From the NCBI GenBank assembly GCA_001513075.1, contig LFSE01000058.1, forward strand, positions 1 through 49,915: a stretch of 49,915 nt of DNA. Direction: 5' to 3'. The translations under genes were made by a program, and so were the position numbers. Under the pieces are notes generated by a model. That model was not told where the DNA came from. It worked only from the letters and a program-made list of their open reading frames with translations, and searched no databases. Shown one piece after another: positions 1-49,915 of this stretch. This stretch comes from Clostridiales bacterium DTU074 (GTDB lineage Bacteria > Bacillota > Clostridia > Caldicoprobacterales > Caldicoprobacteraceae). The number at the start of each line of letters is the position of its first letter. The stretch's first letter is position 1.

Positions 1-631
1 GTATACCCCTGTTCAGAAAAGCCAGCTCACGCAGACGATTACTGAGAACTTCAAGGTTGCAATTCAATTCCTCAAATATGGCGGGATCCGGCTTAAATGT
101 AATAATGGTGCCAGTCTCACCATTGTTATTACCGACGACTTCCAATTCAGATACAGTATTGCCCCTTTCATAACGCTGTCTGTAGATATAACCGTCCCGC
201 TTTACATGCACCACCAACCATTCCGATAGTGCATTTACAACAGAAACACCTACTCCATGAAGTCCGCCGGATACTTTGTATCCCCGTCCGTCGAATTTAC
301 CACCGGCATGTAAAACGGTAAGAGCTACCTCCACAGCAGGTTTACCCATTTTGGGATGGATACCTACCGGTATACCCCTTCCATTATCCGACACTGTAAT
401 CGATAAATCCTTATGGATTATAACATGAATGCGATCGCAAAAACCCGCCATAGCTTCATCTATACTGTTGTCAACAACCTCATATACCAGCTGATGAAGT
501 CCTTTTATACCGGTACTTCCAATGTACATACCAGGTCTTTTTCTGACAGCTTCCAACCCTTCCAACACCTGAATCTGCGTCTCATCATAATTGGATATTC
601 TGTTGTTTCGTTCATTTTTGAGTCGATCCAT
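1..631 (-). CDS. gyrB: DNA gyrase subunit B, N-terminal part (cut by window edge)
   Basis: ATPase subunit of the type II topoisomerase that introduces negative supercoils into DNA. About 210 N-terminal residues are present; the rest lies beyond base 1. The translation starts [10 protein letters not shown] and shows the GHKL ATPase fold in order: [13 protein letters not shown] (catalytic Glu and Mg-binding Asn), DNGRGIPVG, the LHAGGKF stretch, and [15 protein letters not shown] of the ATP lid. The ATG at 631-629 follows a GGAGGG that lies inside the last codons of remB, one base after the remB stop, so the two are probably translationally coupled. Linkage to recF and remB is the classic Firmicute origin order, which favours gyrB over parE. 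Confidence 0.97.
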
Positions 632-632
632 A

Positions 633-926
633 TTATTTAATTCCCTCCGTATTTTTTATGTCCATAGCTACTCCTTCAATAAATGTACTTCTTTTCAGAA
701 GGGTGGTAGAAGAAATCGGAGATAAGTAAATCACGCTCATTTTGTTTATCTCTGCCAGTATAACGGTTTTTGGCTCATCTTCCGAAACCTTTCTTACAAA
801 TCCCTCTTCCTCGGCCATAGCCATAAATTCTCTGTTTATTCGAGATGAGTAAGCGGTTTTTATATCCAATATGGCAATTATATTTTTCATAGAAACTACT
901 GTGTCTCCTCCTAAATGTAAAACCAT
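633..926 (-). CDS. remB: Extracellular matrix regulator RemB (DUF370)
   Basis: Small DUF370-family protein of 97 residues. It opens with [20 protein letters not shown], the typical start of the family known in Bacillus as YaaB/RemB, where it sits in the same place between recF and gyrB. RemA/RemB proteins are DNA-binding regulators of biofilm-matrix genes in Bacillus subtilis; whether this one does the same is inferred from homology and synteny. The ATG at 926 has a GGAGGAATAAT ribosome binding site. The stop is one base before the gyrB ATG. It is slightly longer than B. subtilis RemB, with extra C-terminal residues that overlap the gyrB ribosome binding site. Confidence 0.9.
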
Positions 927-1024
927 ATGATTATTCCTCCATTAAAAAACATAAATAGCCGTTAAGACTATTATAACCCTTTTATTCCAAACATAAAAGC
1001 ATCATTGCAAAATATCATGCTATA

Positions 1025-2158
1025 TTATAGACTATTCACCTTTTTTTTAATTTTTCCTTCATTTATCACAAGGATTTCAAATTTCTCAAGTTCCGCTGAC
1101 GGTATACTTCTGTAATCGGCAGTTGTTACGAAAGTTTGAACATCACCCAGCTCCTGAAATATTTTGATCTGCCTCTCCTCATCCAATTCGGACATTACAT
1201 CGTCCAATAATAGAACGGGGTATTCCCCCGTTTCCCCATACATGAGTTCTATATCGGAAAGCTTCAGCGAAAGGGCCACAGTCCTTTGCTGACCCTGGGA
1301 ACCAAATATTCTCACATCCATTCCATTTAGTTCAAAGCTTATATCGTCCCGATGACAACCCACTCCGGTGTTTCCTCGCTGTATATCCTCCCAATACATT
1401 CTTTCTGTTTCGGCCAAAAAATCCTCTTGTATGGACCTTATATCTTCATAATTCCTTATCCTTATGGATGGTTTATATCTAATGGTCAGCTCCTCCGCAT
1501 CCGATGATAGTTTTTTGTGAATTTCCTTGGCAATATTGGACAGCTTGCTTATAAATTCATAACGCTTTTGTATTATAAAGGCTCCTGCCTCGGCCAATTG
1601 TTGGTCAAAAATTCCCAGCATCTTCTTAAGCTCATCGTTTTTTTTGATCTGTTTAAGAAGATTATTGCGATGGATGAGTACCCTGTTATACTGCTGAAGA
1701 TAATAGAAGTATTGCGGCTTTATCTGGGATATCTCCATGTCCATATAACGCCGTCTCTCGGAAGGTGCTTCTTTAACAATCTTTAAATCCTCAGGAGAAA
1801 ACATAACCCCGTTTAGGTGCCCCATGAGCTGGCCCATTCTCTGTATCGTCATTCCATTGATCTTTATTTTTTTCTTATCCTTTCGGCTGATATTAATATC
1901 TATGCTGAATTGGGCCGTCTTCTTTTCTGCTTCAACCCTTACCCTGCAGCTTTCCTGTCCAAACCTTATAAGCTCGTAATCCTTTGATGTCCTGTGAGAT
2001 CTGCCGGTACAGGCGAGAAAAATTGCCTCCAGTATATTTGTTTTCCCCTGAGCATTTTTCCCCGTAATCAGCACCTTTTTACCGCCAAACTGTATAGAAA
2101 TCTGCTCATAATTCCTGTAATTGTTAAGGGTAAGTTCCCTTAGATGCAATCCCCGCAC
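1025..2158 (-). CDS. recF: DNA replication and repair protein RecF
   Basis: SMC-like ATPase of the RecFOR pathway that loads RecA at single-strand gaps. The 377 residues match family length. Visible motifs are Walker A GKNAQGKT (about residues 33-40), the ABC-type signature GSQGQQRTVALSLKLS near residue 285, and Walker B VLLLDD followed by VMSELD. The GTG at 2158 follows AAAGGAAGG closely; a TTG three codons inside (HLRELTLNNYRNYE follows it) has better spacing and could be the true start. The start overlaps the 3' end of yaaA, so translational coupling is likely. About 100 bases separate it from remB. Confidence 0.96.
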   Translation of the reverse strand: MRGLHLRELTLNNYRNYEQISIQFGGKKVLITGKNAQGKTNILEAIFLACTGRSHRTSKDYELIRFGQESCRVRVEAEKKTAQFSIDINISRKDKKKIKINGMTIQRMGQLMGHLNGVMFSPEDLKIVKEAPSERRRYMDMEISQIKPQYFYYLQQYNRVLIHRNNLLKQIKKNDELKKMLGIFDQQLAEAGAFIIQKRYEFISKLSNIAKEIHKKLSSDAEELTIRYKPSIRIRNYEDIRSIQEDFLAETERMYWEDIQRGNTGVGCHRDDISFELNGMDVRIFGSQGQQRTVALSLKLSDIELMYGETGEYPVLLLDDVMSELDEERQIKIFQELGDVQTFVTTADYRSIPSAELEKFEILVINEGKIKKKVNSL

Positions 2159-2402
2159 TTCCTTCCTTTACTACAAGATATTGACCGAATCCCTCAACTT
2201 CAACCCTATTGCCGGGGTATAGCTTTCTTCCCCTTCTTTGCTCTGCCACCCCGTCTACCTTCACCATTCCTTCGTGGATCATCCTATTGGCCTCGGCACC
2301 CGAATAAGCTATATTTGCCCATTTCAAAAACTGGTTTAGCTTTATGTAATCGGTACGTATCTCTACGGCCTTCATATCCTGTAAATATATGGGAGATCCC
2401 AT
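2124..2402 (-). CDS. yaaA: S4-domain RNA-binding protein YaaA
   Basis: Small S4-like protein found between dnaN and recF in Firmicutes. The core KLNQFLKWANIAYSGAEANR, then MVKVDGVAEQRRGRKLYPG, is the S4 alpha-L RNA-binding fold. In Bacillus the homologue has been linked to ribosome assembly; that role is by homology. Two starts are possible. The ATG at 2402 gives 92 residues; the one at 2375 gives a protein beginning MKAVEIRTDYIKLNQFLKW, which fits family alignments better, but neither has an ideally spaced ribosome binding site. The 3' end overlaps the start of recF by about 35 bases. Confidence 0.88.
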   Translation of the reverse strand: MGSPIYLQDMKAVEIRTDYIKLNQFLKWANIAYSGAEANRMIHEGMVKVDGVAEQRRGRKLYPGNRVEVEGFGQYLVVKEGSAGIASKGTYP

Positions 2403-2471
2403 CTCTAAAAGATGGAAGAAGTGCTCCCTTTCCTCCTTTCCAACTATAACATTTTCTAAGTCGCCCTATCC

Positions 2472-3578
2472 CTAACCATACAACCTTACGGGCAATACAA
2501 GATAACAAAACTGTTCTCCTTCAATAGGACGTATTATACACGGACTTACGTTTGTTGTAAAATCCAGACATATTTCCTGTTCCTTCATTACTTTAAGGAC
2601 ATCCAACAAATAACGGGCATTGAAGGCAATTTCAATATTTTTTCCTTCAAGTACAATTGGTATTTCTTCATAGATTTTTCCGATTTCCGAATTTGATGTA
2701 ATTATCAGTCTGTCATCCTGAATATTTAATTTAATTAAATTATTTTCCAGCTCCTGCGCCATAAGTGAAGCCCTTTCCACGCTCTGATACAGAAGAAGTG
2801 TATCAATCTTTATCCTAGTTTTGTACTCCTGTGGTATTATTTGTCTATAATTTACAAATTCTCCTATTATTAACCTGGATATTATCTGTGTATTTACCGT
2901 ATCAAATATAATGTGTTTAGGGCCCACACTTATCCCCACATTTGTCTCATCATCGGTTAAAATTCTGCTGATCTCGTTCAACGCTTTTCCGGGGACAATC
3001 ATGCTTATATTTTCGCCGGTTTCCGGCAGCTCTTCCTTTCTAAGTGCCAACCTGTATCCATCAAGACATACCATATAGATCGAATCGTACTGAATTTCGA
3101 TCAAAGCACCGGTTAGTATCGGCCTTGTTTCATCAGAAGCAACAGCAAATATGGACTGCTGTATCATGCTCTTCAGTATATCCTGCTGTATATATATAGG
3201 TCTGTTTCCTTCTACCTGTTCTACTTCCGGATACTCACTCGGGTCCAGGCCCTGTAATGTAACTAAACTGTTTTGCGATTTAATTTCCACCTGGAATCGC
3301 TCATTAAGCTGTACCGTTATGTCGGCTTCGGGAAGTCTGCGCACAATATCTCCGAAAACTCGGGCAGGCATTACTACAGAGCCTTCTTCGATTACTTCAG
3401 CGGGTATATTGGTTTTAATGGTTAACAGATCCTGATCACTGCCTACCATGCAAACCATATTATCCTTCGCTTCAATGAGAAAACCTTCCAGTATTGGAAC
3501 GTTAATCTTGGATGATATCACTCTCTGTATAATCGATATTGCCGTTGATAATTTTTTCTGACCACATTTGAATTTCAT
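2472..3578 (-). CDS. dnaN: DNA polymerase III beta subunit (sliding clamp)
   Basis: Ring-shaped dimeric clamp that tethers the replicative polymerase to DNA. The 368 residues give the usual three-domain length. The start MKFKCGQKKLSTAISIIQRV, the internal EGFLIEA and the C-terminal end YLVLPVRLYG are typical; the C-terminal PVR segment forms part of the partner-binding pocket. The ATG at 3578 has AGGAGG six bases upstream. It is separated from dnaA by 187 bases that appear to contain the origin-unwinding module, so its ribosome binding site lies next to the AT-rich unwinding segment. Confidence 0.98.
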   Translation of the reverse strand: MKFKCGQKKLSTAISIIQRVISSKINVPILEGFLIEAKDNMVCMVGSDQDLLTIKTNIPAEVIEEGSVVMPARVFGDIVRRLPEADITVQLNERFQVEIKSQNSLVTLQGLDPSEYPEVEQVEGNRPIYIQQDILKSMIQQSIFAVASDETRPILTGALIEIQYDSIYMVCLDGYRLALRKEELPETGENISMIVPGKALNEISRILTDDETNVGISVGPKHIIFDTVNTQIISRLIIGEFVNYRQIIPQEYKTRIKIDTLLLYQSVERASLMAQELENNLIKLNIQDDRLIITSNSEIGKIYEEIPIVLEGKNIEIAFNARYLLDVLKVMKEQEICLDFTTNVSPCIIRPIEGEQFCYLVLPVRLYG

Positions 3579-3765
3579 GACATACCTCCTATAACTGATG
3601 AGTATAATATTAGTTTATAGTAGTAATAGTAGTAATAGCTGTGAATATGTGAATTATTGTGTCGAAAGGCGGTGGATCCACAAAAATTATGTGGATAGTC
3701 TGGGGATAACTTGTGCCTTTCCGCATGCAATTTCATAAGTATCAATTCAGGATACAATTTGGTGG
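3579..3765 (-). other. Origin unwinding module between dnaA and dnaN
   Basis: Read on the dnaA-dnaN strand, the spacer holds DnaA-box-like sites (TTATCCCCA at 3709-3701, CTATCCACA at 3698-3690, and weaker TAATTCACA and ATATTCACA sites at 3656-3640). These are followed by a ladder of TAC/TAT triplets, which on the plus strand is the repeat TAG TAG TAA TAG TAG TAA TAG at about 3619-3639. Next comes an AT-rich stretch running into the dnaN ribosome binding site. The order boxes, DnaA-trio, AT-rich DNA matches the basal unwinding system described for Bacillus subtilis oriC. The sites are seen directly; origin function is inferred. Confidence 0.75.
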
Positions 3766-5097
3766 CTAGCTCTCCTTTATTTTTTTTATCAATTCATCAA
3801 TTGTTTTGCTCAGTTTTTGATTTTTTTGTATATCCTGCTGTATCTTATCGTAAGCATGGATGACCGTGGTATGATCTCGTCCGCCGAATTCTTCACCAAT
3901 TTTAGGCAGGGACTGGTCTGTGAGCTCTCTACTGAGGTACATAGCGATCTGTCGCGGATAAGCGATAGACCTGCTCCTCTTTTTTGATTTAAAGTCCTCC
4001 ACCCTGAGATCATAATGTTGTGCCACCACCTGCTGGATTAGGGGTATCGTGATCTCCTTGGGCTGTGTGTTGGACAGTATGTCCTTCAAAGCTTCATCCG
4101 CTATGGAAAGACTTAATTTATTGTTAGTAAGAGAAGCATAGGCCATAATTCTTATTAGAGCTCCCTCGAGTTCCCGGATGTTGGATTCGATCCGTTTTGC
4201 GATAAAAAGCAGTATTTCATCGTCTATGTCTATGTTTTCTAATTCTGCCTTCTTCTTCAATATGGCGACTCTGGTTTCAAGATCCGGAGGCTGGATGTCA
4301 GCAATTAAGCCCCATTCAAACCTGGAGCGCAATCTGTCCTCAAGGGTCGGGATTTCTTTTGGCGGACGGTCGCTTGATATAATGATCTGTTTGTTTGCCT
4401 CATGCAAAGCGTTAAACGTATGGAAAAATTCCTCCTGCGTTCTCTCCTTTCCGGCAATAAACTGTATATCGTCTATTAAAAGTATATCTATGGTGCGGTA
4501 ACGATTGCGAAATTCTACGTTTTTGTCATCCCTGATCGAATTAATTAATTCGTTGGTAAACTTTTCAGATGTAACGTACAGCACTTTGGCGTTGGGATTA
4601 TGCGAAAGAATAAACTGCCCGATGGCATGCATCAAATGAGTTTTGCCCAATCCAACGCCACCGTATATGAATAAGGGATTATAGGCTTTGGCCGGCGATT
4701 CAGCAACCGCAAGACAGGCTGCATGAGCAAATCTGTTGCTGTTGCCCACAACAAATGTATCAAAGGTGTATTTTGGGTTCAGAATGCTGTGGGTATAGTT
4801 GTTATTTATATCTTTCGGGCTCATTGATTCCAAGAATGAATCCACTTCATTCTCAAGAATGAATTTTATAAAGATGGAAGTGCCGGTAACTTCCTTTAAA
4901 GCGCTTGATATCGTATCTATGTACCGTGATTGTAAAATATTTTTCGTAAATTCGTTGGGGACGCTAAGTATAATTTCATCGTCTCTTATAATCAATGGCT
5001 GTATTACTCTAATCCAGGTATCAAAACTGACGTCGGACAGCTGTATTTTAAGATTTTGAAGGGTTTTCTGCCAAATATCGCTGATGTTTTTATCCAT
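3766..5097 (-). CDS. dnaA: Chromosomal replication initiator DnaA
   Basis: AAA+ initiator that binds DnaA boxes and opens oriC. The 443 residues show domain I (about 1-85), a short linker, Walker A GGVGLGKT (146-153), Walker B LLIDDIQF (206-213), and domain IV with [15 protein letters not shown] and the DNA-binding signature [15 protein letters not shown]. The ATG at 5097 is preferred: AGGAGG lies nine bases upstream, while the in-frame TTG at 5103 is only three bases from it. DnaA boxes lie both upstream of the gene and between it and dnaN, so autoregulation is likely. Confidence 0.98.
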
Positions 5098-5103
5098 AAC
5101 CAA

Positions 5104-5434
5104 AAACCTCCTAAAGAATGTGGGAAAACCTACTAAATAATATTCTAGCCATATTTTAGAATAATATATAGCAAAGGCATCCGACTATAGTGAATCGGAC
5201 AAAAATGTATATCGGGATATTAAGTTATTAACATTATTCACAAGATGAAAAATCCTGCAAATTAAAATTTTTTAAAACGGAACAGGCAAGTTATACACAA
5301 AGTTATCCACAGAATGTGTATAACTAAAAAAATTTCTTCAATAATAAATATCAAAAGGACAATAGAGTTATCAACAGTAACTATATAATATCAGATAATC
5401 TGTGGATAATCAATTGTTGATAAGTTTTGATTTC
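5104..5434. other. DnaA-box cluster upstream of dnaA (second origin segment)
   Basis: AT-rich non-coding DNA between divergent dnaA and rpmH. Directly visible DnaA-box matches are TTATTAACA 5225-5233 (weak), TTATTCACA 5234-5242, TTATACACA 5291-5299, TTATCCACA 5303-5311 (perfect), the reverse-strand box TGTGTATAA 5315-5323, TTATCAACA 5368-5376, the perfect reverse box TGTGGATAA 5401-5409, and TGTTGATAA 5415-5423. With the dnaA-dnaN spacer this gives a bipartite origin like that of Bacillus. The last boxes abut the rpmH promoter, so DnaA binding could also affect that operon. Confidence 0.85.
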
Positions 5435-5464
5435 TTGACATGCCGCTGAAGTTTCGCTTATAAT
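5435..5464 (+). promoter_or_regulatory. Sigma-A promoter of the rpmH operon
   Basis: Perfect -35 TTGACA (5435-5440), 18-base spacer and perfect -10 TATAAT (5459-5464). Transcription would start near 5471, giving an unusually long leader of about 260 bases before rpmH. The -35 element is only 12 bases from the last DnaA box (5415-5423). Confidence 0.88.
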
Positions 5465-5729
5465 ACTAACGTATAGAAGGAGGGCAAAGCAGGATTCAAT
5501 ATTTTTTTGTTAACCGGTTGTGGAAACGTACTACTTAATATGTGGGAAATTTTGTTAAGATGGATGTGAGCCGGGCTAAGTCTTGTTTACTAGAAATGGA
5601 AAAGCAATTAGTGTGGAAGGAGCCTGCATTTTCTGTTTTGGCTTCATCAATACGAAGGGGTCCATTTTCCGTTGGGATGGTAGGATGTAGCAAGGACATA
5701 AAGCATTTTATATCGAAGGAGGACATGAC
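5465..5729 (+). other. Long rpmH leader with a possible 63-codon upstream ORF
   Basis: The transcribed leader holds an open frame from GTG 5542 to TGA 5733. Its last bases read ATGACATGA, so its stop overlaps the rpmH ATG in an ATGA arrangement. I do not recognise the product, and no clear ribosome binding site precedes the GTG. A strong GGAGGG at about 5479-5484 has no nearby start codon in this frame. It could be a coupled leader peptide or chance; otherwise I see no defined element here. Confidence 0.3.
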
Positions 5730-5864
5730 ATGAAAAGAACGTTTCAGCCAAAAAACAGGCAAAGAAAAAAGGAACATGGTTTTAGAAAAAGGATGAGGAC
5801 AAGAAGTGGTCGTATGATAATCAAAAGAAGAAGAAGAAAGGGAAGAAAGGTGTTAACAGCATAA
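5730..5864 (+). CDS. rpmH: 50S ribosomal protein L34
   Basis: A 44-residue, extremely basic protein starting [20 protein letters not shown] and ending KGRKVLTA, the standard L34 sequence and length. The ATG at 5730 follows GAAGGAGG with seven-base spacing. It is the first recognised gene of the operon rpmH-rnpA-yidD-yidC-jag, driven by the consensus promoter at 5435-5464. Confidence 0.97.
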
Positions 5865-5931
5865 GGCCGCTATGAAGTGGCCTTTTATAACTGATGAATG
5901 TTGCTCAAATTGTTCCTGGAGAAGAAACGTC

Positions 5932-6276
5932 GTGAAGAAAATATTTAGATTGAAGAAAAGAGCAGATTTTAATCGTACTTACAAGAAGGGCAGATCAACA
6001 GCCAATGCATTTTTCGTTTTGGTCTATAGGAAATCGGGATTGCCAGTTACGCGAGCGGGATTTGCTGTAAGTAAAAAGTATGGGAAATCGGTAAAAAGGA
6101 ACAGGATAAAGCGACAGTTGAAGGAGATTTATCGTCATAGGATTCCTCTTATAAAAGAGGGCTTTGATTTGATATTCGTTGTGCGCAAGAATGCACGGGA
6201 TTTGGAGTTTTCCGAAATGGAAAGAGCGGTGGATGATTTGTTAAAAAGGGCCCGGCTCTATAAGGAGACGAGCTGA
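5932..6276 (+). CDS. rnpA: Ribonuclease P protein component
   Basis: Basic protein cofactor of the RNase P ribozyme that matures tRNA 5' ends. The likely start is GTG 5932 ([20 protein letters not shown], 114 residues), with GGAGAAG upstream. An earlier in-frame ATG at 5872 would add 20 residues unlike the family (MKWPFITDECC). The conserved RNR region is present as [14 protein letters not shown], after the typical FxxV/SKK segment ([11 protein letters not shown]). The gene is 67 bases behind rpmH and its stop is one base from the next start. Confidence 0.95.
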
Positions 6277-6277
6277 T

Positions 6278-6514
6278 TTGTCCGGAAATGACGAAAAGAG
6301 ATTGTTAACCAGAATAATAATCGGGATAATAAAGTTATATCAGAGGTTTATTTCACCTGCATTGCCCGGAAGCTGCAGATTTTATCCTACCTGTTCCCAA
6401 TACACCATACAGGCTTTGGAAAGGTACGGTGTTTTAAAAGGATTAAGTATGGGAATAAAAAGAATATTGAAGTGCCATCCTTTCCACCCGGGTGGATATG
6501 ACCCATTAAAGTAA
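6278..6514 (+). CDS. yidD: Membrane protein insertion efficiency factor YidD
   Basis: Small peripheral membrane protein that aids YidC-dependent insertion. The 78 residues include the family hallmarks [20 protein letters not shown], then [10 protein letters not shown], and the C-terminal [14 protein letters not shown]. The start is a TTG at 6278 behind AAGGAGACG, one base after the rnpA stop, which implies tight coupling. The N-terminal stretch of about ten charged residues before the amphipathic helix is longer than in some homologues. Confidence 0.95.
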
Positions 6515-6535
6515 ATTGTGGGGGTAGAAAAAGTA

Positions 6536-7570
6536 ATGGAGCATTTTTTTGTGCTATTCGACAATGTTATTGTGATCCAAGCTGCCAATCCAGGCTTATG
6601 GGGATCATTCGTAAATTTTTTGGGATATATACTGACCGGAATTAATAATATTACCAATAACTACGGGCTTTCGGTTGTTTTATTTACCATACTTATGAGA
6701 TTTGTGCTTCTGCCGTTGGATCTGAAGGGAAGAGCATCTACGAAAAAAATGAATGATCTGAAGCCGGAATTGGACAAAATAAATCAGAAATATAAAAACG
6801 ATCCGGAAAAAAGAAACAGAAAAACAGCGGAATTGTATCAGAAGTATGGAATAAACCCGCTTGGCGGCTGTCTGCCTTTATTGCTGCAGATTCCCGTTTT
6901 TTTTGCATTATTTGCGGCCTTGAGGCAGATCGCAAGCGTTGCCCTGGGAGAATTTTTTATGGATCTGTTGAATCAATATGAGCCTTCAATTGTGCCTGTT
7001 CTTGACCAAATAAAAGAAGTAATAGACAAATCAACGGAAATAAAAGGAAATTTTGCTGACATACTCCCTCAGCTATTTGTAAGAAGTGATTTGCCTATCA
7101 TTGATAAAATGAAAGAATTAGCGGGAAGCGAAAACATAGACTTACTGGTAAACACAATCAATAAAATCAGCGATCAGGAAGTGTATCAATTTTTGCAAAG
7201 CTCCAATTACAGTTCATTCCGATTCCTGTGGATAAGAAATATATGGATTGCTGATTCACCATTGGTCAGTATTTCCGGAAAGCCAATCAACTTTTTTTCC
7301 GGTATTTGGAACGGGGTTTTTATACTTCCTATTCTTGCCGGTATTACCTCGTATTATCAGGGTAAACTTGTGAATCCTTCAGGTGGTGGTGAGCAAACGA
7401 AGGGTTTTACAGCTATATTTCCTATATTATCGGTGTGGTTTACTTCGATGTATACAGCTGCATTTGGTGTTTATTGGATAACAAGCAATATCTTTCAAAT
7501 TGTTCAGCAGATTGTATATAATAATATAAATAAGCCTGAGAAGGAAGGTGCAAAACGTGAAGAGCGTTGA
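6536..7570 (+). CDS. yidC: Membrane protein insertase YidC/SpoIIIJ
   Basis: Oxa1-family insertase. The ATG at 6536 (MEHFFVLFDNVIVIQAANPG, 344 residues) is chosen because GGGGGT lies about ten bases upstream; the earlier GTG at 6518 contains that site. Typical segments are YGLSVVLFTILMRFVLLPL, the cytoplasmic KKMNDLKPELDKINQKYKND and NPLGGCLPLLLQIPVFFALF. Compared with the roughly 260-residue Bacillus SpoIIIJ it has an enlarged extracytoplasmic loop of about 90 residues (near residues 135-235) before the last membrane segments, an arrangement I believe occurs in other Clostridia. The 3' end overlaps jag. Confidence 0.95.
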   Translation: MEHFFVLFDNVIVIQAANPGLWGSFVNFLGYILTGINNITNNYGLSVVLFTILMRFVLLPLDLKGRASTKKMNDLKPELDKINQKYKNDPEKRNRKTAELYQKYGINPLGGCLPLLLQIPVFFALFAALRQIASVALGEFFMDLLNQYEPSIVPVLDQIKEVIDKSTEIKGNFADILPQLFVRSDLPIIDKMKELAGSENIDLLVNTINKISDQEVYQFLQSSNYSSFRFLWIRNIWIADSPLVSISGKPINFFSGIWNGVFILPILAGITSYYQGKLVNPSGGGEQTKGFTAIFPILSVWFTSMYTAAFGVYWITSNIFQIVQQIVYNNINKPEKEGAKREER

Positions 7571-8174
7571 GACTTCTGGGAGAACCGTTGAAGAAGCTAT
7601 ATTGATGGCAGTGGCGCAATTGGGTGTTCGAAGGGATAATTTAAATATTGAAATAATTGAACAACCTTCAAAAAGGCTTTTCGGTATAATCGGGGGAAAG
7701 AGCGCCAAGATACGGGCAACTGTAAAAAGTGATGTTAAGGATGAAGTGAAAGAATTTCTGACAAAGCTTTTGTCTTATATGGAAATTGAAGCTAAAATAT
7801 CGATAACCGAAGATGATTCAAAGATAATGGTTCGTCTTAGCGGACAAAATATGGGTTTGCTCATTGGTTACAGAGGCGAAACCCTGGATGCGCTACAATA
7901 TTTGACCAATCTGGCTATTAACAAAAATAACACAGAGTACAAGCGAATTATCATTGATACTGAAGAATACAGAAGTAAACGAGAAGAAACTCTGAGACGG
8001 CTGGCTAAGCGATTGGCCAACAAAGTTCAAAAGACAAAACGCAGTATTGTGCTGGAACCGATGAACCCATATGAAAGGCGAATAATTCATTCTACATTGC
8101 AGAATCATCCGAATGTGATAACATACAGTGAAGGAGATGAACCCTATCGTAAGGTTATAATAAAAGCAAAATAA
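7557..8174 (+). CDS. jag: RNA-binding protein Jag/KhpB (SpoIIIJ-associated)
   Basis: RNA-binding protein always found behind yidC in Firmicutes, and part of the KhpA/KhpB complex. From the GTG at 7557 (VKSVETSGRTVEEAILMAVA, 205 residues) it shows the Jag-N domain (1-50, ending in SKRLFGIIGGKSAKI), a KH domain with LIGYRGETLDALQYLTN, and a C-terminal R3H domain with MNPYERRIIHSTLQ. The GTG at 7557 has AAGGAAGG eight bases upstream; an in-frame GTG at 7548 is too close to it. The start lies within the 3' end of yidC. Confidence 0.95.
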   Translation: MKSVETSGRTVEEAILMAVAQLGVRRDNLNIEIIEQPSKRLFGIIGGKSAKIRATVKSDVKDEVKEFLTKLLSYMEIEAKISITEDDSKIMVRLSGQNMGLLIGYRGETLDALQYLTNLAINKNNTEYKRIIIDTEEYRSKREETLRRLAKRLANKVQKTKRSIVLEPMNPYERRIIHSTLQNHPNVITYSEGDEPYRKVIIKAK

Positions 8175-8190
8175 CAATGTAAACCCTTTG

Positions 8191-8218
8191 ATTAACCCAG
8201 TAGCGATACTGGGTTAAT
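8191..8218 (+). terminator. Hairpin after jag
   Basis: A perfect 12-base-pair stem, ATTAACCCAGTA (8191-8202) with TACTGGGTTAAT (8207-8218) around a GCGA tetraloop. It lacks a proper T-run after the stem, so it may be an attenuating or mRNA-stabilising hairpin rather than a full terminator. Confidence 0.55.
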
Positions 8219-8291
8219 ATTATGTTGGAGAGGTTAATAAAGAAGTGGGAAACGAAAAAGGTTTACATAAGGAGGAAGCGGTAAAGAGAAT

Positions 8292-9674
8292 ATGCTGATG
8301 GAAGATACAATAACTGCCATATCCACACCCATCGGTGTAGGAGGTATTGGCATAGTACGTATTAGCGGAAGCAAATCACTTGATATTGCAAGAAAACTGT
8401 TCAGGACGAAAGCTGGTAAGAAGATAAAGGATTATAAAAATCGGTATTTTTACTACGGAAAAATAGTGGACAGCGAAGGCAAAACCGTTGATGAGGTTCT
8501 AATGGTTATTATGTTAGCCCCAAATTCTTATACAAAAGAAGATATAGTCGAAATTCATTGTCACGGTGGTATTGTGCCGTTACGCCAGATATTAAAACTT
8601 ACAATTCAACAGGGCGCCAGATTGGCACAGCCGGGGGAGTTCACGAAACGGGCTTTTTTGAATGGCAGGATCGATTTGGCACAAGCGGAAGGTATAATGG
8701 ATTTAATATGCGCAAAAACCGAAACGGCTGCAAAAGCGTCTATACAGCATATGGAAGGAATTCTGTCGGAAAGAATAAAGAATATGAGAGAAAACCTTAT
8801 TGATCTGTTAGCTCGGATTGAAGTTACTATAGACTATCCGGAGGAGGATATTGAAGAGATTGAGGCAAAAAGGTGTATCGAAAGCCTGACTTATATTAAT
8901 AAAGAGATAGACCGTCTTCTGGCTACAGCGGATCGGGGTAAACTAATACGTCAGGGTATAAAGGTTGTAATAGTCGGAAAGCCAAATGTAGGAAAATCAT
9001 CCCTATTAAATGCCCTGTTAAGGGAGAATCGGGCAATAGTGACCGATATACCGGGCACAACAAGAGATATTATAGAGGAATCCCTTGATATAAACGGGGT
9101 ATTGGTGCGAATACTAGATACAGCTGGAATCAGAAAGGCAAAGGATATTATAGAGGATATAGGAATAAAGAGATCCATACAAAATATGAAGGAGGCCGAT
9201 TTGGTACTTTGGGTGATGGATGCGACTCGGATAATAGATAAAGAGGATCTGGAAATTGCTGAAAGTATAAAGGAAAAAAAGAAGATAGTCATACTCAATA
9301 AGGTTGATAATCATGTGATAATAGACTTGAATAATGTAAAAGAATATATAGAGGGTGTACCAGTAATAAGGACATCGGCAATACTAGGACAGGGCATTTC
9401 GGATGTTGAAAAGCGTATTTACGATATGGTAATGAGCGGGAAGATTCAGGCGGATGACGAGCTGATGATAACCAACATAAGACATCAGGAAGCCCTTATG
9501 AGGGCAAACGAGCATATCAGAGATGCATTAGATGCTCTAAAAGACAATGTGGCTTTGGATCTGGTTTCGATTGATATAAGGGGTGCCTGTGATGCTCTGG
9601 GTACCATTACCGGAGAGAGCGTAACAGAAGATCTGATAGATAAAATATTCTCAGAATTCTGTTTGGGAAAGTAG
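8292..9674 (+). CDS. mnmE: tRNA modification GTPase MnmE
   Basis: With MnmG, MnmE adds the aminomethyl or carboxymethylaminomethyl group to the wobble uridine (U34) of certain tRNAs. The 460 residues show the folate-binding N-terminal domain (TITAISTPIGVGGIGIVRIS), a G domain inserted in the helical domain (GKPNVGKSS, DIPGTTRD, DTAG, NKVD), and the invariant C-terminal CLGK. Two nearby ATGs (8292 and 8298) are possible; AAGGAGG lies about 15 bases upstream of the first, longer than usual. mnmG follows seven bases later. Confidence 0.97.
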   Translation: MLMEDTITAISTPIGVGGIGIVRISGSKSLDIARKLFRTKAGKKIKDYKNRYFYYGKIVDSEGKTVDEVLMVIMLAPNSYTKEDIVEIHCHGGIVPLRQILKLTIQQGARLAQPGEFTKRAFLNGRIDLAQAEGIMDLICAKTETAAKASIQHMEGILSERIKNMRENLIDLLARIEVTIDYPEEDIEEIEAKRCIESLTYINKEIDRLLATADRGKLIRQGIKVVIVGKPNVGKSSLLNALLRENRAIVTDIPGTTRDIIEESLDINGVLVRILDTAGIRKAKDIIEDIGIKRSIQNMKEADLVLWVMDATRIIDKEDLEIAESIKEKKKIVILNKVDNHVIIDLNNVKEYIEGVPVIRTSAILGQGISDVEKRIYDMVMSGKIQADDELMITNIRHQEALMRANEHIRDALDALKDNVALDLVSIDIRGACDALGTITGESVTEDLIDKIFSEFCLGK

Positions 9675-9686
9675 AGGGAATTGAAT

Positions 9687-11576
9687 ATGGAATTCTATGC
9701 TGGTTATTATGATGTCATAGTAGTGGGAGCTGGTCATGCGGGTTGTGAGGCTGCCCTGGCAGCTGCACGTTTAAATTGTAAAACAGCAGTGTTTTCAATT
9801 AGCCTGGAAGGAATTGCAATGCTGGCATGCAATCCTTCGATAGGAGGAACATCAAAAGGACATCTGGTTAGAGAAGTAGATGCCCTGGGGGGCGAGATCG
9901 GTATAAATACCGACAAGACTTTTATACAGATAAGAATGCTGAATACCGGGAAGGGGCCGGCGGTGCACTCGTTAAGAGCACAAGCTGACAAAAGAAATTA
10001 TCATATGTCAATGAAACTAACGCTGGAAAACCAGAATAATCTTGATGTCAAACAGGGCGAAGTGAAGGAAATAAAGGTACGGGGTAATCGGGTTGACGGT
10101 ATTGTGCTTACTACTGGTGAATATTATAAATGCAGAGCTGTTGTCTTGGCAACGGGAGTTTATTTGAAATCCAGAGTTATCATTGGAGAATTTTCTATAA
10201 ATAGCGGACCGTCGGGCCTTTTTCCTGCCAATTATCTGTCACAATGTCTAAAGGATTTGGGATTCAGCTTAAGAAGGTTTAAGACAGGAACACCGGCTCG
10301 TGTTAATAAAAGGAGCATAGATTTTACAAAAATGAAGGAACAGCCGGGTGATGAAATAATTATTCCTTTTTCATTTATGAATGATTCCATTATTCGAAAG
10401 CAGGTACCCTGCTGGCTTACGTACACCAATCAACACACTCATGAAATAATAAGGCAGAATTTGCATCGTTCTCCCCTGTATTCCGGTATGATTGAGGGTG
10501 TGGGAGCCAGGTATTGTCCTTCAATTGAGGACAAAGTAGTGAAATTTAAGGATAAGGAAAGCCATCAGGTATTTATAGAGCCTGAGGGGCTGAATACCAT
10601 GGAAATGTATGTACAGGGTATGTCGACCAGCATGCCGGTAGATGTTCAGATTGCCATGCATCGTACCGTACCGGGTTTGGAAAATGTTGAAATTATGCGC
10701 CCCGCCTATGCTATAGAATACGACTGTATCGACCCGACACAGTTGAAATTGTCCTTGGAAAGCAAGGATATTGAGGGTTTGTTTTTTGCCGGCCAGATTA
10801 ACGGTAGCTCTGGATATGAAGAAGCGGCAGGTCAGGGAATAATAGCGGGAATCAATGCCGTCCAATATGTACGAAACAATCCTCCTTTGATATTGGATAG
10901 ATCACAGGCATATATTGGGGTATTAATTGATGATCTTGTAACAAAGGGAACCAACGAACCATACAGAATGATGACATCCAGGGCTGAATACAGGCTTTTG
11001 CTAAGGCAGGACAATGCCGATATAAGGCTGACCGAAATCGGAAGGAAGATTGGGCTGGTAGACAATAAACGATATGATAGATATATGAAAAAGAAAGAAT
11101 TAATTGAAAAAGAATTGGAAAGGGTTAAAGAAATTATTATATCACCAACCGAAAAAATACTAGAATTTTTGGAAAGAAAGGGGACTACGCTGATAAAGAG
11201 CGGAATTACACTGTATGATCTGCTAAAGCGGCCCGAGATAGGATATGATGATTTAAAAGAAATAGGACTCGATAATGAAGTACTTGGAAGGCAGGAACGT
11301 GAGCAGGTTGAGATACAGATAAAATATGAAGGCTATATAAAAAAGCAAATAAGACAGGCTGAGCAATTTAAGAAGATGGAGAATAAAATTATTCCTGATG
11401 ATATTGAATATGACGACATTAAAGGCCTTAGAATTGAAGCAAGACAGAAACTGAAGGAAATAAAACCCCGTTCGCTGGGCCAGGCATCGAGGATTTCCGG
11501 AGTCTCGCCTGCTGATATTTCGGTTTTGATGGTGTATCTGGAGAAGATGAGGAGGTTAAAGAATATTGGTGGATGA
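9687..11576 (+). CDS. mnmG: tRNA U34 modification enzyme MnmG (GidA)
   Basis: FAD-dependent partner of MnmE. The ATG at 9687 ([20 protein letters not shown], 629 residues) follows GAGGG with eight-base spacing; the TTG at 9681 is too close. Visible are the FAD dinucleotide fold [17 protein letters not shown], the GidA signature [33 protein letters not shown], and the region [16 protein letters not shown]. Length is standard. The 3' end overlaps the start of rsmG by about ten bases. Confidence 0.98.
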
Positions 11577-12285
11577 GAGGTATATCCTTCGAAGCGGTCT
11601 TTTAAAATATAATATTGACCCGAAAGACAAAATGATAGATGATTTTATAAAATATATGAAATTACTTATAGAAAGAAATAAATTATACAATCTGACAAAG
11701 ATAACTGAACCACGAGAAATTGTTGTTGAGCATTTTTTGGATTCTTTATCAGCATTGAAACTGGATATTATAAAAGGCGAAATGAAAGTTATTGATGTCG
11801 GCACAGGAGCCGGTTTTCCGGGAATACCGCTAAAACTGGTTATTCCTGAAATAGAAATTACGTTAATAGATGCTTCAAAAAAACGTATAAACTTTGTAAG
11901 GCATGTAATAGAAATGCTTGAAATGGAAGGTGCAACAGCAATACAGGAAAGGGCTGAAATACTGGGAAGAGACGAGAAATATCGGGAAAAATATGATATA
12001 ATTGTTTCCCGTGCTGTTGCCCAAATCCGGGTTCTGTGTGAATATTGTCTGCCGTTATTGAATTTGAGTGGGGTATTTTTAGCATATAAAGGTCCGGGGA
12101 TAAAGGAAGAAATAAAGGATTCTGACAATGCAGTAGAGATACTTGGCGGGGAAATAAAGGGAATAGAAACATTGGAAGTGCCATACTCCAATAAAACCCA
12201 TAATATTGTAATTATAAAAAAGATAAAAGAAACGCCGAAAGAATACCCACGTTCCGCGAAAAAAATAAAAAAATCGCCATTATAA
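11566..12285 (+). CDS. rsmG: 16S rRNA (guanine-N7)-methyltransferase RsmG (GidB)
   Basis: SAM-dependent enzyme that methylates G527 (E. coli numbering) of 16S rRNA. The 239 residues contain the SAM-binding loop [18 protein letters not shown], the acidic motif [14 protein letters not shown], and [18 protein letters not shown]. The start is TTG 11566 or GTG 11569, both placed behind GAGGAGG and both inside the end of mnmG. The stop codon falls inside the loop of the terminator that follows. Confidence 0.96.
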
Positions 12286-12298
12286 TAGCGATTTTTTT
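12267..12298 (+). terminator. Terminator at the end of rsmG
   Basis: Stem AAAAAAATCGC (12267-12277) with GCGATTTTTTT (12288-12298) and a ten-base loop that holds the rsmG stop codon. The T-run is part of the 3' arm, a compact intrinsic terminator that could act in both directions. Confidence 0.85.
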
Positions 12299-12439
12299 AT
12301 AATAAAAGAGAAAAACAGAGAAAAAAGAAGAAAACAAGAGCAACAGAAGAAAACAAGAAAATAAATAAAAAATACGAAAAAATAAGAAGGAATTACACAG
12401 TAAATGGAGAATACATTATATGGAACGGGAGGGGGTTAC
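12299..12439 (+). other. Purine-rich leader upstream of noc
   Basis: About 90 bases (12303-12390) are nearly all A and G on the plus strand. They contain a 14-base direct repeat, AGAAGAAAACAAGA, at 12326-12339 and 12345-12358 (19-base period). No hairpin or clear -10/-35 pair is visible inside it. Confidence 0.5.
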
Positions 12440-13282
12440 ATGAAAAGGATAAAAAGTATACAAGGCATGGGGAATAACCTGTCGGAAAAAAGCAGGATTG
12501 TACAGGAAATTCCTATTGAAAAGATCAGGCCCAATCCATATCAACCAAGAAAAGAATTTCCCAAAAAAGCGTTAGAAGAATTATCCCAATCAATAAAAGA
12601 ATATGGACTGCTTCAACCTATTACTGTAAGACAAATTAATTCCGATGTTTATGAATTGGTTACTGGAGAAAGACGACTGCGAGCAAGCAAGATGATCGGA
12701 ATGAAAAATATACCTGCAATTGTTATAGCTACTCAAGAAAGGGATTCTGCCATTCTGGCAATGATAGAAAATTTACAAAGGGAAGATTTGCACTATTTGG
12801 ATGAAGCTGTCGGATATGCTTCACTGATACACGATCACGGCTTTACTCAGGAAGAGTTGGCAAGGAAAATTGGAAAAAACCAATCAACAATAGCTAATAA
12901 AATCAGGTTGTTAAAATTACCGGAAAATATAAAGAAACTACTTATTATGAATAATTTGACAGAAAGGCATGCAAGAGCCTTATTAAGACTTCCTGATGAT
13001 GACTTGAGAATGAAAGTTATAAAACAGATAATAAAGAAAAAGTATAATGTGAAGAAAACGGAGATGGTAATAACAAGGATATTAAACAAACTACAACTGG
13101 AACGGTCCGATTCAAGGAAAAGGATAAAGGCTCATAGATATTACGGCGATACAAGGATCATTATAAACACCATAAAGAAAGCGGTCAATATGATAAAGGA
13201 CTATGGCATAAATCCACAAATAATGCAAAGAGATAAGGAAGACAGTATTGAAATAATTGTTAAAATACCAAAAGAAAAATAG
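12440..13282 (+). CDS. noc: Nucleoid occlusion protein Noc (ParB family)
   Basis: ParB-like CTP-binding DNA protein that keeps the division septum off the nucleoid. The ATG at 12440 (MKRIKSIQGMGNNLSEKSRI, 280 residues) follows GGGAGGGGG with good spacing; an in-frame ATG at 12404 lacks this. Motifs are NPYQPRKEF, the CTP-binding GERRLRASKMIG, IENLQREDLHYLDEA, and the HTH segment GKNQSTIANKIRLLKLP followed by LTERHARALLRLP, which resembles Noc more than Spo0J. The basic N-terminus could be the membrane-targeting helix known for Noc. Its place before parA-parB supports the call. The coding DNA is very AT-rich. Confidence 0.92.
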   Translation: MKRIKSIQGMGNNLSEKSRIVQEIPIEKIRPNPYQPRKEFPKKALEELSQSIKEYGLLQPITVRQINSDVYELVTGERRLRASKMIGMKNIPAIVIATQERDSAILAMIENLQREDLHYLDEAVGYASLIHDHGFTQEELARKIGKNQSTIANKIRLLKLPENIKKLLIMNNLTERHARALLRLPDDDLRMKVIKQIIKKKYNVKKTEMVITRILNKLQLERSDSRKRIKAHRYYGDTRIIINTIKKAVNMIKDYGINPQIMQRDKEDSIEIIVKIPKEK

Positions 13283-13286
13283 AAAT

Positions 13287-13327
13287 AAAGCATGGTTTTC
13301 GATTATTCGATAACTATGCTTTTTTTA
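13287..13327 (+). terminator. Terminator after noc
   Basis: Stem AAAGCATGGTT (13287-13297) with AACTATGCTTT (13312-13322), one G-T pair, a 14-base loop, and a run of seven T. Confidence 0.85.
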
Positions 13328-13343
13328 TTTTAGTAAATTATAC

Positions 13344-13372
13344 TTTAATCATTTATGATTATCTAATATAAT
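13344..13372 (+). promoter_or_regulatory. Candidate promoter of parA-parB
   Basis: Perfect -10 TATAAT (13367-13372) with a weak -35 TTTAAT (13344-13349) at 17-base spacing, located between the noc terminator and the parA ribosome binding site. Confidence 0.55.
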
Positions 13373-13408
13373 ATAGAATTAAGAAAGGTACATAAAGGAG
13401 ATGTGTAA

Positions 13409-14182
13409 ATGTCCAAAATAATATCCATTGCAAATCAAAAAGGGGGAGTCGGGAAAACCACAACAAATGTGAATTTAAGCGCATGTATAGCAGAAAGAGG
13501 CAAAAGAGTGCTGGCAATAGATATAGACCCACAGGGAAATACAACCAGCGGATTTGGGATAGAAAAAAACAAAGTACAATATTCAATATATGATGTGTTA
13601 ATAAATGAACTGGATATAAACAGAGCAATAATTAAGACAAAGATAAAAAACCTCGATATAATAATTTCAAAATTAGAATTGGCCGGTGCTGAAATTGAGA
13701 TGGTTCCAATGATGGCAAGGGAAACGATTTTAAAAAAAGTAATTGAAAAAATAAATGAAAAATATGATTACATATTCATTGATTGCCCCCCTTCTCTAGG
13801 TTTACTGACAATAAATGCATTGACTGCATCGGATAGCGTTATTATACCGATACAGTGTGAATACTATGCTTTGGAGGGTTTAAGCCAGCTGCTAAATACG
13901 ATAAATCTGGTAAAGAAGAATTTAAACCCTGGATTAGAAATAGAAGGCGTTGTATTGACCATGTTTGATGCGAGAACCAATTTATCAATTCAGGTAGTGG
14001 AAGATGTAAAGAAGCATTTTCAAGATAAGGTATATAGATCTATAATACCGAGAAATGTACGACTAGGCGAAGCTCCAAGCCACGGAATGCCAATAATATT
14101 ATATGATCCAAGATGTGTAGGAGCAGTGGCATACAACGAATTAGCCGAAGAATTTTTAGAAAATGATGAAGGGATGATGTAA
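13409..14182 (+). CDS. parA: Chromosome partitioning ATPase ParA (Soj)
   Basis: Deviant Walker A ATPase that works with ParB-parS in origin segregation and, in Bacillus, regulates DnaA. The 257 residues begin MSKIISIANQKGGVGKTTTN, with the deviant P-loop KGGVGKTT, then DIDPQGNTTSGFG and IDCPPSLGLLTINALTASD. There is no N-terminal DNA-binding extension, so this is the chromosomal Soj type. AAAGGAGATG precedes the ATG. The stop is directly next to the parB ATG. Confidence 0.97.
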   Translation: MSKIISIANQKGGVGKTTTNVNLSACIAERGKRVLAIDIDPQGNTTSGFGIEKNKVQYSIYDVLINELDINRAIIKTKIKNLDIIISKLELAGAEIEMVPMMARETILKKVIEKINEKYDYIFIDCPPSLGLLTINALTASDSVIIPIQCEYYALEGLSQLLNTINLVKKNLNPGLEIEGVVLTMFDARTNLSIQVVEDVKKHFQDKVYRSIIPRNVRLGEAPSHGMPIILYDPRCVGAVAYNELAEEFLENDEGMM

Positions 14183-15040
14183 ATGGCAAAACGAGGCTTG
14201 GGAAAAGGTTTAGATGCTTTGTTATCTTCATACGGAGAAGTTGAAGGTAAGCAGGAAAATGGTTACATAAAAGAGATAAAAATAAATCAAATCGATCCTA
14301 ATACAGAACAGCCAAGAAAAAAATTTGATCAGGATAAAATTAACGAATTGGCAGAATCGATAAAACAACACGGAGTGGTTCAACCCATAATTGTAAAACC
14401 AAATAAAGACAGGTATTTAATAATTGTGGGAGAAAGAAGATGGCGTGCTGCAAGATTGGCTGGTTTAACTCATATTCCTGCTATAGTAAGGGATGTGGAT
14501 AAAAAAGAAATTGTGGAGATAGCTCTTGTTGAAAATATTCAGCGAGAAGATTTAAATCCGATAGAAGAGGCAAGAGGAATAAAGCAGCTTATAGACGAAC
14601 ACGGTCTTACACAGGAGGAAGTAGCCGAACGGATCGGCTGGAGCAGGCCGGCTGTAACAAATGCTTTAAGATTACTGACGTTAAGTGATGAAATAGTTGG
14701 ATACATTGAAGATGGGGTGATAACATCCGGGCACGCAAGAGCTTTATTGATCATAAAAGATGAGAAAATGAGAATACAACTGGCAAAAAAAATTATTGAG
14801 AATAATTTAAGCGTACGTGAAACTGAAAATTTAGCAAAAAAAATAAACGAAGAAAAAACGGAAAATAAAGATAAAAGAAAAAAAGAAAAACCAGGATATA
14901 TAAAAGAAATTGAGGAAAGATTGGAAGAATATTTGGGAACAAAGGTTATAATAACGCATGGAAGAAAAAAAGGAATAATTCAAATAGAATATTATAGCGA
15001 TATTGACCTGGAAAGAATAATGGAAAGGATGAAACAATAA
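14183..15040 (+). CDS. parB: Chromosome partitioning protein ParB (Spo0J)
   Basis: CTP-dependent DNA clamp that loads at parS and spreads, recruiting SMC to the origin. The 285 residues begin MAKRGLGKGLDALLSSYGEV, typical of Spo0J. Motifs are EQPRKKFD, the CTP-binding GERRWRAARLAGLTHIPAI, VENIQREDLNPIEEARGIKQ, and the HTH TQEEVAERIGWSRPAVTNALR. The C-terminal dimerisation domain follows a lysine-rich linker. Two perfect parS sites start three bases behind the stop codon. Confidence 0.97.
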   Translation: MAKRGLGKGLDALLSSYGEVEGKQENGYIKEIKINQIDPNTEQPRKKFDQDKINELAESIKQHGVVQPIIVKPNKDRYLIIVGERRWRAARLAGLTHIPAIVRDVDKKEIVEIALVENIQREDLNPIEEARGIKQLIDEHGLTQEEVAERIGWSRPAVTNALRLLTLSDEIVGYIEDGVITSGHARALLIIKDEKMRIQLAKKIIENNLSVRETENLAKKINEEKTENKDKRKKEKPGYIKEIEERLEEYLGTKVIITHGRKKGIIQIEYYSDIDLERIMERMKQ

Positions 15041-15042
15041 AA

Positions 15043-15060
15043 ATGTTTCACGTGAAACAT
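15043..15060. promoter_or_regulatory. parS site 1
   Basis: ATGTTTCACGTGAAACAT is a perfect 18-base palindrome containing the 16-base parS consensus (15044-15059). It begins three bases after the parB stop. Followed by five T, it could also fold as a terminator hairpin in the transcript. Confidence 0.95.
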
Positions 15061-15066
15061 TTTTAT

Positions 15067-15082
15067 TGTTTCACGTGAAACA
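15067..15082. promoter_or_regulatory. parS site 2
   Basis: TGTTTCACGTGAAACA, a second perfect parS palindrome, seven bases after the first (centres 23 bases apart, about two helical turns). Confidence 0.95.
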
Positions 15083-15151
15083 TTTCTTGGTGTGTGAAAT
15101 ATTATAGCTGCACCCGATTGATCATTTTTCTGGCTGTAACTACGCAGGCCT

Positions 15152-15856
15152 TTATAAATAGCCTCTGACCAAATTGGTGAAAATATTATATTCAAAGAAA
15201 AAATTGCCGAACATGGAGTTTTCAATATATTTATATATATTATCAAAAGGAGCTAAAGTCAGAACCATCGGAACCAGGGATGCGAGGAAAAAAATCAAAA
15301 ACATGCCATTAAGTATACCCAATGCTGCTGCGAATATCTGATCATATCGTTTGAGGACGGGTAAGCCTATAACTTCTTTTGCAATTGAAATAATCACCGT
15401 ACAAACAATTCTTATAACAACAAAAAGCAATAAAAAGCATAGCATGTTCAGTATTATGCATGCAATAGTATGGTCAAAATAATCTCCAATATTGTTTAGA
15501 TCATTAAATCTAAGTTCGTTTAAATTGCTGAACACCAGACGATTGAAAGGGGGCGGAAGCTTTGCGCGATCAACTATATTTGCTATCTGTTCATGATTCA
15601 ATGAGAACACAGAGGTAGCCCGTTCTTCGATTGATTCGATTCTTGAAGCGCCTTCGGTGAAATGAATGATTCTATCCAATAAGTCGGGGTATTTGTTTAC
15701 CAGCAGTCTGGAAAGAATCGGATAAAATAAGAGGGAGCCGGCCCAGGAAATACAAAAGGATAAAAAGCCCAGAACAGACACAACAAAGCCGTTATATATT
15801 CCGTATAGAGCCGATATAAATAAAATAATTAATACTAAATAGTCTATATAATTCAT
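15152..15856 (-). CDS. CvpA family membrane protein
   Basis: Integral membrane protein of 234 residues starting MNYIDYLVLIILFISALYGI and resembling the CvpA (colicin V production) family, whose members are linked to cell-envelope stability. Four hydrophobic segments are visible, at roughly residues 5-45 (two), 132-160 and 178-205, with a long charged loop of about 80 residues in between, which is larger than in short CvpA proteins. The start codon overlaps the stop of the upstream gene as TAATG, so they are co-translated. The 3' end faces parB across the parS sites. Confidence 0.8.
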   Translation of the reverse strand: MNYIDYLVLIILFISALYGIYNGFVVSVLGFLSFCISWAGSLLFYPILSRLLVNKYPDLLDRIIHFTEGASRIESIEERATSVFSLNHEQIANIVDRAKLPPPFNRLVFSNLNELRFNDLNNIGDYFDHTIACIILNMLCFLLLFVVIRIVCTVIISIAKEVIGLPVLKRYDQIFAAALGILNGMFLIFFLASLVPMVLTLAPFDNIYKYIENSMFGNFFFEYNIFTNLVRGYL

Positions 15857-16986
15857 TAATTTCCATCCTTTCGAATGTTAGATTTACCTAATACATATGT
15901 ATGCAGAAGATTATTTTTATCCACAACATATATGTTATTAGGTGAATAGGCTGTCCAATACAGTTTAGCAGGAGAAATATCCAAATTGTATCTCTTTTGT
16001 ATATATCCATTTTTATCAACAATTACAATATTGTTTTTTTCCAGGGCAATTATATATTCATTTTTATAAGTTTGCACGCTTGTTAAACCATTGGGGAATT
16101 CTTTTGTCTCCATCTCTCCTTTTTCGTTTATATAAATTGCGTTTGCCTTGTTGTATCTTGCATTATTAAAATAAAGCAGCATATCATTTTTAAAGTTGGC
16201 CTGACGGTGAATACAGCTATTAGGACCGTGTAAGGTCCATATATGGGAGCCATCAATATTGTAACACATTATCTGATGAATGCCAATTAGAACAATGCGG
16301 TCTTGCGTACTATAGATTTTATACAATGCAATATCGTCAAGAGACAGAACACCGTAGGGAGAGTTCCCATCGGTAAAGTGAAATACCCGTGTTGAAGGAT
16401 TGGGAGTATCGGTTGCTATGGTAAGAATGGATATTAATTTGTTTACGTCGCTATAAGAGGCATCTAGGAAAGAGGAGTGCTCCATACCGCTTAAATCGGC
16501 AGGAATATTATTACCCTTTTTTAGTAACTGAAGCTTTAACTGGTCACTGGAATCCTTTAACACAATCAAAAGCAAATCTCCAAATTCCTTGATATCCCAT
16601 CCATCAAAATCTCCAGGTATTTCATAGATCATTTCAAAGGGTATTGCGTAGGTATTGTAAATATACCTGTTATTTATTAGGGCATAGTTATCGGTTGATT
16701 TATTAATTATGGGTATATTTCCCATATTTTCAATATCCTGTTGTGTAAAGGGCAGACTCAATTCAGTCCCATCATAAGTATAAAAAGAGGTATCATCGGA
16801 TGTGACCGCAATTCCATTTCTGAAAAAATGTATTTTTGCATTATCGTCCAGTTGTATCGGTTCGGCAGATATAGAAGGGAATAAAGCATCCTGTCTGTTA
16901 AATATACTGGGCTTGAACAGGTATAATCCTCCGATAGCGACGGCTATTACAAACAAAAAAATCAAAAGTAACCTGGTATATTTCAT
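15856..16986 (-). CDS. Membrane-anchored protein, likely extracytoplasmic beta-propeller (DUF5711-like)
   Basis: A 376-residue protein from the ATG at 16986 (MKYTRLLLIFLFVIAVAIGG), with GGAGG five bases upstream. One membrane helix (about 4-24) is followed by an extracytoplasmic domain of repeated beta-strand blocks with a period of about 40-45 residues, such as FYTYDGTELSLP, MCYNIDGSHIWTLHG and IVIVDKNGYIQKRYNLD. This suggests a PQQ-like or WD-like propeller. I believe it resembles DUF5711 proteins found beside cvpA in Clostridia, but I cannot verify that. Its function is unknown. Confidence 0.65.
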   Translation of the reverse strand: MKYTRLLLIFLFVIAVAIGGLYLFKPSIFNRQDALFPSISAEPIQLDDNAKIHFFRNGIAVTSDDTSFYTYDGTELSLPFTQQDIENMGNIPIINKSTDNYALINNRYIYNTYAIPFEMIYEIPGDFDGWDIKEFGDLLLIVLKDSSDQLKLQLLKKGNNIPADLSGMEHSSFLDASYSDVNKLISILTIATDTPNPSTRVFHFTDGNSPYGVLSLDDIALYKIYSTQDRIVLIGIHQIMCYNIDGSHIWTLHGPNSCIHRQANFKNDMLLYFNNARYNKANAIYINEKGEMETKEFPNGLTSVQTYKNEYIIALEKNNIVIVDKNGYIQKRYNLDISPAKLYWTAYSPNNIYVVDKNNLLHTYVLGKSNIRKDGN

Positions 16987-17184
16987 TATAACCTCCGTAA
17001 CGAATAAACATAAGCAGTACAAAAAGTATCAATATATACAATTATTCGTCAGGATATGAAAAATTCCTTCAAAAAAACAGATACAGTTATATTTTTATTG
17101 CTTACAATACAATTGTGCAGCAAGATGGGCTTATGATATGTTAATTGTACGAGACGTTCACGACAAAGGTTCTGCTGACCGTTG

Positions 17185-17475
17185 TCAGAACAGGGGCTCA
17201 TACAGTCGGTTTTCAATTATATTAACGATGTCCTCCGTGCTTTTACCTCTGGCATTGATTAAAATTGCGCCGAACGGCTTTTGGTATGGATGTGTTTCAA
17301 ATTGTTGACTCAATAGCCGGTTTAGGTTGACTAAAGTATCGGCTTCAGCCTCTTGATAATATATTAGCGCGTCAATGGGTGAATTGATTTCGTCATAATA
17401 AAGGGTTTTGTACCCCAGCTTTTCCAAATTGCTCATTATTTGTTCCAAGCCCCTTTGGACCGCTATAATTTTCAT
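17185..17475 (-). CDS. UPF0180 (YkuS) family protein
   Basis: Small protein of 96 residues from the ATG at 17475 (MKIIAVQRGLEQIMSNLEKL), ending with IVNIIENRLYEP. The layout, an N-terminal sequence-helix unit, a central variable part, then a strand and a helix with STEDIVNIIENRL, matches the UPF0180/YkuS family of unknown function. GGAGG lies nine bases before this ATG; the in-frame GTG at 17484 overlaps that site. The ribosome binding site is part of an inverted repeat (17480-17514). Confidence 0.7.
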   Translation of the reverse strand: MKIIAVQRGLEQIMSNLEKLGYKTLYYDEINSPIDALIYYQEAEADTLVNLNRLLSQQFETHPYQKPFGAILINARGKSTEDIVNIIENRLYEPLF

Positions 17476-17479
17476 AAAA

Positions 17480-17514
17480 AACACCTCCGGTCATTATTTT
17501 GACCGCAAGGTGTT
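17480..17514 (-). promoter_or_regulatory. Inverted repeat covering the UPF0180 ribosome binding site
   Basis: Plus-strand arms AACACCT (17480-17486) and AGGTGTT (17508-17514), with a second stem GGTCA (17489-17493) and TGACC (17500-17504), and a CC/GCA internal loop. On the transcript the ribosome binding site of the gene at 17475 falls in the 3' arm. It may occlude translation, or it may terminate transcription from the DUF4446 gene that ends eight bases upstream. Confidence 0.55.
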
Positions 17515-17522
17515 ATAATAAT

Positions 17523-18026
17523 TCATCGGCTCATGGCTTTTTCGATTGCTTCAACTTCCTCCTGGGATAATGGATAATCTGAAGCTTTGTCTTTTATGGG
17601 TTTTGCATATATAGATGAAGAATGTCTGGTAAACAGGCCCGTTAATACAAGGCCGTTGCCTTTTTTGTCCAGCAATGCGGCTGAAAAACTCAAATCTCCG
17701 CCCATTTGTTTGAAAGGGTTATATCTTTTTACGCATACGTTTTGTATACATGATTCCAGGTTATTAACAATATCTTTATGATTTTTTTCCATTCTTTCGA
17801 TTCTGGCTATGGTGCTTTCTACAGAATCGATATGATTCAGCAGCATGGCTTCCAGGTTTTTGTTATCCATTCCCCTCATTAGTCTTTTATATTTTCGGAT
17901 TATATTTCTGGTTCTTGCGGAATTTATAATGGCAATAATCAGGGACAATATTGATAGAGTTATAGCAATGATGACTATTATATAATCGTTATCATTTATT
18001 ATTTGAATAATGTCATAAATGTTCAT
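17523..18026 (-). CDS. DUF4446 family membrane protein
   Basis: A 167-residue protein from the ATG at 18026 (MNIYDIIQIINDNDYIIVII), with GGAGGG seven bases upstream. It has one membrane helix (about 14-37), a charged coiled-coil-like stretch (RKYKRLMRGMDNKNLEAMLL on to about residue 95), and a conserved C-terminal domain with RYNPFKQMGGDLSFSAALLD and YAKPIKDKASDYPLSQEE. This is the DUF4446 pattern, often found near parB in Clostridia. Its function is unknown. Confidence 0.85.
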   Translation of the reverse strand: MNIYDIIQIINDNDYIIVIIAITLSILSLIIAIINSARTRNIIRKYKRLMRGMDNKNLEAMLLNHIDSVESTIARIERMEKNHKDIVNNLESCIQNVCVKRYNPFKQMGGDLSFSAALLDKKGNGLVLTGLFTRHSSSIYAKPIKDKASDYPLSQEEVEAIEKAMSR

Positions 18027-18062
18027 AAATACACCCTCCATTCTAGAAGCGGCTTTAGTCTG

Positions 18063-18935
18063 TCAGTAATATACGAGAATGGGTTTATCGGATATTGAAA
18101 ACCGGACGGGGGTTGTTGTTATAATATCACCATCTCCATTTACCGGAAGATTTTCATTGCTTTTAATATTGATGCTTTTGCATCTGAATGTTGCAACATA
18201 GGGCAGATCAAGATGCTGTCCTTTTATAAACTTTGGAAACAGAAACGGGAAAAGGTAACGGGGAACGGGCTTTATTAATATTACATCAATATATCCATCA
18301 TTGATTGAACCCATTGGGTTAACATACATTCCTCCGCCGTAGTGTGTTCCGTTGGCTATAGCAAGAAGGAGTATGGGAGTTTCGAATTCTTTGCCGTCGA
18401 TTTCGAGATAAACATATTTATCCCTATAAGTAAAAAATTTTAATAATGCAGATAAATAATAGGCCGTCTTTCCTGAAATCCAGCGCTTCATTTTTTCAAT
18501 ATCGCGAGCTATTTCAGCATCGAATCCGACACTGGCCACGTTAAAAAAGTATTTATTCCCGTAATTAATTGTGTCTATTAGCTTTGTTCTGCCGTTTGTT
18601 ACAATATATAATGCCTTTTTGATATCAATGGGGATGTTTAAGGCTTTTGCCAGATCATTTCCAGTTCCCAGCGGTAATATACCAAGTGGGATCGAGGAAC
18701 CGGTCAGGCCGTTGGCAACTTCCATTACTGTACCGTCTCCACCCACCGCAATAATACCGTGGAAACGAGGGGAGGATATGGCATCCCTGGCCAGTTCGGT
18801 GGCATGTCCTTTATATTTGGTCTTTATTATGCTATATTCAACACTGCGTTGCTGGCAATATTCTTCAATTAAAGGAAGGGCACGAAGAGTTGAGCCGCTT
18901 CCGGCAATTGGGTTGACTATAAACAGTAGCTTCAT
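18063..18935 (-). CDS. Diacylglycerol kinase family lipid kinase (YegS/BmrU-like)
   Basis: Soluble lipid kinase of 290 residues. The start MKLLFIVNPIAGSGSTLRAL and the nucleotide-binding motifs VGGDGTVMEVANGL and PLGILPLGTGNDLAKALNIP are diagnostic of the DAGK catalytic domain. The C-terminal half (YVYLEIDGKEFETPI, GGGMYVNPMGSINDGYIDV) matches the second beta-sandwich domain. The substrate could be diacylglycerol or another lipid; the sequence does not decide this. It lies upstream of the DUF4446 gene on the same strand. Confidence 0.92.
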   Translation of the reverse strand: MKLLFIVNPIAGSGSTLRALPLIEEYCQQRSVEYSIIKTKYKGHATELARDAISSPRFHGIIAVGGDGTVMEVANGLTGSSIPLGILPLGTGNDLAKALNIPIDIKKALYIVTNGRTKLIDTINYGNKYFFNVASVGFDAEIARDIEKMKRWISGKTAYYLSALLKFFTYRDKYVYLEIDGKEFETPILLLAIANGTHYGGGMYVNPMGSINDGYIDVILIKPVPRYLFPFLFPKFIKGQHLDLPYVATFRCKSINIKSNENLPVNGDGDIITTTPVRFSISDKPILVYY

Positions 18936-18967
18936 AATCTCTTTCCTTCGCTTTTTATTTTATACAC

Positions 18968-20308
18968 TTAAAATAAATATTTGTTTCGCCTTCTTCGTCT
19001 GCTGCTGCGGATAATATATATAATTATGATTAACACTATAAAACCAATGAAAAGCAGTTCTACGGGTACATCATATCCAAATAATTGGACGTATTCAACT
19101 GCTTTGCCGGTATCGGTAGCCGGTTGCTGTTCTTCTTCCGTCTCAGGCTGTTCCGGGACTGAAGGAGTTTCTGTAGGCTCATTCTCGGGGGGCGGGGGAG
19201 TCAGGCGGACAATCTCTTCTTTTATCCAGTCTGAAAAAATAACATTATTTTTTACTGTAGGCTGGATTTGTTTCAGATATTCCAGGACTTCCTGGTCGTC
19301 GCCTTTAAGGCCCAGTAAAAAAACCTTATCGTATATAATTTTATTCCGAACTATATTGGAGAGCTGACTGTGATTGTTAAATCCTGGATTGTTTTCGATT
19401 CTATCAAATATATCCAGCGCCATGCCTGGTTGGTACAGAGCAAGATGACAGAGAGCCTTTACGTATTCCAGCTCGGTTTTTAGCTCGGTATCAGGATTCT
19501 CAGTCAAATAATTTGTTATTTCATCGATGACAGTATCGTAATCTTTGTTTTGATAGAGAGCCACAATGTTTTTTATTTCCCGGTTATTATTTGCCTCCTG
19601 GTTCAGGTAGTTAGCAACACATGCTTCAACAGGGGTAAAATAGATTACTAAGTCCTGTGGTTCTTTAACATCGGTTAACTGCCACAATAGACGTCCTCCT
19701 CCTTCATATTTCAATGGAAGCAAGGAGGGATTTGGTTCAAAAACATACGGGGGATAAAAATCCAGGTCGGCAACAACCTGAAGATATTTTATAGGGATCT
19801 CCCAAAAATTAAGCATGCTTAGCGGGAAATATACGGTCTGCTGTCCGATTTCGCCGATCTTATTATCCATAGTATAGGACGATTCTATTACTTTGGATTC
19901 TCCCGGACCCAATTTTATCGAAAGAGTTGACCATGTAGGCGGCATGAATGTATCGGTTGATTCGGAGTTCGGGGCGGAACGCAGTACGGTTAGTTTTTGA
20001 GTTTTTCCTTCGATTATCACTGAACTCTGTTTAACGGTAACAACGGAATCCAATTGAGAGGGAACGCCAATTAAGAGATTTGTTTCAGATAGCCCGTCAT
20101 TTCTGATTACCATGGAGGTATTTACGGAGGTAAAACCGATACGTACCCTTAAATTGACATGAAAAGACACCAATGTTATGTTATCTGCCTGAGTCAGAGA
20201 CACCCTTCTTCGGGATAACTCAAGAGGAAGCTGTATCGCGTAAGCAGGCGAGGCAAATACAAACATCAGAACCATAAGTAAAACGGTGGCAAAGAGTTTT
20301 CTTTTCAA
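18968..20308 (-). CDS. Secreted, C-terminally membrane-anchored protein of unknown function
   Basis: A 446-residue protein from a TTG at 20308 (MKRKLFATVLLMVLMFVFAS), with GGAGGGGG just upstream; the longer frame from 20332 reads through that site. It has a signal peptide ending near ASPAYA, a beta-rich domain (about 25-230), and a helical domain with TPR-like spacing (about 240-370) where YQNKDYDTVIDEITNYLTEN resembles a TPR helix pair. A Pro/Glu/Thr-rich linker, one membrane helix (LLFIGFIVLIIIIYII), and a basic tail (SSRRRRRNK) follow. I do not recognise a named family. The topology suggests an envelope sensor or scaffold. Confidence 0.75.
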   Translation of the reverse strand: MKRKLFATVLLMVLMFVFASPAYAIQLPLELSRRRVSLTQADNITLVSFHVNLRVRIGFTSVNTSMVIRNDGLSETNLLIGVPSQLDSVVTVKQSSVIIEGKTQKLTVLRSAPNSESTDTFMPPTWSTLSIKLGPGESKVIESSYTMDNKIGEIGQQTVYFPLSMLNFWEIPIKYLQVVADLDFYPPYVFEPNPSLLPLKYEGGGRLLWQLTDVKEPQDLVIYFTPVEACVANYLNQEANNNREIKNIVALYQNKDYDTVIDEITNYLTENPDTELKTELEYVKALCHLALYQPGMALDIFDRIENNPGFNNHSQLSNIVRNKIIYDKVFLLGLKGDDQEVLEYLKQIQPTVKNNVIFSDWIKEEIVRLTPPPPENEPTETPSVPEQPETEEEQQPATDTGKAVEYVQLFGYDVPVELLFIGFIVLIIIIYIIRSSRRRRRNKYLF

Positions 20309-20399
20309 CTTTTTCCCCCTCCAATAAAACAAAAACCGGCGACATTATTAGTATTATCATTTAGTCTAGCATAATTGAACCTAAAGGACAAGAATTGAT

Positions 20400-21554
20400 T
20401 TATGGTTCTTCCTTAACAAAAAGATGCGATATAAGAGCACCAATCAATCCGGTTGCAGCTGATACTAAAAAACCCCAGAGAAGCTTTGCTGCATCGCTTA
20501 TAACACCGGTAATTACCGGTCCCATGAACATGCCTAAACCGTAAATAGCCTGAAAAAACCCCATTGCAGTTGCGCGTTTTGAACTATCTATGGATTTTAT
20601 ACACAAAGACATGAGGAGGGGAAACAACAAACCGCGTCCCAAACCACCTATGGCCTGGGATATATACAAGATGTTAATATCCTTTGAAAATGGAATCACT
20701 GCACAGGAAGCCGATATAATTATAAAGCTTGCTACAATAACTCTCTTTTCCCCAAACCGCTTTGCAACTACTGATCCGCTTATAGCCGATGAAAATATAG
20801 TCGGCAGCGTTGAAAAGGCGGTCAGAAGGCCAAGCTGTGCATCGCTTGCTCCGATTTGTTTTGCTGCAACCGGCGTAAAACCGTACACCGTAGCAAATGT
20901 AATGAATTGAACAAGAATGGCCAGGCCAGAAACAATCAGCAAATCTCTGTTCCCGGCAACAGAAAGCAACTGGGGTACTGTCAGGGGTTCCCGATCCATC
21001 TTTCGCTGTTCGAAGATGCCGAAACTTATTGCAAGCCCAATAACACCGCTTATTGAGGCGGCTAAGAATGTGGCTTCTTGTCCGAATCGCTGTGCTGCAT
21101 ATCCGCCTGCCAGCATGGCTGACATCTGGCCAAGGGCGCTGAATGCATTTATTATGCCCAGGGCTTTTGCCGTGTCTTTCTGTTCAAAATAACTGGAGAA
21201 CAGTATGGTATAAGCTACCCAGGATGAAGCAGCAACCCCTGATAAAGAGCGGAATAGAAGGATCATGGCGGGTTTTTTGAAAAACCACATACCCAGACTG
21301 CTTACGAGGGAACTTACAATTCCCAGAATTATAAACAGCTTTCGATTGCCCATTTTATCGGACATTACGCCGAGGGGTATCCTCAGAAGCATCTGAGCAA
21401 AGCCGTATGAGCCTATAATCATGCCCACCATCTTATGGGAAGCGCCCAGGGCTTCAGCATAGGGAGACAATATGGGTACATAAGTATATAGCGAAAACCA
21501 ATACAGGCCAGTTACAATGCAAAACAAGGATACACGGTATGTATTCTTTTTCAT
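20400..21554 (-). CDS. Major facilitator superfamily transporter
   Basis: A 384-residue, 12-helix transporter from the ATG at 21554 (MKKNTYRVSLFCIVTGLYWF), preceded by AAAGGTG. The open frame runs 65 codons further upstream with no ribosome binding site and a non-membrane sequence. MFS motif A is present as GVMSDKMGNRKLFII after helix 2, and a degenerate copy SGSVVAKRFGEKRVIV follows helix 8. The substrate is unknown. It resembles drug/sugar antiporter-type MFS proteins. It diverges from the MoxR cluster. Confidence 0.88.
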   Translation of the reverse strand: MKKNTYRVSLFCIVTGLYWFSLYTYVPILSPYAEALGASHKMVGMIIGSYGFAQMLLRIPLGVMSDKMGNRKLFIILGIVSSLVSSLGMWFFKKPAMILLFRSLSGVAASSWVAYTILFSSYFEQKDTAKALGIINAFSALGQMSAMLAGGYAAQRFGQEATFLAASISGVIGLAISFGIFEQRKMDREPLTVPQLLSVAGNRDLLIVSGLAILVQFITFATVYGFTPVAAKQIGASDAQLGLLTAFSTLPTIFSSAISGSVVAKRFGEKRVIVASFIIISASCAVIPFSKDINILYISQAIGGLGRGLLFPLLMSLCIKSIDSSKRATAMGFFQAIYGLGMFMGPVITGVISDAAKLLWGFLVSAATGLIGALISHLFVKEEP

Positions 21555-21716
21555 CTTTTTGTCGCACCTTTCTATAACAATAATAACGATAATACATTTT
21601 AGCACAAAAAAAGGGCGATCCATAGTATTGTATTCATAATTATTTCGATGATTAGAGGAAATAAGAGATATACGGAGAAATATATTATAGACACATAAAA
21701 AAGGAGATGGTAACGA

Positions 21717-22685
21717 ATGCAATTTAGCCATATCTATGATTTGGCCCAAAGGGTGAAAGCCAATATACGGCGCGTCATTGTCGGCAAGGAGGAGATAATC
21801 GATCTACTGCTGGTATCGCTGATATCATCGGGCCATGTACTGCTGGAGGATGTGCCCGGAATGGGAAAGACATTGCTGGCAAAATGCCTTGCCAAATCCC
21901 TGGATTGCGATTTTAAGCGGATTCAGTTTACCCCCGATTTGCTTCCCAGCGATATAAGCGGAATCAATTATTTCAATCAAAAGCTGGGTGAATTTCAATT
22001 CCGGCCCGGGCCAATATTTACAAACATACTGCTGGCCGACGAGATAAACAGGGCTACGCCAAGAACCCAATCCAGCCTTCTTGAATGTATGGAGGAACGG
22101 CAGGTTACCATTGATGGCGAAACGATGAAGCTTAAGCGGCCCTTTATGGTTATAGCAACACAGAATCCTGTTGAGATACAGGGGACGTTTCCTCTTCCGG
22201 AAGCTCAGCTTGACCGGTTTTTGATGAAGGTGTACATGGGCTATCCGACAACAGAAGAGGGTGTGGAAATCTTGATGAGATTTAAGGAGCAAAATCCCTT
22301 TGAGGATATTCCGTGCGTAGCAACGGGAGATGAAGTTATAAACGCTCAGCAGGACTATGTAAAGGTTTATGTATGCCGTGATATTATCAGATATATCGTC
22401 AGTATCGTGGAAATGACCAGAAAGCACAACGATGTTCACCTGGGAGTAAGCCCCAGGGGCAGTCAGGCACTGTTAAAAGCCGCTCAGGTTTATGCTATAC
22501 TACAAGGAAGGGATTATGTTATCCCCGATGATGTTAAGGCAATGGCAAAACCCGTACTCAGGCACAGAATGATTTTGAGAAGTGCTATAGCCATTAAGGG
22601 AAGCCAGGCTGATGATGTAATCGATTATATTCTGAAGGAAGTGCCCGTGCCAGCCGAAGAACAGCTCTGGAAGAGAGAAGGATGA
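21717..22685 (+). CDS. MoxR-family AAA+ ATPase
   Basis: A 322-residue AAA+ chaperone-like ATPase starting MQFSHIYDLAQRVKANIRRV, with AAGGAGATGG upstream. Motifs are Walker A DVPGMGKT (about 45-52), FTPDLLPSDISGINYF, Walker B ILLADEINRATPRTQSSLLE, sensor 1 VIATQNPVEIQGTFPLPEAQ, and DRFLMK. MoxR proteins usually act on metal-centre assembly or envelope processes together with DUF58/VWA partners, as encoded directly downstream here (three-base gap). Confidence 0.93.
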   Translation: MQFSHIYDLAQRVKANIRRVIVGKEEIIDLLLVSLISSGHVLLEDVPGMGKTLLAKCLAKSLDCDFKRIQFTPDLLPSDISGINYFNQKLGEFQFRPGPIFTNILLADEINRATPRTQSSLLECMEERQVTIDGETMKLKRPFMVIATQNPVEIQGTFPLPEAQLDRFLMKVYMGYPTTEEGVEILMRFKEQNPFEDIPCVATGDEVINAQQDYVKVYVCRDIIRYIVSIVEMTRKHNDVHLGVSPRGSQALLKAAQVYAILQGRDYVIPDDVKAMAKPVLRHRMILRSAIAIKGSQADDVIDYILKEVPVPAEEQLWKREG

Positions 22686-22688
22686 AAC

Positions 22689-23807
22689 ATGTCCATACAA
22701 TGGTTTATATTTGTAACCGCGCTTATCATCATTTTGCAAAGCTTTATCTTTAGAAAGAACGGGCTGAAAAAAATTCGCTATACTCGTTACTTCAATATTC
22801 CTGCCGTCTTTGAAGGGCAGGAGGTGGAGATGGTAGAGGTTATATCCAATGAGAAGCTTCTGCCCGTGCCATGGCTGAGAGTGGAGTCAAAAATAAGCGC
22901 ATATTTGCAGTTTCAAAAACAGTTTAATCTTGATATTCAGCATCAACAGTTTCATAAAAGCCTTTTCAGCTTAACGTCCTATATGCGGATAACCAGGCGC
23001 CATAAGATAAAATGTTTAAAGAGGGGCTGTTATTACCTGGATTCGGTAGCCATGACATGTGGCGATTTGTTTGGTTTCCAGGATATATCCAAGACTTTTA
23101 ACCTGGATGCCCGGCTGCTGGTATATCCAAAACTGATACGGATGGAGGAGATTCCGCTGCCGTTTCACAGCTGGCAGGGGGACGTCACAGTAAAGCGATG
23201 GATTGTGGATGATCCCTTCATGGTTGCGGGAGTAAGGGAGTATACCTACGGTGATCCTTTAAACCGCATTAACTGGAAAGCTACCGCCAGAACCGGTAAG
23301 TTTAAGGTTAACAATCTCGATTTTACCGCTAATCCCAGGCTGATGATCTATTTGAACGTTGATATTTCTGAAAACATGTGGGATGCGGTGACCGAACCTG
23401 AGAGAATAGAAAGGGGTATATCCTACGCCGCTTCAATAGCCCAGCATGCTATTTCCCGGGGAATAGAGGTGGGTTTTGGAAGCAATGGCTATCTCATCGA
23501 CCACAAAGATGAACCAATTCGCATACCTCCCAGATGCAGTTCGGAGCACCTAATATCTATATTTGAAGCCCTGGCAAAGCTGGTTATCGCAAGGCGGGTT
23601 ACATTTTTCACCTTTCTGGAACAGGATCTGGCAAAAGGAGTTACGGGTATGGATTTTCTCATTATCACATCCTATGTGAGCGAAAGGATGAGCAGTCAAG
23701 TCAAGAGGCTGGAGGAATATGGGAACGCGGTTGAGTTTCTCTGGTTGCACCGGCAACAGGATATGGAAGGAAAGGGGGATGAAGAGCTTGATTTGGATGT
23801 TTCTTAA
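22689..23807 (+). CDS. DUF58 domain protein
   Basis: A 372-residue protein with an N-terminal hydrophobic segment (WFIFVTALIIILQSFIF) and the DUF58 core REYTYGDPLNRINWKATART near residue 185, followed by a VWA-like region (LMIYLNVDISENMW). It forms the standard MoxR-DUF58 pair. The 3' end overlaps the next gene by about 30 bases. A sequence close to the Noc-binding consensus lies inside it at 23451-23464. Confidence 0.9.
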   Translation: MSIQWFIFVTALIIILQSFIFRKNGLKKIRYTRYFNIPAVFEGQEVEMVEVISNEKLLPVPWLRVESKISAYLQFQKQFNLDIQHQQFHKSLFSLTSYMRITRRHKIKCLKRGCYYLDSVAMTCGDLFGFQDISKTFNLDARLLVYPKLIRMEEIPLPFHSWQGDVTVKRWIVDDPFMVAGVREYTYGDPLNRINWKATARTGKFKVNNLDFTANPRLMIYLNVDISENMWDAVTEPERIERGISYAASIAQHAISRGIEVGFGSNGYLIDHKDEPIRIPPRCSSEHLISIFEALAKLVIARRVTFFTFLEQDLAKGVTGMDFLIITSYVSERMSSQVKRLEEYGNAVEFLWLHRQQDMEGKGDEELDLDVS

Positions 23808-25113
23808 GAAAAGCATGCAGGGAGTTGTGGAACTCCTTACCATTTTGCCTATTTTATTGATAATTGTTACTCCCGTGTTGTCAGGCTCTCACGTGTGGCT
23901 CTGGGCATCCTTTTTTCTGATATACTATATTGCCGGTATTCTGTTGCGAATGGTAATGAAAAAAGGATCCAAGCTGCTGGCAGGGTTTATCGGCATGTTA
24001 TTATCCGCACTGTTGGCATATGGTATCATGGGCTGGACACCATCGCTTTGGATTTCATGGGCCATAGGTATAATACTTGTTTTCAGGGGAGTGAATTATG
24101 TAGATACCAGATGGACAGATATGTTTCCGACGGCTTTTCTGTGGGCGGGAATGCTGGTGTATTTTTGTGCATTTTTATTCTTTAAGCATGTGGAAACGTT
24201 AAAACCCTATGCTTCCGGGGTGACCTGGGCGGGCTTTTTCCATGTGGTCGCAAGTCTGTTCATTTTTAACACCAAGCAACTTAAAGAAGCGACATTAGCA
24301 AGGGATATGGAGGAGCCCGTGCTGCCTTCCGGAGTTATAAGGCACAATCGCCTTCTGATCGTAATGATATTCTGTATAATATTGATAATTGCAAATTTCA
24401 ACCGGTTGAAGAACGGTGTATTATGGCTTGCCATAATGATAGTCAGAGGCATTGTAGAGGTAATTGTGTTTATTGGCGGTTTGTTGGCGCCGTCAGTACA
24501 GCAGGGCGGCGGGCAGGGTCAGCCCAATATTTTCGAATTATTTCCCGACGCCGAGCCGAGGGGACCCAGCATATTTGATTACATCTTTGAAATATTGGCG
24601 TATGTTCTGGGGATAGCTGCGGGAGTGGCAGCAGCTATAGCTTTACTAATTGTATTGTATAGGGGGCTAAAAAAGCTTGTCCTGTTCATAAAAGACATGA
24701 TATTGAAATATTTGCAGGACAGGGAATGGGTTGCTCAGGACGGTGGATATGTGGATGTTAAGGAAAAGCTGATGGATTTGAAAGATTTGGGCAGGGAGTA
24801 TGCCGATAGATTAAAGGAATGGATGGCTTCATTGCTGGAAAGAGAACCTCGCTGGGAGGACTTAACGGATATACGGGGAAAAATCCGCTATCTGTACCGG
24901 CGTTTTTTAATCAGATGCATAGAGCTTGGATATCAGCCAAAAAAACACATGACACCTAATGAAATAGAACGTGATATAGAAGCATGGAACAGGGATAGAA
25001 GCAGGCAGGCCAAGTTATTGACTGAACTATACAACAAAGCCAGGTATGGCATGCAGGATGAGGAAATAGTTGAGCCTCACAAATTAGAGGAAATTGCAAG
25101 GGAATTACATTGA
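23779..25113 (+). CDS. Multipass membrane protein with DUF4129-like C-terminus
   Basis: A 444-residue protein from the ATG at 23779 (MKSLIWMFLKKSMQGVVELL) behind GGAAAGGGGG. It has about six hydrophobic segments in the first 200 residues, a further helix near 265-295 (YVLGIAAGVAAAIALLIVLY), and a cytoplasmic C-terminal domain (IRYLYRRFLIRCIELGYQ, then HMTPNEIERDI and LLTELYNKARYG) that resembles DUF4129. In related clusters the third gene is a TgpA-like transglutaminase with this same C-terminus. No transglutaminase core is visible here, so this seems to be a reduced version. The stop overlaps the convergent CDF gene. Confidence 0.75.
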   Translation: MKSLIWMFLKKSMQGVVELLTILPILLIIVTPVLSGSHVWLWASFFLIYYIAGILLRMVMKKGSKLLAGFIGMLLSALLAYGIMGWTPSLWISWAIGIILVFRGVNYVDTRWTDMFPTAFLWAGMLVYFCAFLFFKHVETLKPYASGVTWAGFFHVVASLFIFNTKQLKEATLARDMEEPVLPSGVIRHNRLLIVMIFCIILIIANFNRLKNGVLWLAIMIVRGIVEVIVFIGGLLAPSVQQGGGQGQPNIFELFPDAEPRGPSIFDYIFEILAYVLGIAAGVAAAIALLIVLYRGLKKLVLFIKDMILKYLQDREWVAQDGGYVDVKEKLMDLKDLGREYADRLKEWMASLLEREPRWEDLTDIRGKIRYLYRRFLIRCIELGYQPKKHMTPNEIERDIEAWNRDRSRQAKLLTELYNKARYGMQDEEIVEPHKLEEIARELH

Positions 25114-26025
25114 GCAGACTTTGTCACAGTGTGAACAAGCAGCATCCGACGCTTGGGGCTGGCATGGATTTACATGCACCATTACATCCTTTATATCGGA
25201 AAAATTTGATTTAAGCGATTGTTTTACTTCTCTGGCAATTTCATGTCCGGCCAATACGCTAATAGTACGATCAACAATAATATCCACGTCAACATACAGT
25301 TTGTTACCGTGCATACGGGTTTTGAGGGAATCGATGCCTTTGACGTTATTGACCGAGGATATTACATTATAAATGCTGTCAAGCTTTTGTTTGGGGGCTG
25401 ACGAATCCATAAGTTCCGATATGGCTCTTGCATATAATTTATATGCCATCCTTAGAATTACCAATGAAGCCACAATAGCGGCAATGGGATCAGCTAGGGG
25501 ATAACCCAAACGAGCTGCAGCTATACCTATTAGGGTTCCTATCGATGTAAAGGAATCGGAACGAAAATGGCATGCATTTGCCTTAAGGGCGGTGCTTTTT
25601 ATTTTATTGGCCCAAGCCAATGTGTACCTGTAAAGGATTTCTTTAACACAGATGGTTGTGACTGCTGCATATAGCGCCAAAAGCCCCGGCTTTTCCACAT
25701 TGTTCTGAATTATATGCTGGATGGCCTTCCAGCCGACTGTTAGCCCGGAGAGGAGAAGAAAGCCGGCAATAAATTTAGTGGCTATGGCTTCGGCTTTTTC
25801 ATGTCCGTAGGGATGTTCCTGATCCTCGGGTTTTTTGGCTATTTTTACGCTGTACGCTGCTATTGAAGTTGTTATTATGTCTGATGCCGATTCAATTCCA
25901 TCGGCAATCATGGCGGTGCTGTTGGCAAAAAAACCTGCCAACACTTTAAAAACGGTGAGCATTACATTAACCCCTATACCAATTACGGCTACCCGTTTTC
26001 CCGTATCGCATCTAAAAGCTGTCAT
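25105..26025 (-). CDS. Cation diffusion facilitator (CDF) metal transporter
   Basis: A 306-residue divalent-metal/proton antiporter with about six helices. Metal-site motifs are DGIESASDII in helix 2, HPYGHEKAEA in the loop, and HFRSDSFTSIG in helix 5, followed by the C-terminal cytoplasmic domain (VDVDIIVDRTISVLAGHEIA). The DxxxD-type site fits Fe/Zn/Mn/Co exporters of the FieF group, but the metal cannot be fixed from sequence. The protein ends in an unusual Cys-rich tail, CSHCDKVCSM. The ATG at 26025 has GAGGTGA upstream. Fur-box-like palindromes lie in its upstream region. Confidence 0.9.
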   Translation of the reverse strand: MTAFRCDTGKRVAVIGIGVNVMLTVFKVLAGFFANSTAMIADGIESASDIITTSIAAYSVKIAKKPEDQEHPYGHEKAEAIATKFIAGFLLLSGLTVGWKAIQHIIQNNVEKPGLLALYAAVTTICVKEILYRYTLAWANKIKSTALKANACHFRSDSFTSIGTLIGIAAARLGYPLADPIAAIVASLVILRMAYKLYARAISELMDSSAPKQKLDSIYNVISSVNNVKGIDSLKTRMHGNKLYVDVDIIVDRTISVLAGHEIAREVKQSLKSNFSDIKDVMVHVNPCQPQASDAACSHCDKVCSM

Positions 26026-26147
26026 TGAAGAGTCACCTCATTATCAATTAAAAATGAATTATTATTATAATATATTGAAAGCAAGCAAAATGCAACACAA
26101 AAAATGTTGATAAATCAATAAAAATTTATGGTCTTCTATTTAAAACG

Positions 26148-26184
26148 GATAATGGGCATCATTATCAATTGATAATAGTTATCG
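26148..26184. promoter_or_regulatory. Overlapping Fur-box-like palindromes
   Basis: GATAATGGGCATCATTATC (26148-26166) matches the classical 19-base Fur consensus at 16 positions. It overlaps a perfect 16-base palindrome ATTATCAATTGATAAT (26161-26176) and TGATAATAGTTATCG (26170-26184), which fits the 7-1-7 Fur box with two mismatches. It lies between the divergent CDF and amidotransferase genes. Confidence 0.6.
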
Positions 26185-26218
26185 TATCCATTATTTACTT
26201 TATTAAAATGTGTAGTTT

Positions 26219-26227
26219 TGATATAAT
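26219..26227 (+). promoter_or_regulatory. Extended -10 promoter of the amidotransferase gene
   Basis: TGATATAAT gives an extended -10 with a perfect TATAAT (26222-26227). No good -35 is visible at the usual distance. It lies 35-40 bases downstream of the Fur-like palindromes, so an operator there would sit around the -35 to -80 region. Confidence 0.55.
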
Positions 26228-26283
26228 ACTTTTGGCTTGTTTTGTATATTATGGAGTAACAGTCATAGAGGCAGGGATGTTGG

Positions 26284-26997
26284 ATGCGGCCCTTAATCGG
26301 TATAACCTGCGATTACTGCAGCGATAATAACAGTATAATGTTAAACAGCGATTATTATTTGGCAGTATACAAGGCCGGCGGGCAGCCCCTGTTAATTCCC
26401 TATATTGACTGTGACGATGAATTTTCGCTTGTTTCTCTGCTGGACGGTATTATGTTTACGGGTGGGGATGATATAGACCCCGTATACTATGGGGAAGTTC
26501 CTCATCCCAAACTTGGTAAAATCAACCCGATAAGAGATGAATTTGAGCTGAAGCTTTGCAGATTGGCTTTGGAAGAGAATAAACCCGTACTGGGAATATG
26601 CAGGGGAGTCCAGGTGATGAACGTTGCGTTGGGGGGTACGCTGTATCAGGATCTGGAGGAAGAGTTAAAAACCGATACGCTCGTTAAGCACCGCCAGTCT
26701 GCACCCGCCTGGTATGCCACCCACCTGGTCAGATTTGAAGCCGGTTCCAGGGTTAATCTTATTTTTGGGCAGGGTTCCATTAGGGTCAATAGCTTCCACC
26801 ATCAGGCGGTAAAGGAGGTTGCCCACGCGTTTCGTGCAACCGGATGGAGTAGTGACGGGGTAATTGAGGTTATTGAATCGGATAAGTACAAATTTGCCCT
26901 TGGGGTGCAATGGCATCCGGAACGGATGTTTGTCCGCGACAGGGCTATGCTGCTGTTGTTTATCAGCTTTGTGGAAGCTTGCAAAGCCTGTGGTTGA
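26284..26997 (+). CDS. Class I glutamine amidotransferase-like hydrolase (PuuD/peptidase C26 family)
   Basis: A 237-residue protein starting MRPLIGITCDYCSDNNSIML. The catalytic triad is visible: Cys106 in GICRGVQVMN, and His211 and Glu213 in GVQWHPE. FTGGDDIDPVYYGE is the typical oxyanion/substrate region of gamma-glutamyl-gamma-aminobutyrate hydrolases. The family removes gamma-linked glutamate from small amines or peptides; the true substrate here is unknown. It diverges from the CDF gene, and the MscS gene follows 53 bases later. Confidence 0.88.
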   Translation: MRPLIGITCDYCSDNNSIMLNSDYYLAVYKAGGQPLLIPYIDCDDEFSLVSLLDGIMFTGGDDIDPVYYGEVPHPKLGKINPIRDEFELKLCRLALEENKPVLGICRGVQVMNVALGGTLYQDLEEELKTDTLVKHRQSAPAWYATHLVRFEAGSRVNLIFGQGSIRVNSFHHQAVKEVAHAFRATGWSSDGVIEVIESDKYKFALGVQWHPERMFVRDRAMLLLFISFVEACKACG

Positions 26998-27050
26998 GGG
27001 GTATCAAACCGTTAGAGCATACTGCATTTGATAAAAGGAGAGAGTTTGTT

Positions 27051-27929
27051 ATGATTTTAGGGAGCCTGGCAAATGTAGGTGAAAAATTTATTGACTGGTT
27101 TAGGCAATACAAAATAGAAAATTATATACAAACAGGTTTTGTTCTGTTAAGGGTGCTGTTCATAATTCTGATAGCAGGAATTGTATATAAAGTGGGCAAG
27201 GTCATAATAAAGAGGTTTTTTGAAGCCCAAAGCCGGAGCCGATTTCATATGGATAAGAGAAAGATCGATACTTTGAGCGCCCTGTCACAGAGCTTATTGA
27301 AATATTTGGTGTATTTTGTCGCGGGACTTACAATACTGGGACAGTTTATGGATACCACATCCATTTTAGCCACAGCAGGCATAGGGGGCCTGGCTATCGG
27401 TTTCGGAGCTCAAAGCCTTGTAAAAGACGTAATCTCCGGCTTCTTTATACTGTTTGAGGAACAATATGCAGTTGGAGATTATGTTTCAATAGGCGATACA
27501 ACCGGGACTGTTGAGGAAATAGGGTTGAGGATTACCAAGATTCGCGGTTTTAAAGGCGAATTGACCGTTATACCGAACGGACAGGTTATAAAGGTTATCA
27601 ATTACACCCGGGGCAACATTCTTGCTGTTGTTGACGTTGGCGTATCATATGAGTCTGATGTGGATAAGGCGATTCAAATAATGAAAGAGGCCGCATTGAA
27701 ATATGCAAAGGAGAATTCGGATATAGTTGAAGAGCCTCAGGTACTTGGGATAATGGATCTGGGGGATTCCAACATAGTAATTCGCATAGTTGCCCGTACT
27801 TTGCCCATGAAACATTGGGGAGTTGAAAGAGAACTAAGAAAGAGAATAAAAGAGGCTTTGGACAGGAATGGCATACCCGTTCCCTATCCGCCCCAGATTA
27901 TCGTTCATGAAGATGGTAAGGAGGGTTAG
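27051..27929 (+). CDS. Small-conductance mechanosensitive channel (MscS family)
   Basis: A 293-residue channel from the ATG at 27051 (MILGSLANVGEKFIDWFRQY) behind AAAAGGAGAG; the longer open frame upstream overlaps the amidotransferase in another phase. It has three membrane helices, the last being the pore helix with GIGGLAIGFGAQSLVKDVIS, then the beta domain (EEQYAVGDYVSIGDTTGTVE) and the C-terminal alpha/beta domain. Pairing with a DUF951 gene close to oriC is common in Firmicutes. Confidence 0.95.
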   Translation: MILGSLANVGEKFIDWFRQYKIENYIQTGFVLLRVLFIILIAGIVYKVGKVIIKRFFEAQSRSRFHMDKRKIDTLSALSQSLLKYLVYFVAGLTILGQFMDTTSILATAGIGGLAIGFGAQSLVKDVISGFFILFEEQYAVGDYVSIGDTTGTVEEIGLRITKIRGFKGELTVIPNGQVIKVINYTRGNILAVVDVGVSYESDVDKAIQIMKEAALKYAKENSDIVEEPQVLGIMDLGDSNIVIRIVARTLPMKHWGVERELRKRIKEALDRNGIPVPYPPQIIVHEDGKEG

Positions 27930-27934
27930 AGGCA

Positions 27935-28129
27935 ATGCCAATCCAATATTCAGTAGGAGATATTGTACAGACGCGTAAACAGCATCCCTGCGGCAATGAT
28001 AGATGGGAGATAATCCGTGTGGGGGCTGATTTTAAGATCAAGTGTTTGAATTGCGGCAGGATAGTTATGCTTGACAGGGAGAAATTTGAAAAAAGGGTGA
28101 AAAAGCTTATAAGAAAGGAAGAAATTTAG
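27935..28129 (+). CDS. DUF951 family protein
   Basis: A 64-residue protein starting MPIQYSVGDIVQTRKQHPCG and continuing to IKCLNCGRIVMLDREKFEKR, the complete DUF951 pattern: a small beta-barrel-like fold with the conserved KHPCG-type and LxCG segments. The function is unknown. It starts five bases after the MscS stop, so the two form an operon. Confidence 0.93.
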   Translation: MPIQYSVGDIVQTRKQHPCGNDRWEIIRVGADFKIKCLNCGRIVMLDREKFEKRVKKLIRKEEI

Positions 28130-28163
28130 AAGGGAGGGTTTATTTTTGATCCCTCCCCTTTTT
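28130..28163. terminator. Bidirectional terminator
   Basis: Stem GGGAGGG (28132-28138) with CCCTCCC (28151-28157) and a 12-base loop, with A-rich DNA on one side and CTTTTTC on the other. It serves the convergent DUF951 and Spo0E-like genes and overlaps the end of the latter. Confidence 0.75.
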
Positions 28164-28328
28164 CGGTTTGCCGATTCGGGCATAATACTGTTCAATAAGG
28201 CTGTCCAGCTCCTGACTGCATTTTACAACCGGGTCGCTGCTAAGAGCTTGTTTGGAATGTGCCAGGTTTGCTTGTATTATTGCATGCAGTTTTTCGCGCA
28301 AATCATCGATTTCCATTATTAAGTCCAT
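28140..28328 (-). CDS. Spo0E-like aspartyl-phosphate phosphatase
   Basis: A small two-helix protein, probably 62 residues from the ATG at 28328 (MDLIMEIDDLREKLHAIIQA). The second helix carries the Spo0E signature, here SQELDSLIEQYY. Such proteins dephosphorylate Spo0A-P and delay sporulation. The open frame extends to 28487, but the extra N-terminal residues are not family-like. An ATG at 28346 is another candidate, with GAGGAG immediately upstream. The fit rests on the helix-helix layout and the SQELD motif. Confidence 0.78.
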   Translation of the reverse strand: MDLIMEIDDLREKLHAIIQANLAHSKQALSSDPVVKCSQELDSLIEQYYARIGKPKKGRDQK

Positions 28329-28678
28329 GATACCCCATACCCCCATACTCCTCACGGTTCTAAAGTAGTCAACGTACGGAATTATATAGTTAAAACTGCA
28401 ACTGGTCAAGGTAGAATTATTGTCCTTTATTGGAAATATTGCCAAATTATATTCCTCTATCTCAATAAATGGAGATTTTTGTGTCAAATTCTATATCTTT
28501 CGGACAGAAGGCTATTGTTTTTTTTGAATTTTTGTATCGGAGGCTTTGCTGCAAATGTCCGGAACAGAACGTAAACTTGTGGGTTAAAGCCTTCAAATCT
28601 GTGTATATTAATATTACACGTTGGACAGTTTTGCGGTCCTTTTCTCTTATTATTTTAATTGGCAGGAGGTGAAGTGTT
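28329..28678. other. Non-coding region between the Spo0E-like gene and zwf
   Basis: About 350 bases. An interrupted palindrome GTGTA-N9-TACAC (28601-28619) could be an operator for zwf. GGAC (28624-28627) and GGTCC can form a small hairpin just upstream of the zwf ribosome binding site AGGAGGTGA (28664-28672). No convincing -35/-10 pair or further ORF is seen. Confidence 0.4.
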
Positions 28679-30154
28679 ATAAATTCTTTGTTGGTAATAT
28701 TTGGGGGAACAGGCGATCTGGCCCACAGAAAGCTTTACCCTGCAGTATATAATCTGTTTTTATCAGGAGAGCTCCCTGAAAATTTTGCTGTTGTTGCCGT
28801 TGGAAGAAGGAACAAGACGATCGAGGAGTTTAGAAATGACGTAGAACAGGCGATCCATAGGTTTTCCAGGCCTAATAACGGCAGTCCGGCTCAATTGGAT
28901 AAAGCTTTGTCCATGTTTTATTATTACAGGCTCGATATATATAATGCCGACGGATATTCCCGACTCGGTCGCTATCTGTCCGAAGTGGATAAGGTTCATG
29001 GCACAAATGGGAACAGGATATTTTATCTTGCGGTGGCTCCGGAACACTTTCAGCCCATAGTCGAAAATTTAAAAGCTGCCGGCATGGTGCTCAACGATGG
29101 AGCCAGTTGGCAAAGGTTGGTCATAGAAAAACCCTTTGGCAGCGACTTAAATTCTGCCATAATGCTAAATGAAGCAATTAACCGGGTATTTGGTGAACAG
29201 CACATATATAGGATAGATCATTACCTTGGTAAGGAAATGCTGCAGAATATAATGGCCATACGATTTGCGAATGCCCTGTTTGAACCGCTGTGGAATAATA
29301 AATACATTGATCATGTTCAAATAATTTCCAGTGAAACGGTAGGAGTCGAGAACAGAGGGGCATATTATGAAAAGGCGGGGGCTTTGAGAGATATGCTTCA
29401 GAATCACATGCTGCAGCTTTTAATGCTAACGGCCATGGAGCCTCCTGCAATTCTGGACAATAATTCCATAAGGGACGAAAAGGTAAAGGTGCTTAAATCC
29501 CTGTCTGAAATGACTAGTGAAAAAGTACTTAGGCAGGTAGTAAGAGGCCAATACGGCAGGGGCCAAATAGATGGCAAGATGGTACCGGGGTACCGGGAGG
29601 AAAAGGGGATATCGCCTTCTTCGGATACTGAAACCTTTATAGCAATGAAGGTTGAAGTGGAGAATTTTCGTTGGGGCGGAGTTCCGTTTTATCTTTTGAC
29701 AGGAAAAAGGCTGCCGGTAAAGTTCACCGAAATAGTGATACAGTTTGTATCGTTGCCCGAAGTGCTTTATTTTAAGGAGCTAAGAGGGCTTAAACCCAAT
29801 ACCCTCCATATAAGAATTCAGCCGACGGAAGGGGTTGAACTGTATTTCAACACCAAAAAGCCGGGTATACGAAATGAGATAATTCAGGTTGGAATGGATT
29901 TTTGCCAGAATTGTGATGTGGATGCCGTATCGCCCGACGCTTATGAAAGGCTATTGCTGGATGTTATGAAAGGAGATTCAACCCTTTTTACCAGATGGGA
30001 TGAAGTCGAATATGCATGGAGATTTGTGGACAGGATTGCCAGGGCATGGAAAGAGGAAAAGCCGATCTTTCCGAATTATCCTGCCAGCACATGGGGGCCA
30101 TATGAGGCAAGGAAGCTCATAGAAAGGGATGGCCGCCGTTGGCACGTGGTGTAG
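28679..30154 (+). CDS. zwf: Glucose-6-phosphate 1-dehydrogenase
   Basis: First enzyme of the oxidative pentose phosphate pathway, making NADPH. The NADP-binding loop is LLVIFGGTGDLAHRKLYPAV, the active-site signature is RIDHYLGKEMLQNIMAIRFA, and the length of about 490 residues is standard. The start is odd. AGGAGGTGA lies at 28664-28672, and the codon at normal distance in the right frame is ATA (28679-28681), giving NSLLVIFGG after the initiator, which matches the usual start of the family. The first in-frame canonical codons are TTG at 28688 and 28691, about 18 bases from the site and cutting into the first beta strand. No in-frame ATG or GTG exists upstream of a TGA. Confidence 0.93.
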   Translation: MNSLLVIFGGTGDLAHRKLYPAVYNLFLSGELPENFAVVAVGRRNKTIEEFRNDVEQAIHRFSRPNNGSPAQLDKALSMFYYYRLDIYNADGYSRLGRYLSEVDKVHGTNGNRIFYLAVAPEHFQPIVENLKAAGMVLNDGASWQRLVIEKPFGSDLNSAIMLNEAINRVFGEQHIYRIDHYLGKEMLQNIMAIRFANALFEPLWNNKYIDHVQIISSETVGVENRGAYYEKAGALRDMLQNHMLQLLMLTAMEPPAILDNNSIRDEKVKVLKSLSEMTSEKVLRQVVRGQYGRGQIDGKMVPGYREEKGISPSSDTETFIAMKVEVENFRWGGVPFYLLTGKRLPVKFTEIVIQFVSLPEVLYFKELRGLKPNTLHIRIQPTEGVELYFNTKKPGIRNEIIQVGMDFCQNCDVDAVSPDAYERLLLDVMKGDSTLFTRWDEVEYAWRFVDRIARAWKEEKPIFPNYPASTWGPYEARKLIERDGRRWHVV

Positions 30155-30346
30155 GCGTATGAAAAGTTTTCAAGCCGCCGGTAAAATCAATTATGGTTTT
30201 GACATTGCATTTTTTGGTAATCTGTTATAAACTTTAATGGAAAACCAATCATAGTTATTCTCATATATGCATCATGCTGCTGACCAACATAGCTTCAGGT
30301 ATCGGATTTCCATAAAAACCAAGCTATAATTAGGGGGGTATTGAGG

Positions 30347-31045
30347 ATGACCATGTCCAGAGCCGAAAGGGAAGAGCTGTTAAAGCTATTTGAAGGCTTG
30401 CGTGTTGCTGACGTGAGGGATGGCATGGACTGGAATATGATGCATCACTATGGAAGCATGTCCTATGATATTCGCCCGCTTTTTAGGACCAGAGTTATCG
30501 GCATCGCCAGGACAGTACGTTATTTACCTTATGACGGGCCGGTTCCAAAGATGAAGCCCGAGGAATATACCGAATGGGTTAAATGGTATTATGCCAACGT
30601 CTGTATTTATCCCTGGATGGAGGATATACAAGCCGGAGATTTTATAGTTATCGATCAGAGCGGGGTAAATGCCGGGCTTATGGGCTCGAACAATGGTCTG
30701 GACGGATTCAGAAGGGGGGCCCGGGGTTATGTGATAGAAGGAGGAGTAAGGGATACCGATGAACTGATTTTGCAGAAGGTCCCGGTATGGTCGCGGTTTG
30801 TATCCCAGGGGATGGTACAGGGAAGGCTGCGTTATGACGCCAAGGATATTCCGGTGAATGTGGGCGGTGTTGTAGTCAATCCCGGAGATATAGTAGTTGC
30901 CAATGGAGACGGAGTTATTGTAGTGCCCAGAGATATGGCATATGATGTAGCCAAATATGCACGGCAGGAGTTGGTGAATGATAAACTGGGCAGAAGAAGG
31001 CTTTATGAATCTCTGGGATGGGAGCTGGATGATACGGTTAAATAG
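30347..31045 (+). CDS. RraA-family aldolase/decarboxylase-like protein
   Basis: A 232-residue protein from the ATG at 30347 (MTMSRAEREELLKLFEGLRV) with GGGGGG eight bases upstream. Family motifs are the DGMDW start region, RGARGYVIEGGVRDTDELIL (Arg-Asp of the active site) and NPGDIVVANGDGVIVVPRDM (metal/substrate Asp). The family includes 4-hydroxy-4-methyl-2-oxoglutarate aldolases and the RNase E inhibitor RraA. RNase E inhibition is unlikely in this lineage, so a 2-oxo-acid aldolase or related reaction is more probable. The PPC gene follows within 12 bases. Confidence 0.85.
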   Translation: MTMSRAEREELLKLFEGLRVADVRDGMDWNMMHHYGSMSYDIRPLFRTRVIGIARTVRYLPYDGPVPKMKPEEYTEWVKWYYANVCIYPWMEDIQAGDFIVIDQSGVNAGLMGSNNGLDGFRRGARGYVIEGGVRDTDELILQKVPVWSRFVSQGMVQGRLRYDAKDIPVNVGGVVVNPGDIVVANGDGVIVVPRDMAYDVAKYARQELVNDKLGRRRLYESLGWELDDTVK

Positions 31046-31057
31046 GGGGTGAAAATA

Positions 31058-31507
31058 ATGGAATACTTTTCCACTCGGGAGATTGGACGGGTGTTTGTAT
31101 TAAGACTGGATCAGGGGGACCTGGTACTCGACAGCATTAAGGAGCTGATAGCCAGGGAAGGAATAAAGGACGCTGTGGTGGTGTCTGCCATTGGGACTTT
31201 GGACAGGTGTACGCTGCATATGGTGATGACCACGGGCTATCCCCCGGTGGAACATTTTGAACATTGGGAGGATGAACCGCTGGAGCTTGCCTCTATAGAC
31301 GGCATAATTGCCGATGGAGAGCCTCATCTACATGCTGTTGTTTCAGATTCTGAAAAGGCATACTCCGGTCATCTGGAGGAAGGTTGTCGGGTGCTGTATC
31401 TGGCAGAAATAGTTATTGTGGAGATAAATTCTTTGAATTTGACGAGGGTGCGCAATGAAAAGAACATACTAAAGCTCATAAGCCGCAAAGAAAAATCGCA
31501 AAGCTAA
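31058..31507 (+). CDS. PPC (DUF296) domain protein
   Basis: A 149-residue single-domain protein from the ATG at 31058 (MEYFSTREIGRVFVLRLDQG). The PPC fold is shown by LVLDSIKELIAREGIKDAVV, then SAIGTLDRCTLH, the metal-type motif EPHLHAVVSD, and SGHLEEGCRVLYLAEIVIVE. In plants this domain is joined to AT-hooks; bacterial stand-alone forms are trimers of unknown function. There is no AT-hook here. The ribosome binding site GGGGGTG overlaps the end of the RraA-like gene, so the pair is co-translated. Confidence 0.85.
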   Translation: MEYFSTREIGRVFVLRLDQGDLVLDSIKELIAREGIKDAVVVSAIGTLDRCTLHMVMTTGYPPVEHFEHWEDEPLELASIDGIIADGEPHLHAVVSDSEKAYSGHLEEGCRVLYLAEIVIVEINSLNLTRVRNEKNILKLISRKEKSQS

Positions 31508-31524
31508 AATTGATTATTGAAAAG

Positions 31525-31568
31525 AAAAAAGAGGGATTGGGATAAGAAATAGCCAATCTCTCTTTTTA
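31525..31568. terminator. Bidirectional terminator
   Basis: A long stem of 31525-31540 with 31553-31568 (AAAAAGAGGGATTGG against CCAATCTCTCTTTTT, one G-T pair) and a 12-base loop. It separates the convergent PPC gene and anti-sigma gene, with an A-run and a T-run on the two sides. Confidence 0.9.
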
Positions 31569-31572
31569 TTTC

Positions 31573-32331
31573 TCATTCCTGGGGATTGATAACCTTGAAT
31601 TCTTTGAGCATGTGGTAAAATCTTGCACCGTGGCCTTCGGCCGCTTCCAGAAAGAGCCTTTGCTCTATGACATAGGAACCGCCCTGGTTATCATCTACCA
31701 GATAATAGGTGACGATGGGGGCACGGGGTTCAAGTTCGCTACGGGCATATAAGGATATTGATTTTACGGGCTTTTCAACGGTGCCGTAATTATCAACGTA
31801 TTCAAATGAAGCTTTGAGTTCTTCCTCTATCAGCGGAACCATATCGAGCAGGGTTTTATCCTTTACATGCTGAATCGCCAGATATACCTCCGGAAAGCTG
31901 GAATCCAGGTTGTTCTTCGGAATGATTTTATCCTTTCCGTCCTGCTTTATCATTTGATAGTTGTTTTCATCAATGTATATTACATATCCGCTGCCTTCTT
32001 TGAGGTTCACTCTGGTGTCTTCCTTTTGTCCCTCAATATCCTGAACTATATTCTTTTCCGGCAGAAGCAAATCCTTAATCCTGGCTACTGCAGCTTTCCC
32101 AGCATTTGTACTTGTTACCAGTACGATTATGAGAGCAGCTGCTGTTAATGCTATGCTGGAAAATACGTGTTTCCGCCTGCTCTTCTTTTTTTTCACTGCA
32201 GCTCTGGTTCTGTCAATATATTCCACCTTATCCTGGATATTGTTCCATATTTCTTTCTTAAGCGGTAGCCAATCATCGGTTGCTTTTAACAGGGATTTTT
32301 TGATTTCACCATCTAGCATTCTCTCATCCAT
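31573..32331 (-). CDS. Putative anti-sigma factor (single-pass membrane protein)
   Basis: A 252-residue protein starting MDERMLDGEIKKSLLKATDD, with a cytoplasmic N-terminal helical part (about 1-50), a basic stretch KKKKSRRK, one membrane helix (SSIALTAAALIIVLVTS, about 58-75), and an extracytoplasmic domain of about 175 residues. Its ATG overlaps the end of the ECF sigma gene by eight bases, which is the usual layout of a sigma/anti-sigma pair. No named domain is certain; the region after the helix resembles DUF4179/DUF4367-type anti-sigma proteins. Confidence 0.72.
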   Translation of the reverse strand: MDERMLDGEIKKSLLKATDDWLPLKKEIWNNIQDKVEYIDRTRAAVKKKKSRRKHVFSSIALTAAALIIVLVTSTNAGKAAVARIKDLLLPEKNIVQDIEGQKEDTRVNLKEGSGYVIYIDENNYQMIKQDGKDKIIPKNNLDSSFPEVYLAIQHVKDKTLLDMVPLIEEELKASFEYVDNYGTVEKPVKSISLYARSELEPRAPIVTYYLVDDNQGGSYVIEQRLFLEAAEGHGARFYHMLKEFKVINPQE

Positions 32332-32866
32332 TTTTGATTCTCCTTTCCTTTATATTCAGCAGAGCTTCTTTGAGGCGTTCCCGTCCTTTATAAAGGCGGG
32401 ATTTTAAAGTGTTTATATTGATATCCAGGATTTCAGCGATTTCTTTTTCGGTAAAGCCGTCCAAATATTTCAGTATTATGGGTATCCTGTTTATGTCCTT
32501 AAGGCCTTGTATTGCATCGTATAGGTCCTCGTATTCTTCAAAGGAATAGCTGTCTTCTTTCGAATACATGGAGCTATTGGCAAGATATTTATCTATAAAT
32601 ATAACTTTTGACTTCTTTTTCATTATACGATGGCATTCGTTAACCAGTATTCTGAAAAACCAGGGTTTAAAGGGTCTTTCTTCATCATAGAATATTATAT
32701 TGCGGTAAACCCGGATAAAGGTTTCCTGAACGGCATCCAACGCATCCGGCTTGTTTCGGGTAATGGCGATTGCGGTACGAAGGGCGTATTCGATATATTC
32801 GTTGTAAAGCTGTTCAAAAGCTTCCTTATCCCCTTCTTTGATCCGAAAGATGGTCTCTTTTTCCAT
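32324..32866 (-). CDS. ECF-type RNA polymerase sigma factor
   Basis: A 180-residue sigma-70 family protein from the ATG at 32866 (MEKETIFRIKEGDKEAFEQL) with AAGGAGGTGCTGAT upstream. Region 2 is EYALRTAIAITRNKPDALDA, then VQETFIRVYRN and PWFFRILVNECHRIM. Region 4 is IPIILKYLDGFTEKEIAEIL, then NTLKSRLYKGRERLKE. It has an ECF layout with only regions 2 and 4. Control by the membrane protein encoded downstream is inferred. Confidence 0.93.
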   Translation of the reverse strand: MEKETIFRIKEGDKEAFEQLYNEYIEYALRTAIAITRNKPDALDAVQETFIRVYRNIIFYDEERPFKPWFFRILVNECHRIMKKKSKVIFIDKYLANSSMYSKEDSYSFEEYEDLYDAIQGLKDINRIPIILKYLDGFTEKEIAEILDININTLKSRLYKGRERLKEALLNIKERRIKNG

Positions 32867-32901
32867 ATCAGCACCTCCTTTTGTCATATTACTACATATA
32901 A

Positions 32902-32929
32902 TACCCGCCTGCCAGCAAAAAAGTTTTCC
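32902..32929 (-). promoter_or_regulatory. Candidate autoregulated ECF promoter
   Basis: On the minus strand GGAAAAC (32929-32923) is followed 15 bases later by CGGGTA (32907-32902), about 35 bases before the ECF start codon. The AAC-type -35 and CG-type -10 at this spacing resemble ECF promoters. The assignment is tentative. Confidence 0.4.
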
Positions 32930-32995
32930 TTTTATGTGTTATTCTCAATGGGTGAATTATTATGCAACCGGCGGCAAAAAAATAGAAAAAAAGCA

Positions 32996-33024
32996 TTGAC
33001 AAATGATTAGGCCGCTGGTAGAAT
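32996..33024 (+). promoter_or_regulatory. Sigma-A promoter of the ilv-leu operon
   Basis: Perfect -35 TTGACA (32996-33001), 17-base spacer, -10 TAGAAT (33019-33024, one mismatch). The expected transcript start is near 33031, about 20 bases before the ykkC aptamer. Confidence 0.9.
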
Positions 33025-33050
33025 ATTCAGCAAATCACAAAAAAGAGGCT

Positions 33051-33170
33051 AAGAAGAAAGTGTACCTAGGGTTCCGCCGTTAATACGGGGCAGCGACCGA
33101 GCGGTACAGAATACACATTTGGATGTGTATTATACCGTGGGTATAAGTACCCGGCGGCAGGTTTCTTCTA
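33051..33170 (+). ncRNA. ykkC-family riboswitch aptamer, probably the ppGpp subtype (2a)
   Basis: The conserved ykkC core is visible: ACCTAGGGTTCCG at 33064-33076, GCGACCGAGCGGTACA at 33093-33108, and CCGTGGGTATAAGTACCCGG at 33135-33154. P1 is AGAAGAAA (33052-33059) with TTTCTTCT (33162-33169). A side hairpin is AATACACAT-TTGG-ATGTGTATT (33110-33131). ykkC RNAs sense guanidine (subtype 1), ppGpp (2a), PRPP (2b) or other ligands. The guanidine signature ACTGGTCCGAGAG is absent, and control of branched-chain amino-acid genes is a known context of the ppGpp class. The subtype is inferred, not tested. Confidence 0.82.
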
Positions 33171-33200
33171 TAAGGAAGGGTTCTGTTGTCGGGCATTATT
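33150..33200 (+). terminator. Expression-platform hairpin of the ykkC element
   Basis: CCCGGC (33150-33155) pairs with GTCGGG (33188-33193) and GGCAG with CTGTT inside it, closing over the TTTCTTC/GGAAG region, followed by CATTATTAT. It reuses the 3' strand of aptamer P1 and the CCCGG core, so it cannot coexist with the folded aptamer. Ligand binding should therefore switch transcription on. The T-run is imperfect. Confidence 0.6.
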
Positions 33201-33264
33201 ATAAGTACTAATCAAGTATTTTTATATCGAATTGGAGAATTGGGCAGGAGATCAAAAGCCTGCA

Positions 33265-33538
33265 TACAGAATGAAATCTGATGACGGAGACAGAAGGCCT
33301 GCTACAGCTATCTTCAGTGAGCCGGTGGTCAGTGCAAACCGGTGGGCGGGCAGGTTGTATGCTCACTCCCGAGGAGAAAGCCTGAAAGAGGAAGACCTTT
33401 AGTAGGGTTTTACGGGTGGTCCCGTTACAGGCCAGGGTTTGATTGAACCTGTTGAGGCGTGTGCTGTGAAGCACAGGCAAAGTTGGGTGGTACCACGAAA
33501 GAGAACCTTTCGTCCCAAAAGGGACGGAAGGTTTTTTT
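33265..33538 (+). ncRNA. T-box leader RNA, probably tRNA-Leu specific
   Basis: The T-box sequence TGGGTGGTACCACG is at 33484-33497. Stem I shows the GACGGAGACAG base region (about 33281-33291), AGTGAG (33316-33321) and the distal stem CCGG-CCGG (33322-33342). The inter-stem AGTAGG element is near 33402, with a stem III-like ACGGGTGGTCCCGT hairpin. The terminator is AACCTTTCGTCCC (33504-33516) with GGGACGGAAGGTT (33521-33533) and seven T. The likely specifier is CTC (Leu) at 33362-33364, in the context TATG-CTC-ACTCCC. Uncharged tRNA-Leu should stabilise the antiterminator and let transcription continue. Confidence 0.9.
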
Positions 33539-33598
33539 AATAGATTTTATAACTATCAATACCGGCAGGCCGATCAAGTCTTAAGGAGGTGTTGGAAT

Positions 33599-35106
<1,508 letters not shown>

Positions 35107-35119
35107 AGGGGGATGACAA

Positions 35120-36655
35120 ATGCCCAAAAAGATATATATTTTTGATACCACCCTCCGGGATGGCGAACAGTCACCGGGAGCCAGCTTGAATACCCATGAA
35201 AAATTGGAGATTGCCAAACAGCTTGAACGGCTTGGGGTGGATGCCATAGAAGCCGGCTTTCCCATTGCGTCGAAGGGGGATTTCCAGGCTGTAAGGACTA
35301 TTGCACAAAATGTGAGAAAGCCGGTCATAGTGGCTTTGGCCCGGGCGGTGAAGCAGGATATTGACAGAGCCTGGGAAGCCATACAATATGCGGCTAAACC
35401 CCGGATTCACACCTTTATTGCAACGTCGGATATTCATATGAAATATAAGCTGAAAATGGAGCCCGAGGAAGTCTTAAAGCGGGCCGTTGAAATGGTATCC
35501 TATGCCAAAACCCTGTGCGATGACGTGGAGTTTTCGCCCGAGGATGGGACCAGAACCCGTCCGGAATTCCTCTATAAGATATTGGAAGTAGTTATCGACG
35601 CTGGCGCTACCGTTCTCAACATACCTGACACGGTAGGCTATGCAATGCCCGATGAGTTTGGGGCTCTTATAAGAGGAATCAGGGAAAATGTAGCCGGCAT
35701 TGAAAATGTTATACTGAGCGTGCACTGCCACAACGATCTTGGCCTGGCGGTGGCCAATTCCCTGGCAGCAATCCAAAACGGGGCTCAACAGGTGGAATGT
35801 ACCGTGAACGGTCTGGGTGAAAGGGCGGGGAATGCCGCTATGGAAGAGATCGTAATGGCATTGAAAACTCGAAGCGATTTGTTCGACTACTATACCGATA
35901 TAGTTACCGAGCAAATTTACCGCACCAGCACCATGGTCAGCCATTTGACCGGCATGCACATACAGGCAAATAAAGCGATTGTCGGAAGCAATGCCTTTGC
36001 TCATGAGTCGGGAATACATCAGCATGGCATACTGAGCAATCGCCAAACCTACGAAATAATGACCCCCGAATCAATTGGGTTGAAGCAGAGTCAGATGGTG
36101 TTAGGCAAACACTCTGGGCGGCATGCCTTTGAAGAAAGGCTTAAGGAACTGGGCTTTTCCAATCTTACACAGGATGAAATAAATGTGGCCTTTGAGAGGT
36201 TTAAGGATCTTGCTGACAAGAAAAAGTATGTGATGGATAAGGATATCGAAGCTTTGATAAATGAGAAGGTACTGAAAGTGCCCGAGACCTATGAACTTGA
36301 ATACTTTCATATATCCAGCGGCAATACCCTGGTTGCAACCTCCACCGTTAAGATCAGCTGCGATAAGGGAGTGTATGAAGAGGCAGCATGCGGAGATGGT
36401 CCGGTGGACGCTACCTTTAAAGCCATTGATCGGGCTATCGGAGTGGAGGTAAAGTTGGAGGATTATTACTTAAGGGCTGTAACTAGCGGTAAGGACGCCC
36501 TGGGAGAAGTTACGGTTAAAATAAGCAAAAATGGTGATATATATATCGGCCGCGGGCTTAGCACTGACATTATAGAGGCAAGCGCCAAAGCCTATATAAA
36601 TGCCATTAACAAGATGATATTAGCTCAAAACGGAAAAAACGGCAATCAAATCTAA
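35120..36655 (+). CDS. leuA: 2-isopropylmalate synthase
   Basis: Committed step of leucine synthesis: acetyl-CoA plus 2-oxoisovalerate. The 511 residues have the DRE-TIM barrel start [20 protein letters not shown], the metal motif [42 protein letters not shown], and the C-terminal regulatory LeuA dimer domain (about 390-505; [13 protein letters not shown]). Full length, so leucine feedback is expected. GGGGG upstream sets the ATG at 35120. Confidence 0.97.
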
Positions 36656-36680
36656 ATACGTGAAAGGAGAGGATGAACAG

Positions 36681-38269
36681 ATGGGAATTGCTTAAAAGGA
36701 AAAAAAATATTCATTTATGACAGCACTTTAAGGGATGGAGCCCAAGCCGAGGGGATTTCTTTTACCGTGGCTGATAAGCTGAAGATTGTGAAAAAATTGG
36801 ATGAATTTGGCGTTGACTATATCGAAGCCGGCAATCCGGGTTCCAATCCCAAGGATCTTGAGTTTTTTGAAAGGGTAAAAACCTTGGAGCTGACCAACGC
36901 AAAACTGGTCGCTTTTGGGAGTACCCGAAGGGCGGGCAGACATCACGAACAGGACGCAAATTTGGCAGCTCTTTTAGGAACGGACACAGCAGCAGTTGCT
37001 ATATTTGGGAAGAGCTGGGACTTCCATGTAACCGAGGTTATTAACACCACCCTGGATGAAAATCTCCGAATGATATATGATTCGGTATCATATATGAAGA
37101 GTAAGGGAAAGGAAGTCATATTCGACGCCGAACACTTTTTTGACGGATACAAGGCTAACCCCAAATATGCGGTACGGGCTCTTGAAGCGGCTGCTGAAGC
37201 CGGAGCCGACTGGCTTGTTTTATGCGACACCAACGGAGGGGCTTTCCCCAGCGAGATAACTCAAATCGTAAGGGAGATGGTAAAGCAATTTACTCCCGTA
37301 TCCATAGGCATACACTGCCATAACGATGGCGGGATGGCAGTCGCCAACTCCATAGTGGCGGTGGAACAGGGTGCTGTACAGGTACAGGGCACTATTAACG
37401 GGTACGGCGAGCGATGCGGAAATGCAAACCTGTGTAACATTATACCAAACCTGCAGCTTAAATACGGGGTATTGTGTATCCCGGAAGAAAAAATGGCAGA
37501 GCTGACACCTATGTCCCGCTATATCAGCGAACTGGCCAATATGGCGCCTAACGAGCGGGAGCCGTATACAGGCAACTGTGCCTTTGCCCATAAAGGCGGT
37601 ATGCATATCGATGCCATACTTAAGAATCCTGCATCTTTTGAGCATATTCCGCCTGAAAAGGTGGGCAACGAACGGAGGATTCTGATGTCCGAAGTAGCCG
37701 GTCGCAGTACGGTGCTGACCAAGATTCAGAAAGTAGTGCCATGGGTTACAAAGTCATCTCCCGAAACGCAGAAGATATTGGATGAGCTTAAGCGATTGGA
37801 ACACGAAGGCTATCAATTTGAAGGAGCCGAGAGTTCCTTTGAACTTATGATAAGAAGAGCCCTGGGCAAGGACCATAAATTCTTTGATGTAAAGGATTTT
37901 CGGGTGTTGTGTGAAGAACACTGGCAGGGTGATTACAGTGCTTCTGCGATAATAAAGGTAAGGGTAAACGGGGTTGAAGAGGTGACAGCCGCTGAAGGGG
38001 ATGGCCCGGTAAATGCGCTGGATAAAGCGCTGCGTAAAGCTCTGGAATTCTTTTATCCTCAACTTAAGAAAATGCGGCTTACTGATTATAAGGTCCGGGT
38101 ACTGGATACATCCAAGGCCACCGCAGCCAAGGTAAGGGTTCATATTGAATCAACCGACGGCGAAAAGGTATGGGGTACTGTAGGAGTGTCCACCAATATA
38201 ATAGAGGCCAGCTGGAACGCGCTGATTGATTCAATAGAGTATTTTCTCTATAATGAAATGGGGATGTAG
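36681..38269 (+). CDS. cimA: (R)-citramalate synthase, 5' end out of frame with any usual start
   Basis: Condenses pyruvate and acetyl-CoA to citramalate for threonine-independent isoleucine synthesis. YDSTLRDGAQAEGISFTVAD, then AGNPGSNPKDLEFFE and a LeuA-type C-terminal dimer domain, are typical of the CimA family. The frame carrying the catalytic TLRDGAQ motif is open from 36677 but has no ATG, GTG or TTG before GTG 36767, which would delete that motif. The well-placed ATG at 36681 (AAAGGAGAGG upstream) runs ATG GGA ATT GCT TAA; one extra T would give MGIALKGKKIFIYDST. The ATG at 36673 would join the frame if the A8 run at 36700-36707 were read as seven A. So this is a one-base deletion, a sequencing error, or recoding. 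Confidence 0.85.
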
Positions 38270-38285
38270 GAAGGGGCTGAAATAA

Positions 38286-39551
38286 ATGGGAATGACCATG
38301 ACGCAAAAAATACTTGCTGCCCATGCGGGTTTGGATAAGGTTGAGGCAGGGCAGCTCATAATGGCTAAGCTTGATTTGGTTTTAGGAAATGATATCACGG
38401 CTCCCGTTGCTATCCGCGAGTTTAAGCGGATGGGAGTGCGGCAGGTATTTGATAAAAAAAAGGTGGCTTTGGTTCCCGATCATTTTACACCCAATAAGGA
38501 TATCAAGTCAGCCGAGCAATGCAAGATGATAAGGGAATTTGCCTATGATATGGATATAGAAAATTATTTTGAGATAGGCCAGATGGGAGTGGAGCATGCT
38601 CTGCTCCCCGAAAAAGGCCTGGTTGTCCCCGGAGATGTGGTAATCGGTGCCGATTCCCATACCTGTACCTATGGCGCTTTAGGTGCCTTTTCAACGGGGG
38701 TGGGCAGCACCGATATGGCGGCTGGGATGGCTACCGGCCAGGCCTGGTTTAAGGTACCCGAGGCCATTAAGTTCGTTCTGAAAGGCAGCCTCGGTAAATG
38801 GGTCAGCGGAAAGGATGTCATACTTCATATCATAGGCATGATAGGTGTAGACGGTGCCCTCTATCAGTCCATGGAATTTGACGGCGAGGGCTTAAGCAGC
38901 CTGTCAATGGACGATCGATTTACCATAGCCAATATGGCCATAGAAGCCGGAGCCAAGAACGGAATATTTCCTGTGGACGATGCAACCATAGAGTACGTAA
39001 AGGAGCATTCCGACAGGGAGTATAAAGTTTATGAAGCCGACGAAGATGCCCGATACAGGGAAGTTTTCGAGATCGATCTGTCATCGATCACGCCTACCGT
39101 TGCCTTTCCCCACCTGCCCGAAAATGTGAGGACATTTGATCATATAGACGAGATTCCAATTCATCAGGTGGTAATCGGCTCGTGTACCAATGGGCGGCTT
39201 GGGGATCTCAGGATTGCGGCTCAAATACTAAAGGGTCATAAAGTGCATCCCCGTGTGAGGGCAATCGTAATTCCCGCCACTCAGAATATATATCTCCAGG
39301 CAATGCGGGAAGGCCTTCTGGAGATATTTATAGAAGCCGGTGCGGTTGTCAGCACACCAACCTGCGGTCCATGTCTTGGCGGGCATATGGGAATCCTTGC
39401 CAAAGGAGAAAGAGCCGTTGCTACCACCAACAGGAACTTTGTGGGCCGAATGGGGCATCCCGAGAGCGAGGTGTACCTGGCCAGCCCGGCGGTGGCCGCT
39501 GCTTCGGCCATAACCGGGAAAATTTCTTCTCCCGAGGAGGTAATGAAATGA
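38286..39551 (+). CDS. leuC: 3-isopropylmalate dehydratase large subunit
   Basis: Aconitase-family [4Fe-4S] enzyme. The 421 residues are the shorter, archaeal/clostridial-type LeuC. Motifs are [40 protein letters not shown], and the cluster ligands in [14 protein letters not shown] and [13 protein letters not shown]. It probably also processes citramalate in the isoleucine branch with LeuD. The stop overlaps the leuD ATG as ATGA. Confidence 0.96.
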
Positions 39552-40045
39552 TTGAAGGAAAAGCTATCAAATATGGAAATAATGTGGACACCGACGTTAT
39601 TATTCCGGCGCGCTATTTGAGCACCAGTGATCCGGCTGAGCTGGCGGCCCACTGTTTTGAAGATCTGGACCCTTCTTTTAAGGATAAGGTGCAAGCGGGA
39701 GATATTGTTGTGGCCGGTACCAATTTCGGCTGTGGTTCCTCCAGGGAACACGCGCCCATAGCCATTAAGGCTTCGGGAATAAGCTGTATCATAGCCGAGA
39801 CCTTTGCGCGAATATTTTACCGCAATGCTTTGAACATAGGCCTGCCTATAATGGAGTGTCCGGAAGCTGCGCGGGATATACGGGATGGAGATCGGGTTGC
39901 TGTGGATTTGGCCAATGGGATCATTACCAACATAACCACCGGCTGCACATACAAAGCCGCACCCTTCCCGCCATTTATGCAGGAACTCATAGAGGCCGGC
40001 GGGCTTGTAAAATATGTCAGTGAGAAAATGGGGGAAGACAGATGA
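39548..40045 (+). CDS. leuD: 3-isopropylmalate dehydratase small subunit
   Basis: Swivel-domain partner of LeuC. The start is ATG 39548 ([20 protein letters not shown], 165 residues), overlapping leuC by four bases; a longer frame upstream is only a shadow of leuC. The substrate-loop motif [20 protein letters not shown] and [13 protein letters not shown] are present. Its short length matches the archaeal-type LeuC/LeuD pair. Confidence 0.96.
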
Positions 40046-41112
40046 AAATTGCCGTAATACCAGGGGATGGTATAGGACCTGAAGTAATTGAACAAACCAT
40101 TGTGGTACTGAACGCCGTAGGGCGTAAATGGGGTCATCGCTTTTGTTTTGAAAATGTACTGATGGGGGGAGCTGCTCTGGATACGGTGGGCGTTCCCCTT
40201 CCCGAGGAAACCCTGGAAATCTGCCGTGCCAGCGACGCCGTACTTCTTGGGGCGGTCGGCGGGCCCAAATGGGATGATCTGCCGGGGAATCTGAGGCCGG
40301 AAGCGGGCCTGCTGGGCATTCGAAAGGGACTTGGGCTGTTTGCCAATATAAGGCCGGCCAAGCTGTTCCCCCAGCTTAGGTCGGCTTCAACCCTGAAGGA
40401 AGAGGTCTTTGTGGATGGCGGGCTGGATATACTGGTAGTGCGCGAGCTGACCGGGGATTTGTACTTCGGGGACAAGGGGCGGGAGGATATTCCCGGTGGA
40501 GGCCAGCGGGCCTGGGATGTGGCTGTATATTCCACACCGGAGGTTGAGCGTGTGGCGCGGATTGCCTTCGAAATTGCCAGAGAGCGACGCCGCAAAGTTA
40601 CGTCGGTAGACAAGGCAAACGTGCTGGAGAGTTCCAGATTGTGGCGGGAAGTAGTATCCAGGGTAGGGAAGGAGTACCAGGATATTGAGCTTAACCATAT
40701 GTACGTGGATAATGCTGCCATGCAGCTTGTGAGGAATCCGTCACAGTTTGATGTTATTCTCACTACCAATATGTTTGGGGACATACTCAGTGATGAGGCA
40801 GCAATGCTGACCGGCTCTCTGGGCATGCTGCCATCTGCGAGCCTGGGGCAAGGAAGATTGGGGCTTTATGAACCTGTTCACGGTTCTGCCCCCGATATTG
40901 CCGGGCAGGATAAGGCAAACCCCATAGCCACCATATTGAGCGCTGCCATGATGTTGCGTTACAGCTTTGGCTTGAATGAAGAGGCGCTGGCAGTGGAGGA
41001 GGCGGTGGCCAGGGTACTGCAGCAGGGATATAGAACGGGGGACATTGCCAGCCCCGGTACGAGTGTGGTGGGGACCCGGGAGATGGGCCGTCTTATTGCC
41101 GAAAACATATAA
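40042..41112 (+). CDS. leuB: 3-isopropylmalate dehydrogenase
   Basis: NAD-dependent oxidative decarboxylation giving 2-oxoisocaproate; it may also act on the citramalate-derived intermediate. The 356 residues begin [20 protein letters not shown], with [27 protein letters not shown], the metal-binding [16 protein letters not shown], and [20 protein letters not shown]. The ATG overlaps the leuD stop as ATGA. Confidence 0.97.
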
Positions 41113-41228
41113 AGTTAAGGACCAAGCTCCCCAAACCGCCGGAGCTGGATGAAATCGATTTTGTGCTGCCGGCTGTGTATGATACATGTTTTTACCGGTG
41201 GCCGGATTCTGACAGGAGGACAGGGCTG

Positions 41229-42107
41229 ATGTATAATTCCCCAGGAGTTAAAAAAATAAGAAGGTATTCTGTCAACAAACCCCGCTTTATATGCACAATC
41301 ATTGTTGCAGCGGTTATTCTAGGCTTAATGCTAAGCCTTCCGTCCTGGTTTGAGGATATTATATATCCTCCTTATAGGATAGGGGATTTTTCATCAGAAC
41401 ATCTGCAGATGTACTTCAGTATAGGAGAAGAATACAGCGTCCCGTGGTACTATCTGGCTGCCATCGATATGGTGGAGAGGCCTGACAATGAAGAGACAGA
41501 ATCAGGGCGTATCAGCCGAATTGCCATACATCTGCGTGGTATTGAGGATATAGATCAGCTTGACGATTTGCTTGGGGATTATAGGAATGATAAGAAATTT
41601 ATAAGGGATGTAAAAAATCAGGTAAGGCGATTTAGGATTCTGAAGCGAATATATGAGGATAAAGTATTTCCCATTGCAGCAGGATATGAATATGACTATA
41701 AGGATGGCTTTGGTGATGCCCGTACATATGGGGGCAATAGGAGCCATGAGGGTATCGATATAATGTGCGACAAAGGGGTTCCCGTTGTGTCGGTGTGTGA
41801 CGGGGTTGTGGAGAAAAAGGGATGGCTGGAGCTTGGCGGATGGCGACTGGGAATCCGCGGCGACGATGGCATCTATTATTACTACGCCCATTTCTCCAGA
41901 TATCATGAGGATATTGATGAGGGCAGCAGGGTAAAAAAAGGGCAGGTTATTGGCTATGCCGGTGATTCAGGCTATGGGGGCGAAGGAACCACCGGCAAGT
42001 TTGCTCCCCATCTTCACTTTGGGATGTATGAGGGACGGAATGAGGTAGCGGTTAATCCCTATCCGTTCCTCAAAGTATGGGAAAGATCAAAAATTTTGGT
42101 TCAGTAG
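41229..42107 (+). CDS. M23-family metallopeptidase, membrane-anchored
   Basis: A 292-residue protein from the ATG at 41229 (MYNSPGVKKIRRYSVNKPRF) with GGAGG upstream. It has an N-terminal membrane helix (about 21-38), a middle region of unknown fold (40-165) and a C-terminal LytM/M23 domain. Zinc ligands are in NRSHEGIDIMC (His, Asp) and HLHFGMYEG (second His of HxH), with YYAHFSRY as the other conserved His. It probably cuts peptidoglycan cross-bridges. Its place inside a biosynthetic operon, about 115 bases after leuB, is unexpected. Confidence 0.88.
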   Translation: MYNSPGVKKIRRYSVNKPRFICTIIVAAVILGLMLSLPSWFEDIIYPPYRIGDFSSEHLQMYFSIGEEYSVPWYYLAAIDMVERPDNEETESGRISRIAIHLRGIEDIDQLDDLLGDYRNDKKFIRDVKNQVRRFRILKRIYEDKVFPIAAGYEYDYKDGFGDARTYGGNRSHEGIDIMCDKGVPVVSVCDGVVEKKGWLELGGWRLGIRGDDGIYYYYAHFSRYHEDIDEGSRVKKGQVIGYAGDSGYGGEGTTGKFAPHLHFGMYEGRNEVAVNPYPFLKVWERSKILVQ

Positions 42108-42149
42108 TATTTTGTATAACAATTTATGCATATTGCCGGGGGTGATAGA

Positions 42150-42731
42150 GTGAATGTCCGCGAAGCTATCAGAGCGAGAAGAACCATAAGGAAGTATCAG
42201 CAGGAACGGATTCCGCTTAAGGTGCTTGAAGAGCTGGTGGATGGCGCAAGGCTGGCGCCGTCGGCAACCAATAGGCAGCCGATAGAATATCTGGTGGTGG
42301 AGGATCCGGCATTGCTTGAACCGGTATTTGGTACCCTGAGCTGGGCAGGCTATATCAAGCCCCACGGTACGCCGAAAGAAGGCGAGAAGCCGGTGGCTTA
42401 TATAGTATTTCTTGTAAGGCGGGAATTTGATGATGTATTGGCTAAATATGACATAGGAGCTGCTGCCCAGAATATACTTCTGGGAGCGCTGGAATACGGG
42501 ATCGGCGGTTGTATAATTGGCTCGGTTAAAAGGGATGAACTTAGAAAGATACTCCAAATTCCCGAGGAATATGTGATTGATTGCGTGATATCCTTAGGAT
42601 ATGCAGCCGAAAAATCGGTGGCCGAAGATGAGCGGGGTTCCATAAAGTATTATAAGGATCAGGACGGAGTTATGCATGTGCCAAAGCGCCGCCTTAAGGA
42701 TATAATGCACATAAATAGTATAAACCGATAA
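42150..42731 (+). CDS. Nitroreductase family flavoprotein
   Basis: A 193-residue FMN-dependent oxidoreductase-like protein from the GTG at 42150 (VNVREAIRARRTIRKYQQER) behind GGGGGTG; an ATG at 42126 is in frame but contains that site. The family start AIRARRTIRKYQ, LAPSATNRQPIEYLVVED, and DIGAAAQNILLGALEYGIGG with IPEEYVIDCVISLGYAAE are visible. The substrate is unknown. It lies between the M23 gene and ilvD on the same strand and is probably co-transcribed. Confidence 0.88.
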   Translation: MNVREAIRARRTIRKYQQERIPLKVLEELVDGARLAPSATNRQPIEYLVVEDPALLEPVFGTLSWAGYIKPHGTPKEGEKPVAYIVFLVRREFDDVLAKYDIGAAAQNILLGALEYGIGGCIIGSVKRDELRKILQIPEEYVIDCVISLGYAAEKSVAEDERGSIKYYKDQDGVMHVPKRRLKDIMHINSINR

Positions 42732-42761
42732 TAATTGAAATTGAGTAAGGAGCGTAAATCC

Positions 42762-44420
42762 ATGATAAGCGATAGGGTAAAAAAAGGTATAGAAAAGGCG
42801 CCTCACCGGTCTTTATTCAAAGCCATGGGATATACAGACGAGGAACTCAGGCGACCACTGATAGGGGTGGTAAATTCTCAGAATGAGATTGTTCCGGGGC
42901 ATATACATCTGGATACCATCGTCCGGGCGGTTAAAGATGGAATACGAATGGCCGGCGGTACCCCCGTCGAATTCTCCACCATCGGAGTATGCGACGGGAT
43001 TGCCATGAACCATGTAGGTATGAAATATTCGCTGGCTTCCAGGGAGCTGATTGCCGACAGCATAGAATCCATGGCCGTTGCTCATGCCTTTGATGGCCTG
43101 GTATTGGTTCCAAACTGCGATAAAATTGTGCCAGGTATGCTTATGGCTTGTGCCAGGCTTAATATACCATCCATCCTGGTGAGCGGGGGGCCGATGCTGG
43201 CCGGCAGAAGGGGAAATCGGGTGCTCGATTTGAATTCGGTATTTGAAGGCGTGGGAGCGGTAAGTGCCGGGAGGATAACCGAAGAAGAATTGAAAGAGAT
43301 AGAGGAGTGTGCCTGCCCGGGATGCGGCTCTTGTTCGGGTATGTTCACGGCCAATTCCATGAACTGTTTGGCAGAAGTTCTGGGGATGGCATTGCCCGGG
43401 AACGGTACTGTACCGGCTGTGTATGCCGAAAGGGTGCGCCTTGCCAAAAAGGCAGGTATGAAGATTATGGAACTGGTTCAAAAGAACATCCGCCCCAGGG
43501 ATATTCTGACAGCAGAGGCTTTCGAAAACGCTCTGACGGTGGATATGGCCCTTGGTTGTTCCACCAATTCGGTGCTGCATCTGACGGCAATTGCCCATGA
43601 AGCAGGGGTAAAGATAGATCTGGATGTGGTGAACAGCATAAGCCAGCGTACGCCCAATCTTTGCAGATTGAGCCCGGCGGGGCCATACCATGTTGAGGAT
43701 CTGTATGCTGCAGGGGGTGTACAGGCCGTTATGAAGGAGCTTTCCAAAAAGAGCCTGCTGCGCCTTGAGCTTTTGACGGTTACCGGGTGCAGCCTTGGTG
43801 CAAATATATCCGATGCCGTGGTTTTGGATCATGAGGTTATAAGGCCTGTTGATCAGCCGTACAGTGCAACCGGCGGGATAGCGGTGCTTAAGGGAAATCT
43901 TGCGCCTGACGGTGCTGTGGTTAAGCGGGCTGCTGTAGCTCCAGAAATGATGGTTCATCAGGGACCGGCCAGAGTCTTTGACTCGGAGGAGGAGGCTTTT
44001 GATGCCATTTTAAAGGGCAGAATCAATAAGGGGGATGTGGTGGTTATCCGCTACGAAGGTCCGAAGGGCGGACCCGGTATGAAGGAGATGCTGTCTCCCA
44101 CATCCGCTATTGCCGGAATGGGGCTTGATAAGGATGTAGCTCTCTTGACCGACGGGCGTTTTTCGGGTGCAACCCGGGGAGCTTCCATAGGGCATATATC
44201 CCCCGAAGCCATGGAAGGAGGCCCTATTGCCGTGGTAAATGAGGGAGATCTGATATGCATTAATATCACCGAAGGCAGGTTGGACATCATGATAAGTCAG
44301 GAGGAGCTCCGGGAACGGCTTGCCAAATGGAAGGCCCCCGAGCCAAAGATTAAGCATGGATATCTGGGGAGGTATGCCAGGCTGGTTACCTCGGCCAGCA
44401 CCGGTGCGGTGTTGAAATAG
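42762..44420 (+). CDS. ilvD: Dihydroxy-acid dehydratase
   Basis: Fe-S enzyme of valine/isoleucine synthesis. The ATG at 42762 ([20 protein letters not shown], 552 residues) has AAGGAG at normal distance; the TTG at 42735 does not. Motifs are [26 protein letters not shown] (first cluster Cys), [38 protein letters not shown], and [20 protein letters not shown]. It is the last gene of the operon and is followed by a strong terminator. Confidence 0.97.
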
Positions 44421-44517
44421 TGGGTCCGGGAGTTGGAGGATTTACGGCATGATTTACGCAATGCCAAAGATATATTCATATAGCATATTCTGGTATATTA
44501 ATGATTTGGTTAAGTTG

Positions 44518-44543
44518 GCCGACGTATGTTTCGTCGGCTTTTT
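44518..44543 (+). terminator. Terminator of the ilv-leu operon
   Basis: Stem GCCGACG (44518-44524) with CGTCGGC (44532-44538), loop TATGTTT, then a run of five T. Confidence 0.92.
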
Positions 44544-44977
44544 ACAATTTTGGAATTGACTTATCAAGCTATATATTTTTATAAAAATGATATAGGCTAT
44601 ATAGGAATAAGAATATTTATTATATTTAATGCATAATTTATCTCATAATACAATATATTGTTAGGTATAAAGCAATTTATATAATACATCTATAATATAT
44701 CTTTTAAATAATGTATTATTATACAATGCATAATTAAAAAAAGCCAAGTATATTATAGGCCGGAGCGAGGGGCAATATTGCTGATTTTTGTAGGCTTTTA
44801 TAAAAAATAGTGGTTGTTATGGAAAATGAAAAGTGGTATAATTAGAAATGTTAATTTGATGATATAGTTTATAATGGCCTTTATATTGTATATTTGTATA
44901 TCCTCATCGAAAACGTTCATGTACCGGATATAATTCGAAATATGGTGCGGTGTATAAAGGTCTAAGGAGGAAGTTTG
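44544..44977 (+). promoter_or_regulatory. Upstream region and promoter of the opp operon
   Basis: About 270 bases of very AT-rich DNA (44544-44813) without a recognisable gene, then a sigma-A promoter: -35 TTGTTA (44814-44819), 17-base spacer, perfect -10 TATAAT (44837-44842). A leader of about 125 bases leads to AAGGAGG (44964-44970) and the oppB GTG. I see no classic riboswitch in the leader. Confidence 0.8.
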
Positions 44978-45916
44978 GTGGGTAGGTATATTATTCATCG
45001 AGTTATTTCTATGGTTCTTACCATTTTTTTTATTGTTACAATAACATTTTTTCTAATGCATGCAATACCGGGAGGGCCGTTTACTCGGGAAAAACCTCTG
45101 CCTGAAGCAATTATCAAAGCCCTCAACGAAAAATACAAACTGGATGACCCGGTATGGAAGCAGTATCTGGATTACTGGAAGGATCTATTTCGAGGTGATC
45201 TGGGCCCCTCCTTCCAGCTCAAGCACCGTTCTGTTAATGAACTGATTAGTTTGGGTTTTCCGATTACTGCAAGGTTGGGTTTAGTGTCAATAATATTTAC
45301 GCTGCTTTTGGGAGTGCCGATGGGTATCATTTCTGCCCTTCGCCAGGGAAAATGGGAAGATTATACTACCATGTTTCTTGCAACCCTGGGCGTTACCATA
45401 CCCAGTTTTGTATTGGCCACCGTTCTTATTTATCTCTTTGGAGTTGTATGGAAGGTATTTCCGGTTATGAGCAGTAAACTGACCCGGCCGATAGAATATG
45501 TGATGCCCGTTGTAGCTTTATCGGGCTATTCGCTGTCCTTTATTGCAAGGCTGGTCAGATCCAGCATGCTGGATGTCATAAAGCAGGATTATATACGTAC
45601 GGCCAGGGCAAAAGGCTTAAGTGAATTAAAGGTAATATACAAACATGCATTAAAAAATGCGGTAATTCCGGTGGTTACCTATTTGGGACCTCTGGCAGCG
45701 GGGCTTTTAACCGGAAGCTTCGTTATAGAGAAGCTGTTCTCAATACCGGGTATGGGTGGTTATTTTGTTAACAGCGTGAGCAACAGGGATTATACCATGA
45801 TAATGGGTTCTACCATATTCTACAGTGTGTTGCTGGTTATAATGAATTTTATTGTTGATATTGTATATGTCCTGGTTGATCCTCGAATCAAGCTTGTCAA
45901 TGTAAAGGAGGGGTAA
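44978..45916 (+). CDS. oppB: Oligopeptide ABC transporter permease OppB
   Basis: First permease of the importer, 312 residues from the GTG at 44978 (VGRYIIHRVISMVLTIFFIV), seven bases after AAGGAGG. Six membrane helices are visible. The signature DYIRTARAKGLSELKVIYKH is the EAA-type loop that contacts the ATPases. The N-terminal part with MHAIPGGPF and LDDPVWKQYLDYWKDLFRGD is typical of OppB/DppB. First gene of a five-gene operon. Confidence 0.93.
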   Translation: MGRYIIHRVISMVLTIFFIVTITFFLMHAIPGGPFTREKPLPEAIIKALNEKYKLDDPVWKQYLDYWKDLFRGDLGPSFQLKHRSVNELISLGFPITARLGLVSIIFTLLLGVPMGIISALRQGKWEDYTTMFLATLGVTIPSFVLATVLIYLFGVVWKVFPVMSSKLTRPIEYVMPVVALSGYSLSFIARLVRSSMLDVIKQDYIRTARAKGLSELKVIYKHALKNAVIPVVTYLGPLAAGLLTGSFVIEKLFSIPGMGGYFVNSVSNRDYTMIMGSTIFYSVLLVIMNFIVDIVYVLVDPRIKLVNVKEG

Positions 45917-45923
45917 GAGGGGA

Positions 45924-46901
45924 ATGGATACTAATATTGATCGGGCCTTATTTGAACCTGTTGAAAGGAAAAGCGGTACAGAAGATGAAATAGTTCGCCC
46001 CAGTGTAACATATTGGCAGGACGCCTGGAGACGGCTTAGAAGGAATAAACCGGCAATGATTGGATTAACCGTAATTATCATTATAATATTGTCTGCCATA
46101 TTTGTTCCCCTATTTTGGCCTTATGATTATTCTACTCAAATTCGAGGCCATGAAAATCTGGGACCCTCATGGGAACACCCCTTTGGGACCGATAGCCTTG
46201 GCAGGGATTTGTTTATTCGTGTGGTATATGGTGCCCGTATATCCCTCAGCATAGGGTTGGTAGCAAGCATTATCAATCTTACTATTGGAGTTCTGTACGG
46301 CGGGATTGCGGGATATATAGGTGGTCGTGTTGATAACATAATGATGCGAATAGTCGATATATTGTACGGTGTTCCGCTGCTTTTGTATGTCATATTGCTT
46401 CAGGTTGTATTGGAAAAACCCATCGAACAGGCTTTTGAAACAACCTTTTTGAGAGCACTCAAAGGTATAGGTTCCGACCTCATATTGATATATATTGTTC
46501 TTGGATTGGTTTACTGGGTAAATATGGCCAGAATAGTGCGCGGCCAGGTGCTCAGCCTTAAGAATCAGGAATTTGTATTGGCCGCCAAAGCTCAGGGAGC
46601 CAGCGGATGGCGTATAATTCTTAAGCACCTTATACCTAACACTATCGGACCTATAATAGTTACGGTGACATTGGCCATTCCATCTGCCATTTTTACTGAA
46701 GCCTTTTTAAGCTTTATCGGAATAGGGGTAAGCGCCCCCATGGCAAGCTGGGGTACACTTGCCAGCGATGCCTATAGAGGGCTTAGAAGTTATCCATACC
46801 TGCTGTTTTTCCCCGCAGCCTGTATATGTATTACAATGATAGCCTTCAATTTGCTTGGCGATGGATTAAGGGATGCCCTTGATCCTCATATGAGGAAGTA
46901 G
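45924..46901 (+). CDS. oppC: Oligopeptide ABC transporter permease OppC
   Basis: Second permease, 325 residues starting MDTNIDRALFEPVERKSGTE, with a cytoplasmic N-terminal tail (TYWQDAWRRLRRNKPAMIGL) before the first helix. HPFGTDSLGRDLFIRVVYGA is a hallmark of OppC/DppC, and the EAA-like loop is AAKAQGASGWRIILKHLIPN. It starts eight bases after oppB. Confidence 0.94.
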   Translation: MDTNIDRALFEPVERKSGTEDEIVRPSVTYWQDAWRRLRRNKPAMIGLTVIIIIILSAIFVPLFWPYDYSTQIRGHENLGPSWEHPFGTDSLGRDLFIRVVYGARISLSIGLVASIINLTIGVLYGGIAGYIGGRVDNIMMRIVDILYGVPLLLYVILLQVVLEKPIEQAFETTFLRALKGIGSDLILIYIVLGLVYWVNMARIVRGQVLSLKNQEFVLAAKAQGASGWRIILKHLIPNTIGPIIVTVTLAIPSAIFTEAFLSFIGIGVSAPMASWGTLASDAYRGLRSYPYLLFFPAACICITMIAFNLLGDGLRDALDPHMRK

Positions 46902-46909
46902 GTGATTGA

Positions 46910-47923
46910 GTGGATAAACTACTGGAGATACGGGATTTGCATACATCATTTTTTACCCATGTGGGTGAAGTTAAGGCTGTTAGAGGTGTAAATATAGATT
47001 TATATCAGGGTGAGGCCATCGGAATAGTTGGTGAATCCGGTTGCGGCAAGAGTGTAACATCCCTTTCCATAATGGGTTTGGTCCCTTCTCCGGGTAAGGT
47101 CATAAAGGGTGAAATATATTTCAATGGGGAAGATCTCTTAAAAAAAAGCGAAAAAGAAATGCAAAAAATAAGAGGGAACAAAATTGCCATGATATTCCAG
47201 GACCCTATGACCTCGTTAAATCCGGTATATACAATAGGGGATCAATTGATGGAACCCCTGCGGACGCATAAGAACATGGATAAAAATGCTGCCCGGGAGA
47301 AGGCAATCGGGTTACTAAAGGAAGTAAGGATCCCAGATCCTGAGAGGCGGTTAAAACAATATCCCCATGAGTTCAGTGGAGGCATGCGGCAGAGGGTTAT
47401 GATTGCTATGGCGCTAAGCTGTCAACCGGAGCTGATCATTGCGGACGAACCTACCACTGCCCTGGATGTTACGATACAGGCCCAGATACTGGAGCTGATG
47501 AAAGAACTAAAGGAAAAATTCAATACATCCATTATGCTTATCACTCATGATCTGGGGATTGTGGCCGATCTTTGCAGCAGGATCGTTGTCATGTATGCGG
47601 GTATAATTGTGGAAGAGGGTTCGGTGAGGGATATATTTTATAATCCCAAACATCCATACACCTGGGGATTGTTAAAATCCATTCCCAAGGTTAACATGAC
47701 GTCAAAGGAACGTCTGGTACCTATAGAGGGGCAGCCGCCGGATCTGTTGAAACCGCCTGAAGGGTGTCCTTTTATGCCCAGATGTCGCTATGCCATGCGC
47801 ATATGTGAGCAGCAATGTCCCGGCTTGTATTCCGTCTCGGGAAGACACAAAGCAGCATGCTGGCTTCTTGACCCCCGGGCACCTGCTGTAGAGTGGGATA
47901 GGGAAGGGGTGAGTTTTAAGTGA
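46910..47923 (+). CDS. oppD: Oligopeptide ABC transporter ATP-binding protein OppD
   Basis: A 337-residue ATPase from a GTG ([20 protein letters not shown]). Walker A is GESGCGKS, the signature [11 protein letters not shown], and Walker [13 protein letters not shown]. The C-terminal extension has the oligopeptide-transporter Cys pattern (CPFMPRC, then ICEQQCPG), which in some homologues binds a [4Fe-4S] cluster. The stop overlaps the oppF start as GTGA. Confidence 0.95.
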
Positions 47924-48903
47924 GCAGCCAGAAGGATGTTTTAGTTGAGGTAAAAGATCTGAAGAAATACTTCCCGGTAAGAGGTGGGCTAATTAAGGAG
48001 AAACGGCAGGTGCTTAAAGCAGTCGACGGTGTCAGCTTTGACATATACAGGGGGGAGACGTTGGGTCTTGTCGGAGAGAGCGGTTGCGGCAAGACAACCG
48101 TTGGACGCACCATCCTGAAGCTCTATCCACCCACCGACGGCCGAATTATATTTGATGGGGATGACATTACCGAACTTAACGACAGGCAGATGAGGTCGTA
48201 CAGAAAAAGAATGCAAATTATATTTCAGGATCCTTATGCTTCGCTAAATCCAAGAATGACGGTAGGCGACATAATAGCCGAATCTATAGATATCCATAAG
48301 ATCGCCTATGGCGAAGAACGAAAGGCCATGATATACGATCTTTTAAGCAAAGTGGGTTTAAGCAGAGAGCATGCTAACCGTTATCCCCACGAGTTTAGCG
48401 GTGGCCAGCGACAGAGGATTGGGATTGCCCGGGCTTTGGCTGTCAATCCCGATTTTATAGTATGTGACGAACCTATTTCAGCGCTGGATGTTTCCATACA
48501 GGCACAGGTGGTTAATCTTCTTGAGGATTTGCAGGATGAGATGAACTTAACCTATCTGTTTATCGCCCACGACCTGTCCATGGTGAAACACATTTCGGAT
48601 CGGGTTGGGGTGATGTACCTGGGTAAGATTGTAGAGATGGCTGAAAGTTCGGAATTATACAGCAAACCCTTACATCCCTACACACAGGCTCTGCTTTCGG
48701 CTATACCGGTTCCGGACCCTGATACCATGGAGCAACGGGAACGAATAATTCTGAAAGGCGATGTGCCTACGCCCATTAATCCACCTTCAGGATGCAGGTT
48801 TAGGACCCGATGTCCGATTGCCCGGGAGATATGTGCCGAACAGGAGCCCGAGATGAAGGACTACGGTGGAGGACATATGGCCGCATGCCACTTTATAGAG
48901 TAA
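47920..48903 (+). CDS. oppF: Oligopeptide ABC transporter ATP-binding protein OppF
   Basis: A 327-residue ATPase from a GTG at 47920 ([20 protein letters not shown]). Walker A is GESGCGKTT, the signature [11 protein letters not shown], and Walker [13 protein letters not shown]. The C-terminal Cys pattern is CRFRTRC, then REIC. It overlaps oppD by four bases. Confidence 0.95.
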
Positions 48904-48941
48904 CGGCATGTCAGGATATAGAGCTCACCTAAATGAGATAC

Positions 48942-48960
48942 CAAAGCCTTTCTGGCTTTG
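48942..48960 (+). other. Intercistronic hairpin between oppF and oppA
   Basis: CAAAGCC (48942-48948) pairs with GGCTTTG (48954-48960) around TTTCT, with no T-run after it. It is probably an mRNA-processing or stability element that lets oppA be expressed at a different level. Confidence 0.5.
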
Positions 48961-48995
48961 AGATATAGATAAATATTAAAGGAGGAAGAGGTAAT

Positions 48996-49915
48996 ATGCT
49001 CAAAAAAACAATACTTTTATTGCTTTCTGCAGTAATGGTTATTACCCTGTTTACTGCATGTGGTTCTGATAAAGGCGGAACAAAACCCATTGTATACAAT
49101 ATGGGCGCAACCCCAAAAACCATTGATCCTCAGCTCAACAGCGCAGTTGAGGCGGGAAGCGTAATAGTCCATTGCTTTGAAGGACTGACACGAAAGGACG
49201 CAGAAGGACGTATCATTCCCGGTATAGCTGAGAAATGGGAAATGAATGAAGATGGCACCAAATTCACATTCTATTTGAGGGACGCAAAATGGTCGGATGG
49301 GAAACCAGTAACAGCAGATGACTTCGTGTATGCATGGAGACGGGCTGTTGATCCGGAGTCAGAATGTGAATACGCGTACCAGCTGTGGTATATTAAAAAT
49401 GGCGAGGCCATTACCAATGGCGAGATGAGCCCGGAAGAGCTGGGAGTAAAAGCTCTTGACGAAAAGACTCTGGAAGTTGAGCTTGAAGCCCCCTGTTCAT
49501 ACTTCCTGCAATTGACTTCCTTCCCCACATTGTTCCCCGTAAGGCAGGATATTATAGAGGAACACGGTGAAGGTTGGGCAAATGATCCCAAAACATACAT
49601 TACAAATGGGCCCATGGTGGTCACCGAATTTGTTGTCAATGAGAAAATCGTGATGAAGAAGAGCGATACTTACTGGGATAAGAATTCCATAAAGGCTGAC
49701 GAGCTGGTATTTACCATGATAGACGATCAGGCATCTGAGCTCTCAGCATTTGAAGCAGGTGAGATCGACTTTGCAGACAGTATTCCGGCTGAAGAGATTC
49801 CCCGCTTGTATGAGGAAGGCAAACTTATCATAAAGCCTCAGTTGGGAACATATTTCTTCTGCTTGAATGTGGAAAAGGAACCGTTGAATGATCCGAAGGT
49901 AAGAAAGGCCTTAGC
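48996..49915 (+). CDS. oppA: Oligopeptide-binding lipoprotein OppA (cut by window edge)
   Basis: N-terminal 306 residues of the extracytoplasmic substrate-binding protein. The signal peptide MLKKTILLLLSAVMVITLFT ends at the lipobox FTAC, giving a lipid-modified Cys. The SBP family 5 domain shows GATPKTIDPQLNSAVEAGSV, CFEGLTRKDAEGRI, LRDAKWSDGKPVTADDFVYA and WRRAVDP, which resemble peptide-binding OppA/MppA proteins. AAAGGAGGAAGAGG precedes the ATG. The gene continues past the window end. Confidence 0.94.
   Translation, partial: MLKKTILLLLSAVMVITLFTACGSDKGGTKPIVYNMGATPKTIDPQLNSAVEAGSVIVHCFEGLTRKDAEGRIIPGIAEKWEMNEDGTKFTFYLRDAKWSDGKPVTADDFVYAWRRAVDPESECEYAYQLWYIKNGEAITNGEMSPEELGVKALDEKTLEVELEAPCSYFLQLTSFPTLFPVRQDIIEEHGEGWANDPKTYITNGPMVVTEFVVNEKIVMKKSDTYWDKNSIKADELVFTMIDDQASELSAFEAGEIDFADSIPAEEIPRLYEEGKLIIKPQLGTYFFCLNVEKEPLNDPKVRKAL

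Follow-up and report, generated by a model that had tools for sequence, protein, structure and literature searches.

The 187-bp gap between dnaA and dnaN of Clostridiales bacterium DTU074 holds DnaA boxes, a ladder of triplets and an AT-rich segment, and we conclude that this stretch is very probably a basal unwinding system (BUS), the unwinding core of a bipartite Firmicutes-type oriC. A preliminary description of the DNA had proposed a DnaA-trio unwinding module in the same order and orientation as in Bacillus subtilis; the proposal is supported by the sequence elements and their non-randomness, by a geometry conserved in relatives, by the trio-contacting residues of DnaA, by a switch in nucleotide skew at the gap and by the presence of loader genes. 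A BUS in a dnaA–dnaN oriC is in itself ordinary, as the kind is already known from Bacillus and Clostridioides, and predictions of a BUS extend to the majority of bacteria (1755 of 2070 origins; PMC8287927). The less expected part is a possible gate at the unwinding platform that Spo0A, a regulator of sporulation, would operate; conservation and a match to the consensus point to it.

Triplets, tandem boxes and their conserved register

The window, that is, the whole stretch of 49,915 nucleotides that was analysed, belongs to an assembly of 2.56 Mb in 138 contigs, and the closest named relative of the host by DnaA is Firmicutes bacterium UBA3930 (91% identical DnaA). Profile searches and open reading frames placed dnaA (3766–5103; TIGR00362, 605 bits) and dnaN (2472–3578; TIGR00663, 303 bits) on the minus strand, in a run that continues with a small S4-type gene, which we take to be yaaA-like, recF and gyrB. 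Read from dnaA to dnaN, the gap contains box-like sites, the triplets TAGTAGTAATAGTAGTAATAG and then 39 bp with a GC content of 28% (3579–3617), which run to the AGGAGG ribosome binding site (3585–3590) and the ATG of dnaN.

Direct reading of the plus strand located seven consecutive TAG/TAA triplets, TAGTAGTAATAGTAGTAATAG, at positions 3618–3638; the triplets are thus present between dnaA and dnaN as first described, one base off from the position given there (3619–3639). On the dnaA strand, no run of [CT]TA triplets in the intergenic region exceeds these seven. When the gap was shuffled 20,000 times with its dinucleotides preserved, no run went beyond 5 (two cases), and 60 shuffled versions of the full window gave runs of at most 4. 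The pattern (TAR)7 was found once in the 2.56-Mb assembly, with no occurrence of the reversed control. When the published BUS search rules (PMC8287927) were applied to both strands of the window, all matches with at least three consecutive [CT]TA trios corresponded to the ladder at 3618–3638.

Two DnaA boxes on the minus strand, each with two mismatches against TTATCCACA, form a tandem pair next to the ladder: box 1, TAATTCACA, at 3648–3656 and box 2, ATATTCACA, at 3640–3648, the CACA of which is invariant in the alignment. We compared the dnaA–dnaN gaps of 30 host-lineage genomes and 40 named Bacillota; in this set, loci of named Bacillus, Clostridium and Terrisporobacter served in place of the B. 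subtilis oriC sequence. In a uniform fit to 68 relatives, from the host genus out to Bacillus and Clostridium, the box-pair offset was 8 bp in 55 of the 68, the best-fitting spacer was 4 nt in 57 of the 68, and the commonest trio count was six. These counts are lower bounds on conservation, since the automatic fit fails in some relatives (0–2 trios), chiefly distant members of Lachnospiraceae and Paenibacillus but also L021, a genome of the host order whose ladder is obvious on inspection. A strict version of the geometry occurred once each in 25 of the 30 host-order genomes (reversed control, 0), and nine genomes outside the host order, among 391 genomes of the class, also carry the BUS pattern.

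In this conserved register, the minus strand of the host reads box TAATTCACA, box ATATTCACA, GCTA and TTA CTA CTA TTA CTA CTA. The six DnaA-trios, 5'-TAGTAGTAATAGTAGTAA-3', therefore occupy 3618–3635 of the plus strand, as indicated by the sequence itself, its uniqueness in the genome, the shuffles and the register in relatives, and read away from the boxes they are 3'-AAT GAT GAT AAT GAT GAT-5' on the strand that is expected to be bound as single-stranded DNA. The six-trio register in relatives places the seventh triplet (TAG, 3636–3638) in the 4-nt spacer at 3636–3639 (5'-GCTA-3' on the minus strand), a position that fits both the relatives and the alignment. Accordingly, of the ladder of seven trios that had been proposed, the seven triplets are real, whereas the conserved arrangement consists of a 4-nt spacer and six trios, and we retain the count of seven as a description only. 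The spacer of most relatives is GCCC, GGCC or AGCC and is degenerate in the host genus and family; in the host, it has the expected 4 bp but only two of the four are G or C, and the published BUS search fixes the length of the spacer, not its composition. The GCTA spacer, which is not GC-rich, and the weakness of the boxes count against the BUS reading.

That the boxes are weak, as noted in the preliminary description, holds for the trio-proximal pair; there it was also suggested that the trio may carry much of the specificity. The host order as a whole tends to have weak first boxes, while the pair hardly varies in its geometry; in named Bacillus loci, which follow this plan too, the first box is perfect. 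The published search asks for at least one DnaA box with no more than two mismatches at 0–16 bp from the trios, and the distances of ATATTCACA and TAATTCACA to the first trio of the six are 4 and 12 bp. Either box also provides the second, adjacent box, for which up to four mismatches are allowed, at the spacing seen in relatives, and in place of the minimum of three 3'-NAN-5' trios (consensus 3'-GAT-5'), the host has six or seven consecutive perfect G/A-A-T triplets. Further from the ladder, the gap contains an inverted weak box, GGATCCACA, with two mismatches (3674–3682, plus strand), and two stronger minus-strand boxes with one mismatch each, CTATCCACA at 3690–3698, the ATCCACA of which is invariant in a 10-sequence alignment, and TTATCCCCA at 3701–3709; upstream of dnaA there is also a cluster in which two boxes are perfect. 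For the box at 3701–3709, TATCCCCA was found in 15 of 27 host-order intergenic regions and in none of 42 others, as if a weaker, non-consensus box were being kept.

The distance from the last trio to the dnaN start is 39 bp in the host and 33–42 bp across the order (25 genomes). A putative melting segment of about 40 bases that runs into the translation start of dnaN, as previously described, is thus typical of the order; the range of 33–42 bp rules out an unusually short melting segment.

The protein that would act on these elements is also conserved. Between host DnaA and the B. subtilis protein of structure 8btg, identity is 61% (267 of 438 aligned residues). The two agree at N187, I190, I193, R202, K222, E228 and R264 (B. 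subtilis numbering) and throughout the GRDHTTV segment that reads the box. Among these residues, N187, I190, I193, R202 and E228 have been reported to contact or separate the bases of the trios (PMC10721633), and all five are thus retained in the host.

The Spo0A-box consensus beside the box pair

An exact Spo0A-box consensus, TGTCGAA (TTCGACA on the minus strand), lies within oriC at 3660–3666 of the plus strand, 3 nt from box 1. This sequence is the Spo0A-box consensus given for B. subtilis, in which Spo0A~P binds oriC, and Spo0A has been reported to bind oriC and to limit copy number in that species (PMC5295017). In families f1 and f4, the TTCGACA island preceding box 1 is shared by 17–18 of 18 sequences at each column, compared with 6–10 of 18 just outside. 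Counting one genome beyond the alignment, 17 of the 19 genomes in the two families keep the same spacing to box 1. The composite pattern of Spo0A box and BUS was found in 11 of 391 class genomes, all belonging to the host order, and TG[TA]CGAA was not found in the dnaA–dnaN regions of the 40 named Bacillota. Nothing relevant on a degenerate Spo0A consensus came up in a search of the literature.

Two Spo0A proteins (413 and 337 bits) are encoded in the host genome, and the DNA-binding domains of both are intact and align closely to Spo0A structure 1lq1. These full-length paralogues are located at L151:947–1786 (contig C132) and L152:1022–1795 (contig C110). Two long Spo0A matches above the family cut-off were observed in 24 of the 30 host-order genomes, with a partial second copy in one more, and most of the other class genomes listed have one match; an order-wide duplication of spo0A is possible. 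Exact Spo0A boxes precede spo0A (–64) and spoIIAA (–149), and none was found before spoIIE or the second spo0A.

The conserved Spo0A box suggests that sporulation control may act on the unwinding platform. We give an even chance to the possibility that the BUS is gated by sporulation, with Spo0A~P at 3660–3666 stopping DnaA from nucleating on the BUS boxes, such that sporulating cells would not re-initiate; gating of this kind would add to the BUS reading and does not contradict it. The exact match to the B. subtilis consensus, the 7-mer island beyond which conservation drops, the fixed spacing, the restriction of the composite to the host order, the Spo0A proteins with a 1lq1-type domain, the exact boxes before spo0A and spoIIAA and the reported action of Spo0A at the B. 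subtilis oriC all argue for it. Moreover, the centre-to-centre distance between the Spo0A box and box 1 is 11 bp, about one helical turn, so that Spo0A bound at 3660–3666 would crowd DnaA on the same face of the helix. However, the chance of a given 7-mer in the gap is 2% by composition alone, the site is absent from families f2 and f3 although both encode Spo0A, and the candidate site could control dnaN transcription instead. A promoter scan of the dnaA–dnaN gap revealed no convincing dnaN promoter. More tentatively, one exact Spo0A site at a fixed BUS spacing might let Spo0A~P directly switch off opening, a task that the two paralogues might divide.

TTCGACA might instead be no more than a degenerate DnaA box, the third in the platform, an explanation that we regard as rather unlikely. 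The site is in tandem with the BUS pair and overlaps only one box-like site, CTTTCGACA, which is three mismatches away from the DnaA consensus, and C. difficile has been described with three boxes before its trio (PMC7561715). Nevertheless, the invariant G (CGACA) is off the DnaA-box consensus and is exactly that of the Spo0A consensus, which argues against a degenerate DnaA box, and the neighbouring boxes drift within the DnaA consensus whereas TTCGACA does not. If it works as a Spo0A site, the gap would offer a compact origin in which competition between Spo0A and DnaA at the platform could be studied with three components; the authors of the C. difficile work state that a role of Spo0A at the origin was not assessed in that species.

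Nucleotide skew, duplex stability and the place of opening

The cumulative GC skew turns at position 3600. On its own, this turn might stem from gene direction, but dnaA and dnaN share one orientation. The coding-strand GC3 skew was +0.24 for dnaN, +0.28 for recF, +0.11 for the gyrB fragment and +0.23 to +0.38 for five plus-strand genes; among the nine genes, it was negative in dnaA alone (–0.10; others +0.11 to +0.38). The reversal is what would be seen if dnaA were copied by the rightward fork, head-on to transcription, with the two forks separating at the dnaA–dnaN junction, and it places the origin there. The box and trio elements thus lie beside dnaA and dnaN at the skew switch. GC3 skew was higher in dnaN than in dnaA in 22 of 28 genomes (Wilcoxon test, P = 0.0003, an optimistic value because the genomes are related); that the contrast appears in only 22 of the 28 counts against the BUS reading. 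In the right arm, at 15001–22000, GC skew drops near zero and the sign of AT skew flips, followed by a later rise, which may reflect an insertion or an inverted segment.

By nearest-neighbour stability, the least stable 27 bp of the region 3400–6000 begin at 3603 (0.11 percentile of the window); the AT-rich segment at 3579–3617 and the trios together are likely to be the duplex-opening element. However, larger windows and a rough superhelical model, a one-run approximation with copolymer energies, favoured 5319–5393 over 3600 in domains that include 5319–5393. On thermodynamic grounds, therefore, several AT-rich sites compete for opening, and the upstream site ranks higher in large domains.

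This upstream site lies beside the boxes of an oriC1-like cluster at 5225–5423, which contains perfect TTATCCACA sequences at 5303–5311 (plus strand) and 5401–5409 (minus strand). A perfect sigma-70-type promoter (TTGACA-18-TATAAT, 12/12) at 5435–5464 of the plus strand sits just past the cluster and directs away from dnaA. The more numerous and better boxes and the highest computed superhelical opening would favour initial opening upstream of dnaA, in the AT-rich DNA at about 5319–5393, with the trio region secondary, but this is very improbable: the BUS-rule scan of the window found no trio ladder beside the cluster, the reversed skew of dnaA puts the parting of the forks on its downstream side, and that is also the side on which the origins of C. 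difficile and B. subtilis open (PMC7561715, PMC6669920). The idea that the ladder is a functionless microsatellite, due to chance or of the slippage type, can practically be dismissed, since the triplets, period-3 and of low complexity as they are, keep their register to the boxes where DnaA is just 60–70% identical, and (TAR)7 is unique in the genome.

Proposed mechanism and comparison with known systems

By analogy with B. subtilis and C. difficile, the tandem boxes at 3640–3656 would be where bound DnaA nucleates an ATP-dependent oligomer, which would cross the spacer onto the plus-strand trios at 3618–3635 with one triplet per subunit. The trio strand would be stretched, and duplex opening would extend across the trios and the AT-rich DNA as far as the ribosome binding site of dnaN, probably assisted by looping from the upstream cluster at 5225–5423. 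The helicase would then be put in place by a loader of the DnaD/DnaI type, whose genes lie outside this region of the genome. Genes for a DnaD-like protein, a DnaI-like ATPase and the replicative helicase (DnaB) are located together on contig C51, and their presence makes a B. subtilis-type helicase loader likely in the host. The DnaD/DnaB-like loader gene beside those for the DnaI-like ATPase and the helicase (L118:3411–4937, minus strand) encodes 508 aa with four DnaB_2 repeats; the DnaD/DnaB-type proteins of B. subtilis have one or two. Repeats of the form TnnT, like those in the DnaD recognition element (PMC10201434), are present on the strand facing the trios; CTA repeats generate them automatically, so that they do not count as independent evidence.

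The origin closely resembles the bipartite plan of C. difficile, in which P1 nuclease mapped unwinding to the dnaA–dnaN region beside CTACTACTATTACTACTA, downstream of dnaA, and both parts of oriC are needed (PMC7561715). The ladder of C. difficile oriC2 is near-identical (CTACTACTATTACTACTA versus TTACTACTATTACTACTA in the host) and occupies the same place, with an upstream cluster, oriC1, which the trio-less upstream cluster of the host matches. The two differ in spacer sequence, and unwinding has been shown in C. difficile, whereas the host is known from its sequence.

The Spo0A box also has a counterpart in B. subtilis, another Spo0A-encoding lineage with TGTCGAA in oriC next to DnaA boxes (Boonstra et al. 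2013, via PMC5295017). In contrast to B. subtilis, the host has one exact box that adjoins and does not overlap the BUS pair, and its spacing is fixed across two families.

With the B. subtilis BUS (incC: boxes 6/7 and DnaA-trios), the host shares the dnaA–dnaN position, the orientation, the tandem box pair, the spacer, the trios, the AT-rich DNA and the DnaA contact residues. It differs in its weaker box 1 (two mismatches, against a consensus sequence given for box 6 in B. subtilis), its GCTA spacer in place of a GC-rich one, a first trio of AAT instead of GAT when read in the conserved register, and a short distance from the trios to dnaN. An unwinding system that has been proposed as ancestral is thus very probably present in an uncultured clostridial order, and its comparative register, with an 8-bp box offset, a 4-nt spacer and six trios, fits the B. 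subtilis structure of six trios and seven DnaA subunits.
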